Of a stretch of 53,431 nucleotides of DNA, positions 1 to 53,431 are shown piece by piece (position 1 is the stretch's first letter; every line of letters starts with the position of its first letter). Both the position numbers and the translations under genes were made by a program. The notes under the pieces were generated by a model. It made no database searches. It was not told the DNA's origin and was given only the letters and a program-made list of their open reading frames with translations. Source of the DNA: Coriobacteriales bacterium (lineage in GTDB: Bacteria; Actinomycetota; Coriobacteriia; Coriobacteriales; UMGS124); the NCBI GenBank assembly GCA_017515595.1, contig JAFWFL010000045.1, positions 1 to 53,431 of the forward strand, given 5' to 3'.

Positions 1-55
1 CCCTGTTTCTTAATTCACAACTCCCCTAAGGTATAAATTTTAATAAATCAATATA

Positions 56-1099
56 TTATTTATACTTTTGTTTTAGTTGTCCGCAGGCTGCGTCAATATC
101 TGCACCAAATGACTGACGTATTGTCGTTTCAATTCCTACGCTTGTGAGATATTGTTCAAAATCCTTGATTCTCTCAAGAGGAGACGGGGTAAACCGAGAT
201 TTGGGTGTTGGGTTAAGAGGAATAAGGTTAACATGACAAAGTGTTCCTCGGCAAAAAGCTACCAGAGCTTTTAAGTGCTCATTGGAATCATTAACATGGT
301 TGATCATTAAATACTCGAATGTAGGACGTCGCCCGGTAGCATTTGCATAAGAAATAATAGAATCACGGAGTCTATCCAAAGTGTAATTTTTAACACCGGG
401 CATTATTTCATCGCGGGTTTCTTGTATTGCGGAATGCAGGGATATTGCAAGTGTAAATTGCTGAGGTTCAGAAGCAAACCTTCTTATTTGAGGAAGAATG
501 CCAGAAGTTGAGATGGTAATATGTCTGGCACCAATACCAAGACAATTTGGTTCATTAATAATACGCGCAGCCTCAATACTCGCATCGTAATTTAAAAACG
601 GCTCGCCTTGACCCATAAAGACAACATTTGAAACTCTCTTTTCAAAATCACGAGCCACAAGCATAACCTGATCTACAATTTCGCCACAACCAAGGTTACG
701 GGTGTAACCGGCTTGTCCGGTTGCACAAAAAGCACAACGCAAAGAGCAACCGGCTTGCGAGGATACGCATACCGACAAATGATCTTTATAAGGTATACCA
801 ACCGTTTCTACATGAGCGCCGTCTACCAGCTCAATTAAATACTTACGAGTGCCGTCGAGAGAAACCTGTTTCTTAATAATCTTTGGGGTGTATAGCGGAT
901 ACTGCTTAGAAAGTACATCGCGTAAAGAAGCTGGGACATTGGTCATATCGTCAAAAGAAACAGCTCCTTTTTGATAAACCCATTGTAGAATTTGTTTGGT
1001 TCTGAATGACGGCTGCTGGAGTTCCTCGGTTATAACCTCTGCTAACTCAGCTTGTGTTAAAGCTTTAAAGCCAATAGTATCTACCGTTGCTCGTTTCAT
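56..1099 (-). CDS. rlmN: 23S rRNA (adenine-2503-C2)-methyltransferase RlmN, radical SAM
   Basis: RlmN methylates C2 of A2503 in 23S rRNA (and A37 of some tRNAs), using a [4Fe-4S] cluster and two SAM molecules. The 347-residue protein has the expected length. The radical-SAM cluster motif CxxxCxxC is C118, C122 and C125. The two catalytic cysteines of the family also appear to be present: C111, seven residues before the cluster as in E. coli RlmN, and C339 in the C-terminal GADIDAACGQ segment. The GQGEP glycine-rich SAM motif is visible. The ATG at 1099 is kept; the gene reads away from the next, divergent gene. The stop codon lies only 55 bases from the window edge, so no downstream partner can be judged. 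Confidence 0.96.
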   Translation of the reverse strand: MKRATVDTIGFKALTQAELAEVITEELQQPSFRTKQILQWVYQKGAVSFDDMTNVPASLRDVLSKQYPLYTPKIIKKQVSLDGTRKYLIELVDGAHVETVGIPYKDHLSVCVSSQAGCSLRCAFCATGQAGYTRNLGCGEIVDQVMLVARDFEKRVSNVVFMGQGEPFLNYDASIEAARIINEPNCLGIGARHITISTSGILPQIRRFASEPQQFTLAISLHSAIQETRDEIMPGVKNYTLDRLRDSIISYANATGRRPTFEYLMINHVNDSNEHLKALVAFCRGTLCHVNLIPLNPTPKSRFTPSPLERIKDFEQYLTSVGIETTIRQSFGADIDAACGQLKQKYK

Positions 1100-1309
1100 A
1101 ATCTAATCCTTACTCGTGACTCATTAAAATTCTGTTGCGTGTAGTATAAAGGAGGAGACCTAGGAATATCTATGTCTTATAGAAGACTATACCGTTTAAT
1201 CAATGTATTGTGTCTAAAAATGTTTTAAACTAAGCACAGACAAAACGAGTAAGGAGTATGGCGGCGTGTTATTCTTAAAAAACACTTATAGTTTGAAGAT
1301 GTGGTGAGT

Positions 1310-1798
1310 ATGCCGCAGAACAACTATAACGTCAACAATAAATCAAATCAGAATTTTCAAGGCGCTCACAGGCGTCAGGGAGAGATTCGTGACAAATCTT
1401 CGTTTAGCAGATATAACAAACGCTATTTAAATAAGCAGGAGTTTCAACAACAATACTTTAATGATATGGTCGACGAATTTGATCCTGTACGCTCCTGGAT
1501 TCCATTTATCGCGTTTGGTATTTGTGCTGCTTTAATATGTCTGATATGGGTATTCAGGGTATTAGGTTCCCATACTACAATCATGGAAAATAGCGGATAC
1601 TTTACCGCAGGAATCGTAATTCTTATAGCCACCTTTGTGGCAAGTGTTTTACTTGTGGCAATTACAGCCCACATAACATCAAGAAAACTTGGCAATATGG
1701 AGCCGAGCGATGCTATTTTTACTGCACTCGGGAAAACCACTATCATTTTGATTGTATTTGTGGCTCTTTGGATTGTATGCATGTTTATTGTTTCATAG
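1310..1798 (+). CDS. Small three-helix membrane protein, function unknown
   Basis: I do not recognise this 162-residue protein. It has a hydrophilic N-terminal part of about 55 residues rich in Asn, Gln and Arg, followed by three hydrophobic stretches that look like membrane helices (near residues 62-85, 98-122 and 143-161). The hydrophilic part is probably cytosolic. Possible starts are GTG at 1301 or 1304 and ATG at 1310; ATG is chosen, but no strong Shine-Dalgarno sequence decides it. It lies 30 bases upstream of ddl in the same direction, so the two may be co-transcribed, which would hint at an envelope role (inference). A dyad at 1173-1188 upstream resembles the one before the membrane-protein gene at 9469. 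Confidence 0.6.
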   Translation: MPQNNYNVNNKSNQNFQGAHRRQGEIRDKSSFSRYNKRYLNKQEFQQQYFNDMVDEFDPVRSWIPFIAFGICAALICLIWVFRVLGSHTTIMENSGYFTAGIVILIATFVASVLLVAITAHITSRKLGNMEPSDAIFTALGKTTIILIVFVALWIVCMFIVS

Positions 1799-1828
1799 TA
1801 TATTGATGCAGAATTTGAGGGAGTAAAT

Positions 1829-2773
1829 ATGCCGGCACTGCAACATTCAGAGATTCGTGTAGCTGTATTGGCAGGCGGTACAAGCAATGAACGCGAAATT
1901 AGCTTAAGCTCGGGTGACGGTGTATATAAAGCCCTCAAAGAGCGCGGTTATTACACGATCTTTATTGATACAAAAGACGTTGTAAATATGATAAACCAGC
2001 TTGTTTCCCAAAACATTACCATTGCGTTTGTTGCTCTTCATGGTAAAGGCGGAGAAGACGGTACTATCCAGGGTATTCTTGAGCTTCTGCATATTCCTTA
2101 TACCGGAAGCGGCGTCCTTGCAAGCGCATTGGGCATGGATAAAGCACGAGCTAAGATATGTTTTAAAGAACATGGTATTCCCATTGCGCCATCATTGCAC
2201 TTGTATAAAGGCCAGCAAATTTCACTTGAAAACATACTTACGGTTATTGGCGAAAAATGCGTTGTAAAACCAAACAAGGATGGTTCGAGTGTGGGTATTA
2301 CCATAATCCACAATGCTCAGGAACTCGAAGACTTTCTCCCCTCCCTGTTTGATGTCAGCGATGACATGCTAATAGAAAAATATGTTGCCGGTACAGAAGT
2401 TACCGCCGTTGTTTTGGGTAATGATAATCCAAATGCCCTGCCGGTAATAGAAATAGTTCCTCATGCGGAGTATTATGACTACCATGTTAAATATTCGGCT
2501 GACGGAGCAGATCATATTATTCCGGCGCGGCTTGATGAAGCGGTGTATAAACAAGTTCAGGAGTACGCAGTGCGTGCACACAAAGCTTTGGGTTGCAGAG
2601 GGATGAGCAGATCAGATTTTATCATTACCCCTCAAGGAGAGTGTGTAATTCTGGAAACCAATACAATTCCCGGTATGACCCCAACATCTCTTTTACCTGA
2701 TGCCGCAAAGCATGTTGGTTATGATTTTGGTGATGTCTGTGAGAAAATCCTGGAACTGGCCCTCGAATCTTAA
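1829..2773 (+). CDS. ddl: D-alanine--D-alanine ligase
   Basis: Ddl is an ATP-grasp enzyme that joins two D-Ala molecules for the peptidoglycan stem peptide, in the cytosol. The protein has 314 residues, normal for the family. Visible signatures are the N-terminal GGTSNEREISLSSG loop, ALHGKGGEDG, YTGSG followed by a conserved Lys, the ATP-grasp segment VVKPNKDGSSVG and the C-terminal ETNTIPGMTPTSL with metal- and D-Ala-binding residues. The start ATG follows a GAGGGAG Shine-Dalgarno. The gene is followed by a strong palindromic structure (2795-2911), so transcription probably ends there. The conserved GMTPTSL indicates a D-Ala-D-Ala ligase; specificity for D-lactate or D-serine cannot be excluded by eye but is not suggested. 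Confidence 0.96.
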   Translation: MPALQHSEIRVAVLAGGTSNEREISLSSGDGVYKALKERGYYTIFIDTKDVVNMINQLVSQNITIAFVALHGKGGEDGTIQGILELLHIPYTGSGVLASALGMDKARAKICFKEHGIPIAPSLHLYKGQQISLENILTVIGEKCVVKPNKDGSSVGITIIHNAQELEDFLPSLFDVSDDMLIEKYVAGTEVTAVVLGNDNPNALPVIEIVPHAEYYDYHVKYSADGADHIIPARLDEAVYKQVQEYAVRAHKALGCRGMSRSDFIITPQGECVILETNTIPGMTPTSLLPDAAKHVGYDFGDVCEKILELALES

Positions 2774-2794
2774 CCCGAATTATATCTGTACAAA

Positions 2795-2911
2795 AATTAA
2801 TATTTCTTACAAAAAACGCTCCGGATATATACTTTATCCGAAGCGTTTTTATAAGGTTAAAGCGACGGATACAGTGTATAACCGGAGCGTTTTTTGTAAG
2901 AAATATTAATT
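2795..2911. repeat. 117-bp palindromic element: 30-bp perfect inverted repeat with nested hairpins
   Basis: The arms 2795-2824 and 2882-2911 are perfect reverse complements over 30 bp. Partial complementarity continues inward. Each half also contains a smaller hairpin: the left half folds at 2812-2850 around CGCTCCGGATA / TATCCGAAGCG with A- and T-runs at its ends, like a bidirectional rho-independent terminator. The element fills the gap between the convergent genes ddl and the flavodoxin gene, and its right arm touches the flavodoxin stop codon. It may be a doubled terminator or a small palindromic repeat (REP/MITE-like) that settled there. RNA from either strand could fold as one long hairpin or as two short ones. 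Confidence 0.8.
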
Positions 2912-3458
2912 ACACATGGCAACGGGCGGCCTGAATAATGGTTGCGCACGCAGATGTGTCAAAGCGGTCTTGATCAGGAGTTTGACCTTCTGCAATAGCA
3001 AGAGCGAGCTTGTCGCCGCGCGTCAGTTTTTTATGCTCGTCACGCTTTTGAAGGTACAATGCAACTTCTTTTGCCACCGGTCCGTTGCCTTCACAGTCTT
3101 TACGGTGTAAACCACCGGGAAGCGGTTGGTATACATATGCATCACTCATAAACTCAGGGAAATTGTGAGCTTTTATCTGTTTAATTAGATCATCGTTGAG
3201 AGACGCTAATCCTGCCGAGAAAATAATAAGAGTCTGGTCGCCTAAATATTTAAAACCATCAATAATACCGCGAAGCCCGTCGATTCGGTTATGTTTTAGA
3301 CCTCCGCCATAAATAACAACAGGATAACAGGAGACGTTAAACAGGTTTGCTTTTTGAATTGGTTTAATAGTGTAATCAAGCTCCTCAGCAAGGTACTCGG
3401 CATAACGCTTGCTGTACCCCGTTTTTGAAGAATAAAGAATAATACCGTCTTTGGCCAT
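2910..3458 (-). CDS. Flavodoxin-domain protein
   Basis: The 182-residue protein begins with an FMN phosphate-binding loop, YSSKTGYSKRYAEYLA, typical of flavodoxins (T/S-x-T-G-x-T/S). This is followed by alternating hydrophobic strands, IYGGGLKHNRI and TLIIFSAGL, which fit the flavodoxin fold with its second FMN loop. The family includes menaquinone-dependent protoporphyrinogen oxidase-like and small electron-carrier flavoproteins; I cannot say which this is. The C-terminal 50 residues are polar. It lies 24 bases downstream of the tail-anchored protein gene (3483-4142), so the two are likely one transcript. Its stop codon overlaps the right arm of the palindrome at 2795-2911. Confidence 0.8.
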   Translation of the reverse strand: MAKDGIILYSSKTGYSKRYAEYLAEELDYTIKPIQKANLFNVSCYPVVIYGGGLKHNRIDGLRGIIDGFKYLGDQTLIIFSAGLASLNDDLIKQIKAHNFPEFMSDAYVYQPLPGGLHRKDCEGNGPVAKEVALYLQKRDEHKKLTRGDKLALAIAEGQTPDQDRFDTSACATIIQAARCHV

Positions 3459-3482
3459 AATTACATACTCCTTACATCATGG

Positions 3483-4142
3483 TTATTGGTTCGAAGTGCA
3501 ACTGATAACAATTATAACAATTATTGCGATGAGAATAAGTGCGGCAATAATGAGTGCAACTCGGCATCCCGGATTATGTTCAATCGCTCCAGCTGCCAGT
3601 TTATCTGCAAAACCTTTTTTGCGTTTAAAAACGACGGTTCCGCTTGAGCGGCTGGTGTCTATTAAAAGCGCCTGCTTAGAGTTGTCATTCCAGTCGCCGG
3701 TTTCGATAATTGTGTCATAAGCAGTGCCGGTAAGTACTACATCGGGACGGTTTCCTGCAGCGAGGCGTTCTGAAGTGCGTTGAGCATAGTTATCAAGCGC
3801 GGCCTGCTCGGCAACCTGAGAGGTTTTTACATGGTAGAATTGATATACCAGTTCTCCGCCAAACAATTTTGTATCATTATTATAATAAACAAGCGATAAC
3901 CAGGCTTTGCAGGTCCAACCATCTTCTAAAGCGCTACGCATAGCAAGTTTGTTTTTGGGTCTGATAGTGCCAATGGTTTCACCGGTTGGAACCGAAACCA
4001 CAAACCGGTCAGAATCGTTTACATATGTTATTGTTAACGGCATGCCTATTACACATAGGTTTGAGGCAAGACGGCCGCTTTCTTCTTGAGTTACTTCATC
4101 AAAAAGGAGGTAACCTCCAATATACACATCAACCTTGCTCAT
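3483..4142 (-). CDS. Tail-anchored protein, function unknown
   Basis: I do not recognise the family. The 219-residue protein has a soluble N-terminal part and a single very hydrophobic C-terminal segment (near residues 190-214, GCRVALIIAALILIAIIV...), followed by only four to five residues, so it is probably tail-anchored with the main domain in the cytosol. The segment GETIGTIRPKNKLAMRSALE could belong to a small beta-barrel domain. The start is set at ATG 4142 because GGGAGG lies five bases upstream; a longer frame up to 4208 lacks such a site. It is upstream of and close to the flavodoxin gene, suggesting a shared transcript. Confidence 0.65.
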   Translation of the reverse strand: MSKVDVYIGGYLLFDEVTQEESGRLASNLCVIGMPLTITYVNDSDRFVVSVPTGETIGTIRPKNKLAMRSALEDGWTCKAWLSLVYYNNDTKLFGGELVYQFYHVKTSQVAEQAALDNYAQRTSERLAAGNRPDVVLTGTAYDTIIETGDWNDNSKQALLIDTSRSSGTVVFKRKKGFADKLAAGAIEHNPGCRVALIIAALILIAIIVIIVISCTSNQ

Positions 4143-4330
4143 GCAACCTCCCGTTTTGCAAACAATAGTTATTGCCGCTATAGGATACCATGCAAATTTG
4201 TGAGTCATGCATAAAAATCGGAGTTCACGTGGTATACGGATTCTGTTTATTTCTCCTTCTTATGGCGATAAGTTCTGTTACTATAATCATGCTTACATCT
4301 ATGAGATAAGAAAGAGGCCGATTGTTCTGT

Positions 4331-7321
4331 ATGTCCAGCCAAATTGCTCCTGAACTCGCATCAATATTGTCCCCTTATGCACATCAAAATGTCATTGACG
4401 GATATGCGACTTTGGCTGAGCGTGCAAAAGTCTATAACTTTGGCTTGTTGGAAGATGATCTGGTTATTATTGATACCGAGACAACCGGTCTTGACTTTAA
4501 AGAGTGCGAGCTTATAGAAGTAGCAGCTGCCCGTTTGCGAGGCAGAGATATTATAGACACCTTTGATTGTTTTATTAAACCGCAAAAGCCTATCCCCGTT
4601 GAGATCGCTGCTCTTACCGGTATCACAAACGAAATGGTAAAAGACGCTCCATGTGCAAAGATTGTAGTCGAACAGTTTATGGAGTTTGCGGGCGATACCG
4701 TTCTTGTTGCACACAATGCGATATTTGATATGCACTTTTTAAAAAAGGCAAATGATGGAGTCCAGGTTGGTGATACCTGGATTGACTCTCTGGAGCTTTC
4801 AAGGATTGTACTCCCCTGTTTAACAAGCCACAAACTTCATGATTTATCCCGGGCATTTGGCCTCCACAGCAGTACACACCGGGCTCTTGATGATGTAATA
4901 GCAACATGCGGCTTGTGGAGAGTTTTATTAACGGCTGCATCAGATTTGCCAACCGGTCTTTTAACAACGCTTGCTAACCTATACCCATCTGTAGCATGGC
5001 CGTACCGGCATATATTTACACAAATTGCCACGCTTGGACATCCTGAGCATTTCTCTTTGTATGATCAGAGATCGCAATGCTGCGCGCATCTATCGCTTTC
5101 GCCCCGGGAAGATGCTTATGAAATTGAGGAGTTACAGCCGCTTGAATACCCCACACAAGATGAGATAACCCGGGCGTTTTCTTATACCGGTATTGTGGGA
5201 AGTATGTATGAAGCATATGAATTGCGCAACGAACAAAAAGACATGGCTCTTGCGGTTGCCCGGGCATTTATGCAACATCAAAAAGTAGCCATAGAAGCCG
5301 GAACCGGTGTTGGGAAGTCTATTGCCTATTTGGTACCGGCGGTACTTTTAAGTCAAAAAAACCATATTACTGTGGGTATTGCCACCAAAACAAATGCTCT
5401 GACAGATCAAATCATTAATCATGAGCTGCCGTTACTTTCAAAAAATCTCAATACTCCCCTTACCTATACAGCGCTCAAAGGATATGATAATTACCCGTGT
5501 ATGCGAAAACTTTTGGCTCTCTTGCGCAAAGGATCAAAAACGGAATCTGAAGACGTTCTTGATAATGATCGTAATACCTGCGAACCAAGCGAAGACTTAC
5601 TCAATGCCATCGCCGCGTTATGTGTCTTTGCTTTACAAAGTGCTCAGGGCGATCTTAATTGCCTTGGTATAAAATGGGGTAAGCTCCAGCGATCTGATTT
5701 TACCAGTACGGCAGCAGAATGCCAAAAACGGCAATGCCCCTTCTTTCCTCACCTTTGTTATTTACATCTTGCGCGCAAACTTGCTGCTTCTTCTGATATT
5801 GTTGTTACCAATCATTCACTACTCTTTAGACAGGTGGGGAGTGATATTGAAGTATTGCCTCCCATACGATATTGGATTATAGATGAGGCACACTCCGCGG
5901 AGGATGAGGCCCGCAGGCAATGGTCTCTTACGGTTAATTCTCGAGAAGCTGCTTCACATTTTGAGATTATGGGCAATTCTCATTCAGGTGTACTGGGGAT
6001 TCTTTTTAGAGCTATCCAGAAGCATCCGGCAACAACGCTCTTGGCAGGACTTCTTACAAAAACATCATCTGAATGCTCGCGTGCCTCTATAGCTTCTGAA
6101 CTCTTCTTTAGCGATCTTAAGACACTATGTCGCAAGATATTTGTTAAACAACAATATAGTAATTATGACTCCACTACCATGCGAATTGATAATGAACTGC
6201 GCATGTCTCCGTTGTTCGCACGCGTCCTGGAATCCGGAGAATCATTGAGAAGTATTCTTGACAAAGCTATTAAAACGGGTCAGGAGGCTTTTAAAGCAAT
6301 AACTGAAGAAGCGCAGGAAGATGCGGCTTTGCAAGGAGCGGTTGAAGAAGCAACCATTGCGCTTAAGGGTCTTGCTGAGGTAAAAAACTCATTGGATGTA
6401 ATCCTTAAAGGCACTGACGACCGCTATGTCTATGCGGTAAGCGCAACACAACGCACCGGTTTTGAAGCATATGAACTCACAGCGCAGCTTCTTAATGTGG
6501 GTAATTTCCTTGCCCAATCATGGTATCCAGAGGTATCAAGCGTTGTCTATTCATCTGCAACTATTGCGGTAGCCCAGAAGTTTGATCACTTTGAGCGATC
6601 TTTGGGCCTCGATAAACTGGCAACATATGAACATAGTGTTCTCAAACTTGAGTCGAGTTATGATTATCACAGCAATATGGGAATTGTGCTTGTAAGCGAT
6701 ATGCCCGATCCCGCAAAACAGCGTGATGATTATCTGGAAGCACTGTCTCAGCTTCTCATAGACATTCATATTTCTATCGGAGGCTCTGTATTAACACTGT
6801 TTACCAGCAGGGTTGAGATGGAGCAGTGTTACAAGACGGTTCAGGGGGAGCTCGCTCAACATGGTTTGGAGCTTGCCTGCCAGGATCGCAGCTCCAATGT
6901 GCGCAGAATTCGCGATCATTTTCTTGCCGAGAAAACCAGCTCGCTTTTTGCTCTCAAATCATTCTGGGAAGGTTTTGATGCTCCCGGTGATACCTTGAGA
7001 TGCGTGGTGATACCAAAGCTTCCCTTCTCGGCACCTACGGATCCTTTATCTCAGGAACGCAAAGATCGTGAGGGTCGCGATGCCTGGAAAAACCACGATC
7101 TACCCGAGGCGGTACTAGCGTTTAAACAAGCGGCCGGAAGGCTTATTAGATCGAGCACAGACAAGGGATGTTTGGTCTTGGCCGATCCTCGTCTTATGTC
7201 TATGTGGTATGGAAAGGTGTTCTTGCAGTCTTTACCTCATAAAGCAAACGACGTAATACCTGCCCGAGAAATAGGGGATACGATTACTAAATGGTGTAAC
7301 AACCAAACTATAACGACGTAA
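4331..7321 (+). CDS. dinG: DnaQ-type 3'-5' exonuclease fused to DinG/XPD-family helicase
   Basis: Two domains are visible. Residues about 40-200 are a DEDD exonuclease domain: DTETTG, then HNAIFDMHFL, then HRALDDVIA. From about 300 on is an SF2 DinG/XPD helicase with Walker A IEAGTGVGKS, a DEAH box (IIDEAHSAEDE, near 520), the C-terminal SFWEGFDAPGD and the QAAGRLIR arginine-finger motif. Between Walker A and DEAH there are cysteines (YPCMRK, ECQKRQC and LC) placed as expected for the 4Fe-4S cluster of this family. Such proteins act in DNA repair and unwinding of R-loops or damaged DNA. The start is uncertain: TTG 4322 is four bases after AAAGAGG and ATG 4331 thirteen bases after it. The 3' end overlaps the convergent WYL gene by 14 bases. 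Confidence 0.9.
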   Translation: MSSQIAPELASILSPYAHQNVIDGYATLAERAKVYNFGLLEDDLVIIDTETTGLDFKECELIEVAAARLRGRDIIDTFDCFIKPQKPIPVEIAALTGITNEMVKDAPCAKIVVEQFMEFAGDTVLVAHNAIFDMHFLKKANDGVQVGDTWIDSLELSRIVLPCLTSHKLHDLSRAFGLHSSTHRALDDVIATCGLWRVLLTAASDLPTGLLTTLANLYPSVAWPYRHIFTQIATLGHPEHFSLYDQRSQCCAHLSLSPREDAYEIEELQPLEYPTQDEITRAFSYTGIVGSMYEAYELRNEQKDMALAVARAFMQHQKVAIEAGTGVGKSIAYLVPAVLLSQKNHITVGIATKTNALTDQIINHELPLLSKNLNTPLTYTALKGYDNYPCMRKLLALLRKGSKTESEDVLDNDRNTCEPSEDLLNAIAALCVFALQSAQGDLNCLGIKWGKLQRSDFTSTAAECQKRQCPFFPHLCYLHLARKLAASSDIVVTNHSLLFRQVGSDIEVLPPIRYWIIDEAHSAEDEARRQWSLTVNSREAASHFEIMGNSHSGVLGILFRAIQKHPATTLLAGLLTKTSSECSRASIASELFFSDLKTLCRKIFVKQQYSNYDSTTMRIDNELRMSPLFARVLESGESLRSILDKAIKTGQEAFKAITEEAQEDAALQGAVEEATIALKGLAEVKNSLDVILKGTDDRYVYAVSATQRTGFEAYELTAQLLNVGNFLAQSWYPEVSSVVYSSATIAVAQKFDHFERSLGLDKLATYEHSVLKLESSYDYHSNMGIVLVSDMPDPAKQRDDYLEALSQLLIDIHISIGGSVLTLFTSRVEMEQCYKTVQGELAQHGLELACQDRSSNVRRIRDHFLAEKTSSLFALKSFWEGFDAPGDTLRCVVIPKLPFSAPTDPLSQERKDREGRDAWKNHDLPEAVLAFKQAAGRLIRSSTDKGCLVLADPRLMSMWYGKVFLQSLPHKANDVIPAREIGDTITKWCNNQTITT

Positions 7322-8297
7322 GGGTTGCAAGCGCTTTCTGTCCAAGTTCGCATACTATATCGCGCAAAGACTGAGGAGCAATAACCTCAACCTTTCCAGC
7401 TGTTCTGATGATCATTTGAGGAAGCCAAACCGAGCCCTGATACCAGGGGATATATGCAATGAAAGCTTGAGGACCCATTTCACGCCCATTCAGAAGTGTT
7501 TCTTCAAAGCGGCTTGGCTGGGTTATTTTATGCAGATCCCGCCAGTTATATGCGTCATCAAGAGCTGCCGGATCATGTATGATCAGCAGGGCTGTTTTTG
7601 GTGAAGTATTATCTTTTTGATCCAAATGCGTTGAAGGAGTATTTTGCTGGTTGATGGATTCTATACGGTCGAGCCTAAAAGAACGCCAGGAATTGGATTG
7701 CCGGCACCAAGCGCGAACCAACCATCCCCCGTTAACCGATTCAAAATAAAGCTCATAAGGTTCTATAACTCTGTGGGTGTGGTCATTCGAACCGGGCTTT
7801 AAATAGGTAATCATAACGGTCTGCTGTGTGCGAATTGCCGTGGTAAGCATCAGAATGGTGTGTTTGAGTTCGGGTGATACTGCTGCTCGTACCATAGTCT
7901 GAAGCATATCATCTTGCAGCGCGGGTAATGCGCCCGATACTTTCTCATGTAAATCGCCTTGAGAATATCCCGAGATCTCCAAAGCATTAAGTAGTCCATG
8001 TGCTTCAAAAGCGGTCAGGCGCAATGGTTTGTCTATAGTTTGACAAATACGCCGTGGAGTTATCAACCCGTTTTTCTCGTCCAAATCTATAAAAAGCTCA
8101 GGTAACAAATCTCCGCATTCATAGTTTAACGTATTAATATATGTAATAATATGTGACGGAGATACACCCAGATAACCGGCGAGCTGTGAAATCATAACAG
8201 GATCTCCATCAAGCATTGTGTCTTGAGGAGCATGCGCTTGGATAAACTGAATTAGCAGAATAAGGTCATGCACGGTATCAGCGAGTTTATGCGCCAT
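7308..8297 (-). CDS. WYL-domain transcriptional regulator, PafC-like
   Basis: This 329-residue protein has an N-terminal DNA-binding-type region (about 1-80, with a helix-turn-helix-like YLGVSPSHIITYINTL) and a WYL domain near residues 150-225 (VIEPYELYFESVNGGWLVRAWCR, then SFRLDRIES). In Actinobacteria adjacent WYL proteins PafB and PafC form a heterodimeric activator of the LexA-independent DNA damage response; the pair arrangement here matches, so PafC-like is the inference. The start is ATG 8297, preceded by AGGCGG; a TTG at 8306 is possible. The gene overlaps the upstream WYL gene by 11 bases, so translation is coupled. It is convergent with the DinG-like helicase gene, which fits a DNA damage theme. 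Confidence 0.82.
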   Translation of the reverse strand: MAHKLADTVHDLILLIQFIQAHAPQDTMLDGDPVMISQLAGYLGVSPSHIITYINTLNYECGDLLPELFIDLDEKNGLITPRRICQTIDKPLRLTAFEAHGLLNALEISGYSQGDLHEKVSGALPALQDDMLQTMVRAAVSPELKHTILMLTTAIRTQQTVMITYLKPGSNDHTHRVIEPYELYFESVNGGWLVRAWCRQSNSWRSFRLDRIESINQQNTPSTHLDQKDNTSPKTALLIIHDPAALDDAYNWRDLHKITQPSRFEETLLNGREMGPQAFIAYIPWYQGSVWLPQMIIRTAGKVEVIAPQSLRDIVCELGQKALATLTSL

Positions 8298-9306
8298 GTA
8301 TATCAACCGCCTGCATAAGAATAGTTCGTGTCATCTCAACCAGATCAGGAGGACTTATAACAGCCAATCCTTCTAAAGCGGCGCCTGCAGCCCAAGAAGC
8401 ACAAGCAGGAAGGTCGCGGAATGTTATATTCCATATGAACCCACGCTCTGTTTGCTGCCAGGTGCCGAGTGACTCGGTGAGTACATCAAAATGGCTTACC
8501 GGTGCATTGTTGGTAATAAGAAAACATGCGTCACGAGAAGGATTATCTCCAAAAGAAAACGGCAGTCCCCGGTAATCATTACTATCAAACCATGAAGGAA
8601 TTGTATAAAAAGACTGTTGATCTACTGTAAGGCTGCGCTCGTCAATACGGTCAAGTCTGAATGTTTTTATAGTATTGTCGGTTTCACAACATATATGACA
8701 AACAAGATATGTGTGATCAAGACGGTCAAACATACCCCAGATTTGAGCAGTGTATGTATGTACGGTTTCTGTTTTGCTGAGATAATCAAAAGAAACCTGC
8801 TTAGCATGCGACCAGGCTTCAACACAGGTATGGTATAAAGCTGTTTGCCGGTGATTATAAGAGGAAGTATCGCACGTATATTCAAGTAAATGGTGCTCAC
8901 CTGTTATATCGAGTATTTGAGCAAGCTTGTTACGGGCATTTTGTACATCTGTTACATACGGTAAGTTGTTGCATTGGATGTAAGCAGATGTTAATGCAAA
9001 CAAATCAAAAGCCTGCTCGGCGCTGAGGTGTATGTCTGTTGGTTCTGCGTATGTGAGAAATTTATCAATTTTATAGTAGGTTTGCCCTTCAAGAGTATAT
9101 GATGTTGTTTTTATGCCGAGTTGGTGTAAATAATTGAGGTATCGATAAAACGTACGCTCTATCGACTTGTCCTGTACCGGTGTTTTTGTGTTAAAAAAAC
9201 CGTCGCTAATAAGTTGGTTTAATGTTTTACCACGTGACGAATTGAGTTCTATTGCCAGTAACAGTACCCTTGCATCATTTTGATGCGTTGCGTTTTGCGC
9301 GACCAA
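8287..9306 (-). CDS. WYL-domain transcriptional regulator, PafB-like
   Basis: First gene of the WYL pair, 339 residues. The N-terminal third resembles a winged helix-turn-helix (KTLNQLI, then SIERTFYRYLNYLHQLGI). The WYL domain lies near residues 165-230 (AQIWGMFDRLDHTYLVCHI, then TFRLDRIDERSL). The C-terminal region resembles the WCX extension. The known PafBC pair senses single-stranded DNA through the WYL domains in mycobacteria; that this pair does the same is inference. The start chosen is TTG 9306, four bases after AGGAGG; a longer frame to 9327 would place the Shine-Dalgarno inside the gene. It is divergent from the gene at 9469. Confidence 0.8.
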   Translation of the reverse strand: MVAQNATHQNDARVLLLAIELNSSRGKTLNQLISDGFFNTKTPVQDKSIERTFYRYLNYLHQLGIKTTSYTLEGQTYYKIDKFLTYAEPTDIHLSAEQAFDLFALTSAYIQCNNLPYVTDVQNARNKLAQILDITGEHHLLEYTCDTSSYNHRQTALYHTCVEAWSHAKQVSFDYLSKTETVHTYTAQIWGMFDRLDHTYLVCHICCETDNTIKTFRLDRIDERSLTVDQQSFYTIPSWFDSNDYRGLPFSFGDNPSRDACFLITNNAPVSHFDVLTESLGTWQQTERGFIWNITFRDLPACASWAAGAALEGLAVISPPDLVEMTRTILMQAVDIHGA

Positions 9307-9392
9307 AGAACCTCCTATTTGCGGCAAATGAACGGAAACTTAAAACCATCTTGTAATAATAGCGTAAAGCCTGCTAAGCTATACATAATAGG

Positions 9393-9428
9393 ATAACAAT
9401 GCGCAAAAATTGTCTTATAATAGACAAT
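9393..9428 (+). promoter_or_regulatory. Promoter with dyad overlapping the -10 box
   Basis: ATAACA (9393-9398), a 17-base spacer and TATAAT (9416-9421) fit a sigma-70 promoter for the gene at 9469. The TATAAT is exactly the loop of a perfect 7-bp inverted repeat, ATTGTCT (9409-9415) and AGACAAT (9422-9428). A repressor binding this dyad would block the promoter directly. The region is also the upstream region of the divergent WYL pair. Confidence 0.55.
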
Positions 9429-9468
9429 TGTGCAAAAGTGCGATGAATTTGCAGGAAAGGAAGCACGT

Positions 9469-11076
9469 ATGAGTGCAAAAAAGAATAAACAAAGCGGAGG
9501 TCTTACCAATGCAGAAGATGCATCTCTGCAGAATGCGGGCATCAGCTTACCCAGTAACCCCTTAAACGGATCTGGAGAAATGGGAGCAATCCAGTCTCAG
9601 TCATTAAGTGATACTGATCGCTTTTTGCGTGCAATTGCAGATTCAATCACAGAGGCAGAAACACCGGTTCAAACCAAGTTACCTGATATAGCAGCAAGTG
9701 CTGATACCGTTGCATTCACAGCAGCCGAGCGTTTAGCCGCAGCACAAAACACATCACCTCAAAATGCTGATACGTTTGATGTTACAGATGGTCCGGTGAA
9801 TCCTTTAGTTGCCGCACGGGTTGCCTCAAATCGTGCTTCTGCAAATTCGGGTGGTAGCGATGATCTGTATCCTATCTCTGAAGTCGATGCTCAACAGGGC
9901 ACCAAAGGGTTTGATACCTCTTTTGGAAAAAAGAGTAAAGCAAAAACCGTGTTTATTACCTTGATTGTTCTTATTCTTCTTGCGCTTATTGTTTTTGGTG
10001 CATATTATGCATGGCGTTATAAGACCACAACCGATGCCCAGGCCAAGATTGACAATGCTATTGAAAAGCTTGTCTCCACGGATGATGTAATTACCGGAAT
10101 AGACGCGGTACTGGCAACAGAAGTTGACAATGGTTCCTATACTGCAAAACTTTCTGATTATATGATGCGCACAACAACTACCATTTCAGCGCTTAATAAT
10201 GCCGAGGCTTTTGCTAATGATGCATTACGTGACAGCAGCTTTTTGGATGAAGCATCAATTGATGGTTTGCATTCTATCAAGACTTCAATTGCAGCGCGTC
10301 GTACACTTATTGATGTAGCGCGCACCGTGTCTTCAACAGATACCAAAACACAACAGGTACTTCAGGCTCTCAATAATGCTTATGAGTCTTTGCGTGTTGC
10401 AGATGAGAGTGCTCAGACATCAGGAGACCAGTTCTATGCCTATGCACTCGCTCTTGGCGCTGAACAAGATGTAAGTGATGTGAATCTTTGGGAACTAACT
10501 CAATATGATAACACTGCCATTTGGAGTACCCAAAGTGCCCAAGAGCAAGTTGCGGCTGCAAAAGAGCTTATGAGCGAATTGGATGTCAGTGCGCTTACTA
10601 CATATATTGAAGCCCGTCTTGTATATCTTGATACAGTTTTACAATTCCATTCAGCATATGCAGAGGGTAATACAGCATTGGCAGGGGAGTTGGCACAAAC
10701 CGTCACCTCGACTCAGGAAGCTGCCACTGCCGCACAAGCGTCTGTACCGGCGAATTATCAGTCAGCAATCTCAAATGTTTACTCGAATTCAACAAAAGCT
10801 CAGCAGGATGCTTATAACAAAGCGCGTAATGCATGTGTTGCCGCTGACAGTTCTGTTGCACAGTTTGCATCTCTTGTAAGTTTTGGCGTACCGTCTGAAA
10901 AAGAATACGCCGAGGCAGCTGCTCCTAAAAGTCAACAACAAACAGTAGCAAATACCGAGGTGCCAACAGAAGTACAACAGGAGACCGAGCCTGCCGAGGT
11001 TTCTGCTGAAGAGGGGACAGAAGCAGGCATTGAAGAAACAGAAGAAGAAAATCCTTTAGATACTGAGGGAGAATAA
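9469..11076 (+). CDS. Single-pass membrane protein with large extracytoplasmic domain, function unknown
   Basis: I do not recognise this 535-residue protein. Residues 1-155 are hydrophilic, Ala/Asn/Ser-rich and probably disordered in the cytosol. One membrane helix follows at about 158-180 (FITLIVLILLALIVFGAYYAW). The rest is predicted to lie outside, mostly helical and rich in Ala, Gln, Thr and Ser, in coiled-coil-like repeats, and ends in an acidic tail of Glu and Thr. The start ATG 9469 follows GGAAAGGA; an in-frame TTG at 9430 has no such site. Its topology is like some cell-envelope scaffold proteins, but no named family is supported. The M28-like membrane protein gene follows 143 bases downstream. 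Confidence 0.7.
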   Translation: MSAKKNKQSGGLTNAEDASLQNAGISLPSNPLNGSGEMGAIQSQSLSDTDRFLRAIADSITEAETPVQTKLPDIAASADTVAFTAAERLAAAQNTSPQNADTFDVTDGPVNPLVAARVASNRASANSGGSDDLYPISEVDAQQGTKGFDTSFGKKSKAKTVFITLIVLILLALIVFGAYYAWRYKTTTDAQAKIDNAIEKLVSTDDVITGIDAVLATEVDNGSYTAKLSDYMMRTTTTISALNNAEAFANDALRDSSFLDEASIDGLHSIKTSIAARRTLIDVARTVSSTDTKTQQVLQALNNAYESLRVADESAQTSGDQFYAYALALGAEQDVSDVNLWELTQYDNTAIWSTQSAQEQVAAAKELMSELDVSALTTYIEARLVYLDTVLQFHSAYAEGNTALAGELAQTVTSTQEAATAAQASVPANYQSAISNVYSNSTKAQQDAYNKARNACVAADSSVAQFASLVSFGVPSEKEYAEAAAPKSQQQTVANTEVPTEVQQETEPAEVSAEEGTEAGIEETEEENPLDTEGE

Positions 11077-11219
11077 TAAGATTACTAAACCTCAATAAGA
11101 TGAGGGAGATATTTGTTTATACTATAGAGACTGCGTTTTCAACACAGAAACGACAGTTTGGTAGTTAAAGATATTATGTACGACGATGTACTGGGGATAT
11201 GACGAGTTGGAGGGCCAAC

Positions 11220-13541
11220 ATGGCCAAAGCAGCAGAAACGATGCAATACCTAATGGGCGCATACGAAATCGCTCCGGCAGGAACACGAGAAGAAGCAATT
11301 GCCGCAAAAGAACTCTCCAAAGTGTTTCATGAACACGGGTTGGAATCGGCGGTAACAACGTTCAATTACAAAACGCTGGCACCCACACTACGCGTTGCCT
11401 GTGTTTTATTGGTTGCACTGGCAGGAATTATTGCCGGCTGCAGCCGAGGGATTCTCGCGATAGTTATGTTCTTTATAGCCCTGATCGCAGCAGCTCTCTA
11501 TATGTTCGAATTACGAGGGACCAAAACCGTCTCTCTCATTGGGCCTGAATCTACCAGTCAGAATATAATTGCGAGGCATCCTGCCGTTACTGTTCCCAAT
11601 ACTCCCAAAAAACGTCCTGTTGTGGTTGTCGCTCACTATGATACACCGCGCTCTAACATTTTTGCTTCATCTCTATTTAAGAGTGTGCGTGCATTTGGCA
11701 GAGGTCTTGTCCATGTATGTATGATCATCGTTTTGTGTTTCACATTTCTTATGATGTTGCCCATACCCACTTTGTTTCACAGTATCGCATGGGCTATAAC
11801 CATTATTGCAGCAGTAATTTTGCTTGTTTGGGGTGTTGGACTTATTCTCCATCAATATGTTTTACCTTTTACATACGGTGCAAACGATAACAAAGCTTCT
11901 ATTGCGGCGCTTTTTGGTTTGCTTGATCGAGTGCGTCCGACAAACACACCAATTGGATCATCAATTGATGAAGCGGTACTTGCAAATGGTGGAGACGCAT
12001 CAATTGATCCTTTGCTTGAGCAAACCATAAGCATGAATAATGCGACTCTTACCGAACCGGTTTCAAAGAATATCCGCAGGGGCGAAGACCTTGTGCGTTC
12101 TCTGGGCATTATTCCTTCTACCTGTGAACTTGAATACATTAAAGAAAAACCCCAGGCTGATCTTTATGCCACAGGAATTACGGGAATAAATGCGGTGCAG
12201 AGCATACCCGCCGTCAACGAACCCCTGGATCCTGAAGCTCAAACAGATGCTATTATGGCGCATATTATGGGTCAGGATAACAATGACCTCGGCGCTACAA
12301 GCCTCATGAATCCTCTCCCTGTTAATACTACATCATTCAGCAGCCTTTCAGCATCATTGCCTATGATAGAGGAACCACTGCGTGTTATTACTGTAGATGA
12401 TGCCCCGGATACCGAGCTGCGTCATCTTACAGGCGAGATTCCTCTTGACCTCATTTCACAAAATGCAAAGGCTGTCGAAACATTTGCAGCTGATGAGCCA
12501 CAGAGCATCGCCGCTTCTGTTACTTCTTCTGCAGACTGGGGAACCACAAGCTTTACGCCGGTCAATGTGAACAGACGCTTGCTGGGTGATGATATTCCTG
12601 ATCCCGCAGTTGCCGCTGTTGACCCTTACAGTGTAACAAGTGTTGAAGTAACAGGCGACTTTAATCCAGAAGACTTCTCGCAGTTAGATTTTGAAACAGG
12701 TACCCATGACGCAGTAACTCCCGCTATGCTTGAAGAGGTTCAGCGTCGTAATCTTGATGGATTTACCCCTGACTTTACCGAGAAGCCCAAGCGTTTCGCA
12801 AAGAAGGAAAAGAAAAAGCGTACCGGCAGGATTAGCCATCAGGCAGCGCAAATGAAGGCCGAGATGGAAGAGCAGTCATTTACTGACTGGATGGGCCTTG
12901 ATGAAGACTTTGATGCAAAAACGAGTGGTCGTGAGATTGGCAGTTGGGATAACTTTGATGACGATATAAGCTCTCAAAATACCAATACCCAAAAATGGCA
13001 GGGTGGTGCCACAAGGACTCGCAGACAGCCAAAACATGTATTTAATGAACTGGTCGAAAACGAAGAGCGTCAGGCTGCCATGACACTTGGCGATCGCGAA
13101 CTGGTAGAGCATGAGATCTGGTTTGTACTTACCGGAGCAAGTGAAGCAGATCACGAGGGCTCGCAAGACTTTTACGAGCGCTTTAGGGATGATATTCGCG
13201 GTGCCTATATTATCAACCTTGAGAACATTGGAGCAGGCAGACAATCGCTTCTTATAGAAGAAGGTCTTGGACGTCACGTAAAGAGTGACAGGAGATTGGT
13301 GAATCTGTTTGGATCTGCATCTACCAATATTAACCGTCCGTTGGCGCTTGACCGTATGAATGGTTACGAAACAGAAGGCACAGCTGCATTACGTAAAAAC
13401 TGCCGCGCCGTAACAGTGTGCGGTATAGATGCCGGCTCCCTTGCTTATGCAGGTTCAGCTGATGATACCATGGCTATTATTAATCCCGGCCAAATAGATG
13501 ATTTGGTAGATATCTTGGTAGAGGTTATAAAGAACGCATAG
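11220..13541 (+). CDS. Membrane-bound M28-like peptidase interrupted by a long polar insert
   Basis: The 773-residue protein has pieces of an M28 zinc aminopeptidase fold. VVVVAHYDTP near 137-143 supplies H-x-D, GANDNKAS near 220-227 the bridging Asp, and TGASEADHEGS near 637-648 the Glu region; INLENIGAG and YAGSADDT follow. About 400 mostly polar, low-complexity residues separate the second and third pieces. The usual C-terminal His of the active site is not apparent (GSADDT where HSxxDT is usual), so activity is doubtful. Four hydrophobic segments (about 58-100 and 165-215) anchor it in the membrane. ATG 11220 is chosen, five bases after GGAGGG. Peptidase activity is inferred; a non-enzymatic role is possible. 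Confidence 0.65.
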   Translation: MAKAAETMQYLMGAYEIAPAGTREEAIAAKELSKVFHEHGLESAVTTFNYKTLAPTLRVACVLLVALAGIIAGCSRGILAIVMFFIALIAAALYMFELRGTKTVSLIGPESTSQNIIARHPAVTVPNTPKKRPVVVVAHYDTPRSNIFASSLFKSVRAFGRGLVHVCMIIVLCFTFLMMLPIPTLFHSIAWAITIIAAVILLVWGVGLILHQYVLPFTYGANDNKASIAALFGLLDRVRPTNTPIGSSIDEAVLANGGDASIDPLLEQTISMNNATLTEPVSKNIRRGEDLVRSLGIIPSTCELEYIKEKPQADLYATGITGINAVQSIPAVNEPLDPEAQTDAIMAHIMGQDNNDLGATSLMNPLPVNTTSFSSLSASLPMIEEPLRVITVDDAPDTELRHLTGEIPLDLISQNAKAVETFAADEPQSIAASVTSSADWGTTSFTPVNVNRRLLGDDIPDPAVAAVDPYSVTSVEVTGDFNPEDFSQLDFETGTHDAVTPAMLEEVQRRNLDGFTPDFTEKPKRFAKKEKKKRTGRISHQAAQMKAEMEEQSFTDWMGLDEDFDAKTSGREIGSWDNFDDDISSQNTNTQKWQGGATRTRRQPKHVFNELVENEERQAAMTLGDRELVEHEIWFVLTGASEADHEGSQDFYERFRDDIRGAYIINLENIGAGRQSLLIEEGLGRHVKSDRRLVNLFGSASTNINRPLALDRMNGYETEGTAALRKNCRAVTVCGIDAGSLAYAGSADDTMAIINPGQIDDLVDILVEVIKNA

Positions 13542-13558
13542 TATGGTGTGAAAGTTAC

Positions 13559-13605
13559 AAGGTACAAAACAGGCAACAAAAAGATGATTGTCTGTTTTGT
13601 ACCTT
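13559..13605 (+). terminator. Inverted repeat, possible terminator
   Basis: A 14-bp perfect inverted repeat, AAGGTACAAAACAG (13559-13572) and CTGTTTTGTACCTT (13592-13605), with a 19-base loop. It lies 17 bases after the stop of the M28-like gene and 76 bases before the TrkA gene. It lacks a clean run of T, so a terminator or an attenuator is only likely. Confidence 0.5.
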
Positions 13606-13681
13606 TAATCTTTAATATCAGAGAATGCGCATGATAGCCCAATAAAGAAACCAACTCTTCTTCTATTGCGGGAGGAGGAAC

Positions 13682-14323
13682 ATGAACGTAGTTATTGTGG
13701 GTTGTGGTCGCGTTGGTGCCAGCCTAGGCAGATTGTTAAGCGGTATGGGTGAAAGCGTTGCGGTTATTGACTGTGATGCCAAAGCATTTTCCCGGCTTGG
13801 AAGTGAATACCAAGGACGCGTTGTTGTGGGCCAAGGATTTGATGAAGAAACTCTTATTCAGGCGGGTATTAGAGATTGTGATGCATTTGCGGCTGTTACC
13901 GGTTCAGATAACGTCAATCTTATGGCATCAGAGGTTGCAAAACGGTTATATAAAGTTCCTCGTGTTATAGCGAGGCTTATTGATCCCGAACGGATGAATG
14001 TGTATCAACAGCTGGGGCTTGATTATATATGTGATACCGAGCTTGTAGCCGAGAGTATTGCAGCCATGATTCACTCTACCCGCTCACATCACCTCGATAC
14101 ATTTGGCGCTTATGAAGTGCTTACTTTTACACTTGAAACACGAGGCGGAGCGTTAATGGTGCGCGATCTCGAAGATTTGGGAGATATTAAAATAGCCTTA
14201 TGCAGCCGAGAAGAAGAAGCATTACGAGCTACTGCAAATACTTTCATTCATGATGGGGATACGATACTTGCAACGGTTCATATAGACTCACTGGATGCAT
14301 TAATTCCGTATATGAGAAAATAA
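13682..14323 (+). CDS. TrkA-family potassium uptake regulator (first copy)
   Basis: A 213-residue RCK protein: an N-terminal Rossmann NAD(P)-binding domain with GCGRVGASLG and an acidic residue at the end of the second strand (VIDCD), then a C-terminal TrkA-C-like ligand-binding part (about 145-213). Such cytosolic proteins gate TrkH/KtrB potassium channels in response to nucleotides. It is the first of two related tandem genes separated by 10 bases, an arrangement common in Actinobacteria. No TrkH or KtrB channel gene is in the window, so the partner must be elsewhere. The start ATG follows GGGAGGAGG. Confidence 0.9.
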   Translation: MNVVIVGCGRVGASLGRLLSGMGESVAVIDCDAKAFSRLGSEYQGRVVVGQGFDEETLIQAGIRDCDAFAAVTGSDNVNLMASEVAKRLYKVPRVIARLIDPERMNVYQQLGLDYICDTELVAESIAAMIHSTRSHHLDTFGAYEVLTFTLETRGGALMVRDLEDLGDIKIALCSREEEALRATANTFIHDGDTILATVHIDSLDALIPYMRK

Positions 14324-14333
14324 GAGAGACAGT

Positions 14334-14936
14334 ATGTATATTGTAATTGGTGGAGGCGGAAAAGTAGCAGAGTCGTTGGCACAACGGTTGCTCAACTCCG
14401 GACATGAGGTAGCAATTATTGAACAGTCATCTGTCAGAGCAGACCGTCTGACCACAGTTCTCAAGGGCCGTTTTATGGTGGTATGCGGTAATTGTTGTGA
14501 CGCGAGCGCTCTTATGGAAGCCGGCATAGAGCATGCAGATCTTATATGTGCAGTTACCGGGCAAGATGACAACAATCTCGCTACATGTGAGATTGCAAAA
14601 GCTCTCTTTAAGATTCCCAGGAGTATCGCCAGAGTAAACAACCCTCGTAATGAACGTATTTTTCATAGCTTGGGTATTGGAGCGGTGTCGTCGACCACCG
14701 TTGTTGCGCAAATGATAGAAGAAGAAGCCATGGCCTCGACTCTCAAAACAATCATGTCGCTTAAACATGGTGCGTTTACCATTATGGAAATTGAGATACC
14801 CCGTTCGCATAAACTGGAAACGGAGGGTGGATGCCGGGTATGCGATCTTGCATTGCCACCATCAACCATTCTTATTGCCGTATCTCATGGGGAGCAGTTT
14901 GATACGGTCAACGGACAAACCACACTCATGCCCTGA
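14334..14936 (+). CDS. TrkA-family potassium uptake regulator (second copy)
   Basis: A 200-residue RCK protein closely related in layout to its upstream neighbour: Rossmann loop IGGGGKVAESLA, strand end AIIEQ, then NNLATCEIAKALFKIPRSIARV, a stretch shared with the first copy (NLMASEVAKRLYKVPRVIARL). The C-terminal domain is short, about 60 residues. The glycine loop differs from the canonical GxGxxG of the first copy, so the two may bind different nucleotides; a heteromeric ring is plausible (inference). The gene ends 64 bases from the convergent sortase gene. Confidence 0.87.
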   Translation: MYIVIGGGGKVAESLAQRLLNSGHEVAIIEQSSVRADRLTTVLKGRFMVVCGNCCDASALMEAGIEHADLICAVTGQDDNNLATCEIAKALFKIPRSIARVNNPRNERIFHSLGIGAVSSTTVVAQMIEEEAMASTLKTIMSLKHGAFTIMEIEIPRSHKLETEGGCRVCDLALPPSTILIAVSHGEQFDTVNGQTTLMP

Positions 14937-14999
14937 GACACTGTGCTTGTTTGCAGCAAAACAGACGTTGCGGATGATGCAAGAAGGGTGCTTTTGGAT

Positions 15000-15818
15000 C
15001 TATAAAACCCATATCACCAACGTGCGCTCTGGTTGGTTAGAAATATTGCTTGTACAGGTAACCAAAGTAATATCATGAGTAGCATTCAAGAGTAGCGCAT
15101 GCGCATCCGGAGACACGGCGGTTGCACAATTTAGAGTATCAAATAACCAGCTACGGTAATCGTCATCCGAATCAAAATCAAACCGTTGTATTTGTTCCCA
15201 CGAGGCATCTACCGTAAGAGCGCAGAGAGGTTGTAGTATGAGTGAACTTGATGGGGTATCCCATACAAGCGATGCCAGCGTATCAAAACAATCCTGAAGA
15301 TATGCGTCCTGCAACATACTGAACATTGCATCAGAAGATGTCATATGATGACCATATACAAGCATATGATGCGGTTCTTGAACATATGCGCATCTATAGT
15401 CTATAAACGGGGTTCCTAACACTGACCAATCACCCCAGAGCGTATGATACAGATACCATTCCTCTTCTTCGCGAGAAGAAGTTGATACTACAGGATAATC
15501 TATAGTGGTATTCTCAACTGTTACCCAGGCAGTAGTTTGAGAGTTGATTTCCCATAAAGTATTCCAGTCCCGGGCGGTATGTTGCGAGGCTTGCTTAAGA
15601 GTGACAGTAACAGATACATTGTCTGTAATAGCTGGTTGAATTATGGGAGTATATGAGGTGTTGCGGGATATTTCCTCATAGGCAGCCTGTTGAGGAATAT
15701 CAATCGCACCCAGGAGTATCCCGAATCCTATACAGAAACAAGCTATGATAAGGAGAAGCACAAGGGCAACCGGTATGCGAGGTTGCCCTTGTGCTTTTAG
15801 GGTATTACACATTACCAT
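15000..15818 (-). CDS. Class B sortase
   Basis: A 272-residue membrane-anchored transpeptidase that cleaves a C-terminal sorting motif and links the protein to peptidoglycan or another surface acceptor. An N-terminal membrane helix lies at about 16-38. The catalytic His is in VYGHHM (about 154), the catalytic Cys is C255 in TLVTCTS, close to the class B consensus TLxTC, and the catalytic Arg is R265. The region after the membrane helix looks like a class B core. The gene overlaps the 3' end of the giant adhesin gene by 7 bases, so it is translated from the same transcript and very likely anchors that protein. No separate Shine-Dalgarno is obvious, consistent with translational coupling. Confidence 0.9.
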   Translation of the reverse strand: MVMCNTLKAQGQPRIPVALVLLLIIACFCIGFGILLGAIDIPQQAAYEEISRNTSYTPIIQPAITDNVSVTVTLKQASQHTARDWNTLWEINSQTTAWVTVENTTIDYPVVSTSSREEEEWYLYHTLWGDWSVLGTPFIDYRCAYVQEPHHMLVYGHHMTSSDAMFSMLQDAYLQDCFDTLASLVWDTPSSSLILQPLCALTVDASWEQIQRFDFDSDDDYRSWLFDTLNCATAVSPDAHALLLNATHDITLVTCTSNISNQPERTLVIWVL

Positions 15819-18800
15819 GAGGCTGGATTATGTGTTTTGAAATGCGCGGCAGTTCTTTGTGGCGAACGCTTTTTGGATTGCAACAGATAATACATGCCAA
15901 CAGCTATCAAGAGAGCAACGCCGGTACCAATGAGCGTTATCCAAAGTATACCTTGTCCGGTTTGAGGCATACTATAGTTGGGATTATAGGTATTTGGGGT
16001 GGTATGTGGAGTATCCGGCGGGGTGGGAATTACAGTAATCTCAGGAGGTGTGGGTTCTTGAGGAGCGGTCGGCTCTTCCGGTTCAGGTTCTTTCTCCGGT
16101 TCTTCTGCTGGGGGTACTTCCGGTGCGGGGTTCACATGTAAGGTTTGCCCTTTGTCGTTGTAATCACGATGCTCTGCAATTACATACCCGTCTTCTGAAA
16201 GTAAAGACTCTAAAAATACCAGGTCGTGATCAGCGAGTTCAAGAGTATTCAATGTGGTTTTTATAGTATAAGACGTATTGGCATAAGATGGTGTAATACT
16301 CGATTGCGCGGTTGCAAGAATTCCCTGGGTTTGGAGATCAATGAGTTCGGTTTGAAGAATATACGTATTTCCCGGTATAACATTGTACAGCTCAACACGG
16401 TCGGCCAGGTGAGCTTCTTTTTCGCACTCAAGGAAATGACTTTCATCATTACTATTAGTTGCAGTAGTATGAATTGCAACAAAATCAACAGTTTGTTGCA
16501 TATCATTTATGTCTTCATGAGCAGCTATTTCAAGGGAATTCTGCAAGAGTTTCTCAAAAGCCACCACACTTATTCCCTGGAGGGAAGAGGCATCAAAGGT
16601 AAACGTTATGTCTATAACTCCGTCAGGGGATTCAGGAATAAATTCAGCCTGTGAGGTAACTGTTTCTCCGTTCACTTTAAGAGGGCGGCCGGTAGATTTG
16701 TTATAGAGCATTCCGGCTATGGTATATGATACTCCGGGAATGAGACCATCATATGTGACCGTATCAACCAAAGTCATCATACCTACAGCCGAAATCTCAT
16801 GGCTCTGTGATTCAGATTCGCTGAGGGTGGTTGCAAGGTAAGGAGTATCAAAAGCTATTGTTTGAGCTTTATCATAAATATCATCATGAACAGCAACTTC
16901 AACCATCTCATCACCGTCGTATCCGGATACCAAAACGAGCGCCTCAAAACACACAACACTTTTACCTATTAAAAGTGAGGTGTCCACATTGTTAAACGTT
17001 ACATATACTGTTCCGCTTGGAGTGTCTGGAACAAAGTCACATACAGCCTCAAGAATTGAGCCGTTCTGTTTGACCGGACCGGAACCGTCACCATAAACCA
17101 AGGTTCCGAACATACGATATTGTCTGCCGGGAAGTAATCCCTCAAAAGATACCGTATCAACAAGGTTGGCCATGTAATTGCCAAGTACATAATGACTGTT
17201 TTCTTCATTGGTAAACATTGTTGCTATCCGGGGGATGGTTACGCTCTGATCAGAGTCATCCAAGTCTTCATGACGTGCTATAACTTCACTTTGGTATGAG
17301 AGTGTTTCGAAAGCTACCAAGGTATGAGAAGCGAGAGACGAGGCATCAAAAACAAAGGTTAACACTACTGTTCCGTTGGATTCCTGCGGAGTAAATGTGA
17401 GATTTGCTGTAATAGGCGCATTGTTTTTTTGAGTCAGAACATTACCGGTTGCCTTATCAACAAGTGTACCGCAGAGTGTGTATTCTTTGCCTGCAACCAA
17501 GCCGGTGTAAGTGACAGTGTCTTCGAGGGTGGTTACAGCTTCTCCCAAAGTAATATGGTCATGGGTTTTTGGACTTGTGAGTATGGTGCTGATGGTTGGA
17601 TTTTCCTCTTCGGGAGGGGTGGGGTTTTGAGGTTCGGAAGGAATTGGTTTATCATCAACAGTGCCCAGGTCTAAATCGACGCTGTCTCGAGAAATTTGAA
17701 CGGTAAACGAGGAGAGATGCAGATCTTGGTTTACAGAGCAAGGCAGCTCTTCTATCAGGTAGGTATCATAAGGAAGTGCTCCAAGTGCATCATTTACTTC
17801 AGAAGATCTCTCTTCATCATTGCTGTACCCGTAGAACCAAAGACCGGCAGCGCTGTCGATAGATGATTCGTTTATTGTACCGTCTTGATTTAGTATAGTA
17901 TCATTGGCATTGGTGTGGTAACTATGGGCATACCAGGAATTTGCGGTATCTATCATACCGTTAACATCAGTTACAGCTATATGATATTCACCGGTTGTTT
18001 GACTTGTGATCTTAAAGGGGATCATACCAAGGCGTTCCATAGTATCCTCGTTTACTTTACTAAAGGTAAAGTCGCCGCGACAGATTCGGTTCTGGAAATC
18101 CCCGGCGGTATCAGAGACACAAACTACCTCTCCATCCTCACGCACTGATACGGTGCGAGTGAGCGTATCATACAAAAGATATGTGTCATTCGAGGCAATT
18201 TCGGTCACATTATATGTGCCATACGGCAGGTTAACCAGGGTTTGTGCGTATCCGTTTTCGTTGGTGATGAGTGTTGCTACTATTTCAGAAGTATTATATG
18301 TAACGCCATCAATAATCACCGGATGTATAGAACCATTGCGAACCTCAAAAGTAATACCACTCAGATTGCCGGCTCCCAAAGCTTGAGCTGTGTGGGTTTC
18401 GAGATCAACTTTTTGGACAGAGATTCCGCCCCGAATAATCTCGTCGCTTATCTCGAGTGTCTCTGTTTGTCCGTCTTCCCGAATCTGTACAGTCCATTCC
18501 TGTGTATTAGGCTTATAGCCTGTTGGCGCTTTGGTTTCACGAACAATATAAGTTCCGTAAGGAAGTTTGGGACTTGTTTTGTTGGATGTAATAACCGCTG
18601 CAGGTTCACCTACAGGAATCAACACATCGTTAACTAAAACACTGTTTTCTCCCGCGTTATATATAGTGAATTCTGCGTCGTCAAGAGAAGCATCTCCTTG
18701 GGAGGTATTGGATTGAATATCAGCATCAGTTTTTATTATATATACATATCCGCAAACCGGGGTATTCTCAAATTCATATTCACAGGTAGTTAAGGTATTT

Positions 18801-21800
18801 GCTATTCGCACTTCTACCAGTTGGTCTTCTGTTACAGCTAACATTGAATTATTGGATTGTGACTCATGAACACGGTAGGTGCCATATGGCAAGAGGTCGC
18901 AAGCGGTTGCTGCATATCCGGCTTCATTTGTAGTAATGGTGGTTACCACATCACCAATATCATAAAGGGTTCCGTTCATATAAACAGGATTTTTACTTAC
19001 GTTAATTATATCAAATGAGATATTTCCCAAAGAGGCGTCACCCTGAGGAGTGTGTCCTGTGCCTACCGATGTTTTGTATAGCTCGATACCGCCTCGTAAG
19101 ACATTGTCTTTTGGCTGGGCCTGTTCGTTCAGCGTTATTACCTGACCGTCATATTCAAGAGTAACGGTTTGTGAATAGGACGCCAGATCATAACCTTGAG
19201 GAGCCGAGGTTTCCTGTATGGTATATGTGCCGAGCTTAAGCGCTAAATCAGTTGAGGCGTGGGTGTCTTCACCTGTAGTAATTTGTAAAATATCATTTCC
19301 TGCTTCATCAAATACGTTGTATTTGGCACCTGTAAGTGTAGCATCACCCTGCGGGATGCCAGAGCAGGTATCAGCGTCTTGTTTCCATAGGTCTATTCCA
19401 CCGTATCCGAGTTTGTTGGTAATAGCGGGGGCGCTAAAGATGTTAAGCTTTTGTTCACCGCTTGTTGATCCGTCAACTTGGAACAGATAAAGCGATTCAT
19501 CCGGTATATATCCAAACGGAGCCTTAGTTTCTTGGATGGTCAGTGTTCCAAGCGGAATACCTGCTGCTGAGCCTGATTCAAAGAAGTAAAAATCATCGCC
19601 GGAAACTTTATGCAAGGCGTCAAATATCACTTCTCCCTGAGAATCAGATTCCAAAACCCAGCTTCTGGTTGGCTGTTCGGGAAGGTTTGAGGTATTATAA
19701 AGCCCGCCGGCATAATAGTTCAAAGTAAACTGTGCGTGTTCAACAGGATCTCCTGAGTCAGCATTAGTTTTATATACTACAATTGAGAGTGGTTGGTATT
19801 GAATTTGGTCTATCATAACACCGGTATCAATCTCGGTTACGGCATCTGCGAGTATTTCGACTTCTTGACATGACGTGTTGAGTGCATAACCATACGGAGC
19901 CTGAATCTCTGCTAGGAGATAGGTACCTACCGGAATGCCTTGAGCAGATGCAACACCAGACTCATCTGTATGCAGTACAAGAAGAGGATCATCTAAAGAA
20001 TCCATGCTTGTTCCCGCAGTATACAACCCATATATTGCATCATTAAGGGTATATAGAGCATTGTTATGTGTGGTATCAGGGTCAGAGGCGCTTTTAGTTA
20101 ACACAAGTGAGCCATATTTTGGCTTTGGGGTATTGGGAACAGATGGATACTGAAATACGTTTACCGTCATATTCCCGCTCGTATCACCTTCAATGTTTTG
20201 TAAAAAGATACTGGCAGACGGTTCATAACCTTCTGGCGCCAAGGTTTCTTCAATGATCACTGTGCCCAAAGGAATGACGGTATTACCCTGCGCATCGGTA
20301 TAATATTCATCGCCTGAGACCTTATGTGATGCATCAAAATATGCATGGCCGTTACTATCTGTTTTTACAACCCAGGTACGCTCAGCTTTTGCGGGGAGCG
20401 CAGATACATCATAGTAATTTCCTGCATAGTAGCTAACCGTAAACTGTGCGCCGGCCAGCATTCTGCTTGTCTGTACCGCGTCGTATTTGCATACAACAAT
20501 ATCAAGCGGGTTGTACTGAGGGGCATTGGTAAGTTCGATAGTTGTTGTCTGAGAATCGAGAATAGTTACATCAACGGTATTGGTATTAATGGCATAACCA
20601 TGGGGTGCACAAGTTTCTACCAAAGCATACGATCCAATGGGTATATCTGTGGCAACAGCGTATCCATATACATCGGTTGTGAGGGTGGCTGTAACCGAGC
20701 CGCTGCTATCTAAGAGTTCAAATACAGCGCCTTCGAGCGAATAGGCATTGTTTTGATTGGTAAGCTCAGGTTGTGAAGAGGACTTATATAATTCGAGTGC
20801 GCCTTTGGGGTTATATATCCAATCCATGCCCATCAGGAATTGGTTTCCGTAACCGTACCCGCCATCAACAATAAAAATATCAAAATCATAGCCGGACGGA
20901 ATGCCGTAAGCTCCATTGGGATTTACCGAGAGCAACTGAAACGTCGCATTTGGATTGGTAACCGTTACCCTGTCATATATATCAAAACCAAACAAGTGGT
21001 AAACTACCCAGTCTGTCAGTTCTTCAGAGCAATTAAATAAAGCGCCGTCAAGGTCATCATTGGCGAGGTGTGCAATCATAATATGCAGAGCGACATAATA
21101 ATCCTCAATACTCATGGGACTGCCGTCATACCAGGTCTGCGGCCATACATTATGTTCGAGCGCCCAATCAAAACCGGGACCGCCCACACTATAGAACATG
21201 ATGCGCTTTATGGTTTCCCACCAATAAAGTGCATTGTCTGCCGCAGGTAGTGAACCGGGATCTACAATCAGGTATTCTCCGCTATACGGAGCTGCAAGGC
21301 GTGGGCTTACACATACTCCCAGTTTCCCGTTGATATAAAACTCATGGGTACCCCATGCATCATAAGGAATATAACCATCAGATGCTGTAACATATGCCGC
21401 TTCTCCAATTGAGGGGCCTACCATGAGAGATATCGACTCCTGAGCAGGTATGGTATCTATGAGAACATTTCCCTCAGCGTCAGTAATATATGCCCTGTTA
21501 ATACTCCGGGCACTTATGCCATATAGGGAATATGCGCCGTTTTGCATAAGAGGTAAACTTATGTGAACATGGCGCCCGTTATTCTCGGTTACATACCATA
21601 TAGCATCAGGTTGAGAGTACCAAAGAGATGCAGTATCAATCGCAACGAGGGTTTTCATATCAATTTCTAAGTAAGCGCCGGTTGCGGGTATACCCGCCAC
21701 ATCAACAATAAACTCACTGTCTGTGCCGCACATAAGCGAGGCGCTCAACAGCTCGGTTTCATAGGGAGATATGGGTTCATTTTGCGATGCTGGTACTTCT

Positions 21801-22204
21801 TCTGCAAGCGGGGGAGCGTGAGCGTCAAGATCACCATGATTATCTTGGTTGATAGTGTTTTCAGGAGGTATCTGAGATAACTCGGCAGAAGGAGCGGCAA
21901 TAGGCGCGTCAGGCTCACCCGCCTCATCTGCACTATCAGGAGTATCAGGATCAGCCAAATCGAGCCCGGGCCCCTGCTCGTTATCATTGAGCGTGGAAGG
22001 AGCATTTGTATCAGCTTTTTCCAAAGGGGTCTCTTCTAAGGTAAAACCGTCAGATTCCTGGCCATATAAGGGTAGTGCCCAATAAATAGCTGCCAGGAGT
22101 GTGCATAAACACATTATTGTCAATATGCTTATACACCATTTCAAAGGAAGACCGCAGAGTGTGATTGAAGTATGATTACGGTCACAGTACAGTAAGGTCC
22201 TCAT
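15812..22204 (-). CDS. Giant sortase-anchored adhesin with SpaA-like and ester-bond (VaFE) repeats
   Basis: A 2130-residue surface protein. In order: signal/membrane segment (about 22-45); acidic, Pro-rich linker (50-170); a thioester-domain-like region with a Cys near 298 (GVCVSPRL) but His near 373 (VALHIMIAH) where the thioester Gln is expected; nine SpaA/Cna-B-like domains (about 468-1520), most with a Lys at the first strand and a Glu before APxGY, the residues that form isopeptide bonds; four T-Q ester-bond type VaFE repeats (about 1540-2020), each ending in DxxQT/S; a Pro/Glu stalk; MPQTG near 2076; a membrane helix and a basic tail. ATG 22204 follows AAAGGA; an upstream GTG at 22234 lacks a site. 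Probably a long stiff adhesin. MPQTG differs from LPxTG. Confidence 0.9.
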   Translation of the reverse strand: MRTLLYCDRNHTSITLCGLPLKWCISILTIMCLCTLLAAIYWALPLYGQESDGFTLEETPLEKADTNAPSTLNDNEQGPGLDLADPDTPDSADEAGEPDAPIAAPSAELSQIPPENTINQDNHGDLDAHAPPLAEEVPASQNEPISPYETELLSASLMCGTDSEFIVDVAGIPATGAYLEIDMKTLVAIDTASLWYSQPDAIWYVTENNGRHVHISLPLMQNGAYSLYGISARSINRAYITDAEGNVLIDTIPAQESISLMVGPSIGEAAYVTASDGYIPYDAWGTHEFYINGKLGVCVSPRLAAPYSGEYLIVDPGSLPAADNALYWWETIKRIMFYSVGGPGFDWALEHNVWPQTWYDGSPMSIEDYYVALHIMIAHLANDDLDGALFNCSEELTDWVVYHLFGFDIYDRVTVTNPNATFQLLSVNPNGAYGIPSGYDFDIFIVDGGYGYGNQFLMGMDWIYNPKGALELYKSSSQPELTNQNNAYSLEGAVFELLDSSGSVTATLTTDVYGYAVATDIPIGSYALVETCAPHGYAINTNTVDVTILDSQTTTIELTNAPQYNPLDIVVCKYDAVQTSRMLAGAQFTVSYYAGNYYDVSALPAKAERTWVVKTDSNGHAYFDASHKVSGDEYYTDAQGNTVIPLGTVIIEETLAPEGYEPSASIFLQNIEGDTSGNMTVNVFQYPSVPNTPKPKYGSLVLTKSASDPDTTHNNALYTLNDAIYGLYTAGTSMDSLDDPLLVLHTDESGVASAQGIPVGTYLLAEIQAPYGYALNTSCQEVEILADAVTEIDTGVMIDQIQYQPLSIVVYKTNADSGDPVEHAQFTLNYYAGGLYNTSNLPEQPTRSWVLESDSQGEVIFDALHKVSGDDFYFFESGSAAGIPLGTLTIQETKAPFGYIPDESLYLFQVDGSTSGEQKLNIFSAPAITNKLGYGGIDLWKQDADTCSGIPQGDATLTGAKYNVFDEAGNDILQITTGEDTHASTDLALKLGTYTIQETSAPQGYDLASYSQTVTLEYDGQVITLNEQAQPKDNVLRGGIELYKTSVGTGHTPQGDASLGNISFDIINVSKNPVYMNGTLYDIGDVVTTITTNEAGYAATACDLLPYGTYRVHESQSNNSMLAVTEDQLVEVRIANTLTTCEYEFENTPVCGYVYIIKTDADIQSNTSQGDASLDDAEFTIYNAGENSVLVNDVLIPVGEPAAVITSNKTSPKLPYGTYIVRETKAPTGYKPNTQEWTVQIREDGQTETLEISDEIIRGGISVQKVDLETHTAQALGAGNLSGITFEVRNGSIHPVIIDGVTYNTSEIVATLITNENGYAQTLVNLPYGTYNVTEIASNDTYLLYDTLTRTVSVREDGEVVCVSDTAGDFQNRICRGDFTFSKVNEDTMERLGMIPFKITSQTTGEYHIAVTDVNGMIDTANSWYAHSYHTNANDTILNQDGTINESSIDSAAGLWFYGYSNDEERSSEVNDALGALPYDTYLIEELPCSVNQDLHLSSFTVQISRDSVDLDLGTVDDKPIPSEPQNPTPPEEENPTISTILTSPKTHDHITLGEAVTTLEDTVTYTGLVAGKEYTLCGTLVDKATGNVLTQKNNAPITANLTFTPQESNGTVVLTFVFDASSLASHTLVAFETLSYQSEVIARHEDLDDSDQSVTIPRIATMFTNEENSHYVLGNYMANLVDTVSFEGLLPGRQYRMFGTLVYGDGSGPVKQNGSILEAVCDFVPDTPSGTVYVTFNNVDTSLLIGKSVVCFEALVLVSGYDGDEMVEVAVHDDIYDKAQTIAFDTPYLATTLSESESQSHEISAVGMMTLVDTVTYDGLIPGVSYTIAGMLYNKSTGRPLKVNGETVTSQAEFIPESPDGVIDITFTFDASSLQGISVVAFEKLLQNSLEIAAHEDINDMQQTVDFVAIHTTATNSNDESHFLECEKEAHLADRVELYNVIPGNTYILQTELIDLQTQGILATAQSSITPSYANTSYTIKTTLNTLELADHDLVFLESLLSEDGYVIAEHRDYNDKGQTLHVNPAPEVPPAEEPEKEPEPEEPTAPQEPTPPEITVIPTPPDTPHTTPNTYNPNYSMPQTGQGILWITLIGTGVALLIAVGMYYLLQSKKRSPQRTAAHFKTHNPASW

Positions 22205-22265
22205 AAGTGCTTCCTTTCTGGTTGTGGGTAGCACGTGAGCCTATCGCGATTGACCTTACAGAAAG

Positions 22266-22294
22266 TTTACAAAAACCTTTCAGTAACGTGACAA
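22266..22294 (-). promoter_or_regulatory. Candidate promoter of the adhesin-sortase operon
   Basis: Read on the minus strand, TTGTCA (22289-22294) is followed by a 17-base spacer and TGTAAA (22266-22271). The -10 box would be about 60 bases before the adhesin start at 22204. The match is reasonable at -35 and moderate at -10. Confidence 0.45.
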
Positions 22295-22565
22295 AATTTT
22301 TTAAGCAGGTCAGAGTATGTGTATGCAGAAGGAAATCTGTTGTTAACATATACTATCGACAAATATGCGCCACAGAGAGTACACATAAACAAGAAAAACG
22401 GAGAAAATCGCCCATTAATACTAAAAAACTCTTAACATTTGCAGTTCATCTAACATGTCGGAGTGTTTGCGTGTATTTGATTTGCGAATACTGAAGACTC
22501 TGAGTTTGGGCATAAGAACAAACACCGTCTTTCTTCTTGAAGCCGGTGTAAAGATTTTTAACACT

Positions 22566-22595
22566 TCTACAGGTGTCTGTTGCCTGTAGTATAAT
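22566..22595 (+). promoter_or_regulatory. Candidate promoter of the small (p)ppGpp synthetase gene
   Basis: TATAAT (22590-22595) is a perfect -10 box 34 bases before the start at 22630. TCTACA (22566-22571) at an 18-base spacing is a four-of-six match to -35. A small inverted repeat ACAGG/CCTGT overlaps the spacer. Confidence 0.45.
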
Positions 22596-22629
22596 TACAA
22601 TTTCTGTCCGTTACTAGAAGTAGGTGTGC

Positions 22630-23403
22630 ATGGAACCGGAAGCACTTCATAACCATGATGAGATTCTTGCGCTCTCAACAATTGCTCAGGTAACACCTGA
22701 GATCAGTTTGGATGTGCGTGAACTTATGACTCTTATGCAAGAGTACCGGGCGGCTATTCGCGAAGTAAAGACCAAATTTGAGATTCTCGATGAAGATGCC
22801 CGCACACGTATGTTGCATAGCCCTATTCACCAAATCAGCGCCAGGCTTAAAACGCCCACTTCTCTTATAGAAAAGATTCGCCGTAAGAATATTCCTCTCA
22901 CAATTGCAGGCATTCGCGAACAGGTTTATGACGTAGCTGGTGTGCGCGTTGTTTGTCATTATCTGAGTGATGTAGAAGCAGTTGCCGAGGAGTTCTTGCG
23001 CCAGGATGATGTACAGCTGGTAGACCGGCGCGACTACATTGCTAACCCCAAAGAATCCGGATACCGCAGCCTTCATATTATTGTGAAAGTACCGGTGTTC
23101 TTAAACGATATGCGTCGTCTGGTTAATGTAGAGGTACAAATTCGTACCATTGCCATGGATTTTTGGGCGAGCCTTGAGCACCGCCTGCGTTACAAAAACC
23201 AAAGCGTTCTTGATGCCAATAAAGCCGAGATCAAAAAAATCCGTGCCCGTCTCGTGAGCTGTGCTGATCAAATAGCAAGTATTGACCAAGCCATGCAACA
23301 AATACAGATTGAGATTGACAAACTGAGCGGTCCCGAGGCAAATGATAGTCTCGATTTTGATGCCGAGGAATTCATCAGAAGGTTCTCTTCTATAAGAATG
23401 TAG
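22630..23403 (+). CDS. Small alarmone synthetase (RelQ-like GTP pyrophosphokinase)
   Basis: A 257-residue single-domain (p)ppGpp synthetase, which transfers pyrophosphate from ATP to GDP or GTP. The RelA/SpoT domain is clear: GIREQVYDVAGVRVVCHY, the substrate-binding DYIANPKESGYRSLH segment and VEVQIRTIAMDFWASLEH with catalytic Glu. No hydrolase, TGS or ACT domain is present, which marks it as a small alarmone synthetase. The C-terminal 60 residues are helical, as in RelQ where they support tetramer formation. ATG 22630 is chosen, near AGTAGG; a GTG at 22624 is also possible. It stands alone, divergent from the adhesin. Confidence 0.92.
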   Translation: MEPEALHNHDEILALSTIAQVTPEISLDVRELMTLMQEYRAAIREVKTKFEILDEDARTRMLHSPIHQISARLKTPTSLIEKIRRKNIPLTIAGIREQVYDVAGVRVVCHYLSDVEAVAEEFLRQDDVQLVDRRDYIANPKESGYRSLHIIVKVPVFLNDMRRLVNVEVQIRTIAMDFWASLEHRLRYKNQSVLDANKAEIKKIRARLVSCADQIASIDQAMQQIQIEIDKLSGPEANDSLDFDAEEFIRRFSSIRM

Positions 23404-23435
23404 ATTTATGATAGACTGTTATATGCATAAGACAC

Positions 23436-23504
23436 ATCTGCAGCATAATGCTGCAGATTATAATGCGGCTCTTTATTGTTTTCCCAAGGCGGATTCCTTG
23501 GGAA
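23436..23504. repeat. Two consecutive perfect inverted repeats between relQ and slyD
   Basis: ATCTGCAGCA (23436-23445) and TGCTGCAGAT (23449-23458) pair perfectly around a 3-base loop. TTCCCAAGG (23481-23489) and CCTTGGGAA (23496-23504) pair around 6 bases. Neither has a T-run immediately after, so they may be operators, RNA stability elements or rho-independent-like structures rather than plain terminators. Confidence 0.5.
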
Positions 23505-23527
23505 CCGTTTGGGAAAGGATATAACCT

Positions 23528-23920
23528 ATGAGCAACAAGGGCAAAAAAGTAAAAGTTCATTACACCGGTACCCTCGATGACGGCACCAAGTTTGACAGCT
23601 CGCGCGACCGCGGCACGCCTATTGAGTTTACCTGTATGGCAGGCCAAATGATTCCCGGCTTTGACCGTGCAGTAGAAGATATGCAGGTTGGCGAGGTTCG
23701 CGACGTTCACATTGAAGCAAAAGACGCATATGGCGAGCCCGACCCTCGTCGCATGATCAGGCTCGAAGAAGGCCAGAAGCTCTACATTTTTATGGGCAAT
23801 CAGCCCATGCCCGTTACCATTAAAGAGGCCGCTCATGGCAAACTGACTCTTGACGCCAACCATGAGCTTGCCGGCAAGGCTCTGAATTTCAACATTGAGC
23901 TCGTTGAGGTTGCCGAGTAA
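23528..23920 (+). CDS. FKBP-type peptidyl-prolyl cis-trans isomerase, SlyD-like
   Basis: A 130-residue cytosolic chaperone/isomerase. The FKBP core is visible (VKVHYTGTLDDGTKFDSS, then MIPGFDRAVEDMQVGE). The insert-in-flap segment is present in SlyD style (YIFMGNQPMPVTIKEAA), followed by the typical DANHELAGKALNFNIELVEV ending. The metal-binding His/Cys-rich tail of E. coli SlyD is missing, so nickel handling is not supported. The start ATG follows GGGAAAGGAT. It appears to be a single-gene transcript ending at the strong hairpin 23947-23989. Codon use is biased toward the preferred set, which suggests high expression. Confidence 0.93.
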   Translation: MSNKGKKVKVHYTGTLDDGTKFDSSRDRGTPIEFTCMAGQMIPGFDRAVEDMQVGEVRDVHIEAKDAYGEPDPRRMIRLEEGQKLYIFMGNQPMPVTIKEAAHGKLTLDANHELAGKALNFNIELVEVAE

Positions 23921-23946
23921 CACCTCCCGTTTTATAGTTCTTCACA

Positions 23947-23989
23947 AAAAGAGCTGCTTTGATATAAATAGTATCAAAGCAGCTCTTTT
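23947..23989 (+). terminator. Rho-independent terminator after slyD-like gene
   Basis: An 18-bp perfect stem: AAAAGAGCTGCTTTGATA (23947-23964) pairs with 23972-23989, loop of 7, with a T-run in the right arm. It lies 26 bases after the stop codon. Confidence 0.85.
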
Positions 23990-24122
23990 ACGATTTTGAT
24001 TACAAAATATAACTACTGATGTAACGGAGTTATCTCGAGACGATGTGGCATTATTTACTGTAAATTGGTGAAATATGGCACAACCCTTTTATACTCTCGG
24101 ATTTGCGGATATATGAGCCTGG

Positions 24123-24144
24123 TAATGCTATATAGTATGCATTA
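24123..24144 (+). promoter_or_regulatory. Dyad at the candidate promoter of the molybdenum genes
   Basis: TAATGC (24123-24128) and GCATTA (24139-24144) form a perfect inverted repeat around TATATAGTAT, which contains a -10-like TATAGT (24131-24136). It lies about 50 bases before the Mop gene. It vaguely resembles a ModE-type operator, but the match is too short to name it. A small hairpin GTGGT/ACCAC follows near 24155-24171. Confidence 0.35.
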
Positions 24145-24192
24145 TCAGATAAAGAGTGGTATTCTCGACCACGTAAAGAAGAGGTGATTCTC

Positions 24193-24621
24193 ATGAACAT
24201 CAGCGCGCGCAATCAGTTTCACGGCGTTATTACGGACGTAAAAGAAGGCGCAGTGAACGGTGTGGTTTCTGTCAAACTTGATGGCGGCGCAACAATTAAA
24301 GCCAATATTACCAATGAAGCCATTGAAGAACTTGGTTTGGCACAGAGCATTGAGGCTATCGCTGTTTTTAAGGCCAATAATGTGATGTTTGCTTCGGGTA
24401 ATACCAAACTTGCCATCAGCGCCCGTAATCAGTTTCCCGGTAAGATTGCGTTGGTTCAGGAGGGTGCGGTAAATGGCCGCGTAGTTCTCGAGACTGCCGA
24501 GGGTATGCACATTTCGGGTTCTGTTACCAGTGAGGCTATAGAAGAGCTTGGGCTTGCTGAAGGTGTGGAGGCTATAGCTTTTGTTAAATCAACTGATGTT
24601 ATGATTGGCCTTATTGAGTAA
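24193..24621 (+). CDS. Molybdenum-pterin binding (Mop/TOBE) di-domain protein
   Basis: A 142-residue molbindin made of two tandem Mop domains: residues 1-70 starting NISARNQFHGVI and 73-142 starting AISARNQFPGKI. Both contain EGAVNG and the paired EAIEELGLA segment. Such cytosolic proteins bind molybdate or tungstate oxyanions and buffer them for cofactor synthesis. The start ATG 24193 is preceded by GAGGTGAT. It is 85 bases upstream of moaA, so it likely heads a molybdenum cofactor operon. No DNA-binding domain is present, so it is not a ModE regulator. Confidence 0.92.
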   Translation: MNISARNQFHGVITDVKEGAVNGVVSVKLDGGATIKANITNEAIEELGLAQSIEAIAVFKANNVMFASGNTKLAISARNQFPGKIALVQEGAVNGRVVLETAEGMHISGSVTSEAIEELGLAEGVEAIAFVKSTDVMIGLIE

Positions 24622-24706
24622 GATATGCGGAGTTGTTTGGTTTATACGCTTCATAATGCAAGGTCTTTAGCGTTAAACCTAAGAGGAGAGGACAGACGGT
24701 ACGTTT

Positions 24707-25777
24707 ATGGGTATCGACACAAAGACAAAAAACTCCGGTGTAGATAATTACGGACGCACTATTGACTATTTACGCATTGCGATAACAGACAGGTGTAATT
24801 ACCGTTGTGTCTATTGTATGCCGGCATCAGGTGTTCCTGATAAACAACACAACAGAATTCTGTCATTTGAACAGATTGAGCGCATTGTGCGCGTAGCTTC
24901 TGAGTTTGGTATCAAGCACTTGCGACTTACCGGCGGAGAGCCGTTAGTACGCAAAGGATGCACCGAGCTCGCCGGTATGCTCAGCGCGATTCCCGGTATT
25001 GAGGACATTGCCATCACCACAAACGGCGCTCTTTTGCGTCGTGATGCAAAAGCGCTTATAGAAAACGGGGTTTCTCGGGTTAATGTGTCGCTTGACACGC
25101 TTGACCCCGAGATATTCCATACCATTACTCGCATTGGTTCTTTAGATGACGTGCTTGACGGCATCAATGCTGCTCTGGAGGCTGGGTTCAAAACAGTAAA
25201 AATCAACACTGTGGCTGTCCGCGCTTTACATCAAGACTTTTTCTCGCTTGCCCGCCTGAGTGTCGAGAAACCCTTGCATGTGCGCTTTATTGAATATATG
25301 CCCATCGGCGATGACGATACCCGCTCTAAAGGTATACCTGAGGAGTCGAATCCTTTCTTTAAGGATGTCAGCACTTGGAGCGCATCAGATACCATCCCCA
25401 GCGACGAACTTCGCGAACTCATTTCGCGCGAGGCTATAAACCATGGGTGTGGACCACTTTTGCCTGCCTCCAGTAGCCGTCCTGACGGCTACGGTCCCGC
25501 AGACTACTGGAAATTCGAAAACTCAAAAGGCACCGTTGGCTTTATCAGCGCTATGAGCAACCATTTTTGCTCGCAATGCAACAGATTGCGCCTCACTTCT
25601 GACGGATGTTTGCGCCCCTGTCTCTTCAGCGATCAGGAGATTCCGCTCCGTCAGGCATTGGAAGACAATGATGACGAGGCGATTCGTGCCGCATTTAGGC
25701 AGGCGTTACGCCAAAAACCTGATGCTCATCACACGAATGACGGTACCCAGCGCTTTATGTCTCAAATAGGAGGATGA
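24707..25777 (+). CDS. moaA: GTP 3',8-cyclase MoaA
   Basis: A radical SAM enzyme that starts molybdopterin synthesis by rearranging GTP to 3',8-cyclo-GTP. The N-terminal cluster CxxxCxxC is C30, C34, C37; GGEP follows near 79. The second cluster is C288, C291 and C305 (CSQCNRLRL...CLRPC). The protein ends in IGG, with the C-terminal double Gly needed for activity. At 356 residues it is a little longer than many MoaA proteins because of a polar insert near residues 205-235. GAGGAGAG lies upstream of ATG 24707, at longer than usual spacing. moaC follows after 3 bases. Confidence 0.96.
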   Translation: MGIDTKTKNSGVDNYGRTIDYLRIAITDRCNYRCVYCMPASGVPDKQHNRILSFEQIERIVRVASEFGIKHLRLTGGEPLVRKGCTELAGMLSAIPGIEDIAITTNGALLRRDAKALIENGVSRVNVSLDTLDPEIFHTITRIGSLDDVLDGINAALEAGFKTVKINTVAVRALHQDFFSLARLSVEKPLHVRFIEYMPIGDDDTRSKGIPEESNPFFKDVSTWSASDTIPSDELRELISREAINHGCGPLLPASSSRPDGYGPADYWKFENSKGTVGFISAMSNHFCSQCNRLRLTSDGCLRPCLFSDQEIPLRQALEDNDDEAIRAAFRQALRQKPDAHHTNDGTQRFMSQIGG

Positions 25778-25780
25778 CAT

Positions 25781-26311
25781 ATGTCACAGGAACAAGGGCC
25801 TCGAGATGCATATCGCGACCAGCTTACTCATGTAGACGAGAAGGGCGATGTCCGCATGGTAGATGTTTCTGACAAAGCAGTTACCAAGCGTATCGCCACA
25901 GCAGAAGGTACTATTCTTATGCACCCCGAAACCCAAGCCATGGTGCTCGAAGACAAAGCCAAAAAAGGCGATGTTCTGGCTTGTGCTCGTGTAGCAGGCA
26001 TTATGGCAGCCAAACGCACAAGCGATCTCATCCCTATGTGTCACCCTCTGCCCATTACAAAAGCCAAAGTAGACATTGAGGCAATCAACCCCGGAGACCG
26101 CCCTGATGGCAGAGTTGGATTTCATGTTGTCACAACAACCGGTGTAACCGGAGTAACCGGCATTGAGATGGAAGCTTTAACCGCTGCCAGCGTGGCTTGT
26201 CTGACGATTTATGATATGTGCAAAGCGGTAGACCGCGGTATGGAAATTACCGATGTGCGTCTTTTGCTTAAAGAGGGCGGGCGCAGCGGTACCTGGGTAC
26301 GCGAAGGATAA
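25781..26311 (+). CDS. moaC: Cyclic pyranopterin monophosphate synthase MoaC
   Basis: A 176-residue enzyme that converts 3',8-cyclo-GTP to cyclic pyranopterin monophosphate. Family signatures are [29 protein letters not shown], the [23 protein letters not shown] core and KEGGRSGTW at the end; the catalytic Lys in the last third (MCKAVDR) is present. The start ATG follows an AGGAGG that overlaps the end of moaA, three bases after the moaA stop, so the two are translationally coupled. It is convergent with the moaE-like gene, with five bases between the stops. Confidence 0.96.
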
Positions 26312-26316
26312 CCTGT

Positions 26317-26712
26317 TTAACCGCGCTGTTCTTGTTCGACAACACATTCATTTTTGATGGTACCTACAAGAGTTTGCAGGGCGTCAATAACATGAGGGCG
26401 AATGTCTCCGCCTATTAGTACCTGCATAATGGGGTCTCCAACAACGAGCTCGCCTGAATTGAGCCAGACACGCACATAGTTAATGCCTTCCATTTGCTTA
26501 CAGCTCTCAATGGCAGCATCTACTTTTTGAGCATCATAGCTAAAATACATGCCCACAACACGCGTTCCGTCATCAATGCCTTTGCGGACAAGCTGTTTTG
26601 GGCTTTCGCGCACAACACCCATATGGGTGAGGTACATGCCGCAATCTTTGGCCGAGGCATCCGCCTGGGCATCAAGAATCCACTGGTCAATAGATGGGCG
26701 CTGTTCTGCCAT
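26317..26712 (-). CDS. MoaE-like protein with incomplete catalytic residues
   Basis: A 131-residue protein that I align by eye to molybdopterin synthase large subunit MoaE: GMYLTHMGVVRE matches the first strand, and NSGELVVGDPIMQVLIGG matches the GEL..GD.IVFVGV segment. In the region of E. coli His103-Arg104 only Arg (R105) is seen. Of the two lysines in KTRAPFWKRE only one (K120) seems present. It may still work with a MoaD elsewhere, or have another role such as pterin binding. The start ATG 26712 follows GGAGGAAG; the longer frame to 26790 lacks a site. It is downstream of the LuxR gene on the same strand. Confidence 0.7.
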   Translation of the reverse strand: MAEQRPSIDQWILDAQADASAKDCGMYLTHMGVVRESPKQLVRKGIDDGTRVVGMYFSYDAQKVDAAIESCKQMEGINYVRVWLNSGELVVGDPIMQVLIGGDIRPHVIDALQTLVGTIKNECVVEQEQRG

Positions 26713-26801
26713 AATTCTTCCTCCAAACAAAAGAGCCGTATTTGTTAACTTGTACATTATTGCATAACTGCAGCGTTGTAAACCTAACAATAAATTAATG
26801 A

Positions 26802-27959
26802 TTACTGAGGCAGTTTGAGTAATTCATCAAGTTCGCTTCTTGAGTGAATACCAAACTTATTGTAAATATGAGCGATGTGGGTTTTGGCAGTATTACGCGA
26901 TACATATACACGCTCGGCAATCTGTTGTGCGTTCAAACCCTCGGCGAGTAAGAAGAGCAGGTCATGTTCACGTTCTGAAAGGCCGTATCGAACTGCGAGT
27001 TGGTTAAAATGTGCGGCACGGGCTTGACGCACATTGACTTCCCGCACCATGGGAGATTCTGCAGATAAGATATCTGCAGGAGTATCAGCGCCCGGTATTT
27101 CTTGGTTGAGATTATCATTTGGTGCTGAGGCAACCGGAGTCTCGGGCTTAACTTGTATTTGAACAGGCCGAACTTCTGCCGGAGATACGGTTATCTGTCC
27201 ATCTTTATACGCGCCAGATTCGGGTGCGGTGAGAACCGGAATCTCTCCGGTATTAGATTTGCGGTTTCCTAATACAAGTTTACCTTGAGCCAGTAAAGCA
27301 AGCGCACCGGGAATACAAAGCAGAGTTGTAACAAGTGCGCCTACCGTATCCATATGTGAGATCGCCCAGCAAAGAAACGCTGATGCGAGCAATAAGCAGA
27401 GAACCGCGCGCAAAGCGCCTTGTGTATCATTTACATACTCTGCATATGCAAGCAATAAATGATGGGTTCTACGCAGAGCATATACTGCGCCAATTCCCAA
27501 GATAAACCAGCCGGTGTATACAAGCACGGTATAAAAGCTGATACCCGGAGTTTCTATTGTGGATTCCATCGAATCGCTTATTGTCTGATCAATGGTGAAA
27601 GAGGATACGAAATATGCCACAGCTACCATAAGGGCAGCTATACCTGCTATTGTTATCATCGCGTAACGGTTGAACTCAGGACCACGATGCGCAAACTTCC
27701 TGGTACACCAAAGACCGATTCCGCCAAGTACTAAAGATGATCCTACGCATATATATAATCCGATTTCCGAGAAACCCGCAATGCTGGTTTGGGCCAAAAG
27801 CGAAGCACACCATACTACCGCTAAAAGCCAGCCCCATACAAGTACGGCGCCGGCAAAGCCCTTTACCAAGGACATGGGAACAAATTTTCCCAGGTGTCTT
27901 TTTGAATTACCTGGTTTGCCGTACGTATTTTGTTGTTGAAATTCACTGTCATATTGCAT
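26802..27959 (-). CDS. LuxR-type regulator with N-terminal membrane domain
   Basis: A 385-residue protein with about six membrane helices in residues 30-235, a polar linker of about 85 residues and a C-terminal LuxR/NarL helix-turn-helix (about 320-385: LSEREHDLLFLLAEGLNAQQIAERV, then VSRNTAKTHIAHIYNKFGI). Such membrane-sensor LuxR proteins are numerous in Eggerthellaceae and usually control neighbouring metabolic or respiratory genes; the signal is unknown. The moaE-like gene follows 89 bases downstream, which suggests that molybdopterin-related genes are its targets or partners (inference). The start ATG 27959 has only a weak ribosome site. Confidence 0.85.
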   Translation of the reverse strand: MQYDSEFQQQNTYGKPGNSKRHLGKFVPMSLVKGFAGAVLVWGWLLAVVWCASLLAQTSIAGFSEIGLYICVGSSLVLGGIGLWCTRKFAHRGPEFNRYAMITIAGIAALMVAVAYFVSSFTIDQTISDSMESTIETPGISFYTVLVYTGWFILGIGAVYALRRTHHLLLAYAEYVNDTQGALRAVLCLLLASAFLCWAISHMDTVGALVTTLLCIPGALALLAQGKLVLGNRKSNTGEIPVLTAPESGAYKDGQITVSPAEVRPVQIQVKPETPVASAPNDNLNQEIPGADTPADILSAESPMVREVNVRQARAAHFNQLAVRYGLSEREHDLLFLLAEGLNAQQIAERVYVSRNTAKTHIAHIYNKFGIHSRSELDELLKLPQ

Positions 27960-28045
27960 AAATCAAAAATACTTTCTCCCAAGGAAGAGCTATAACCGCA
28001 GCTCGTGAGCCGCATTATACACTCTTTATGCTTATATTGCGCGAA

Positions 28046-28074
28046 ATGACATAAATATAAAAATACCCTATAAT
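28046..28074 (+). promoter_or_regulatory. Promoter of the transglutaminase-like surface protein gene
   Basis: ATGACA (28046-28051), exactly 17 bases, then TATAAT (28069-28074). Transcription would start near 28081, giving a 35-base leader before ATG 28116. This is one of the clearest promoters in the window. Confidence 0.6.
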
Positions 28075-28115
28075 ACCGGCAGGTGCTTGTAAGATTTAAT
28101 GTAACGGGAGCAATC

Positions 28116-31100
28116 ATGGATATGTCTCTGAAGCGAGTAATAGCATCAATAATATCTCTTGTCATGATTATAGCCATGACTCCGGTTTATGGTTTGGCAG
28201 ATGCAATAGATGACATATCTAATAATATTCCTCTCTCTGAGCAGCATGATGAAAACACCGGACAAGAAGAACCTGACGTTTTAACTACACCGGTTGATAC
28301 TCAGGAAGAGACGAATCTTACAGAGGACAATGATCTCCATGTCACCGATCCTCTGCCGCAAGAAGGGGATGTGCCGGATTTACAAACAGATTTTGAAGAA
28401 CAATCAGACAGTACAGATAATCAGACAACCGGAGAAGATCTGATCTCGACAGACGCGACACATAATAATGAGGATATAGAAACCACAGAGACAGAAGAGA
28501 CAGTAGAAACTACGGTAACCGCGGAGACCGAAGAGACTACAGATCCCGAAGAGACTACGGATACTGAAGAAACAATAGAAATTGAAGAAACGACAGAGAC
28601 CGAAGAAACTGAAGAACCCGAAGAACCCGAAGAAACTGAAGAAACTGAAGAAACCACAAATACTATCGCTACAGAGTCTGATGTCCAAGACGGTGTAGTA
28701 TCCGGCGATGCTTCACAGGAAGATGAGGACGAGAATCAGGACCAGACACAAGATTCGGAACAAAACCAAGAGCAAGAACAAGCATCTGAGCAGGAAGATC
28801 AAATCGAATCACAAAACCAGGATATCAATGCATCAGAAGAGCAGGATACAAATGAGAACAATCTTGCAACTGCTGACGATGCCCAAAATGCCGGTACAGA
28901 AACCTTGGATGATCCGGTTGTAAGCGATGAGACCTCAGACCAGACAGAAGAATCCGGCACAGAACCGGAAGATCAAACCGGAACAACAATTCAAGATTCA
29001 CAAGAGGCCCCGGCAGAAGATAAAACCGATATCTCTGATGAATCAGCAACTGAGCCAGAAGACGAAGAAGTTGTTTCTGAGACCGCAGATTCTCAAAAAA
29101 CTCTAGAGGCAGAGGATTCATCTCAAGACAAAGCCATAGAAGAGACCTCAATAGATTCTGCTAAGTCCGAGAAAGCCGGCGATCAGGATAAAGATAAAGA
29201 AACCGCAGAAGACAAAAAAACCTCTGCCACCGAGAAAGATGGTCAGGAAAAATCTCAGGAACCCACAAAAGAGGCAGTAACACAAGAGGCAGATAAAGAT
29301 GCCCGTTACGATGTGGTCACCGGTTCAGGCGAAGAATATAACCTCTACCCCGGTGAATCAGCTTCGTTCGAAGTATATGGTGTAGCTAAACAGGTTCAGG
29401 CCGGCTCAACGGTCAGTACGGTAATCTATACGCGCGCACAAGCTGCAGAGTACGTACGCTCAATGATGATAGATCGCGTTTCTGAGTTTACGCTCACTAT
29501 GTATGCGAGCGATTGGAATGACACATATTTTGAGAAGAGCGAGTTGTTTTATGAGGACGGCAATTACCTGCATGGAGCTTACCTGCGGGGATGCTATGCC
29601 CATGTAAGCTGGCGCTGGAGTACTTATACCAACAGTGATCAGATACGGGTTACTGAGCTTAGTGTTGTTTATACATATCGCACAACACAATATGAAGAAC
29701 AAGTCCTCATGAATCGTATAGATTCGGTTCTTACAGAGTTAGGAGCTTGGAATAAAACAACCTATTACGAGAGACTCAGCGTTATCTACGAATATATAAC
29801 AAATCATGTTGTTTATGATTATAGCTCTGACGGTGAAAAGCGTTATACGGCTTATGCGGCCATGATAAACGGAACTTCTGTTTGTTACGGATATGCTCTT
29901 TTGCTTCACCTAATGCTCGGCAGGGTAGGTGTGCCCGATGCCGTTATTCTCGGCGATGGTAATGGTGAGTATCACTCCTGGAATATTGTACAGATGGATG
30001 ATGGTTATTGGTATAACGTTGATTCCACTTGGGATTCTCAGTGGGTGCAGGCAGATTATAACTACCAATACTTTTTGCAAGGAGATTCCCAGTTTAATAC
30101 CAAACACACTCGTGACAGCGAATTTGCCACCGGAACATTTTATTCGGCACACCCCATGGGTTCGGGAACATATACTCCCGGTTCCAATGACCGCATCCAG
30201 ATATCGCTTGCCAATGTATACGGAGACCCTCAGTACTATTGGACCGGTGCAGAACAGAGGCCAGCTATTGATGTGTACCATAACGGCTGGCTTACCGAGG
30301 GTATTGATTACACTGTTACATATGTTAATAATATAAATATTGGTACTGCTTACGTAATACTTACCGGAATAGGCAGGTTTATTGGTACCAAGACCCTTTA
30401 TTTTGAGATTATACCGATTGATCTTGCATTGGTGACAATAGCCTCTGTCGCAGATAAGACATATACAGGCAGTGCCATAAAACCCAGTCCTAAGTTAACA
30501 TACAACGGCACAACACTGGTAAAAGGAACAGACTATACAGTATCTTATAGTCCCGACACCGTTAATGCGGGTACAGTGACCATAACATTTACCGGTAAAG
30601 GCCATTATTCGGGTACACAAACCAGCACATTCTCAATTGTGCGGGCAGATATTTCGAGTGCCACAGTTGCAAGCATTGCCAATAAAACATATACCGGCAA
30701 GGCCATAAGACCTGTGCCTACCCTCACATATAACAATAAAACATTGGTAAACGGCACAGATTTTACCTTGGCCTATACTAAAAATATCAATGTAGGCACT
30801 GCTTCTATAACTGTAACAGGAACAGGCAATTATTCCGGAACTAAGACGGTAAAGTTTAAAATTGTCTCGCTTAGTACAACATTGACAGCGACAGTAACCG
30901 CAAAACAGGCACCGGTTGGAGGAACTGCCTCTGCTACCGTAAGTGTCCAAGGTGCGGATGGCATGGAGGTTACCTACCAGTGGCAGTATTCTACTGATGC
31001 GCAAAGCTGGTCAAATTCAAAATTATCCGGTTACAATACTCAAACCGTTACTTACAAAAATGCACAGACAAAATATTACTTCCGTTGCAAAGTAACGTCT

Positions 31101-31706
31101 GCAGATAAACGTGTCGCATATACAAGTCCAACCAAGCTTACGTACTCTGGCTGGCAAAAAATAAGCGGTACCTGGTACTATTACAATGCCAACTGTGTCC
31201 AGCTTACCGGTTGGCAAAAAATCAGCGGTGCTTGGTATTACCTCAGACCATCAGACGGAGCAATGCTTACCGGCTGGCAAAAGTTCAACGGCTCATGGTA
31301 TTACTTTGGCGGCAACGGGAAAATGCGCACCGGTTGGGAGAAAGTCAGCGGTTCTTGGTATTACTTTGCTACGAGCGGCAAAATGCAAACAGGCTGGATT
31401 AAGTGGAGCGGCGGATGGTATTTGTGTGCTACGAGCGGCAAAATGCTTACCGGCTGGCAAAAAGTGGGCGGCTACTGGTATTACTTAAATCCTTCGAGCG
31501 GCAAAATGAAAACAGGCTGGCTTAAGCTGAACGGCTACTGGTATTTTCTTAATAGCGAAGGGAAGATGCACACCGGTTGGCTGTATCTGAACGACAAGCA
31601 GTACTTCCTTGATCCCACCTCGGGCCGCATGTATACCGGCTGGCACTATATTGACGGCTACTGGTATGAATTCCATGCAACAAGCGGTTATAGGATAAGC
31701 TGGTAA
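28116..31706 (+). CDS. Secreted transglutaminase-like protein with choline-binding-type wall repeats
   Basis: A 1196-residue exported protein. In order: Sec signal peptide (about 1-30, ending GLADA); a Glu/Thr/Asp/Gln-rich disordered stalk of about 360 residues; a transglutaminase-like domain with a Cys-His-Asp triad (Cys near 589 in SVCYGYA, His near 619 in YHSWN, Asp near 634 in NVDSTWD); three MBG/Ig-like domains (about 690-918), each around YTGxAIxPxPxLTYN; one Ig-like domain (921-1010); and about nine GWxxxxGxWYY cell-wall-binding repeats (1011-1196). It likely attaches non-covalently to wall polymers and cross-links or cleaves peptides. ATG 28116 follows CGGGAG; an upstream GTG at 28083 lies at the predicted transcription start. 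Confidence 0.88.
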   Translation: MDMSLKRVIASIISLVMIIAMTPVYGLADAIDDISNNIPLSEQHDENTGQEEPDVLTTPVDTQEETNLTEDNDLHVTDPLPQEGDVPDLQTDFEEQSDSTDNQTTGEDLISTDATHNNEDIETTETEETVETTVTAETEETTDPEETTDTEETIEIEETTETEETEEPEEPEETEETEETTNTIATESDVQDGVVSGDASQEDEDENQDQTQDSEQNQEQEQASEQEDQIESQNQDINASEEQDTNENNLATADDAQNAGTETLDDPVVSDETSDQTEESGTEPEDQTGTTIQDSQEAPAEDKTDISDESATEPEDEEVVSETADSQKTLEAEDSSQDKAIEETSIDSAKSEKAGDQDKDKETAEDKKTSATEKDGQEKSQEPTKEAVTQEADKDARYDVVTGSGEEYNLYPGESASFEVYGVAKQVQAGSTVSTVIYTRAQAAEYVRSMMIDRVSEFTLTMYASDWNDTYFEKSELFYEDGNYLHGAYLRGCYAHVSWRWSTYTNSDQIRVTELSVVYTYRTTQYEEQVLMNRIDSVLTELGAWNKTTYYERLSVIYEYITNHVVYDYSSDGEKRYTAYAAMINGTSVCYGYALLLHLMLGRVGVPDAVILGDGNGEYHSWNIVQMDDGYWYNVDSTWDSQWVQADYNYQYFLQGDSQFNTKHTRDSEFATGTFYSAHPMGSGTYTPGSNDRIQISLANVYGDPQYYWTGAEQRPAIDVYHNGWLTEGIDYTVTYVNNINIGTAYVILTGIGRFIGTKTLYFEIIPIDLALVTIASVADKTYTGSAIKPSPKLTYNGTTLVKGTDYTVSYSPDTVNAGTVTITFTGKGHYSGTQTSTFSIVRADISSATVASIANKTYTGKAIRPVPTLTYNNKTLVNGTDFTLAYTKNINVGTASITVTGTGNYSGTKTVKFKIVSLSTTLTATVTAKQAPVGGTASATVSVQGADGMEVTYQWQYSTDAQSWSNSKLSGYNTQTVTYKNAQTKYYFRCKVTSADKRVAYTSPTKLTYSGWQKISGTWYYYNANCVQLTGWQKISGAWYYLRPSDGAMLTGWQKFNGSWYYFGGNGKMRTGWEKVSGSWYYFATSGKMQTGWIKWSGGWYLCATSGKMLTGWQKVGGYWYYLNPSSGKMKTGWLKLNGYWYFLNSEGKMHTGWLYLNDKQYFLDPTSGRMYTGWHYIDGYWYEFHATSGYRISW

Positions 31707-31740
31707 AACATTTTTATCGTGTTACCAAGCGCAGTAAGTG

Positions 31741-31847
31741 TATAATATATAAATTGTATATTTTCGCCGAGAAGGGAGGATTACAAGAACTGCTTGTCTG
31801 AAGGAACTTAGATGAAACTCGTTAGGAACGTTTGCTTTATAGCTTAG
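31741..31847 (+). promoter_or_regulatory. Leader region of the cytochrome gene with -10 box and possible short leader peptide
   Basis: TATAAT (31741-31746) lies 35 bases after the surface protein stop; a good -35 box is not seen. Downstream there is GGGAGG (31774-31779) and an 11-codon frame at 31812-31847 (ATG after AAGGAAC, encoding MKLVRNVCFIA). It could be a leader peptide or chance. The cytochrome gene starts at 31916 with its own AAAGGAGAT site. Confidence 0.3.
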
Positions 31848-31915
31848 AATTTCCTGTTGTGTGAGTTTTGGGGAACCGGGCCGCCCTGTTCTCCTAATAA
31901 GAAAGGAGATATGCC

Positions 31916-32665
31916 ATGAGATTGTGGAAAGGTGCAATAGCCGTTGCCGCCGTGGCTCTTGCGGTAACAGCCGTGGCATGGGCCGGCGAAGCGACCCAGG
32001 AGTATGAATGGTCAGCAGACCTTGATTGCTCGATATGCCACCAAAAAGAGTGGGAATCACTATATGGAAGCAGCGATGAGTCAAAAGACGCTGCCAATGA
32101 GCAAGATGCAAGCAAAGCAGATGAGAAGGACGCAGCTGCAGATGCTAAAGTAGACGCTAAGACAGATGCTAAGACCGATACAAAATCAGAAGCAAAAGCA
32201 GATGCTCAGGACAAAGACGCTGATCAAAAGCAAGAATCTGCAGATGAAGAGAAGGAAGCAGCAATCGAAGCTTATACAGCCATGCATGCTCAGACACTCA
32301 TGCTTACCTGCATCTCCTGTCATCCCGATTCTGACAAGCTTGCCGAGGCCCATAAGAGTCTCAACAGCGGCAAAGAAGCCAAGCGTCTTAAGAAAACAAG
32401 CGTAAGCAGCGAAATCTGCCTTGCCTGCCATAACATGGAAGACCTTGCAAAAGCAACCGCAGATAAAGAGCTTTTGAAGGATCGCAACGGCAACGTGGTG
32501 AACCCGCATGCCCTGCCCACCAATGATGACCACTCGGGTATTATGTGCAGCAATTGCCACAAAGCACATCAGACCAACGGCAAGAGTGTGGCTGAGACAG
32601 CATATACAACTTGCGTTGGCTGCCATCATGAAGAAGTTTTTGAGTGCGGCACATGCCACTCATAA
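31916..32665 (+). CDS. Exported multihaem cytochrome c with six CxxCH motifs
   Basis: A 249-residue c-type cytochrome. A signal peptide or membrane anchor covers residues 1-23. Six haem attachment motifs are visible at 38-42, 132-136, 168-172, 211-215, 233-237 and 244-248; the last is two residues from the C terminus. Between the first and second motif lies a stretch of about 65 residues made largely of Asp, Lys, Ala and Glu (KADEKDAAADAK and similar), an unusual linker. The protein probably carries electrons across the envelope to or from an exported oxidoreductase, as in other Eggerthellaceae, but no catalytic partner is adjacent. Start ATG 31916 follows AAAGGAGAT. Confidence 0.88.
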   Translation: MRLWKGAIAVAAVALAVTAVAWAGEATQEYEWSADLDCSICHQKEWESLYGSSDESKDAANEQDASKADEKDAAADAKVDAKTDAKTDTKSEAKADAQDKDADQKQESADEEKEAAIEAYTAMHAQTLMLTCISCHPDSDKLAEAHKSLNSGKEAKRLKKTSVSSEICLACHNMEDLAKATADKELLKDRNGNVVNPHALPTNDDHSGIMCSNCHKAHQTNGKSVAETAYTTCVGCHHEEVFECGTCHS

Positions 32666-32686
32666 ACCATTCTAAATGATCATAAT

Positions 32687-32720
32687 AAAAGCCCTCACTA
32701 CATACGTGGTGAGGGCTTTT
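32687..32720 (+). terminator. Rho-independent terminator after the cytochrome gene
   Basis: AAAAGCCCTCAC (32687-32698) pairs with GTGAGGGCTTTT (32709-32720), loop of 10, ending in a run of T. It lies 22 bases after the cytochrome stop. TATAAT at 32725-32730 just after it could be a promoter for the next operon. Confidence 0.85.
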
Positions 32721-32818
32721 TGCCTATAATACCAATTTTGATATTTATTTACCGGCCAAATTGTTATTATAGAGCATCAAACAGGTGAAGGGCACAGAAG
32801 CAGACAGGAGGTGCAGAG

Positions 32819-34198
32819 GTGGTAGAGACGCTCATACTGGTACGGCATGCAAAAGCAGAAGACGAATCTGAAAGCGGTCGTGATTTTGACCGTGAGCTTA
32901 CCCATGCGGGAGTATTCTCGTGCAACGCAGCAATGGAGCAGGCAGCAAGTATAATTAAGAGCCGTTACGGTACCATCAAGACAAGCGGCAAGTATAGTAA
33001 TGCCTCTGCACCGGGTTTGACATTATGGACCAGCCCGGCTCCGCGCGCAGCGCAAACGGCTTGTATATTGGCGAACAAGATAGGATATAAAACCAAAGAT
33101 ATCGAAGAACTCCCCTGGCTTTATGAAGCAGATAGCCGGGAATTTCTCAACCACATGACAGATATCAGCGGGACACTTGTTGTTGTGGGGCATAACCCAT
33201 GTTTGGAAGATGTGGCAAGTGACCTTTTGGACGAGAAGGTTACCTTAAAAAAGGCAGCCGCAATAGCTCTTGATCTTGAAGATTCCGGAAACACCAACCA
33301 GAACCAAGACCAAACAAGTTTTAAAGCCCGCATATCCTGGTTTTTGCAGGGGCCTGACCACAAAAACTGGAATACACTTTGTGAAATTGAGCAGACACTC
33401 GCTATAGCTGCCCAAAGAATCTTAACAAATGCGCAAGAACTGGCTTTTGATCAAAATGATGCCGAGACGCTCCATCAATATCGCGTATCTTTGCGTGTGG
33501 CCCGGTCACTGGCGCTTTTTGTAGCTCCCTACTTTAAGCGAGCCGAGGCAAAAGAGCTGTTACAACTGCTTAAGGGCCTTCAGGCAGAAACATCCCGGCT
33601 CAGGGAATATGATGTTATGTGGGAACTTTTAACCACAGGAGATGCCTTAAGAACGTATGCCGATGCCCATATGATTGCGTTAAAGCTTCTGCCGGTACGG
33701 GCAAAAGAGCGGAGTCGTTTTACCGAGTATTTTATGTCTCGCAAAACCCAGCGTGCCATTTTGCAAGCCACAGAATTAATGCAAAATATCCCATGGTGCA
33801 AAGTTGCGCTCAATCAGGGTATCCCCAATAAAGACTTTTGTGCGCGCTTTGACAGTATGGCTGCAAATTATGCTCAAGACCTGGCATTATGCGATATTAA
33901 CGACGCATTGGCAACACACGACATCAGAAAACGCTCAAAACAATTGCGCTATGTAGCCAGAGATTTCTCCGTACTCTTAGGCGAGAAACGCGGGGAGGCA
34001 GAATCACAAGCAGAAGACATGCAAGAGCTTTTGGGCAGACTGTGCGATGCCCGTGTGAACCTGAGAATTGCACAGGAACTCTCCGCAGATGTACCTCAGC
34101 AAACCCCGGAGTTCATACAAGTACAGCCGGACGCTCAAACATTTATTGCCTCGGAGCAAAAGACAGTCGATGACCTTCTCGAGGAGCTGTCACAATAA
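32819..34198 (+). CDS. SixA-type histidine phosphatase fused to a CHAD domain
   Basis: A 459-residue two-domain protein. Residues 1-190 are a histidine phosphatase of the SixA branch: RHAKAED with the nucleophilic His10, TSPAPRAAQTA with Arg, and VVVGHNPCLEDVA with His125. Residues about 205-435 form a CHAD domain (conserved His, Arg and Lys helices, such as LHQYRVSLRVARSL and HDIRKRSKQLRYVA), which binds polyphosphate or other polyanions. The fusion suggests a phosphatase directed to polyphosphate or to a phosphoprotein bound to it (inference). Start GTG 32819 is six bases after AGGAGGT. It abuts the VanZ gene directly. Confidence 0.88.
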   Translation: MVETLILVRHAKAEDESESGRDFDRELTHAGVFSCNAAMEQAASIIKSRYGTIKTSGKYSNASAPGLTLWTSPAPRAAQTACILANKIGYKTKDIEELPWLYEADSREFLNHMTDISGTLVVVGHNPCLEDVASDLLDEKVTLKKAAAIALDLEDSGNTNQNQDQTSFKARISWFLQGPDHKNWNTLCEIEQTLAIAAQRILTNAQELAFDQNDAETLHQYRVSLRVARSLALFVAPYFKRAEAKELLQLLKGLQAETSRLREYDVMWELLTTGDALRTYADAHMIALKLLPVRAKERSRFTEYFMSRKTQRAILQATELMQNIPWCKVALNQGIPNKDFCARFDSMAANYAQDLALCDINDALATHDIRKRSKQLRYVARDFSVLLGEKRGEAESQAEDMQELLGRLCDARVNLRIAQELSADVPQQTPEFIQVQPDAQTFIASEQKTVDDLLEELSQ

Positions 34199-34732
34199 AT
34201 GACGGCAAAACATCGCGTGATTCTCTCGGCATTAGCCGTTCTGGCTGTCTGTAGCTTTATTTTCTTTATGTCTGCACAACCTGCAGACGAATCATCGGTA
34301 ATGAGCAATTCAATATTCGATATTGTTGTAGGAATTTTCATCCCTGATTACAATCTACTCGATGCTGACGAGCAGCTTATCAAAAAATCGCAGCTCACTC
34401 ATATCATCCGCAAGCTTGCCCACTTTACCGAGTTTGCCGTCCTCGGAGTTACCATATTAAACCTTCTCTACCAAATAGCCAAAGCAAATCTCTCCGGCGA
34501 GCAAGAAACCGGCAAACATTTTGAATCAAACAGATACATACCGCTTGCAGGCAAAATTCCCGTTGCGTGGCTCCTTGCCACTCTCTATGCGGCAACTGAC
34601 GAATTTCATCAACTTTTTGTCCCCGGCCGCGGCGGTCTTATCACCGATGTCTGTATAGATTCCGCCGGCGTACTAACCGGTGTCCTCATAACTGCAGCCA
34701 TCATCGCTTTTAAGCAAAGAAAATCGTCGTAA
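34199..34732 (+). CDS. VanZ-family membrane protein
   Basis: A 177-residue membrane protein with about four helices. VanZ signatures are clear: RKLAHFTEFAVLG near residues 73-85 and YAATDEFHQLFVPGRGGLITDV followed by DSAGVLTG near 128-160. VanZ-family proteins are known for teicoplanin resistance in one operon, but most are of unknown role in the envelope. The ATG directly follows the TAA of the SixA-CHAD gene with no gap; a GAGGAG lies 12 bases upstream, so it is co-translated. Its role here is not shown; resistance is not implied. Confidence 0.85.
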   Translation: MTAKHRVILSALAVLAVCSFIFFMSAQPADESSVMSNSIFDIVVGIFIPDYNLLDADEQLIKKSQLTHIIRKLAHFTEFAVLGVTILNLLYQIAKANLSGEQETGKHFESNRYIPLAGKIPVAWLLATLYAATDEFHQLFVPGRGGLITDVCIDSAGVLTGVLITAAIIAFKQRKSS

Positions 34733-35065
34733 ATCTTTCTTAAACAAAGGCAGTTTCAGAACTATGAGCATCCCCATACTACTATCCAAAATAATGCATA
34801 AATGAGCAAATTATTACATCCGGATGCTATAAAGCCCAAGATATATATCAATTATATGTGCATATTACCGTCCAAGGTAAAAATTGGATAAATTATTGCC
34901 ACAGAGGCCTCTTTATAGCATACAATCAGCATTTACAAAGCAAGTGGGCTTTGGTGGCGGTAAACGGTTGCGATTGTTTGCGATTTGGACCAAAACTGCC
35001 ATACTGTTGTATGCGTATGCCGACTGCGTAGTGCTGTCTGCAACAAATGTTAGAAGGAGTGTGCC
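34733..35065 (+). other. Upstream region of the TRAP transporter operon
   Basis: About 330 bases without a supported gene, AT-rich in the first two thirds. A weak promoter may be TTGCCA (near 34897) with a -10-like CATACA/TACAAT about 17-19 bases later. No terminator hairpin is evident after the VanZ gene. I see no riboswitch fold I can name. Confidence 0.4.
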
Positions 35066-36058
35066 ATGGTTAATATCACAAGGCGTTATTTTGTACGTTC
35101 AGCTGCTATGTTCGCAGCTGCTTCTGCTCTTGCGGTTGCCGGTTTTGGCAGCATTGAGCAGGCTCAGGCAGCAGCAGATCTCCGCTTTGTAACCGGTGGC
35201 GAGTCGGGCACCTACTATGCGTTTGGTTCAGTTCTTGCCCAGCATGCAACCAACAATGCCGGTATTAAGGTAACTGCTGTTGTTGGTAACGGCAGCCAGG
35301 CCAATGTTCAGGAGATTGAGGACGGTCTTGCAGACCTCGCATTCTGCCAGTCAGACGTTATGGCGTATGCGTATCAGGGAACCAACCTCTTTAAGGACTT
35401 TGCAATTGATTGCTTCTCAACCGTTGCAGCTCTTTATCAGGAGCAGGTGCAAATTGTTACCTGCGACGCTAAGATCAAGACCGTAGCTGACCTCAAGGGC
35501 AAGACGGTTTCTATTGGTGCAGCAGGCTCGGGCGTATACTTTAACGCCATTGATATTCTTGGTGTTTATGATATCGAAGAGAAGGACATCAAGGCTACCT
35601 ATCAGAGCTTTGGCGACAGCGCTGACGCCCTTAAGGACGGCAAGATTGACGCTGCATTTATCGTAGCCGGTGCACCTACCACTGCTATTACTGACCTTTC
35701 TACCACCAAGCAGGCATATCTTGTTGCTCTTGATGAAGAGCACATCAAGAAGCTTCTTGAGAAGTCGCCTTATTATTCTGCAGCAACCATCAAGAAGGGT
35801 ACCTATAAGGGTATTGATGAAGACATTCAGACCGTTGGCGTAGACGCTGTTGTTCTTGCTGCCGATACCGTATCTGAAGACGACATTTACAAGTTTGTTG
35901 CCGACATCTTTGACAACTATAAGGATCTTGTAGATAACCATGCCAAGTATGCCGAGCTGAGCCTTGAGAAGGCCGCTTCAATCACCACCGTTCCTTATCA
36001 TCCCGGTGCAGCTAAGTACTTTGAGGAGAAGGGCTTTAAGGTCGAGGTTAAGAAATAG
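35066..36058 (+). CDS. TAXI-family TRAP transporter substrate-binding protein
   Basis: A 330-residue exported ligand-binding protein. The N terminus carries a twin-arginine-like signal (ITRRYFVRSA plus a hydrophobic stretch, ending QAQAAA). The mature part begins LRFVTGGESGTYYAFG, the typical TAXI start, with GNGSQANVQEIEDGLADLAF and VSIGAAGSGVYFNA further on. TAXI proteins capture carboxylates such as glutamate or other organic acids and deliver them to a TRAP permease; the ligand here cannot be read from sequence. Start ATG 35066 follows AGAAGGAG. Codon use is strongly biased (AAG, GTT, ACC), as for a highly expressed gene. The permease gene follows after a hairpin. Confidence 0.93.
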   Translation: MVNITRRYFVRSAAMFAAASALAVAGFGSIEQAQAAADLRFVTGGESGTYYAFGSVLAQHATNNAGIKVTAVVGNGSQANVQEIEDGLADLAFCQSDVMAYAYQGTNLFKDFAIDCFSTVAALYQEQVQIVTCDAKIKTVADLKGKTVSIGAAGSGVYFNAIDILGVYDIEEKDIKATYQSFGDSADALKDGKIDAAFIVAGAPTTAITDLSTTKQAYLVALDEEHIKKLLEKSPYYSAATIKKGTYKGIDEDIQTVGVDAVVLAADTVSEDDIYKFVADIFDNYKDLVDNHAKYAELSLEKAASITTVPYHPGAAKYFEEKGFKVEVKK

Positions 36059-36106
36059 CCGGCGATCTGTCCTTTGCACATAAAACTGCATTTACAGGTG
36101 TAGATG

Positions 36107-36143
36107 AGGATCACGGCGAAAGCACAGCTCTCGCCGTGATCCT
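36107..36143 (+). terminator. Stem-loop between binding protein and permease genes
   Basis: AGGATCACGGCGA (36107-36119) pairs perfectly with TCGCCGTGATCCT (36131-36143), loop of 11, followed by TTGTTTTA. As an intercistronic structure it could partly terminate transcription or protect the upstream message, giving more binding protein than permease. Confidence 0.7.
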
Positions 36144-36171
36144 TTGTTTTACGTAAGAAAGGAGTCCTGCC

Positions 36172-38724
36172 GTGCCTAACAGGATTAAAAGAAAAACTAC
36201 CGGTGTAGCTCCAACCGCACAGCAGGATGTAGATGTTCGTGAACATGTTGTTGATTTGAAGGCGCATCCTCAGGCAAAAGACCGCACCGTAGAGCACAGT
36301 GTCCGCTCCCTTGAAGATGCCGTAAATATTGCCGAGGAGCTCGAAACCGGTATTGCTACCGAGGGTGTCGTTGACAATATTATGAAAAAAGAAGTCGACA
36401 GCGATGCACCACTTGATGAAGCCGCTGTTGATGATGTGATGCGCAAGTATGACCGCGAAAGCAATACGCGCATTTGGGAAGGACTTCCCAAAACGCTTAT
36501 ATCAATATTTATGGCGCTTTTCTCGATATATTGCATTGGCATGACGCTTTTTAGCACCGCATTGCCCGAGACTCGCCTTTCGCTTTTCCTCGCATTTATT
36601 ACCATCATTGGATATCTTATTTATCCCGCCAATAAAAAGAGGGTTCGTACTAACTATATACCCTGGTATGACATTGTATTGATGGTTGTTGGCGCGGGGT
36701 GTTTCTTTTACTTTGCCTTTAATGCGCTCGATATTATTAACCTGCGCGGACGCATTTTGCCCTACCACGTTGTTATAGGCGTGATAGGCATTCTTGTAGT
36801 GGCCGAGCTCTGCAGGCGCAGCGTAGGTTTGCCCATCATCATTGTGGTGGGAGCGCTTTTGATATATGCGTTCTATTACTTTGTGGTAAGCAGAGGTCTT
36901 GCGGTTGAGAAGGCCCTTACCACCGTTGTTAATAAGATGTTCTACTCAACAAACGGCATAATAGGAACACCTATCAATGTCTGTTATACCTACATAGTGT
37001 TATTCATTATCTTTGGTGCGTTTTTGGAACGTACCGGTATCGCAGGATTCTTTATTTCGTTCGCAAACCGTTTGGCAGGATGGTCAAGCGGCGGTCCTGC
37101 TAAGGTTGCCGTTATTTCAAGCGCATTATGTGGTATGGTTTCCGGTTCGAGCGTAGGTAATACGGTTACCACGGGCTCGGTTACTATTCCTATGATGAAG
37201 AAGACAGGTTTTAGACCTGAGTTTGCCGGAGCGGTTGAGGCTGCAAGTTCAACAGGCGGACAAATCATGCCGCCTATCATGGGCGCTGCGGCATTCCTTA
37301 TGGCCGAGTATATGGGCGTGCCTTATATTGATGTTGCCGCCAAGGCAATTCTCCCCGCTGTGCTGTACTTTACCGGCATTTTTATTACGGTTCATCTTGA
37401 AGCCAAAAAACTCCAGCTCAAGGGTATTCCCCATGAAGAGTTGCCCAAGTGGTCTTATCTCGGCAGGAACTGCTACCTCGTATTACCGCTTGTGCTTTTG
37501 GTTTGGCTTGTAGCAACCGGTGCACGTACCATGGCATGGTCTGCAGCAATCTCTATCATTGGCGCTATTCTGGTTGGTTTCATCAATTTCTTTATCACTA
37601 ATCTGCGTGAGCGCGAATGCGGCCAGACGGTTTACAGAGTCTTTTTAAACACTGTAAAGATAGCTCTCGTAACCGCATATGATGCCCTTATTGCCGGTGC
37701 AAAGAGCTGCATCTCGGTAGCTGTTGCATGTGCAATGGCAGGTTTGATTGCCGGTTGCATTACCGTTACCGGTTTGGCGGGTACGCTTATCAATGCCATT
37801 GTAAACGTGGCCGGCGACGCGATTATCTTTGGTCTTGTTCTGACCATGCTTTGCTGCATTGTTCTGGGTATGGGTGTTCCCACAACAGCAAACTACTGCA
37901 TTATGGCTTCGACCACGGCGCCAATTTTGATCCAGCTTGGCCTGCCTGTGGTAGCGGCGCATTTCTTTGTTTTCTACTTTGGTATTGTTGCCGACATTAC
38001 ACCTCCTGTAGCGCTTGCGGCATACGCGGGCTCAGCGATAGCAAAGTCAAAACCCATGAAGACGGCGGTCAACGCAACCAAGCTTGCCATTGCAGCCTTC
38101 CTCGTGCCCTATATCTTTGCGTTTAACCCCATTATGTTGCTTGAGGGCGAGTTCATGTGGTTTGAGTTTGCCCAGGTTATTCTTACAGCGGTTGTGGGTC
38201 TCTTTGGCGTTGCGCTTGCTCTCAACGGTTATTTGTTCCGTCCGGTACATCCCGTGCTCAGAGTTATTCTCATTGCCGCCGGTCTCTCCATGATGATCCC
38301 CGGTACGCTGACCGATGTTCTGGGTCTTGCGGTCATTATTGGTGTATGCATATTCCAATGGGCGCTTTCCTTTAACAGCCGCATGGATAAAGACGACATG
38401 CATTACTTTGTGTGCAGATCTCTGGCCTACCTGTATGAGTGCACAAAGCAAGGAATTGAACCCAATGCTAAGCTTCTTGAAGCTACCAGTCCCCTCTATG
38501 CAAAGATTCCCGCATCATACTGGAATCTTATCTGGGCAGGTATGGCCGAGAAAGGCTTGGTTACCGGTGTAGAGACAGAGGTTGTGGACGGAAAACTGCA
38601 AGCCACCCTTGCTCATCCTGAAATTACCTATACGGGCATAGACTATATATGTACCGATACCACCATGAAGCACACACTCCGCATGCTCAAGAGCTCCGGA
38701 GAAACAATGCTCGAAGAGGAATGA
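36172..38724 (+). CDS. Fused TRAP transporter permease (DctQM type) with extra C-terminal domain
   Basis: An 850-residue integral membrane protein. Residues 1-100 are hydrophilic. Then come many membrane helices: a DctQ-like small subunit is fused to a DctM-like large subunit (for example SGSSVGNTVTTGSVTIPMMKK, GGQIMPPIMGAAAFLMAEY and LGMGVPTTANY, typical of TAXI-type fused permeases). From about residue 737 on, a soluble tail resembles a YjcQ-type winged helix (LYECTKQGIEPN, then ITYTGIDYICTDTTMK); this is my own weak match. It imports the ligand captured by the TAXI protein using an ion gradient. Start GTG 36172 follows AAAGGAG at eight bases. The end overlaps the dipeptidase start. Confidence 0.92.
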   Translation: MPNRIKRKTTGVAPTAQQDVDVREHVVDLKAHPQAKDRTVEHSVRSLEDAVNIAEELETGIATEGVVDNIMKKEVDSDAPLDEAAVDDVMRKYDRESNTRIWEGLPKTLISIFMALFSIYCIGMTLFSTALPETRLSLFLAFITIIGYLIYPANKKRVRTNYIPWYDIVLMVVGAGCFFYFAFNALDIINLRGRILPYHVVIGVIGILVVAELCRRSVGLPIIIVVGALLIYAFYYFVVSRGLAVEKALTTVVNKMFYSTNGIIGTPINVCYTYIVLFIIFGAFLERTGIAGFFISFANRLAGWSSGGPAKVAVISSALCGMVSGSSVGNTVTTGSVTIPMMKKTGFRPEFAGAVEAASSTGGQIMPPIMGAAAFLMAEYMGVPYIDVAAKAILPAVLYFTGIFITVHLEAKKLQLKGIPHEELPKWSYLGRNCYLVLPLVLLVWLVATGARTMAWSAAISIIGAILVGFINFFITNLRERECGQTVYRVFLNTVKIALVTAYDALIAGAKSCISVAVACAMAGLIAGCITVTGLAGTLINAIVNVAGDAIIFGLVLTMLCCIVLGMGVPTTANYCIMASTTAPILIQLGLPVVAAHFFVFYFGIVADITPPVALAAYAGSAIAKSKPMKTAVNATKLAIAAFLVPYIFAFNPIMLLEGEFMWFEFAQVILTAVVGLFGVALALNGYLFRPVHPVLRVILIAAGLSMMIPGTLTDVLGLAVIIGVCIFQWALSFNSRMDKDDMHYFVCRSLAYLYECTKQGIEPNAKLLEATSPLYAKIPASYWNLIWAGMAEKGLVTGVETEVVDGKLQATLAHPEITYTGIDYICTDTTMKHTLRMLKSSGETMLEEE

Positions 38725-39752
38725 TGTATTGTACAAACGGTTCCGTTGAAACATTTGATAACCAAAGAGAGGTCTTTGACCTGCATTGTGACACCATTGA
38801 CCTCTTGGGAATGCGCGATTGGGAGCCGTATATTGGGTATGGCTGCCAGGTGGGTGACGAGGGTTTTGTTGACCTTTGTTCCAACAAGGCAGCCATAAGC
38901 CTCGAGCGTATGCAAGATTTTGCGTGGACCCAGGCATTTGCCATATGGATTCCCGATCTCTATGAGAGTAAAGATGCGCTGCGCTTTTATATGCAGGCAC
39001 GTGACTGGTTTTATGCTCAAGCAGATAAATACAGTGATTGTATTAAGCAGGTACGTGATGCGCGTACCATTGGGGATATTCATACAAAGAGCAAGGTAGC
39101 TGCAATCCTTACGGTTGAGAACGGCAGCCCGGTGGGTTTGGGTTCCGACATTGTTCGCGAGTTTGCCCGCGACGGGGTTAAGATGGTAACCCTCACATGG
39201 AACGGCAAAAACCCACTTGGGAGTGGTCATGATACCTCTGAAGGCTTGAGTGATTATGGAAAAAAGATAATCAAAACACTCGAAGATGAGCGTATTGTGG
39301 TAGATGTTTCGCATCTGAATGACGAGGGTTTTAAAGATCTTCTCGGCATTGCCAAACGTCCTTTTATTGCTTCACATTCCAATTCACGAGTTGTATGTGA
39401 TGTTCCGAGAAATCTTACAGATGATCAATTCAGAGCGATACGTGACTCCGGCGGGCTTGCGGGTCTTAATTACTATCGTTCGTTTATTACCACCCGCGAT
39501 ATCAAAGCAACAGGTGAAGTAACATTTGATGAGCTTGCCGCCCATGTTGAGCACTTTCTTGATTTGGACGGAGAAAATACACTCGCACTTGGCAGTGACT
39601 GGGATGGCTCTGATGTTCCCGCATGGCTCACACCTTGCGATACCATAGCAGCGCTGCGCGCCCGGTTTGCCGAGCGCTTTGGCGAAGTGATTACGCAAAA
39701 GATGTTCTGCTCAAACACACGAGGATTCTTTGTGCGCAACGAGACCCTATAA
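38721..39752 (+). CDS. M19-family membrane-type dipeptidase
   Basis: A 343-residue zinc dipeptidase of the renal dipeptidase family. All expected metal ligands are visible: H22 and D24 in DLHCDT, E133 in TVENGS, H198 in VDVSHLND, H219 in IASHSN, and D293 in GSDWDG. These enzymes cleave dipeptides, some with D-amino acids, in the cytosol or envelope; no signal peptide is seen. The start overlaps the permease stop in ATGATG; either ATG 38721 or 38724 may be used, with AGAGGA just upstream. Coupling to the TRAP transporter suggests that the imported ligand or its precursor is a dipeptide-like compound (inference). Confidence 0.93.
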   Translation: MMYCTNGSVETFDNQREVFDLHCDTIDLLGMRDWEPYIGYGCQVGDEGFVDLCSNKAAISLERMQDFAWTQAFAIWIPDLYESKDALRFYMQARDWFYAQADKYSDCIKQVRDARTIGDIHTKSKVAAILTVENGSPVGLGSDIVREFARDGVKMVTLTWNGKNPLGSGHDTSEGLSDYGKKIIKTLEDERIVVDVSHLNDEGFKDLLGIAKRPFIASHSNSRVVCDVPRNLTDDQFRAIRDSGGLAGLNYYRSFITTRDIKATGEVTFDELAAHVEHFLDLDGENTLALGSDWDGSDVPAWLTPCDTIAALRARFAERFGEVITQKMFCSNTRGFFVRNETL

Positions 39753-39768
39753 CATTGTGGTTTAAAAC

Positions 39769-40671
39769 CTATTTTGCTCCTGCCTGGTCATGCGCATAGG
39801 AATGCTCAGCAAAGTAGTCCCAGAGACGGCGGGCGGCGTTTGAAAGAGTAACGTCACGCTTTTTTATGACATACGTGCCAAACAAATCAGCGTCGGCCAT
39901 GTTGAGCGGTATATATACGACGTCCTTATAGGGCTGGGTAGAATCCGGCGCACATGCAAAAGCGAGCGCAGAGTCTTTGGTGCGAAAATGTTCAAAGACA
40001 TTCATGTCGGAGGTTGCAACAACAATGTTGGGATAGATGTCAACTTTGCGGCACTGCTCAATAAAGAACCGGTGCAGATGGTTACGCTCGCCTAAGGTTA
40101 CAAAAGGCACACCGTCCATGTCTTCAAGCTCAAAATGGTCATATGAAGCAAGCGGACTCCACTTGGGCACACTTACGTGATATCCGGGGTGACCGAGATC
40201 GAGACAATCAAAGTCGGTCAGGTACTTGGGATGACTTCCCAAAATGCCCAACTCAGCATCGCCCTTCTCGACCATAAGCAAGGTTCCGTCGGAGTGAATT
40301 TCTTCAATATGCACATCAATATCAGGAGCGCTTTCTATAAATTTAGAAAGAAAGTCTTCGGGGAACGGATGCAAAGCGCCCTGCGAAAGAGCAATATTCA
40401 AGATGCTTTTATGCTTAATACCTACATATTTTGCTTCTAAATTGTCATATGACTCAAGCAAGGGAGTGATTTCAGCAAGAAATGCGGCGCCTTCATCTGT
40501 GAGACGGACACCGTTTTTATCTGAGTCAAGCAGATGTAGCTTGGTTTCTTCTTCGAGCTTAGCAATGGTGCGGCTTAAAGCCTGGCGGGTTATAAACAGG
40601 GTTTCAGAAGCCTTACTGTAGCTCCCCGCTTTTGATACTTCTGCGAAGCAGCGCATTTCCCGTAAATCCAT
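39769..40671 (-). CDS. LysR-family transcriptional regulator
   Basis: A 300-residue LysR-type regulator. The N-terminal winged helix-turn-helix is clear (MRCFAEVSKAGSYSKASETL, then TRQALSRTIAKLEEET), followed by a periplasmic-binding-fold co-inducer domain from about 90 on. It lies convergent to the dipeptidase gene (16 bases between stops) and divergent from the rhodanese/FMN/DUF169 cluster. LysR proteins usually control a divergent gene, so that cluster is the most likely target; the dipeptidase/TRAP operon is another candidate. Start ATG 40671 follows GAGGTTATGCC. Confidence 0.92.
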   Translation of the reverse strand: MDLREMRCFAEVSKAGSYSKASETLFITRQALSRTIAKLEEETKLHLLDSDKNGVRLTDEGAAFLAEITPLLESYDNLEAKYVGIKHKSILNIALSQGALHPFPEDFLSKFIESAPDIDVHIEEIHSDGTLLMVEKGDAELGILGSHPKYLTDFDCLDLGHPGYHVSVPKWSPLASYDHFELEDMDGVPFVTLGERNHLHRFFIEQCRKVDIYPNIVVATSDMNVFEHFRTKDSALAFACAPDSTQPYKDVVYIPLNMADADLFGTYVIKKRDVTLSNAARRLWDYFAEHSYAHDQAGAK

Positions 40672-40697
40672 GGCATAACCTCATAGTACAAACAAAC

Positions 40698-40733
40698 GTG
40701 CCAAAAATTTGCACCGGTGCAGAATCATGGCAC
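40698..40733. promoter_or_regulatory. Concentric palindrome, likely LysR operator
   Basis: The 10-bp palindrome GCACCGGTGC (40711-40720) is flanked at equal distance by GTGCCA (40698-40703) and TGGCAC (40728-40733). All three parts share one centre (40715.5). It sits 27 bases from the LysR start and about 140 bases before the rhodanese gene. Such nested symmetry suits a LysR-type tetramer binding site. A weak promoter toward the cluster may be CTGACA (40768-40773) with TAGTAT (40793-40798). Confidence 0.6.
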
Positions 40734-40875
40734 TTACATTCCTTTAACTGCATCGCCTAAACTAATTCTGACATAGGAAAGGCGACGTCTCTTAGTATAG
40801 CAGACAAAATGCTTTGCTAAAAGATGCAGTTTTGCTGCTCCTGGTCATAAATATTGCGCGAGAAAGGAAGTTGCC

Positions 40876-41577
40876 ATGAAAGTTGATCGTCGTAGTTTCC
40901 TCAAGACAGCCGTAGCAGGCGGCGCTGCTTTAGCACTTGGTGCCGGTTCAGCTTTTGCAGAAGAAGCCGAGCTTGCTCCGCTCCCCGCTCCCGATCCTGA
41001 TCCCGAGAGCATGTTTGGTGTTGACAAGAACATCAATATGGAGACCATTGACCAGTATGTCGGCCGTCCGGACGTATGCTATCGCGACGTTCGTATGCTG
41101 TTTGACCCGGCAGATTATGCTGCTATTGGTGGTAACGCAGATCTTTCTGCCACCATCAAGGGCTTCAAGATTGTTCCTTATCCCTATCTTGCAACACTTA
41201 CCGCTCTTCCTGTTGAGGGCGCTTATGATGCCGAGACACTCTTTAGCCTTGAGTGGGATGAAGCCGGCAACATCATTGCTGCTAAGCCCAACTATCTCGA
41301 GTCCCAGCAGATTCTCGACGACCTCTTCCCCAAGGATAAGGCCATTTTCTTTATGTGCGGCGGCGGTGGCTATGCCGGCATGACCAAGGCTCTCCTTATC
41401 TTCCTTGGCTGGGATCCCGAGCTTCTTTACAACGTTGGTGGTAACTGGGGTTACACCGGCGAGAATGCTCTCGAGCTCATTATTTATTCAGAGGAGAAGG
41501 ACGGCGTAGACATCTACGCTACCTGGCGTGCAGATTACGCAACCATCGACTTCAGCCGCCTGCACCCGGCAGAGTAA
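40876..41577 (+). CDS. Tat-exported rhodanese-like protein
   Basis: A 233-residue protein with a clear twin-arginine signal (VDRRSFLKTA, hydrophobic stretch, AFA cleavage near 28). The mature part looks like a rhodanese domain: YRDVRMLFDPADYAAIGG near 69-86, then the strand AIFFMCGGGGYAGMTKALLIFLGW with candidate active Cys C161, then LYNVGGNWGY. Another cysteine, C68, lies in the mature part. Rhodaneses move sulfane sulfur through a persulfide on the active Cys; the loop here is CGGGGYAG rather than CxxGxR, so activity is uncertain. First gene of a three-gene Tat cluster, 20 bases from the next. Start ATG 40876 follows AAAGGAAG. Codon use is strongly biased, suggesting high expression. Confidence 0.8.
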   Translation: MKVDRRSFLKTAVAGGAALALGAGSAFAEEAELAPLPAPDPDPESMFGVDKNINMETIDQYVGRPDVCYRDVRMLFDPADYAAIGGNADLSATIKGFKIVPYPYLATLTALPVEGAYDAETLFSLEWDEAGNIIAAKPNYLESQQILDDLFPKDKAIFFMCGGGGYAGMTKALLIFLGWDPELLYNVGGNWGYTGENALELIIYSEEKDGVDIYATWRADYATIDFSRLHPAE

Positions 41578-41597
41578 AATAGTCAGGAGGAACTCAG

Positions 41598-42242
41598 ATG
41601 CAAACCATGAGCAGGCGCGACCTGCTAAAGGGTATGGCGCTTGCGTGCGGTTCTGCAGCGTTGCCCATAGCTGCATCCCAAGCCTTAGCTACAGAAAGTG
41701 TTGACGAGGCAGAGGAGCAAAGTGAATATATTCAAGCAGGCGGCTATACGCTCATACCGTATACCCAGTATGCAAGCGGCGGTATTAAAACTGACGTCTA
41801 TGCCGTTATTCTGTTTGAGAACAGCAACTCGACCTTTACCAAGTATCAGGTTGCTTACACTTCTTGTACGTGCCGTGATGCCGCGAGCAATTACCGCTCG
41901 GTAATGTACGTGGAATTGCTCAATACCAAGCCTACGGCTGAGGAAGCCACTATTCGCTGGATTACCTATGGCGAAAATGATGGTTACATTGCCGGCTTTT
42001 GGGGCGACAGCAACCCGGTTCACGGGCGTCCTGATTACACGGCTGAGTATATGGAAGAAAACTTTGTTGCCAAGCTGGTCAAGCATTCAAAAGCAGATTT
42101 TGATGCATGGGGTGGTTACGGCACGCAAATTGAGGGTATTGACACTGACGCTGTGGCAGGAGCCACGGTCTCAACAAGCAACATTACATCTGTTTTGCAA
42201 GCGCTCTTTGCGTATCACGCAGCTAAGTATTACAACAAATAA
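41598..42242 (+). CDS. Tat-exported FMN-binding-domain protein
   Basis: A 214-residue protein with a twin-arginine signal (MSRRDLLKGM, cleavage near 30). The C-terminal part has D184-AVAGAT-V-S, which matches the ApbE flavin-attachment pattern, so FMN is likely linked to T190 outside the membrane. A CxC pair (C90, C92, in TSCTCRD) sits in the middle and could bind metal or act as a redox disulfide. Such exported flavoproteins carry electrons in envelope redox chains. ApbE itself is not in this window. Start ATG 41598 follows AGGAGGAAC. It lies between the rhodanese-like and DUF169 genes. Confidence 0.8.
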   Translation: MQTMSRRDLLKGMALACGSAALPIAASQALATESVDEAEEQSEYIQAGGYTLIPYTQYASGGIKTDVYAVILFENSNSTFTKYQVAYTSCTCRDAASNYRSVMYVELLNTKPTAEEATIRWITYGENDGYIAGFWGDSNPVHGRPDYTAEYMEENFVAKLVKHSKADFDAWGGYGTQIEGIDTDAVAGATVSTSNITSVLQALFAYHAAKYYNK

Positions 42243-42321
42243 CCGGCTGTATGATGCGTTAGGATAAAGTATAAAGACACGATCTGTGTCTCTATGTTTT
42301 AACGGAGAAATGGAGGAGAAC

Positions 42322-43203
42322 ATGTCTGTTGATCGTCGTGATTTTCTTAAGGGTGTTGGCGTAGCTGCTGCCGGCGCTGCTGTTGCCAGTGTTGCAACCA
42401 CTGCTCTTGCAGAAGAAGAAAAGCCTCAACCACCATATGCTGAGTGGAACACCTACATGCGCAACATGATTCGTATGGACTGCGACCTTATTGGTATTAA
42501 GTTCTATGAGCATGTTGAGGATGTTCCTGAGTATGCCGTTAGCCCCATGCGTGATATGGGCGTTCATGTAGCCGCTTGCCAGGCTCTGAGCATGGCTCGT
42601 TACAACAAGAAGACCATTGTTATGACCGCTCAGGACGAATGGTGCTGGGCACCGCTCGTAGGCTTTGGTATGGTTGACTGCAGCGAGGGCACCGAGGCCT
42701 TTGAGACCATCGTTAAGTTCATTGGTATGAAGGATCAGGAAGCCGGCCGTCGTTTCTATGCTAACGATTATCCAAGGCTCCCGCTTTACAAGTATGAGGC
42801 ATGGGTAGTTGGTCCTCTGAGCACCATTGATTATCTCCCTGACGTAACCCTGGTTTATGGCGACCCGTATGCAATTAACTGGGCCGGCATGATCGCCAAG
42901 TATGAGGGTGGCAAGGTTATTTCTTCTCGTCATGACGGTATTGACTCCTGCTGCTACGAGATGCATGACACCATGACCGATGACGACTACAAGGTCTGCT
43001 TCCCCGACTGCGGCGAGATTGTACGTGCACGCACCAAGATGACCGACGCTGTTCTCTGCATCCCGGCATCCAAGCTTGAGTCCTACATGCAGGCAACCCA
43101 TGAGTCCACGAAGTACAACTTTGAGGTTCAGTTCGAGTATCCTGTTGACTTTGGTCACCTTGGATTCTACAGCGCAGTATTTAAGCTCTGGGGTCTTGAG
43201 TAA
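42322..43203 (+). CDS. Tat-exported DUF169-family protein
   Basis: A 293-residue protein with a twin-arginine signal (VDRRDFLKGVG, cleavage near 30). The rest resembles DUF169, a family of unknown function: GVHVAACQALSMARY and DEWCWAPLVGFGM are its typical Cys-containing segments. Nine cysteines are in the mature part (54, 86, 108, 120, 210, 211, 226, 230, 246), enough to bind a metal or cluster, but no known motif is formed. ATG 42322 is used because GGAGGAG precedes it and the Tat motif follows; an in-frame ATG at 42286 is less suitable. Third gene of the cluster, followed by a strong terminator. Strong codon bias suggests high expression. Confidence 0.8.
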   Translation: MSVDRRDFLKGVGVAAAGAAVASVATTALAEEEKPQPPYAEWNTYMRNMIRMDCDLIGIKFYEHVEDVPEYAVSPMRDMGVHVAACQALSMARYNKKTIVMTAQDEWCWAPLVGFGMVDCSEGTEAFETIVKFIGMKDQEAGRRFYANDYPRLPLYKYEAWVVGPLSTIDYLPDVTLVYGDPYAINWAGMIAKYEGGKVISSRHDGIDSCCYEMHDTMTDDDYKVCFPDCGEIVRARTKMTDAVLCIPASKLESYMQATHESTKYNFEVQFEYPVDFGHLGFYSAVFKLWGLE

Positions 43204-43267
43204 TCACTGGATCAAGAGTTGCTCGCGAGTATTAAACTCGAAAGCAAGCCCAAATAAAGCATAGATG

Positions 43268-43306
43268 GGGCGGGGTTTTACCGGAGATTCCGGTGGAACC
43301 CCGCCC
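43268..43306 (+). terminator. Terminator of the Tat-exported cluster
   Basis: GGGCGGGGTT (43268-43277) pairs with AACCCCGCCC (43297-43306); an inner ACCGGA/TCCGGT extends the stem around a tiny loop. A T-rich tail follows. It lies 64 bases after the DUF169 stop. Confidence 0.85.
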
Positions 43307-43333
43307 TTTGTGTCTTTGCGGACACGTTTTGTT

Positions 43334-43361
43334 TTGTCCTTAATTTTTAAGGTAGAATAAT
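43334..43361 (+). promoter_or_regulatory. Candidate promoter of the nitrilase gene
   Basis: TTGTCC (43334-43339), a 16-base spacer and AATAAT (43356-43361), about 30 bases before the GTG start. Moderate match. Confidence 0.45.
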
Positions 43362-43393
43362 AACTCCCAATACCAACAGTGGCAGGAGGTACC

Positions 43394-44203
43394 GTGGAGC
43401 TGAGACTCGCACTGGCGCAAACAGGGTATCCGCAAGACGGAGATGTTCTGGCCCAGGCAGAAACGTATGTAAAAAAGGCTCATGCTGAGCATGCGAATAT
43501 ACTGGCATTTCCCGAATACTATATGTGCTCTCATGCGTGCGATCCTCAGGAACTGAGAGCGATTGCACAGAGTATAGACGGTGACTTCGCAAGAAGCATG
43601 GCTTCCCTCGCCCAACAGCATGGTCTTTTTATTGCTTATACCATGATCGAGAAAAACCCGCTCGGAGAGCTCCCTTACAACACGTCAGTTCTGGTTAACC
43701 CACAAGGTGGAGTTCTGTCTCATTATCGCAAATGCCACCTCTATGATGCACATGCCGTGCGCGAATCAGGGTATTTGGGTGCGGGAGATCTGATGCCACA
43801 GGTTGCCCGGACTCCGTTTGGCGATATCTGCCTTGCCATTTGCTATGATCTTCGCTTTCCCGAGGTTGCGCGCGTGGCAGCATTACAAGGCTGTGACCTT
43901 ATGATATTCCCTGCCGCATGGTATGACGGGCCTCACAAAGCCGGGCATTGGCAAACACTCCTTAGGGCTCGTGCGATAGAAAACGAGATGTTTGTAGCGG
44001 GAGTTTGCCGCGCCGGACAAGAGTTTGTGGGGGGCAGCCTTATCGCCGATCCTCTCGGCACCGTTATTACCGAATCTGCTCATGGTGTTGAAGAGAGCAA
44101 GGCCGAGAAGCTTGTGGTTTGCACCATTGATATGACGGCGGTTAAAAAAGCGCGCGAAGCCATGCCGGTTCTTGAGCACCGTCGTCCCGAGCTTTACCGG
44201 TAA
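43394..44203 (+). CDS. Carbon-nitrogen hydrolase (nitrilase superfamily, Nit2/omega-amidase-like)
   Basis: A 269-residue cytosolic amidase. The catalytic triad is E41 (AFPEYY), K113 (YRKCHLYD) and C150 (AICYDLRFPE). The YRKxHLYD and CYDLRFPE segments are typical of the Nit1/Nit2 branch, which hydrolyses omega-amides such as alpha-ketoglutaramate or deaminated glutathione. That substrate is an inference from the branch and fits an amino-acid fermentation neighbourhood. Start GTG 43394 lies four bases after AGGAGG; the earlier GTG at 43379 would place this site inside the gene. The TauE-type gene follows 115 bases downstream. Confidence 0.9.
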   Translation: MELRLALAQTGYPQDGDVLAQAETYVKKAHAEHANILAFPEYYMCSHACDPQELRAIAQSIDGDFARSMASLAQQHGLFIAYTMIEKNPLGELPYNTSVLVNPQGGVLSHYRKCHLYDAHAVRESGYLGAGDLMPQVARTPFGDICLAICYDLRFPEVARVAALQGCDLMIFPAAWYDGPHKAGHWQTLLRARAIENEMFVAGVCRAGQEFVGGSLIADPLGTVITESAHGVEESKAEKLVVCTIDMTAVKKAREAMPVLEHRRPELYR

Positions 44204-44259
44204 TGGTGTCTTTGTTATTCCGCTTGCCTGTTGAACAGTACAGACACAACCTGAGAGCG

Positions 44260-44265
44260 TATAAT
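44260..44265 (+). promoter_or_regulatory. -10 box before the TauE-type gene
   Basis: TATAAT 54 bases before the ATG at 44319. No good -35 box at the usual distance; TTGAAC at 44231-44236 is too far. Possibly activator-dependent. Confidence 0.35.
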
Positions 44266-44318
44266 GGTTTGCGAAGAAAACAAAGTGGTATCTGCTTAGC
44301 TCAAGGGGTGTTTTGAGG

Positions 44319-45158
44319 ATGGGCTTGTTTATAATCGCAGCGATTCTCGGCGTGGGCATTGGTATGCTCTCGGGGATGCTCGGCATTGGCGGCGGCACGG
44401 TTATGGTGCCGTTATTCAGGCTTTTGTTTGGCATGAGCCCGCTTATGTCAACCGCGACGTCGCTTTTTGCCATTGTACCCACCTCAATCTCGGGCGTAGT
44501 TACCCATCTTAAGAACAAAACATGTATTCCGGCGCTGGGTATTGCGGCAGGTATTGGCGGGGCGCTAATGTCACCGGTTGGTGTGTGGCTTGCACAGATT
44601 TCTCCCGACTGGATGGTAATGGTAGCAGCAGCTCTAGTCATTGGCTATTCTGCGATTAACATGTTTAGAAAGGCTGCAAAACTCCCGCCGGACCGCATTC
44701 GCAAAGAGCAGCTCAAAGCAGAGGCCAATGCTGCTTCAGAAGGAAAACCCGCACCTCAACAACAGGAAATTACCATTCCCACCCTTACACGCAAGCAGCT
44801 TTTGACTGGTTTGGCAATAGGATTGATTGCAGGTCTGGCCTCGGGTTATGTTGGTGTTGGCGGCGGGTTTATTATGGTTCCCCTCATGATAAGCCTCATA
44901 GGCATACAGATGCGTCACGCCTCGGGAACCTCGCTCATCGCGGTCATGATTCTTGCCATTCCCGGTGTTATTACGCAGGCAATTCTCGGCAACATAAACT
45001 ACACTGCCGGTATTGCCATTGTAATTGGCACCATTCCCGGCGCGTTTTTAGGCGCAAAGTTTGTGCGTGTAATCCCCGAGAGAACGCTTCGCTTTACATT
45101 TGGCGGATTCCTCTTGATTGCCGCCGCGCTTTTGGCGGTTAAAGAGTTTATACTATAA
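44319..45158 (+). CDS. TauE/SafE-family membrane exporter
   Basis: A 279-residue membrane protein with about eight helices in two related halves. Each half has the family's glycine motif: GMLGIGGGTVMVPL near 20-33 and GYVGVGGGFIMVPL in the second. A polar loop of about 45 residues separates the halves. The family exports sulfite, sulfoacetate or other small anions. Since a rhodanese-like gene is nearby, a sulfur anion is tempting but not shown. ATG 44319 is chosen (AAGGGG upstream); TTG 44313 is an alternative. It is followed by purE after 42 bases. Confidence 0.9.
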   Translation: MGLFIIAAILGVGIGMLSGMLGIGGGTVMVPLFRLLFGMSPLMSTATSLFAIVPTSISGVVTHLKNKTCIPALGIAAGIGGALMSPVGVWLAQISPDWMVMVAAALVIGYSAINMFRKAAKLPPDRIRKEQLKAEANAASEGKPAPQQQEITIPTLTRKQLLTGLAIGLIAGLASGYVGVGGGFIMVPLMISLIGIQMRHASGTSLIAVMILAIPGVITQAILGNINYTAGIAIVIGTIPGAFLGAKFVRVIPERTLRFTFGGFLLIAAALLAVKEFIL

Positions 45159-45200
45159 TAAAACCAGCTTGAGCAGTTAACAAATGACGGAGGTAAAGAC

Positions 45201-45665
45201 ATGGCCGAGAAGCCCCTGGTAGGTATCATAATGGGTTCTAAAAGCGATCTTCCTGTTATGGAAGGATGCACACAGCAGCTTGAGGAGCTTGGTGTTCCGT
45301 ATGAGCTGGTAATTGCAAGCGCTCATCGCAAACCTGCCGTTGTTCACGAATGGGCCGAGTCTGCGGCAGACCGCGGAATCAAAGTTATTATTGCCGCTGC
45401 CGGCAAGGCTGCTCATTTGGGTGGCGTTGTTGCAGCGTTTACTCCTTTGCCCGTGATTGCCGTTCCTATGAAAACGAGCGATTTGGGCGGACTCGATTCT
45501 TTGCTCTCCATGGTCCAGATGCCAAGCGGCGTGCCGGTGGCAACCGTTGCTATTAACGGCGCAAAAAATGCCGCTATACTTGCGACACAAATGCTCGGAA
45601 CCTCGATGCCTTTGTATCGCGAAAAGATTGTCGAGCTTAAGCAGGCAATGGCTGAGGCAGAGTAA
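45201..45665 (+). CDS. purE: 5-(carboxyamino)imidazole ribonucleotide mutase PurE
   Basis: A 154-residue class I PurE, which moves the carboxyl group of N5-CAIR to C4 to give CAIR in purine synthesis. Signatures are [11 protein letters not shown] at the N terminus, ASAHRKP with the catalytic His (about 45) and [22 protein letters not shown]. The start ATG follows ACGGAGGT. No purK is next to it; instead fchA and folD follow in the same direction. The folate genes supply 10-formyl-THF for purine synthesis, which makes a functional group plausible. Confidence 0.95.
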
Positions 45666-45704
45666 GCAATAACCAAGACACGCTCAAAAGAGTTAGGAGT
45701 TGGT

Positions 45705-46328
45705 ATGGGATCATGCTTTATGGAGCAAAGCTGTGCTGATTTTGCAGCTCAGGTGGCTGCCAAAACAAGTATTCCCTGCGGCGGAAGCGCCGTTGCATAT
45801 GTAGGTGCGCTCGCTGCGGCTCTGGCTTCTGTGGTGAGTAATTTTACCATAGGCAAAAAGAAGTATGCCCAGTATGAAGAAGATGTTCTTCGTTTACTGG
45901 ATGAGAGCGAAGCGGTGCGTGAGCGTTTGGTGCAATTGGTAGATGAAGACGCGCAAGCGTTTTGCCCGCTTTCGCAGGCATATGGCATTCCTAAAGAGGA
46001 TCCGGGACGTCAAGATGCTCTTGAATGTGCAACAAAAGGCGCTATAGTGGCGCCCTTAGAGATGATGCGCCAAATAGCACGCTCCATTGAGGTTTTGGAA
46101 GAGCTTCTCGTCAAAGGCTCCCGCCTGTTCATCTCTGATGTGGGATGCGGGACTCTTTTGGCCACTGCTGCTTTGCGTGCAGCCGCTATGAACGTGTTTA
46201 TTAATACCAAAAGCCTGGTTGATCGCGAGTACGCGGCAGCAATTGATGCCGAGTGCGATGAGCTGTTAAGCTATGTTGAACGTGCCGAAGCAGTATCACA
46301 AGAGGTTATGGCTCAGTTGAGGGCATAA
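45705..46328 (+). CDS. fchA: Cyclodeaminase/cyclohydrolase family protein (FchA-like)
   Basis: A 207-residue helical protein of the FTCD C-terminal family. PCGGSAVAYVGALAAALASVVSNFTIGKKKY near residues 25-55 is the family signature (here PCGGS, where PGGGS is usual). Members act as formiminotetrahydrofolate cyclodeaminase (histidine degradation) or methenyl-THF cyclohydrolase. With folD directly downstream, the one-carbon role is likely; the cyclodeaminase role cannot be excluded. The start ATG follows TTAGGAG at six bases. Spacing is 39 bases from purE and 25 bases to folD, consistent with one operon. Confidence 0.9.
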   Translation: MGSCFMEQSCADFAAQVAAKTSIPCGGSAVAYVGALAAALASVVSNFTIGKKKYAQYEEDVLRLLDESEAVRERLVQLVDEDAQAFCPLSQAYGIPKEDPGRQDALECATKGAIVAPLEMMRQIARSIEVLEELLVKGSRLFISDVGCGTLLATAALRAAAMNVFINTKSLVDREYAAAIDAECDELLSYVERAEAVSQEVMAQLRA

Positions 46329-46353
46329 AGTTTACTTCAGGAAGGATGTTCCT

Positions 46354-47211
46354 ATGGCAGAACTCTTAAAAGGCAAGCCCGTTGCAGATGCTCTGAACGA
46401 GGTACTGCTGCCCCAGATAGAAGACCTTAAAAGCAAGGGTATTACCCCTACACTTGCCTTTGTGCGCGTGGGAGAGCGTGAGGATGATCTTGCGTATGAG
46501 CGTGGCGCCACCAAGCGCTGTGAGACCCTGGGTATTGAACGCAAGTACTACGTGCTCGAGTCTGACTGCTCGCAGGAAGAACTCCTGAGCGTTATAGAGA
46601 GTATCAACAAAGACCCCGGTATTCATGGGTGTCTCTTATTCCGCCCGTTACCAAAGCATTTGGATGAGGCTGCTGCATGTGCAGCGCTTGACCCTGCAAA
46701 GGATGTTGACGGTATTACCGAGACCTCGCTCTTTGGGGTGTTTGCAAATCAGCCCAAGGGCTTCCCGCCCTGTACAGCTGACGCCTGCATGCAGGTACTC
46801 AGACATTATGGCTATGAGGTAAGCGGAGCAAACGTTGCGGTGGTGGGCCGCAGCCTGGTTATTGGCAAGCCCCTGAGCATGATGCTCCAAGCAGCAAATG
46901 CAACGGTTACCATGTGCCATACCCGTACGCGCGACCTGCCCGGAGTCTGTAAAAATGCTGATATTCTGGTTGTTGCCGCAGGACATATAGGGACCATTCA
47001 GGCCGCTGCGGTCAGGGAAGATCAGGTTGTGATTGACGTTGGCATGAACTGGGATGAAGCAGCTTCAAAGTTTGTGGGCGATGTTGTCTTTGACGAGGTA
47101 GAGCCCCTTGTAAAAGCTATCACACCGGTACCCGGAGGTGTGGGAAGCGTAACCACAGCGGTTCTTGCAAGCCATGTGGTCAAGGCAGCACAGCGGGCAC
47201 AGGAACAGTAA
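46354..47211 (+). CDS. folD: Methylenetetrahydrofolate dehydrogenase/methenyl-THF cyclohydrolase FolD
   Basis: A 285-residue bifunctional enzyme that interconverts 5,10-methylene-, methenyl- and 10-formyl-THF. Visible signatures: PTLAFVRVGEREDDLAYERGATKRCE, where the second half carries the catalytic Lys region (K50 in other species is near GATKRCE), DVDGI, VVGRSLVIGKPLSMML, and TPVPGGVGSVTTA at the C-terminal nucleotide site. The YxxxK-type tyrosine appears within AYERGATKRC. Start ATG 46354 follows AGGAAGGAT. It lies between fchA and iorA, giving a folate/ferredoxin neighbourhood typical of anaerobic amino-acid users. Confidence 0.94.
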   Translation: MAELLKGKPVADALNEVLLPQIEDLKSKGITPTLAFVRVGEREDDLAYERGATKRCETLGIERKYYVLESDCSQEELLSVIESINKDPGIHGCLLFRPLPKHLDEAAACAALDPAKDVDGITETSLFGVFANQPKGFPPCTADACMQVLRHYGYEVSGANVAVVGRSLVIGKPLSMMLQAANATVTMCHTRTRDLPGVCKNADILVVAAGHIGTIQAAAVREDQVVIDVGMNWDEAASKFVGDVVFDEVEPLVKAITPVPGGVGSVTTAVLASHVVKAAQRAQEQ

Positions 47212-47229
47212 TATAACGAGGAGAGATTT

Positions 47230-49263
47230 ATGACAAGCGAGTTAGCCATGCAACAGGCTGCAGAGGTTGCGACAGAGCGGCGCCTGCTTATGGGGAACGA
47301 AGCTATTGCGCTTGCGGCCATAGCGGCAGGAGTGAATGTTGCATGCGGATACCCCGGGACACCTTCTACCGAGATCGTAGAAACCATTGCACGCAACAAT
47401 CCTAACCATTCGATTCATGTTGAATGGTCATGTAATGAGAAAGCAGCCTTTGAGCTGGCTGCAGGCGTAAGTTACAGCGGCGGCCGCGTTATTGTTACCT
47501 GCAAACAGGTGGGCATGAATGTGGCGAGCGACCCGCTTATGAGTCTTGCATATATTGGCTGCAAAGGCGGCATGGTGATTGTTGTTGCAGACGATCCCGG
47601 TCCTATATCAAGCCAGACCGAGCAAGACTCTCGCCAGTTTGCCCAGTTTGCCCATATACCGGTTTTTGACCCTGCCACGCCGGAAGAAGCCTGGGCTATG
47701 ACACAAGCAGCCTTTGAGCTCTCAGAAGCCCATGGCTGTCCGGTAATGCTGCGGCCTACCACACGTGTTGACCACGCTTGCGCAAGCATAGAAGTTCCTC
47801 TCGACCTCGCGAGCATTCCCAGACATGCAATAGACGGGTTTATAAAGCATCCGGACTTTGTTATTTTCCCTGCGCTTTCCCGGCGTGCCCATGAGCGTAT
47901 GACTGCTGATCTGGTCCAAATATCAAAAGAGTTTGATGTATGCCGCTTTAACCGCCTTGATGAGTATGTGCGTGATGATTATGAGCTCTATTTGGGTATT
48001 GCATGCAGCGGAGACTCGCGCGGCTACGTAAACGAGGCACTCACGCGGCTTCATGAACGGGCCAGAGAGCAGGGGCTTGAATTGCCTTCATATCGCTTAT
48101 TTGAAGTGGCAACGCCCTTCCCGTTCCCGCAAAAGCTCGGCAGAGACTTTTTGCTGGGACTCGCAGATGCGCTTGTGATTGAGGAGCTCGAGCCGGTTGT
48201 TGAGCGCAGTCTTATACAGCTTACCGGCCCTGTTGCCGCAGATGCATACCGCATAGATGCACCATGTGTGATTCACGGTAGGCTTGACGGCACAACTCCG
48301 GTTGCGGGAGAGTATTCAACAGACCTCTTAACGCCCATACTTGCGAAGTTCCTTGGGGTAACCGAGCTGGTATGTACGCAACCATCATGCGGAGCAGACG
48401 CTCAGCCGGCTGTCCCGCCCCAGGAGCTTATTCCTCCGCGTCCGCCGGTACTCTGCGCGGGTTGCCCTCACCGCGCGTCGTTCCTTGCGGTTAAAAAAGC
48501 TGCCGGTAAACGCGATATTGTTTACTCGGGCGATATTGGATGCTATACCTTGGGTTGCAATAAACCGCTCAATACAACCGATACCTGCCTTTGCATGGGA
48601 GCGGGAGTAACCATTGCTCAAGGTCTTGAAACAGCGGCGCGCCTTGCGGGAGATTCCCAAACGCTCCATGCAGGGTTTGTGGGTGACTCCACCTTCTTTG
48701 CGAGCGCTATGACCGGCCTTGCGAATGCGGTGTACAACCACCACCGCATGTGTCTTTGTGTGCTTGATAACTCCACAACTGCTATGACGGGCTCTCAACC
48801 GCACCCCGGTACCGGTGTTACTCTTATGGATACCAAATCAAAGCCCATTGACATCGCAGCGGTATGCCGGGCATTGGGTTGTGACCCCGTGCTTGAGGTT
48901 GACCCGCTTGACCACGCCGCGGCAGTTGCGATGGCAGAAGAAGCCCTGGCTTCTGAGGGTGTCTCGGTCATCATATTTAAGAGTCCTTGTGTTCAGCTGT
49001 TTAAGCCGCTTGTACCTGTTACCGTAGATGCACAAGCCTGCAGAGGGTGCGGCAAATGTGTGCGCGAAACCGGATGTCCGGCGCTCAGTATGGCAAGTCC
49101 GCACGAAGGCGGTGCACGCGGTATCGCTCAAATTGATGCGACGCTTTGTAACGGATGCGATCTCTGCATAAACTCCTGCTCATTTAATGCGCTTGTTTCT
49201 GTGCGTGACGGCATGCCGGCTGCGCAGCGCGATGCCCAAAGAAGGGAGGCCTTCCGTGGCTAA
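47230..49263 (+). CDS. iorA: Indolepyruvate ferredoxin oxidoreductase, alpha subunit
   Basis: A 677-residue subunit of the enzyme that oxidatively decarboxylates aryl pyruvates (from Trp, Phe, Tyr) to aryl-acetyl-CoA, reducing ferredoxin. The order is a pyrimidine-binding domain at the N terminus (GNEAIALAAIAAGVNVACGYPGTPSTE), a TPP-binding domain with SGDIGCYTLG and MGAGVTIAQG, and a C-terminal pair of 4Fe-4S motifs (CRGCGKCVRETGC and CNGCDLCINSC). The length is normal. Start ATG 47230 follows CGAGGAGAG. The gene overlaps iorB by eight bases. It supplies reduced ferredoxin and energy from aromatic amino acids. Confidence 0.95.
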   Translation: MTSELAMQQAAEVATERRLLMGNEAIALAAIAAGVNVACGYPGTPSTEIVETIARNNPNHSIHVEWSCNEKAAFELAAGVSYSGGRVIVTCKQVGMNVASDPLMSLAYIGCKGGMVIVVADDPGPISSQTEQDSRQFAQFAHIPVFDPATPEEAWAMTQAAFELSEAHGCPVMLRPTTRVDHACASIEVPLDLASIPRHAIDGFIKHPDFVIFPALSRRAHERMTADLVQISKEFDVCRFNRLDEYVRDDYELYLGIACSGDSRGYVNEALTRLHERAREQGLELPSYRLFEVATPFPFPQKLGRDFLLGLADALVIEELEPVVERSLIQLTGPVAADAYRIDAPCVIHGRLDGTTPVAGEYSTDLLTPILAKFLGVTELVCTQPSCGADAQPAVPPQELIPPRPPVLCAGCPHRASFLAVKKAAGKRDIVYSGDIGCYTLGCNKPLNTTDTCLCMGAGVTIAQGLETAARLAGDSQTLHAGFVGDSTFFASAMTGLANAVYNHHRMCLCVLDNSTTAMTGSQPHPGTGVTLMDTKSKPIDIAAVCRALGCDPVLEVDPLDHAAAVAMAEEALASEGVSVIIFKSPCVQLFKPLVPVTVDAQACRGCGKCVRETGCPALSMASPHEGGARGIAQIDATLCNGCDLCINSCSFNALVSVRDGMPAAQRDAQRREAFRG

Positions 49264-49873
49264 TACCAAGGTAGAAACCCCGCAGGCTGAGAATTTTGAT
49301 TGCCTTGTTGTTGGTGTGGGCGGCCAGGGGGTTGTGCTTGCGAGCAGGCTCATCGCGGCAGCCTGCATGAATGAAGGTGCGTTTGTGCGCACAGCCGAGA
49401 CCATAGGTATGTCTCAGCGCGGAGGCAGCGTTGCCAGCCATGTTCGCACAGGTTCCTGTGCAGAAGATGTGCCTTCCAGCCTTATACCTGCTCATGAAGC
49501 AGACCTGGTCCTGGCCTTTGAGCCTGCCGAGGCGGTTCGCGCATACAGCCAGCTCAAAGCAGGCGGACGTATGGTTGTGGCCATGCAGCCCGTAGTCCCC
49601 GTCATGGCAGCAAACTCAGGTTATGACGGAGAAGCCCAGGCAGACTGGCTCAAAGAGCATATTGCACCTGAGAACCTCGCTTTTGTTGACCCGGCAGTTT
49701 TGGTTGCATCAGGCTTAAGCGCCAAATGTCTGAATGTTATGCTGTTAGGCGCTGCAATTAAACTCGGAGCGCTGCCGTTTACCAAGGAACAGCTGCAGCA
49801 AGCCATGCAAAAGCTTATGAAACCCAAACTCATCGAGATGAACGAGAAAGCGCTTGAGCTTGGTATAAACTAG
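49256..49873 (+). CDS. iorB: Indolepyruvate ferredoxin oxidoreductase, beta subunit
   Basis: A 205-residue gamma-type subunit of the 2-oxoacid ferredoxin oxidoreductase. GVGGQGVVLASRLIAAAC near 18-35 and ETIGMSQRGGSVASHVR near 49-65 are the family signatures. It pairs with IorA in the same operon; the start GTG 49256 is six bases after GGGAGG and lies inside the iorA end, so translation is coupled. A longer frame upstream of this GTG overlaps iorA coding and lacks a site. The next gene begins 132 bases later, likely with its own promoter. Confidence 0.93.
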   Translation: MANTKVETPQAENFDCLVVGVGGQGVVLASRLIAAACMNEGAFVRTAETIGMSQRGGSVASHVRTGSCAEDVPSSLIPAHEADLVLAFEPAEAVRAYSQLKAGGRMVVAMQPVVPVMAANSGYDGEAQADWLKEHIAPENLAFVDPAVLVASGLSAKCLNVMLLGAAIKLGALPFTKEQLQQAMQKLMKPKLIEMNEKALELGIN

Positions 49874-50005
49874 CTTATGTCAAGGGTTTGTGATCATGGG
49901 ATTTTGCGCGCATTTGTTGATCAATGTGTTAAACTTTGCGCCACTTGTTCATGGAACCTGCGGGTAGGGAACCCGGCGGGCGTGACGGTATAGGAGAGAC
50001 ACGGT

Positions 50006-50434
50006 ATGGAAGACCAACATGCCGGTCAGGGATCTGCTGTAACAGAGCCCAAGCCGGATGATACATTTGCACTCTATGACCTCAAGGTTGAGGTCATCGC
50101 CGGTGACAAACCGTTTGTTTGCAGTCATAAGCTTGGCGATACGTTTTATGTAATCGGAGAAAATCTCATATTCCCTGAAGGCGCGCAGTTCTCGATGTAT
50201 GCGCTTGCATCGCTTTTGCCCTTTTTACCGGCAAAGCAACGGCCCCTTGAGGCAAATGACTGGATGCTCTCAGACAGCATCATCGCATGTCCTGACCCTA
50301 ATTGCGGAGCCCGGTTTAAGATTACGCGTACCGGTAAGCGGGTCTTTAGCCATGGTTCGTGCACGGTGGTTCCTATTACACCCATGAGTAAGGAGGCGGC
50401 AAATTATGGAGACACTGACCGCTCAGCATATTGA
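50006..50434 (+). CDS. TIGR04076-family protein
   Basis: A 142-residue protein that I match to TIGR04076, a family of unknown function: LYDLKVEVIAGDKPFVCSHKLGDTFYV near residues 23-49, then a middle LLPFLPAKQRP, then CPDPNCGARFKITR near 94-107. The conserved cysteines may bind metal, but this is not known. The C-terminal part overlaps the aldo/keto reductase start by 29 bases in another frame. The start ATG follows TAGGAGAG. Members of this family often stand beside redox enzymes, so it may be a small partner of the reductase (inference). Confidence 0.7.
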   Translation: MEDQHAGQGSAVTEPKPDDTFALYDLKVEVIAGDKPFVCSHKLGDTFYVIGENLIFPEGAQFSMYALASLLPFLPAKQRPLEANDWMLSDSIIACPDPNCGARFKITRTGKRVFSHGSCTVVPITPMSKEAANYGDTDRSAY

Positions 50435-51488
50435 GCTGGCGCCGGGATACAGCATTAGCAGAGTTATTAATGGGTGCTGGCAGCTCTCGCAGGGCCATGC
50501 TCTTAAAGCTCCTGTAGATTTTGACGATGTGTGCTATGGGTTCCATGGTCTTGTGGAGCGTGGGTTTACCACATTTGACTGCGGGGATATTTATACCGGT
50601 GTCGAAGAATTTCTGGGAAGCTTTGTTGATGAGCTTAAGGCTTCCTCTGAAGGGCCCGGTCCCGATGATATTCAGATTCACACCAAGTACGTGCCTGACC
50701 TCGATATTTTGGCTCAGGTAGATTATGCGCATACGAGTTCCATTATTGAGCGCAGTCTTACACGATTGCACCGCGAGGCGCTTGATCTCGTGCAGTTTCA
50801 TTGGTGGGACTATAGCGTCCCCGGTTATGTTGAGACAGCACTCAACCTGCTTAAACTCAAAGAACAGGGCAAAATCAGAAATATTGGTGTGACCAATTTT
50901 GATGCTCCTCATCTGAAAGAGATTGTTGATGCCGGTGTTCCGGTTGTGAGCTGTCAGTCTCAGTTCTCAATGTTTGACCGGCGCCCTCAGTACCGTTTGA
51001 TACCGTACTTCCTGGAAGCCGGTATTAAGCATGTGTGTTATGGCACACTCTCGGGCGGGCTTTTGAGCGAGCGCATGATGGGTCTTGCAAGCTTTGACCC
51101 CGAGAACCGCTCGCAGGTCAAATACATGCAGGTACTTGAGGATTCGCTTGGATGGAACGGCTACCAGCGCCTGCTCACCCTTCTTAAAGACATTGCAGAT
51201 GCGCATGGTGTCCAGCTCAGCCATGTAGCAACGCGGTACATTCTTGACCAGCCAACTGTTGCCGCCACCATCATTGGAGTGCGCAACAGCAAGCATGTTG
51301 ATGACAACCTCAAGATTTTCTCGTTCGATTTAACTCCTGCCGAGAAGGACTCGATAACCGCGCTTCTTGATGAATACCCGCGCCTTGAGGGGGACTGCTA
51401 TACGCTTGAGCGCGAAAGCCCCCGGTACAAGGGCATTATCCATATGAATGTCGACGCGACCGAGCAACAGCCGCCTCAGGCATCTTAA
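50406..51488 (+). CDS. Aldo/keto reductase
   Basis: A 360-residue NAD(P)H-dependent oxidoreductase with the TIM-barrel AKR signature. The catalytic tetrad is D58, Y63, K94 and H132 (FDCGDIYTG, IHTKY, VQFHWWD). IRNIGVTNFDAPHL and QSQFSMFDRRPQ are typical, and the C-terminal QPTVAATIIGVRNSKHVDDN fits the cofactor site. The substrate cannot be named. It is translationally coupled to the TIGR04076 gene (29-base overlap) and has its own AGGAGG at about eight bases. The C-terminal 25 residues are a polar tail. Confidence 0.92.
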   Translation: METLTAQHIELAPGYSISRVINGCWQLSQGHALKAPVDFDDVCYGFHGLVERGFTTFDCGDIYTGVEEFLGSFVDELKASSEGPGPDDIQIHTKYVPDLDILAQVDYAHTSSIIERSLTRLHREALDLVQFHWWDYSVPGYVETALNLLKLKEQGKIRNIGVTNFDAPHLKEIVDAGVPVVSCQSQFSMFDRRPQYRLIPYFLEAGIKHVCYGTLSGGLLSERMMGLASFDPENRSQVKYMQVLEDSLGWNGYQRLLTLLKDIADAHGVQLSHVATRYILDQPTVAATIIGVRNSKHVDDNLKIFSFDLTPAEKDSITALLDEYPRLEGDCYTLERESPRYKGIIHMNVDATEQQPPQAS

Positions 51489-51558
51489 GCGCCTTATAAG
51501 CCTGCGAACATCTGCGACGGACGCAGATGTGCAGATAGAGAGAAAGGAAGTAAAGTTT

Positions 51559-53001
51559 ATGACAGAAACGGTTAAGCCCAAGCTCGAATTCAGGGGCGGA
51601 TGGGGGATGTCACTCGTACCCGTGGCGATATTCCTCTTCTTCTGCATCCTGTACTTCGTGATATTCCAGGCGTTCGAGATGTACGCGCTTGCCATGGGAT
51701 CGTTTGTTGCGCTTCTCATTGGCAGTCTTCTTGTACAAAAAGGCCAGTATGAACGCTTTTGGGATGCGGTTTATGACGGAGCCCGCGAGTCGATTCCCAT
51801 TTTAGTGCTCTTGCTCATCATTGGTATGTTCAGCGCTTTGGTAAAGGCAACGGGTCTCTCGACCGGCTTTGTATGGCTGGCACAGCAGGCGGGTGTCTCG
51901 GGCGGCATATTTACCGCGTTTACCTTCTTTGCGGTATGCGTTGTTGCGGCAGCTACCGGCTCTTCTTTGGGAACTATGTTTATCTCGTTCCCCATCTTTT
52001 ATGCTGCCGGTTTACAGCTGGGCTGCGACCCTGCAATGCTCGCGGGAGCCATTGTAGGCGGCGGTATTTTTGGCGACAATGTTGCACCAATCTCCGACAC
52101 GACCATCATCAGTGCTTCGACCCAGGAATATACCAAGAAAGACGGATTTGCCGACATTGGCGGCTGCGTTAAGAGCCGTTCGCGCTATGCGCTTTGTGCA
52201 GCTGCAATTTCTTTTGTGCTTTACTGGATATTTGGCGGCGGCGCTGTTATGGGCACCGGCGGAGAAGAGATTCTTGCGGCAAGCGCATCGCCCACATCGC
52301 TCTGGATGCTCATCCCGGTAGTCGTGATGCTTACAGTCGCGATTATTACCCGCAATATCTACAAGGCTATTATTGCCGGCCTTCTGCTTGGCTCTGTGGT
52401 AGGATTGGCTACCGGCCTTATCACCTTTGAGAATATCATTGGTGTTAAAGACGGCGCTCCGGTGGGCTTTTTGACCGACGGTGTAAACGGCATGATCGCA
52501 ACTGCCATCCTTGTACTCTCGGTTTACGGCATTATGGGCGAGCTCAACGCAGCCGGTGCGCTCGAGAAGTTCACATCCGGCATCCTGAACAGCAAACTCG
52601 GCAACAGTGTACAAGGCGCTGAGGCTTGCATGCTCGGTGGCATCACGGTTACAACCATGCTCTTTGGCGGCGTAACAAGCGCTTCTATGGCAACGTTTGG
52701 CAAAATCCAAAACGAGGTTGGCAAGCGCGTAGGTCTGCACCCTTACCGCCGTGCAAACCTGCTTGACTGCGGTGCCAACTCACTTGCTCTCGTGGTACCC
52801 TTCCTCAGCGTATTTGCTCTTATTGGCTCAATGCTTTCAGGCGGTTATGATGTTGCTCAATTAAGCATTGTAGCTGTAGCCGGCTGCACCTTCTACTGCA
52901 TGGCTCTCTTTGTGATGCTTGTTATCTCAATCATTACCGGTTGGGGCCGCCGCTTTGAAGGCGAAAACGGTGAACCCGTGAAAGAGCCTCCGACTAAGTA
53001 A
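51559..53001 (+). CDS. NhaC-family Na+/H+ antiporter
   Basis: A 480-residue membrane protein with about 11-12 helices. The NhaC signatures are GIFGDNVAPISDTTIISAS near 172-190 and ATGSSLGTMFISFP near 133-146, followed by a second-half GGVTSASMATFGKIQNEVGK. Related members exchange malate/lactate or amino acids for Na+ or protons, so the exact substrate is open. ATG 51559 follows AAAGGAAG; the upstream frame from 51448 overlaps the reductase gene and is not needed. It ends the amino-acid-use cluster. Confidence 0.92.
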   Translation: MTETVKPKLEFRGGWGMSLVPVAIFLFFCILYFVIFQAFEMYALAMGSFVALLIGSLLVQKGQYERFWDAVYDGARESIPILVLLLIIGMFSALVKATGLSTGFVWLAQQAGVSGGIFTAFTFFAVCVVAAATGSSLGTMFISFPIFYAAGLQLGCDPAMLAGAIVGGGIFGDNVAPISDTTIISASTQEYTKKDGFADIGGCVKSRSRYALCAAAISFVLYWIFGGGAVMGTGGEEILAASASPTSLWMLIPVVVMLTVAIITRNIYKAIIAGLLLGSVVGLATGLITFENIIGVKDGAPVGFLTDGVNGMIATAILVLSVYGIMGELNAAGALEKFTSGILNSKLGNSVQGAEACMLGGITVTTMLFGGVTSASMATFGKIQNEVGKRVGLHPYRRANLLDCGANSLALVVPFLSVFALIGSMLSGGYDVAQLSIVAVAGCTFYCMALFVMLVISIITGWGRRFEGENGEPVKEPPTK

Positions 53002-53064
53002 ACCAGTGACAAACCCTAGAAGTGTGACCGGGGTGTTAAAGAATACGTTTGCATAACAGTGATA

Positions 53065-53099
53065 ATGATCTTCTTGATCATATTGAGCATAAACTCAAT
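53065..53099 (+). repeat. Two tandem short hairpins after the antiporter gene
   Basis: ATGATC (53065-53070) with GATCAT (53076-53081), then ATTGAG (53082-53087) with CTCAAT (53094-53099). No T-run follows, so terminator function is uncertain. Confidence 0.35.
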
Positions 53100-53155
53100 A
53101 AACATTGTTGAATCTCCGCCTAATGAACCGGAATGCTCGAGAGCTTTGTAATACT

Positions 53156-53359
53156 TCATGCTTCTTCTTTGTGCATAAAACAAGCCCGTTTATGACCACA
53201 AATTTTGAATGTGTAGCCACCAAGAGCTAAATTAGAGCCAAAATCTCTATAGCCAAGAAACCCGTAAAAAGCGTTAGCTTTTTTACCAGCGAGTTCTTCT
53301 TGGCAAATATATTTGGTTGCCGGAGAACAGCTTGGATGAGGCACTGCATGGTCACACAT
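53156..53359 (-). pseudogene. Possible remnant of a GNAT-like C terminus
   Basis: The minus-strand frame ends with a GNAT-like look (KKANAFYGFLGYRDFGS, then GGYTFKICGHKR and the stop near 53156), like the final A-x-x-FY-x-x-LGF part of acetyltransferases. The N-terminal domain is missing, and no ribosome site or proper start is seen near 53359; the neighbouring frame (53227-53421) does not continue it clearly. I call it a remnant with low confidence. It lies between the arms of the 21-bp inverted repeat. Confidence 0.3.
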
Positions 53360-53374
53360 TCAAAATTTGTGGTC
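53194..53374. repeat. 21-bp perfect inverted repeat flanking 139 bp
   Basis: GACCACAAATTTTGAATGTG plus one T (53194-53214) is the exact reverse complement of 53354-53374. The enclosed 139 bases hold most of the GNAT-like fragment, and the left arm lies inside its frame. No transposase gene is nearby. An invertible segment or a small rearrangement is possible. Confidence 0.75.
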
Positions 53375-53431
53375 AAAACTGGGTCTATTTTATACGCAAC
53401 AACTTTATTGTGAACCTCCATGAGTCACGAG

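Follow-up and report, generated by a model that had tools for sequence, protein, structure and literature searches.

Three consecutive genes in the genome of a Coriobacteriales bacterium encode a rhodanese-like, an FMN_bind-like and a DUF169 protein, each with a predicted Tat signal, and raise the question of whether all three act in one extracytoplasmic pathway or only some of them form a conserved unit. We analysed the whole 53,431-nucleotide stretch of contig that holds them (the window), for which a first-pass annotation, made from the sequence alone, had proposed a sulfane-sulfur or electron relay built from all three proteins.

Layout of the cluster and its regulator

Gene 1 (40876–41577, forward strand) encodes a divergent rhodanese-like protein of 233 amino acids, in which C161, the presumed persulfide carrier, lies in a CGGGGYA loop. 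Gene 2 (41598–42242, forward strand) encodes an FMN_bind-like protein of 214 amino acids with a CxC pair (C90/C92, CTC) and a predicted flavinylation site at T190 (DAVAGAT), and gene 3 (42322–43203, forward strand) a DUF169 protein of 293 amino acids (PF02596, E 5e-26) with nine cysteines in its mature part (54, 86, 108, 120, 210, 211, 226, 230 and 246). Their RR signals read DRRSFLK, SRRDLLK and DRRDFLK, respectively; the Pfam TAT_signal model gave 25.9 bits for gene 1 and 24.0 bits for gene 3, both above its cut-off, and 19.3 bits, slightly below it, for gene 2, and TatC is encoded in the window’s genome. These motifs and signals were all as first annotated, as were the divergent regulator and the terminator described next.

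The LysR-type regulator (39769–40671, reverse strand; Pfam HTH_1 and LysR_substrate above cut-off) is divergent from gene 1, and the intergenic region (40672–40875, forward strand) is, by its position, the presumed promoter and LysR control region. A sigma-70 consensus scan found no site in 40672–40875, with an overall site count no higher than in shuffled sequences. A LysR protein 49% identical to that of the window stands divergently beside the same gene pair, without DUF169, in Eggerthellales UBA1419 (L049/L067), and the regulator would probably control genes 1 and 2.

Gene 3 was read from the ATG at 42322, which has ggaggag upstream; a longer reading from a GTG at 42286 would not have the signal peptide at its start. 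The 77-nt spacer between genes 2 and 3 (folding z = −2.98) contains a small hairpin (42275–42291, forward strand; 7-bp stem, AGACACGATCTGTGTCT), a possible attenuator or processing site. It is weaker than the strong, intrinsic-terminator-like hairpin that closes the cluster (43267–43307, forward strand), which has a 19-bp stem with 12 G-C pairs and a T-rich tail (−44.7 kcal/mol, z = −7.25).

Biased codon use had been taken as a sign of abundant proteins. Genes 1 and 3 fit this (Nc 37.9 and 35.4), as both are among the three most biased of the 27 genes in the window. Gene 2 does not: it is the second least biased (Nc 55.8), so that expression of the cluster is probably uneven, a point against the reading that we favour below. 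The suggestion that a TauE-type protein exports the product did not survive: its gene lies 1.1 kb downstream, past the terminator and a nitrilase-family gene, and the link is therefore not supported. We rejected TauE as a member of the system, as nothing near it recurred with the pair in a tblastn comparison of 80 loci either.

The rhodanese-like protein and its FMN_bind-like partner

Sequence-only searches of each single protein against solved structures gave nothing useful, and the Pfam rhodanese family PF00581 did not match gene 1 at E ≤ 0.1. With an AlphaFold model of gene 1 (pLDDT 82.8), all 50 matches listed by Foldseek against the PDB were rhodaneses or sulfurtransferases (best E 0.016, probability up to 1.0). 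Sud and NADH-dependent persulfide reductase were among them, as were the entries 3nta, 3nt6, 3ict and 6pfz of the persulfide and CoA-disulfide reductase type, and a profile search of PDB sequences returned a single match, a rhodanese (E 0.033). In the model, C161 directly follows strand 156–160, at the rhodanese active-site position, and this cysteine and the surrounding glycine loop are kept in 81 of 81 gene 1 sequences from several phyla. By its modelled fold gene 1 is a divergent rhodanese, as the first-pass annotation had supposed. The CxxGxR/T loop of thiosulfate/MST (3-mercaptopyruvate sulfurtransferase) enzymes is replaced by CGGGGY, and 98% of sequences have Tyr at the Arg/Thr position, which suggests that thiosulfate may not be the donor. 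Across relatives, the gene 1 loop CG[GA]GGYA is closer to the MST loop, CG[SA]GVTA, than to the thiosulfate rhodanese loop, CRKGVT; unlike MST, gene 1 encodes a single, exported rhodanese domain.

Gene 2 scored 14.8 bits against Pfam FMN_bind (cut-off 22, E 0.045), and a homologue 18.2 bits (E 0.0039). That gene 1 falls below the Pfam threshold for rhodaneses and gene 2 below that for FMN_bind counts against the reading that we favour. Across 46 gene 2 sequences the CxC pair and D184, A185 and A189 are 100% conserved, and position 190 is S or T in every motif listed from the alignment. The attachment motif is DAV[ATS]GA[ST] in homologues, with some variants outside the [S/T]GA[S/T] pattern; the window itself has AGAT at this position, which likewise speaks against that reading. 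The flavin transferase gene apbE was present in 12 of 12 tested gene 2-bearing genomes, with two copies in the window’s own, and absent from two of four tested genomes with gene 1 but without gene 2. Flavin attachment at T190, as first predicted, is consistent with both the conserved motif and the presence of ApbE. The export signal of gene 2 is of the Tat type here, with Sec or lipoprotein signals in Clostridia.

The pair was compared across the best 80 of 339 candidate stretches from one species-level scan, together with 14 further loci of the class; genes were called by a codon-based caller, and some GC-rich loci were poorly called. In 45 of the 80 loci (best 80 of 339), a gene 2 relative lies directly downstream of a gene 1 relative on the same strand, in taxa that include Clostridia, Treponema and Eggerthellales. 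One genome carries a natural fusion of the two (L105), a single open reading frame in which both motifs are intact behind one signal peptide. Flavonifractor sp. An112, which is in culture, also has both genes (L094). This adjacency and the conservation of C161 and of the CxC and T190 motifs show that the pair is more than a chance arrangement; it is ancient and occurs in many bacteria of the gut and rumen. A literature search for a rhodanese/FMN-binding pair found nothing relevant, and the pair is apparently undescribed so far.

The neighbours of gene 1 relatives point towards sulfur and thiol redox chemistry. In Eggerthellales they include molybdoenzymes of the PhsA/PsrA (thiosulfate/polysulfide reductase) type, accompanied by NrfD or an Fe-S subunit; further neighbours are an FAD- and FMN_bind-containing flavoprotein with NrfD and Fe-S proteins, a second, canonical rhodanese, and thioredoxin-like partner genes (15 loci, and three fusions). 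A gene 1 copy that lacks a signal directly adjoins a CoA-disulfide reductase with a C-terminal rhodanese (G310). That PhsA/PsrA, NrfD and Fe-S modules recur beside gene 1 relatives suggests a reduction coupled to electron transport. For genes 1 and 2 the proposed extracytoplasmic relay thus gains support, from adjacency, the one fusion and these neighbours; a three-gene unit does not.

The DUF169 protein as a lineage-specific addition

Gene 3 is a clear member of DUF169/COG2043 (PF02596, 92.2 bits, cut-off 27). None of the 94 loci has a DUF169 gene beside the pair (0 of the 80 named loci, the best 80 of 339, and 0 of the 14 further class loci), and any DUF169 gene was found in only 9 of the 36 pair-bearing genomes searched, a count that includes the window’s own and one genome counted twice. 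Among these, only the window’s own has it within the pair locus. On these counts we rejected a conserved three-gene operon; by sequence comparison, gene 3 is a lineage-specific addition outside the conserved module. The first-pass annotation had staked its relay on the three genes being neighbours elsewhere and on conservation of C161 and all nine gene 3 cysteines: the genes are rarely together and only C86 (24 of 24), C108 (21 of 24) and C210 (24 of 24) are conserved in the alignment, with the other six variable, yet C161 is invariant.

Gene 3 is also the only exported protein among 62 DUF169 open reading frames compared, as the other 61, many of which are ferredoxin-fused in Coriobacteriia, have no convincing export signal; the cytoplasmic location of its relatives thus sets it apart. 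The structure prediction called for earlier gave a model (pLDDT 85.6) that found no fold match in the PDB (best E 0.69). A search of plasmids found no DUF169 gene, and the literature on DUF169 and COG2043 held incidental mentions only. Some close DUF169 relatives adjoin glycyl radical enzymes related to sulfopropanediol dehydratase. The most suggestive of the literature mentions is a cluster of Desulfovibrio alaskensis in which DUF169 and TauE genes are neighbours (Dde_0597/0598); it gave nitrate resistance when mutated, and the paper is silent on mechanism (PMC4001038).

A candidate exported persulfide reductase and its alternatives

We propose that the products of genes 1 and 2 work outside the cytoplasm as a conserved redox pair for sulfane sulfur (persulfide), an exported persulfide reductase module, and put the probability of this reading, drawn from sequence and models, at about 55%. 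An external donor, whether polysulfide, thiosulfate or an organic persulfide, would pass sulfane sulfur to the rhodanese-like protein, which would hold it as a persulfide on C161. The gene 2 protein would carry FMN bound covalently to T190 through the action of ApbE, with C90-x-C92 as its proposed redox-active pair. Electrons would pass between this protein and the rhodanese persulfide, which would most likely be reduced, with sulfide set free. The pair would then be a cell-surface, two-protein counterpart of the cytoplasmic persulfide reductases that combine a flavoprotein with a rhodanese. Gene 3, exported folded by Tat, could bind a metal or a cluster through C86/C108/C210 and may act as an extra acceptor or substrate-binding partner.

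Npsr and CoADR-RHD likewise use a flavin, redox cysteines and a rhodanese cysteine to shuttle sulfane sulfur, but each is one cytoplasmic protein that uses FAD and NADH and has CoA bound (PMC7969121), whereas the pair comprises two exported proteins, FMN_bind-like rather than Pyr_redox, with no NADH or CoA site. Neither protein matched Pyr_redox in Pfam, so the pair may work like these enzymes and is not a member of their family. Sud of Wolinella and a haloarchaeal rhodanese that is co-transcribed with PsrA (PMC5437934) are periplasmic, sulfur-supplying rhodaneses near sulfur reductases, as are the gene 1 relatives in the Eggerthellales PhsA/PsrA-like, NrfD and Fe-S operons; Sud works with a molybdenum polysulfide reductase, whereas the partner seen in the window and in Clostridia is the FMN_bind/CxC protein, with no such reductase adjacent. 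With ApbE-flavinylated extracytosolic electron-transfer proteins (PMC8238504, PMC11334425) gene 2 shares export, an FMN_bind-like C-terminal part, the D-A-x-x-G-A-[S/T] motif and a genomic ApbE; it differs in its invariant CxC and its rhodanese partner, and the main text of those two flavinylation surveys does not mention rhodanese.

In many Clostridia the pair sits in operons with secreted Oxidored_molyb-fold proteins (PF00174) and Moco genes (moaA, MOSC, mogA, moeA and XdhC-like), which could point to molybdenum-enzyme maturation and not sulfur reduction. The rhodanese would then deliver sulfur to the Mo centre or a Moco-type protein during maturation or repair of exported enzymes, kept reduced by the flavoprotein and its CxC, and the molybdopterin oxidoreductases beside the pair in Eggerthellales would fit. 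We consider this unlikely: the closest relatives of the window pair (L068–L080) lack such neighbours, a PF00174 protein was not found in the window’s genome, the same rhodanese is elsewhere paired with thioredoxin-like proteins and a persulfide reductase, and the pair is exported, whereas Moco sulfuration is normally cytoplasmic. Slightly less probable still is a general role in extracytoplasmic thiol-disulfide or persulfide detoxification or homeostasis, in which the pair would repair or buffer oxidized or persulfidated surface thiols with no respiratory or nutritional role. The invariant CxC, the thioredoxin-like alternative partners and the scatter of the genes over many anaerobes, often standing alone, favour it, but the PhsA/PsrA, NrfD and Fe-S linkage and the strong codon bias of gene 1, which suggests a bulk role here, do not.

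A single three-gene pathway, in which DUF169 would bind a metal or the substrate and TauE would carry the product out, would suit the adjacency on one strand, the three Tat signals, the codon bias common to genes 1 and 3, the Desulfovibrio neighbours and the glycyl radical enzymes beside DUF169 relatives; the locus and genome counts, the UBA1419 arrangement and the separation of TauE make it improbable. From the change of loop Arg to Tyr and the weak similarity to known rhodaneses it might be argued that the gene 1 rhodanese fold has lost catalysis and serves as a domain for structure or binding, with gene 2 a flavin protein for an unrelated reductase. Such a domain would not need the C161 loop that is conserved across phyla, and the neighbours are those of sulfur redox systems; we find this reading very hard to credit.

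A wider form of the persulfide reductase reading, which we hold only tentatively, is that the pair represents an undescribed family, widespread among anaerobes from several phyla in the gut and rumen, and that this lineage has recruited to it the first known exported DUF169 protein. With a new fold and a three-cysteine centre, that protein would be a further component for redox or for accepting sulfur. In the gut and rumen, sulfane sulfur outside the cell (polysulfide, persulfides and thiosulfate) is a major electron sink and source of sulfide, but one that has been poorly mapped. If the persulfide reductase reading is true, the exported rhodanese–flavoprotein pair would be a new route to sulfide in abundant, mostly uncultured anaerobes (339 candidate stretches), and would assign a role to many lipoproteins now listed as ‘hypothetical’ and to a novel class of flavinylated proteins.

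Layout of the exported cluster

Gene 1 (rhodanese-like, 40876-41577), gene 2 (FMN_bind-like, 41598-42242) and gene 3 (DUF169, PF02596; 42322-43203) are consecutive forward-strand reading frames with RR signals (DRRSFLK, SRRDLLK and DRRDFLK, respectively), preceded by a divergent LysR gene (39769-40671) and followed by a very stable hairpin (43267-43307). The first-pass annotation had reported these features, together with C161 of gene 1, T190 and the CxC pair of gene 2 and the nine cysteines of the mature gene 3 protein, and all were confirmed in the sequence. The Pfam TAT_signal profile matched genes 1 and 3 above its cut-off and gene 2 slightly under it, and TatC is encoded in the window's own genome.

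The biased codon use also claimed for the cluster held for genes 1 and 3 (Nc 37.9 and 35.4) and not for gene 2 (55.8); the bias shared by genes 1 and 3 suggests high levels of both proteins in this organism. The spacer between genes 2 and 3 (42245-42321), which divides a gene without codon bias from a very strongly biased one, is more stably folded than its shuffled versions (z about -3), and the hairpin 5' of gene 3 may permit separate expression of that gene. Elsewhere in the window, a TAXI-type solute-binding protein (35066-36058), with a Tat-like N-terminus (ITRRYFVRS), may likewise be abundant because its bias is as strong (Nc 37.4). The TRAP transporter fused permease (36172-38724) has an additional YjcQ-like domain at its C-terminus (PF09639, residues 751-841), and an adhesin-like protein of 2140 aa on the reverse strand (15812-22234) contains a thioester domain, five SpaA-type domains and four T-Q ester-bond domains.

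DUF169 outside the conserved pair

Scanning the gene 1 alignment against 84,980 species genomes gave 339 relatives, of which the best 80 were analysed. A gene 2 relative lay directly after gene 1, on the same strand, in 45 of these 80 loci, from Oscillospiraceae and other Clostridia, Treponema and the Eggerthellales lineage UBA1419, the last also having a divergent LysR 49% identical to that of the window. In an uncultured Clostridia MAG (L105, 9947-11122), the two domains are naturally fused into one 391-residue frame that has one lipoprotein signal and retains both motifs intact. A single clade (support 99) comprises 18 further loci in which a thioredoxin-like protein either comes after gene 1 or is fused to it; such proteins adjoin exported rhodaneses in Saccharibacteria and Bacilli (L125, L129, L131, L135, L144 and related loci) and are fused to them in L132, L138 and L139. 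The gene 1 tree, whose backbone is poorly resolved, placed the window and UBA1419 together (support 92), with all nearest rows having gene 2.

Co-occurrence of all three genes, which the first-pass annotation had proposed as a check, was not borne out: DUF169 adjoined gene 1 in 0 of 94 loci (the 80 plus 14 from class Coriobacteriia) and, of the 36 pair-bearing genomes searched, only nine had it anywhere, the window's own and UBA1419 (counted twice) among them. Gene 3 is the only DUF169 copy in its genome, and of 62 DUF169 frames compared it alone has an export signal. Some DUF169 relative occurs in 57 of 398 genomes of the class, where most members (L011-L036, for example L033 and L018), the commonest kind, are fused to ferredoxin-type 4Fe-4S domains, which suggests a redox role for the family. 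The closest relatives of gene 3 within the class are in genomes G310, G342 and G184; of 297 Clostridia searched, 12 carry closer ones (up to 43% identical), frequently more than one each.

Of the nine cysteines, conservation was limited to C86 (24/24), C108 (21/24) and C210 (24/24). The AlphaFold model of gene 3 was confident (pLDDT 85.6) and matched no PDB fold (best E 0.69). Neighbours of close relatives vary, comprising glycyl radical enzymes (L065:3-2057 and L063:3246-8325, one strongly resembling the sulfopropanediol dehydratase HpfG), enolase-superfamily and redox genes, and Old-Yellow-type reductases. The three conserved cysteines may bind a metal or cluster, and Tat would carry the protein out folded.

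A rhodanese-like protein and its predicted flavoprotein partner

Gene 1 has no Pfam domain besides its signal. Its AlphaFold model, built with relatives from twelve loci, was confident (pLDDT 82.8, pTM 0.79), and its PDB neighbours, among matches listed, were rhodaneses only, including 3-mercaptopyruvate sulfurtransferase (MST), YnjE, the rhodanese domains of NADH-dependent persulfide reductases and Wolinella polysulfide-sulfur transferase. A profile search of PDB sequences gave a single match, to the active-site region of a rhodanese. All 81 sequences compared have C161, and across their alignment the loop C-G-[GA]-G-G-Y-A is essentially invariant, with Tyr where Arg or Thr is usual; it is closer to the MST motif, CG[SA]GVTA, than to that of thiosulfate rhodanese. 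The earlier rhodanese-like call is thus right for the predicted fold and the nucleophile.

Gene 2 and one homologue matched FMN_bind under threshold (14.8 and 18.2 bits), and C-x-C-R and D-A-x-x-x-A-[ST] are invariant in the family, with D184/A185 and A189 in 46 of 46 sequences. The motif reads AGAT, whereas the published attachment motif for ApbE, which attaches FMN covalently, is [S/T]GA[S/T] (PMC11334425). ApbE was encoded in 12 of 12 tested gene 2-bearing genomes and missing from two of four with gene 1 but without gene 2. From sequence, T190 is likely flavinylated.

A candidate persulfide reductase

In Clostridia, the pair is often in an operon with secreted proteins of the Oxidored_molyb fold (PF00174), accompanied in some operons by a FecCD-type ABC transporter plus an NTPase and in others by Moco genes (moaA, MOSC, mogA, moeA and XdhC-like), and a rival explanation is that the pair serves molybdoenzyme maturation. 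Two such conserved operons (L082:809-9711 and L101:3665-17695), with Oxidored_molyb-fold proteins of ~1000 and ~350 aa, an uncharacterised ~390-aa family and the transporter or Moco genes, apparently represent an undescribed exported molybdenum-related system. In Eggerthellales, gene 1 relatives accompany DMSO-reductase-family molybdoenzymes for which thiosulfate reductase PhsA is the top NCBIfam match, one having Thermus thiosulfate/polysulfide reductase as its nearest solved structure; Fe-S and NrfD subunits go with them and, in one case, a second, canonical rhodanese. Another relative lies with a FAD+FMN_bind flavoprotein, NrfD and Fe-S proteins, and in G310 a signal-less copy adjoins a CoA-disulfide reductase whose C-terminal domain is a rhodanese, the architecture of persulfide reductases. 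Each of these partners is a sulfur- or thiol-redox protein, and many are flavoproteins. General surface thiol homeostasis is a further rival role for the pair.

We found no description of such a rhodanese-flavoprotein pair in the open-licence literature, although one may exist elsewhere, and rhodanese is absent from the main text of two large surveys of flavinylated systems (PMC8238504, PMC11334425). The pair resembles cytoplasmic persulfide reductases in principle (PMC7969121) and periplasmic sulfur-supplying rhodaneses in location (PMC5437934), but is a member of neither. The best-supported reading, mainly because the partners of gene 1 relatives are sulfur- or thiol-redox proteins, is that genes 1 and 2 form an extracytoplasmic persulfide (sulfane-sulfur) reductase, in which gene 1 would be the rhodanese carrier and gene 2 its flavinylated CxC partner; we infer the direction of electron flow, the donor and the product. 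The nearest relatives of the window's pair (loci L068-L080) have no constant neighbours, and the pair can therefore act alone.
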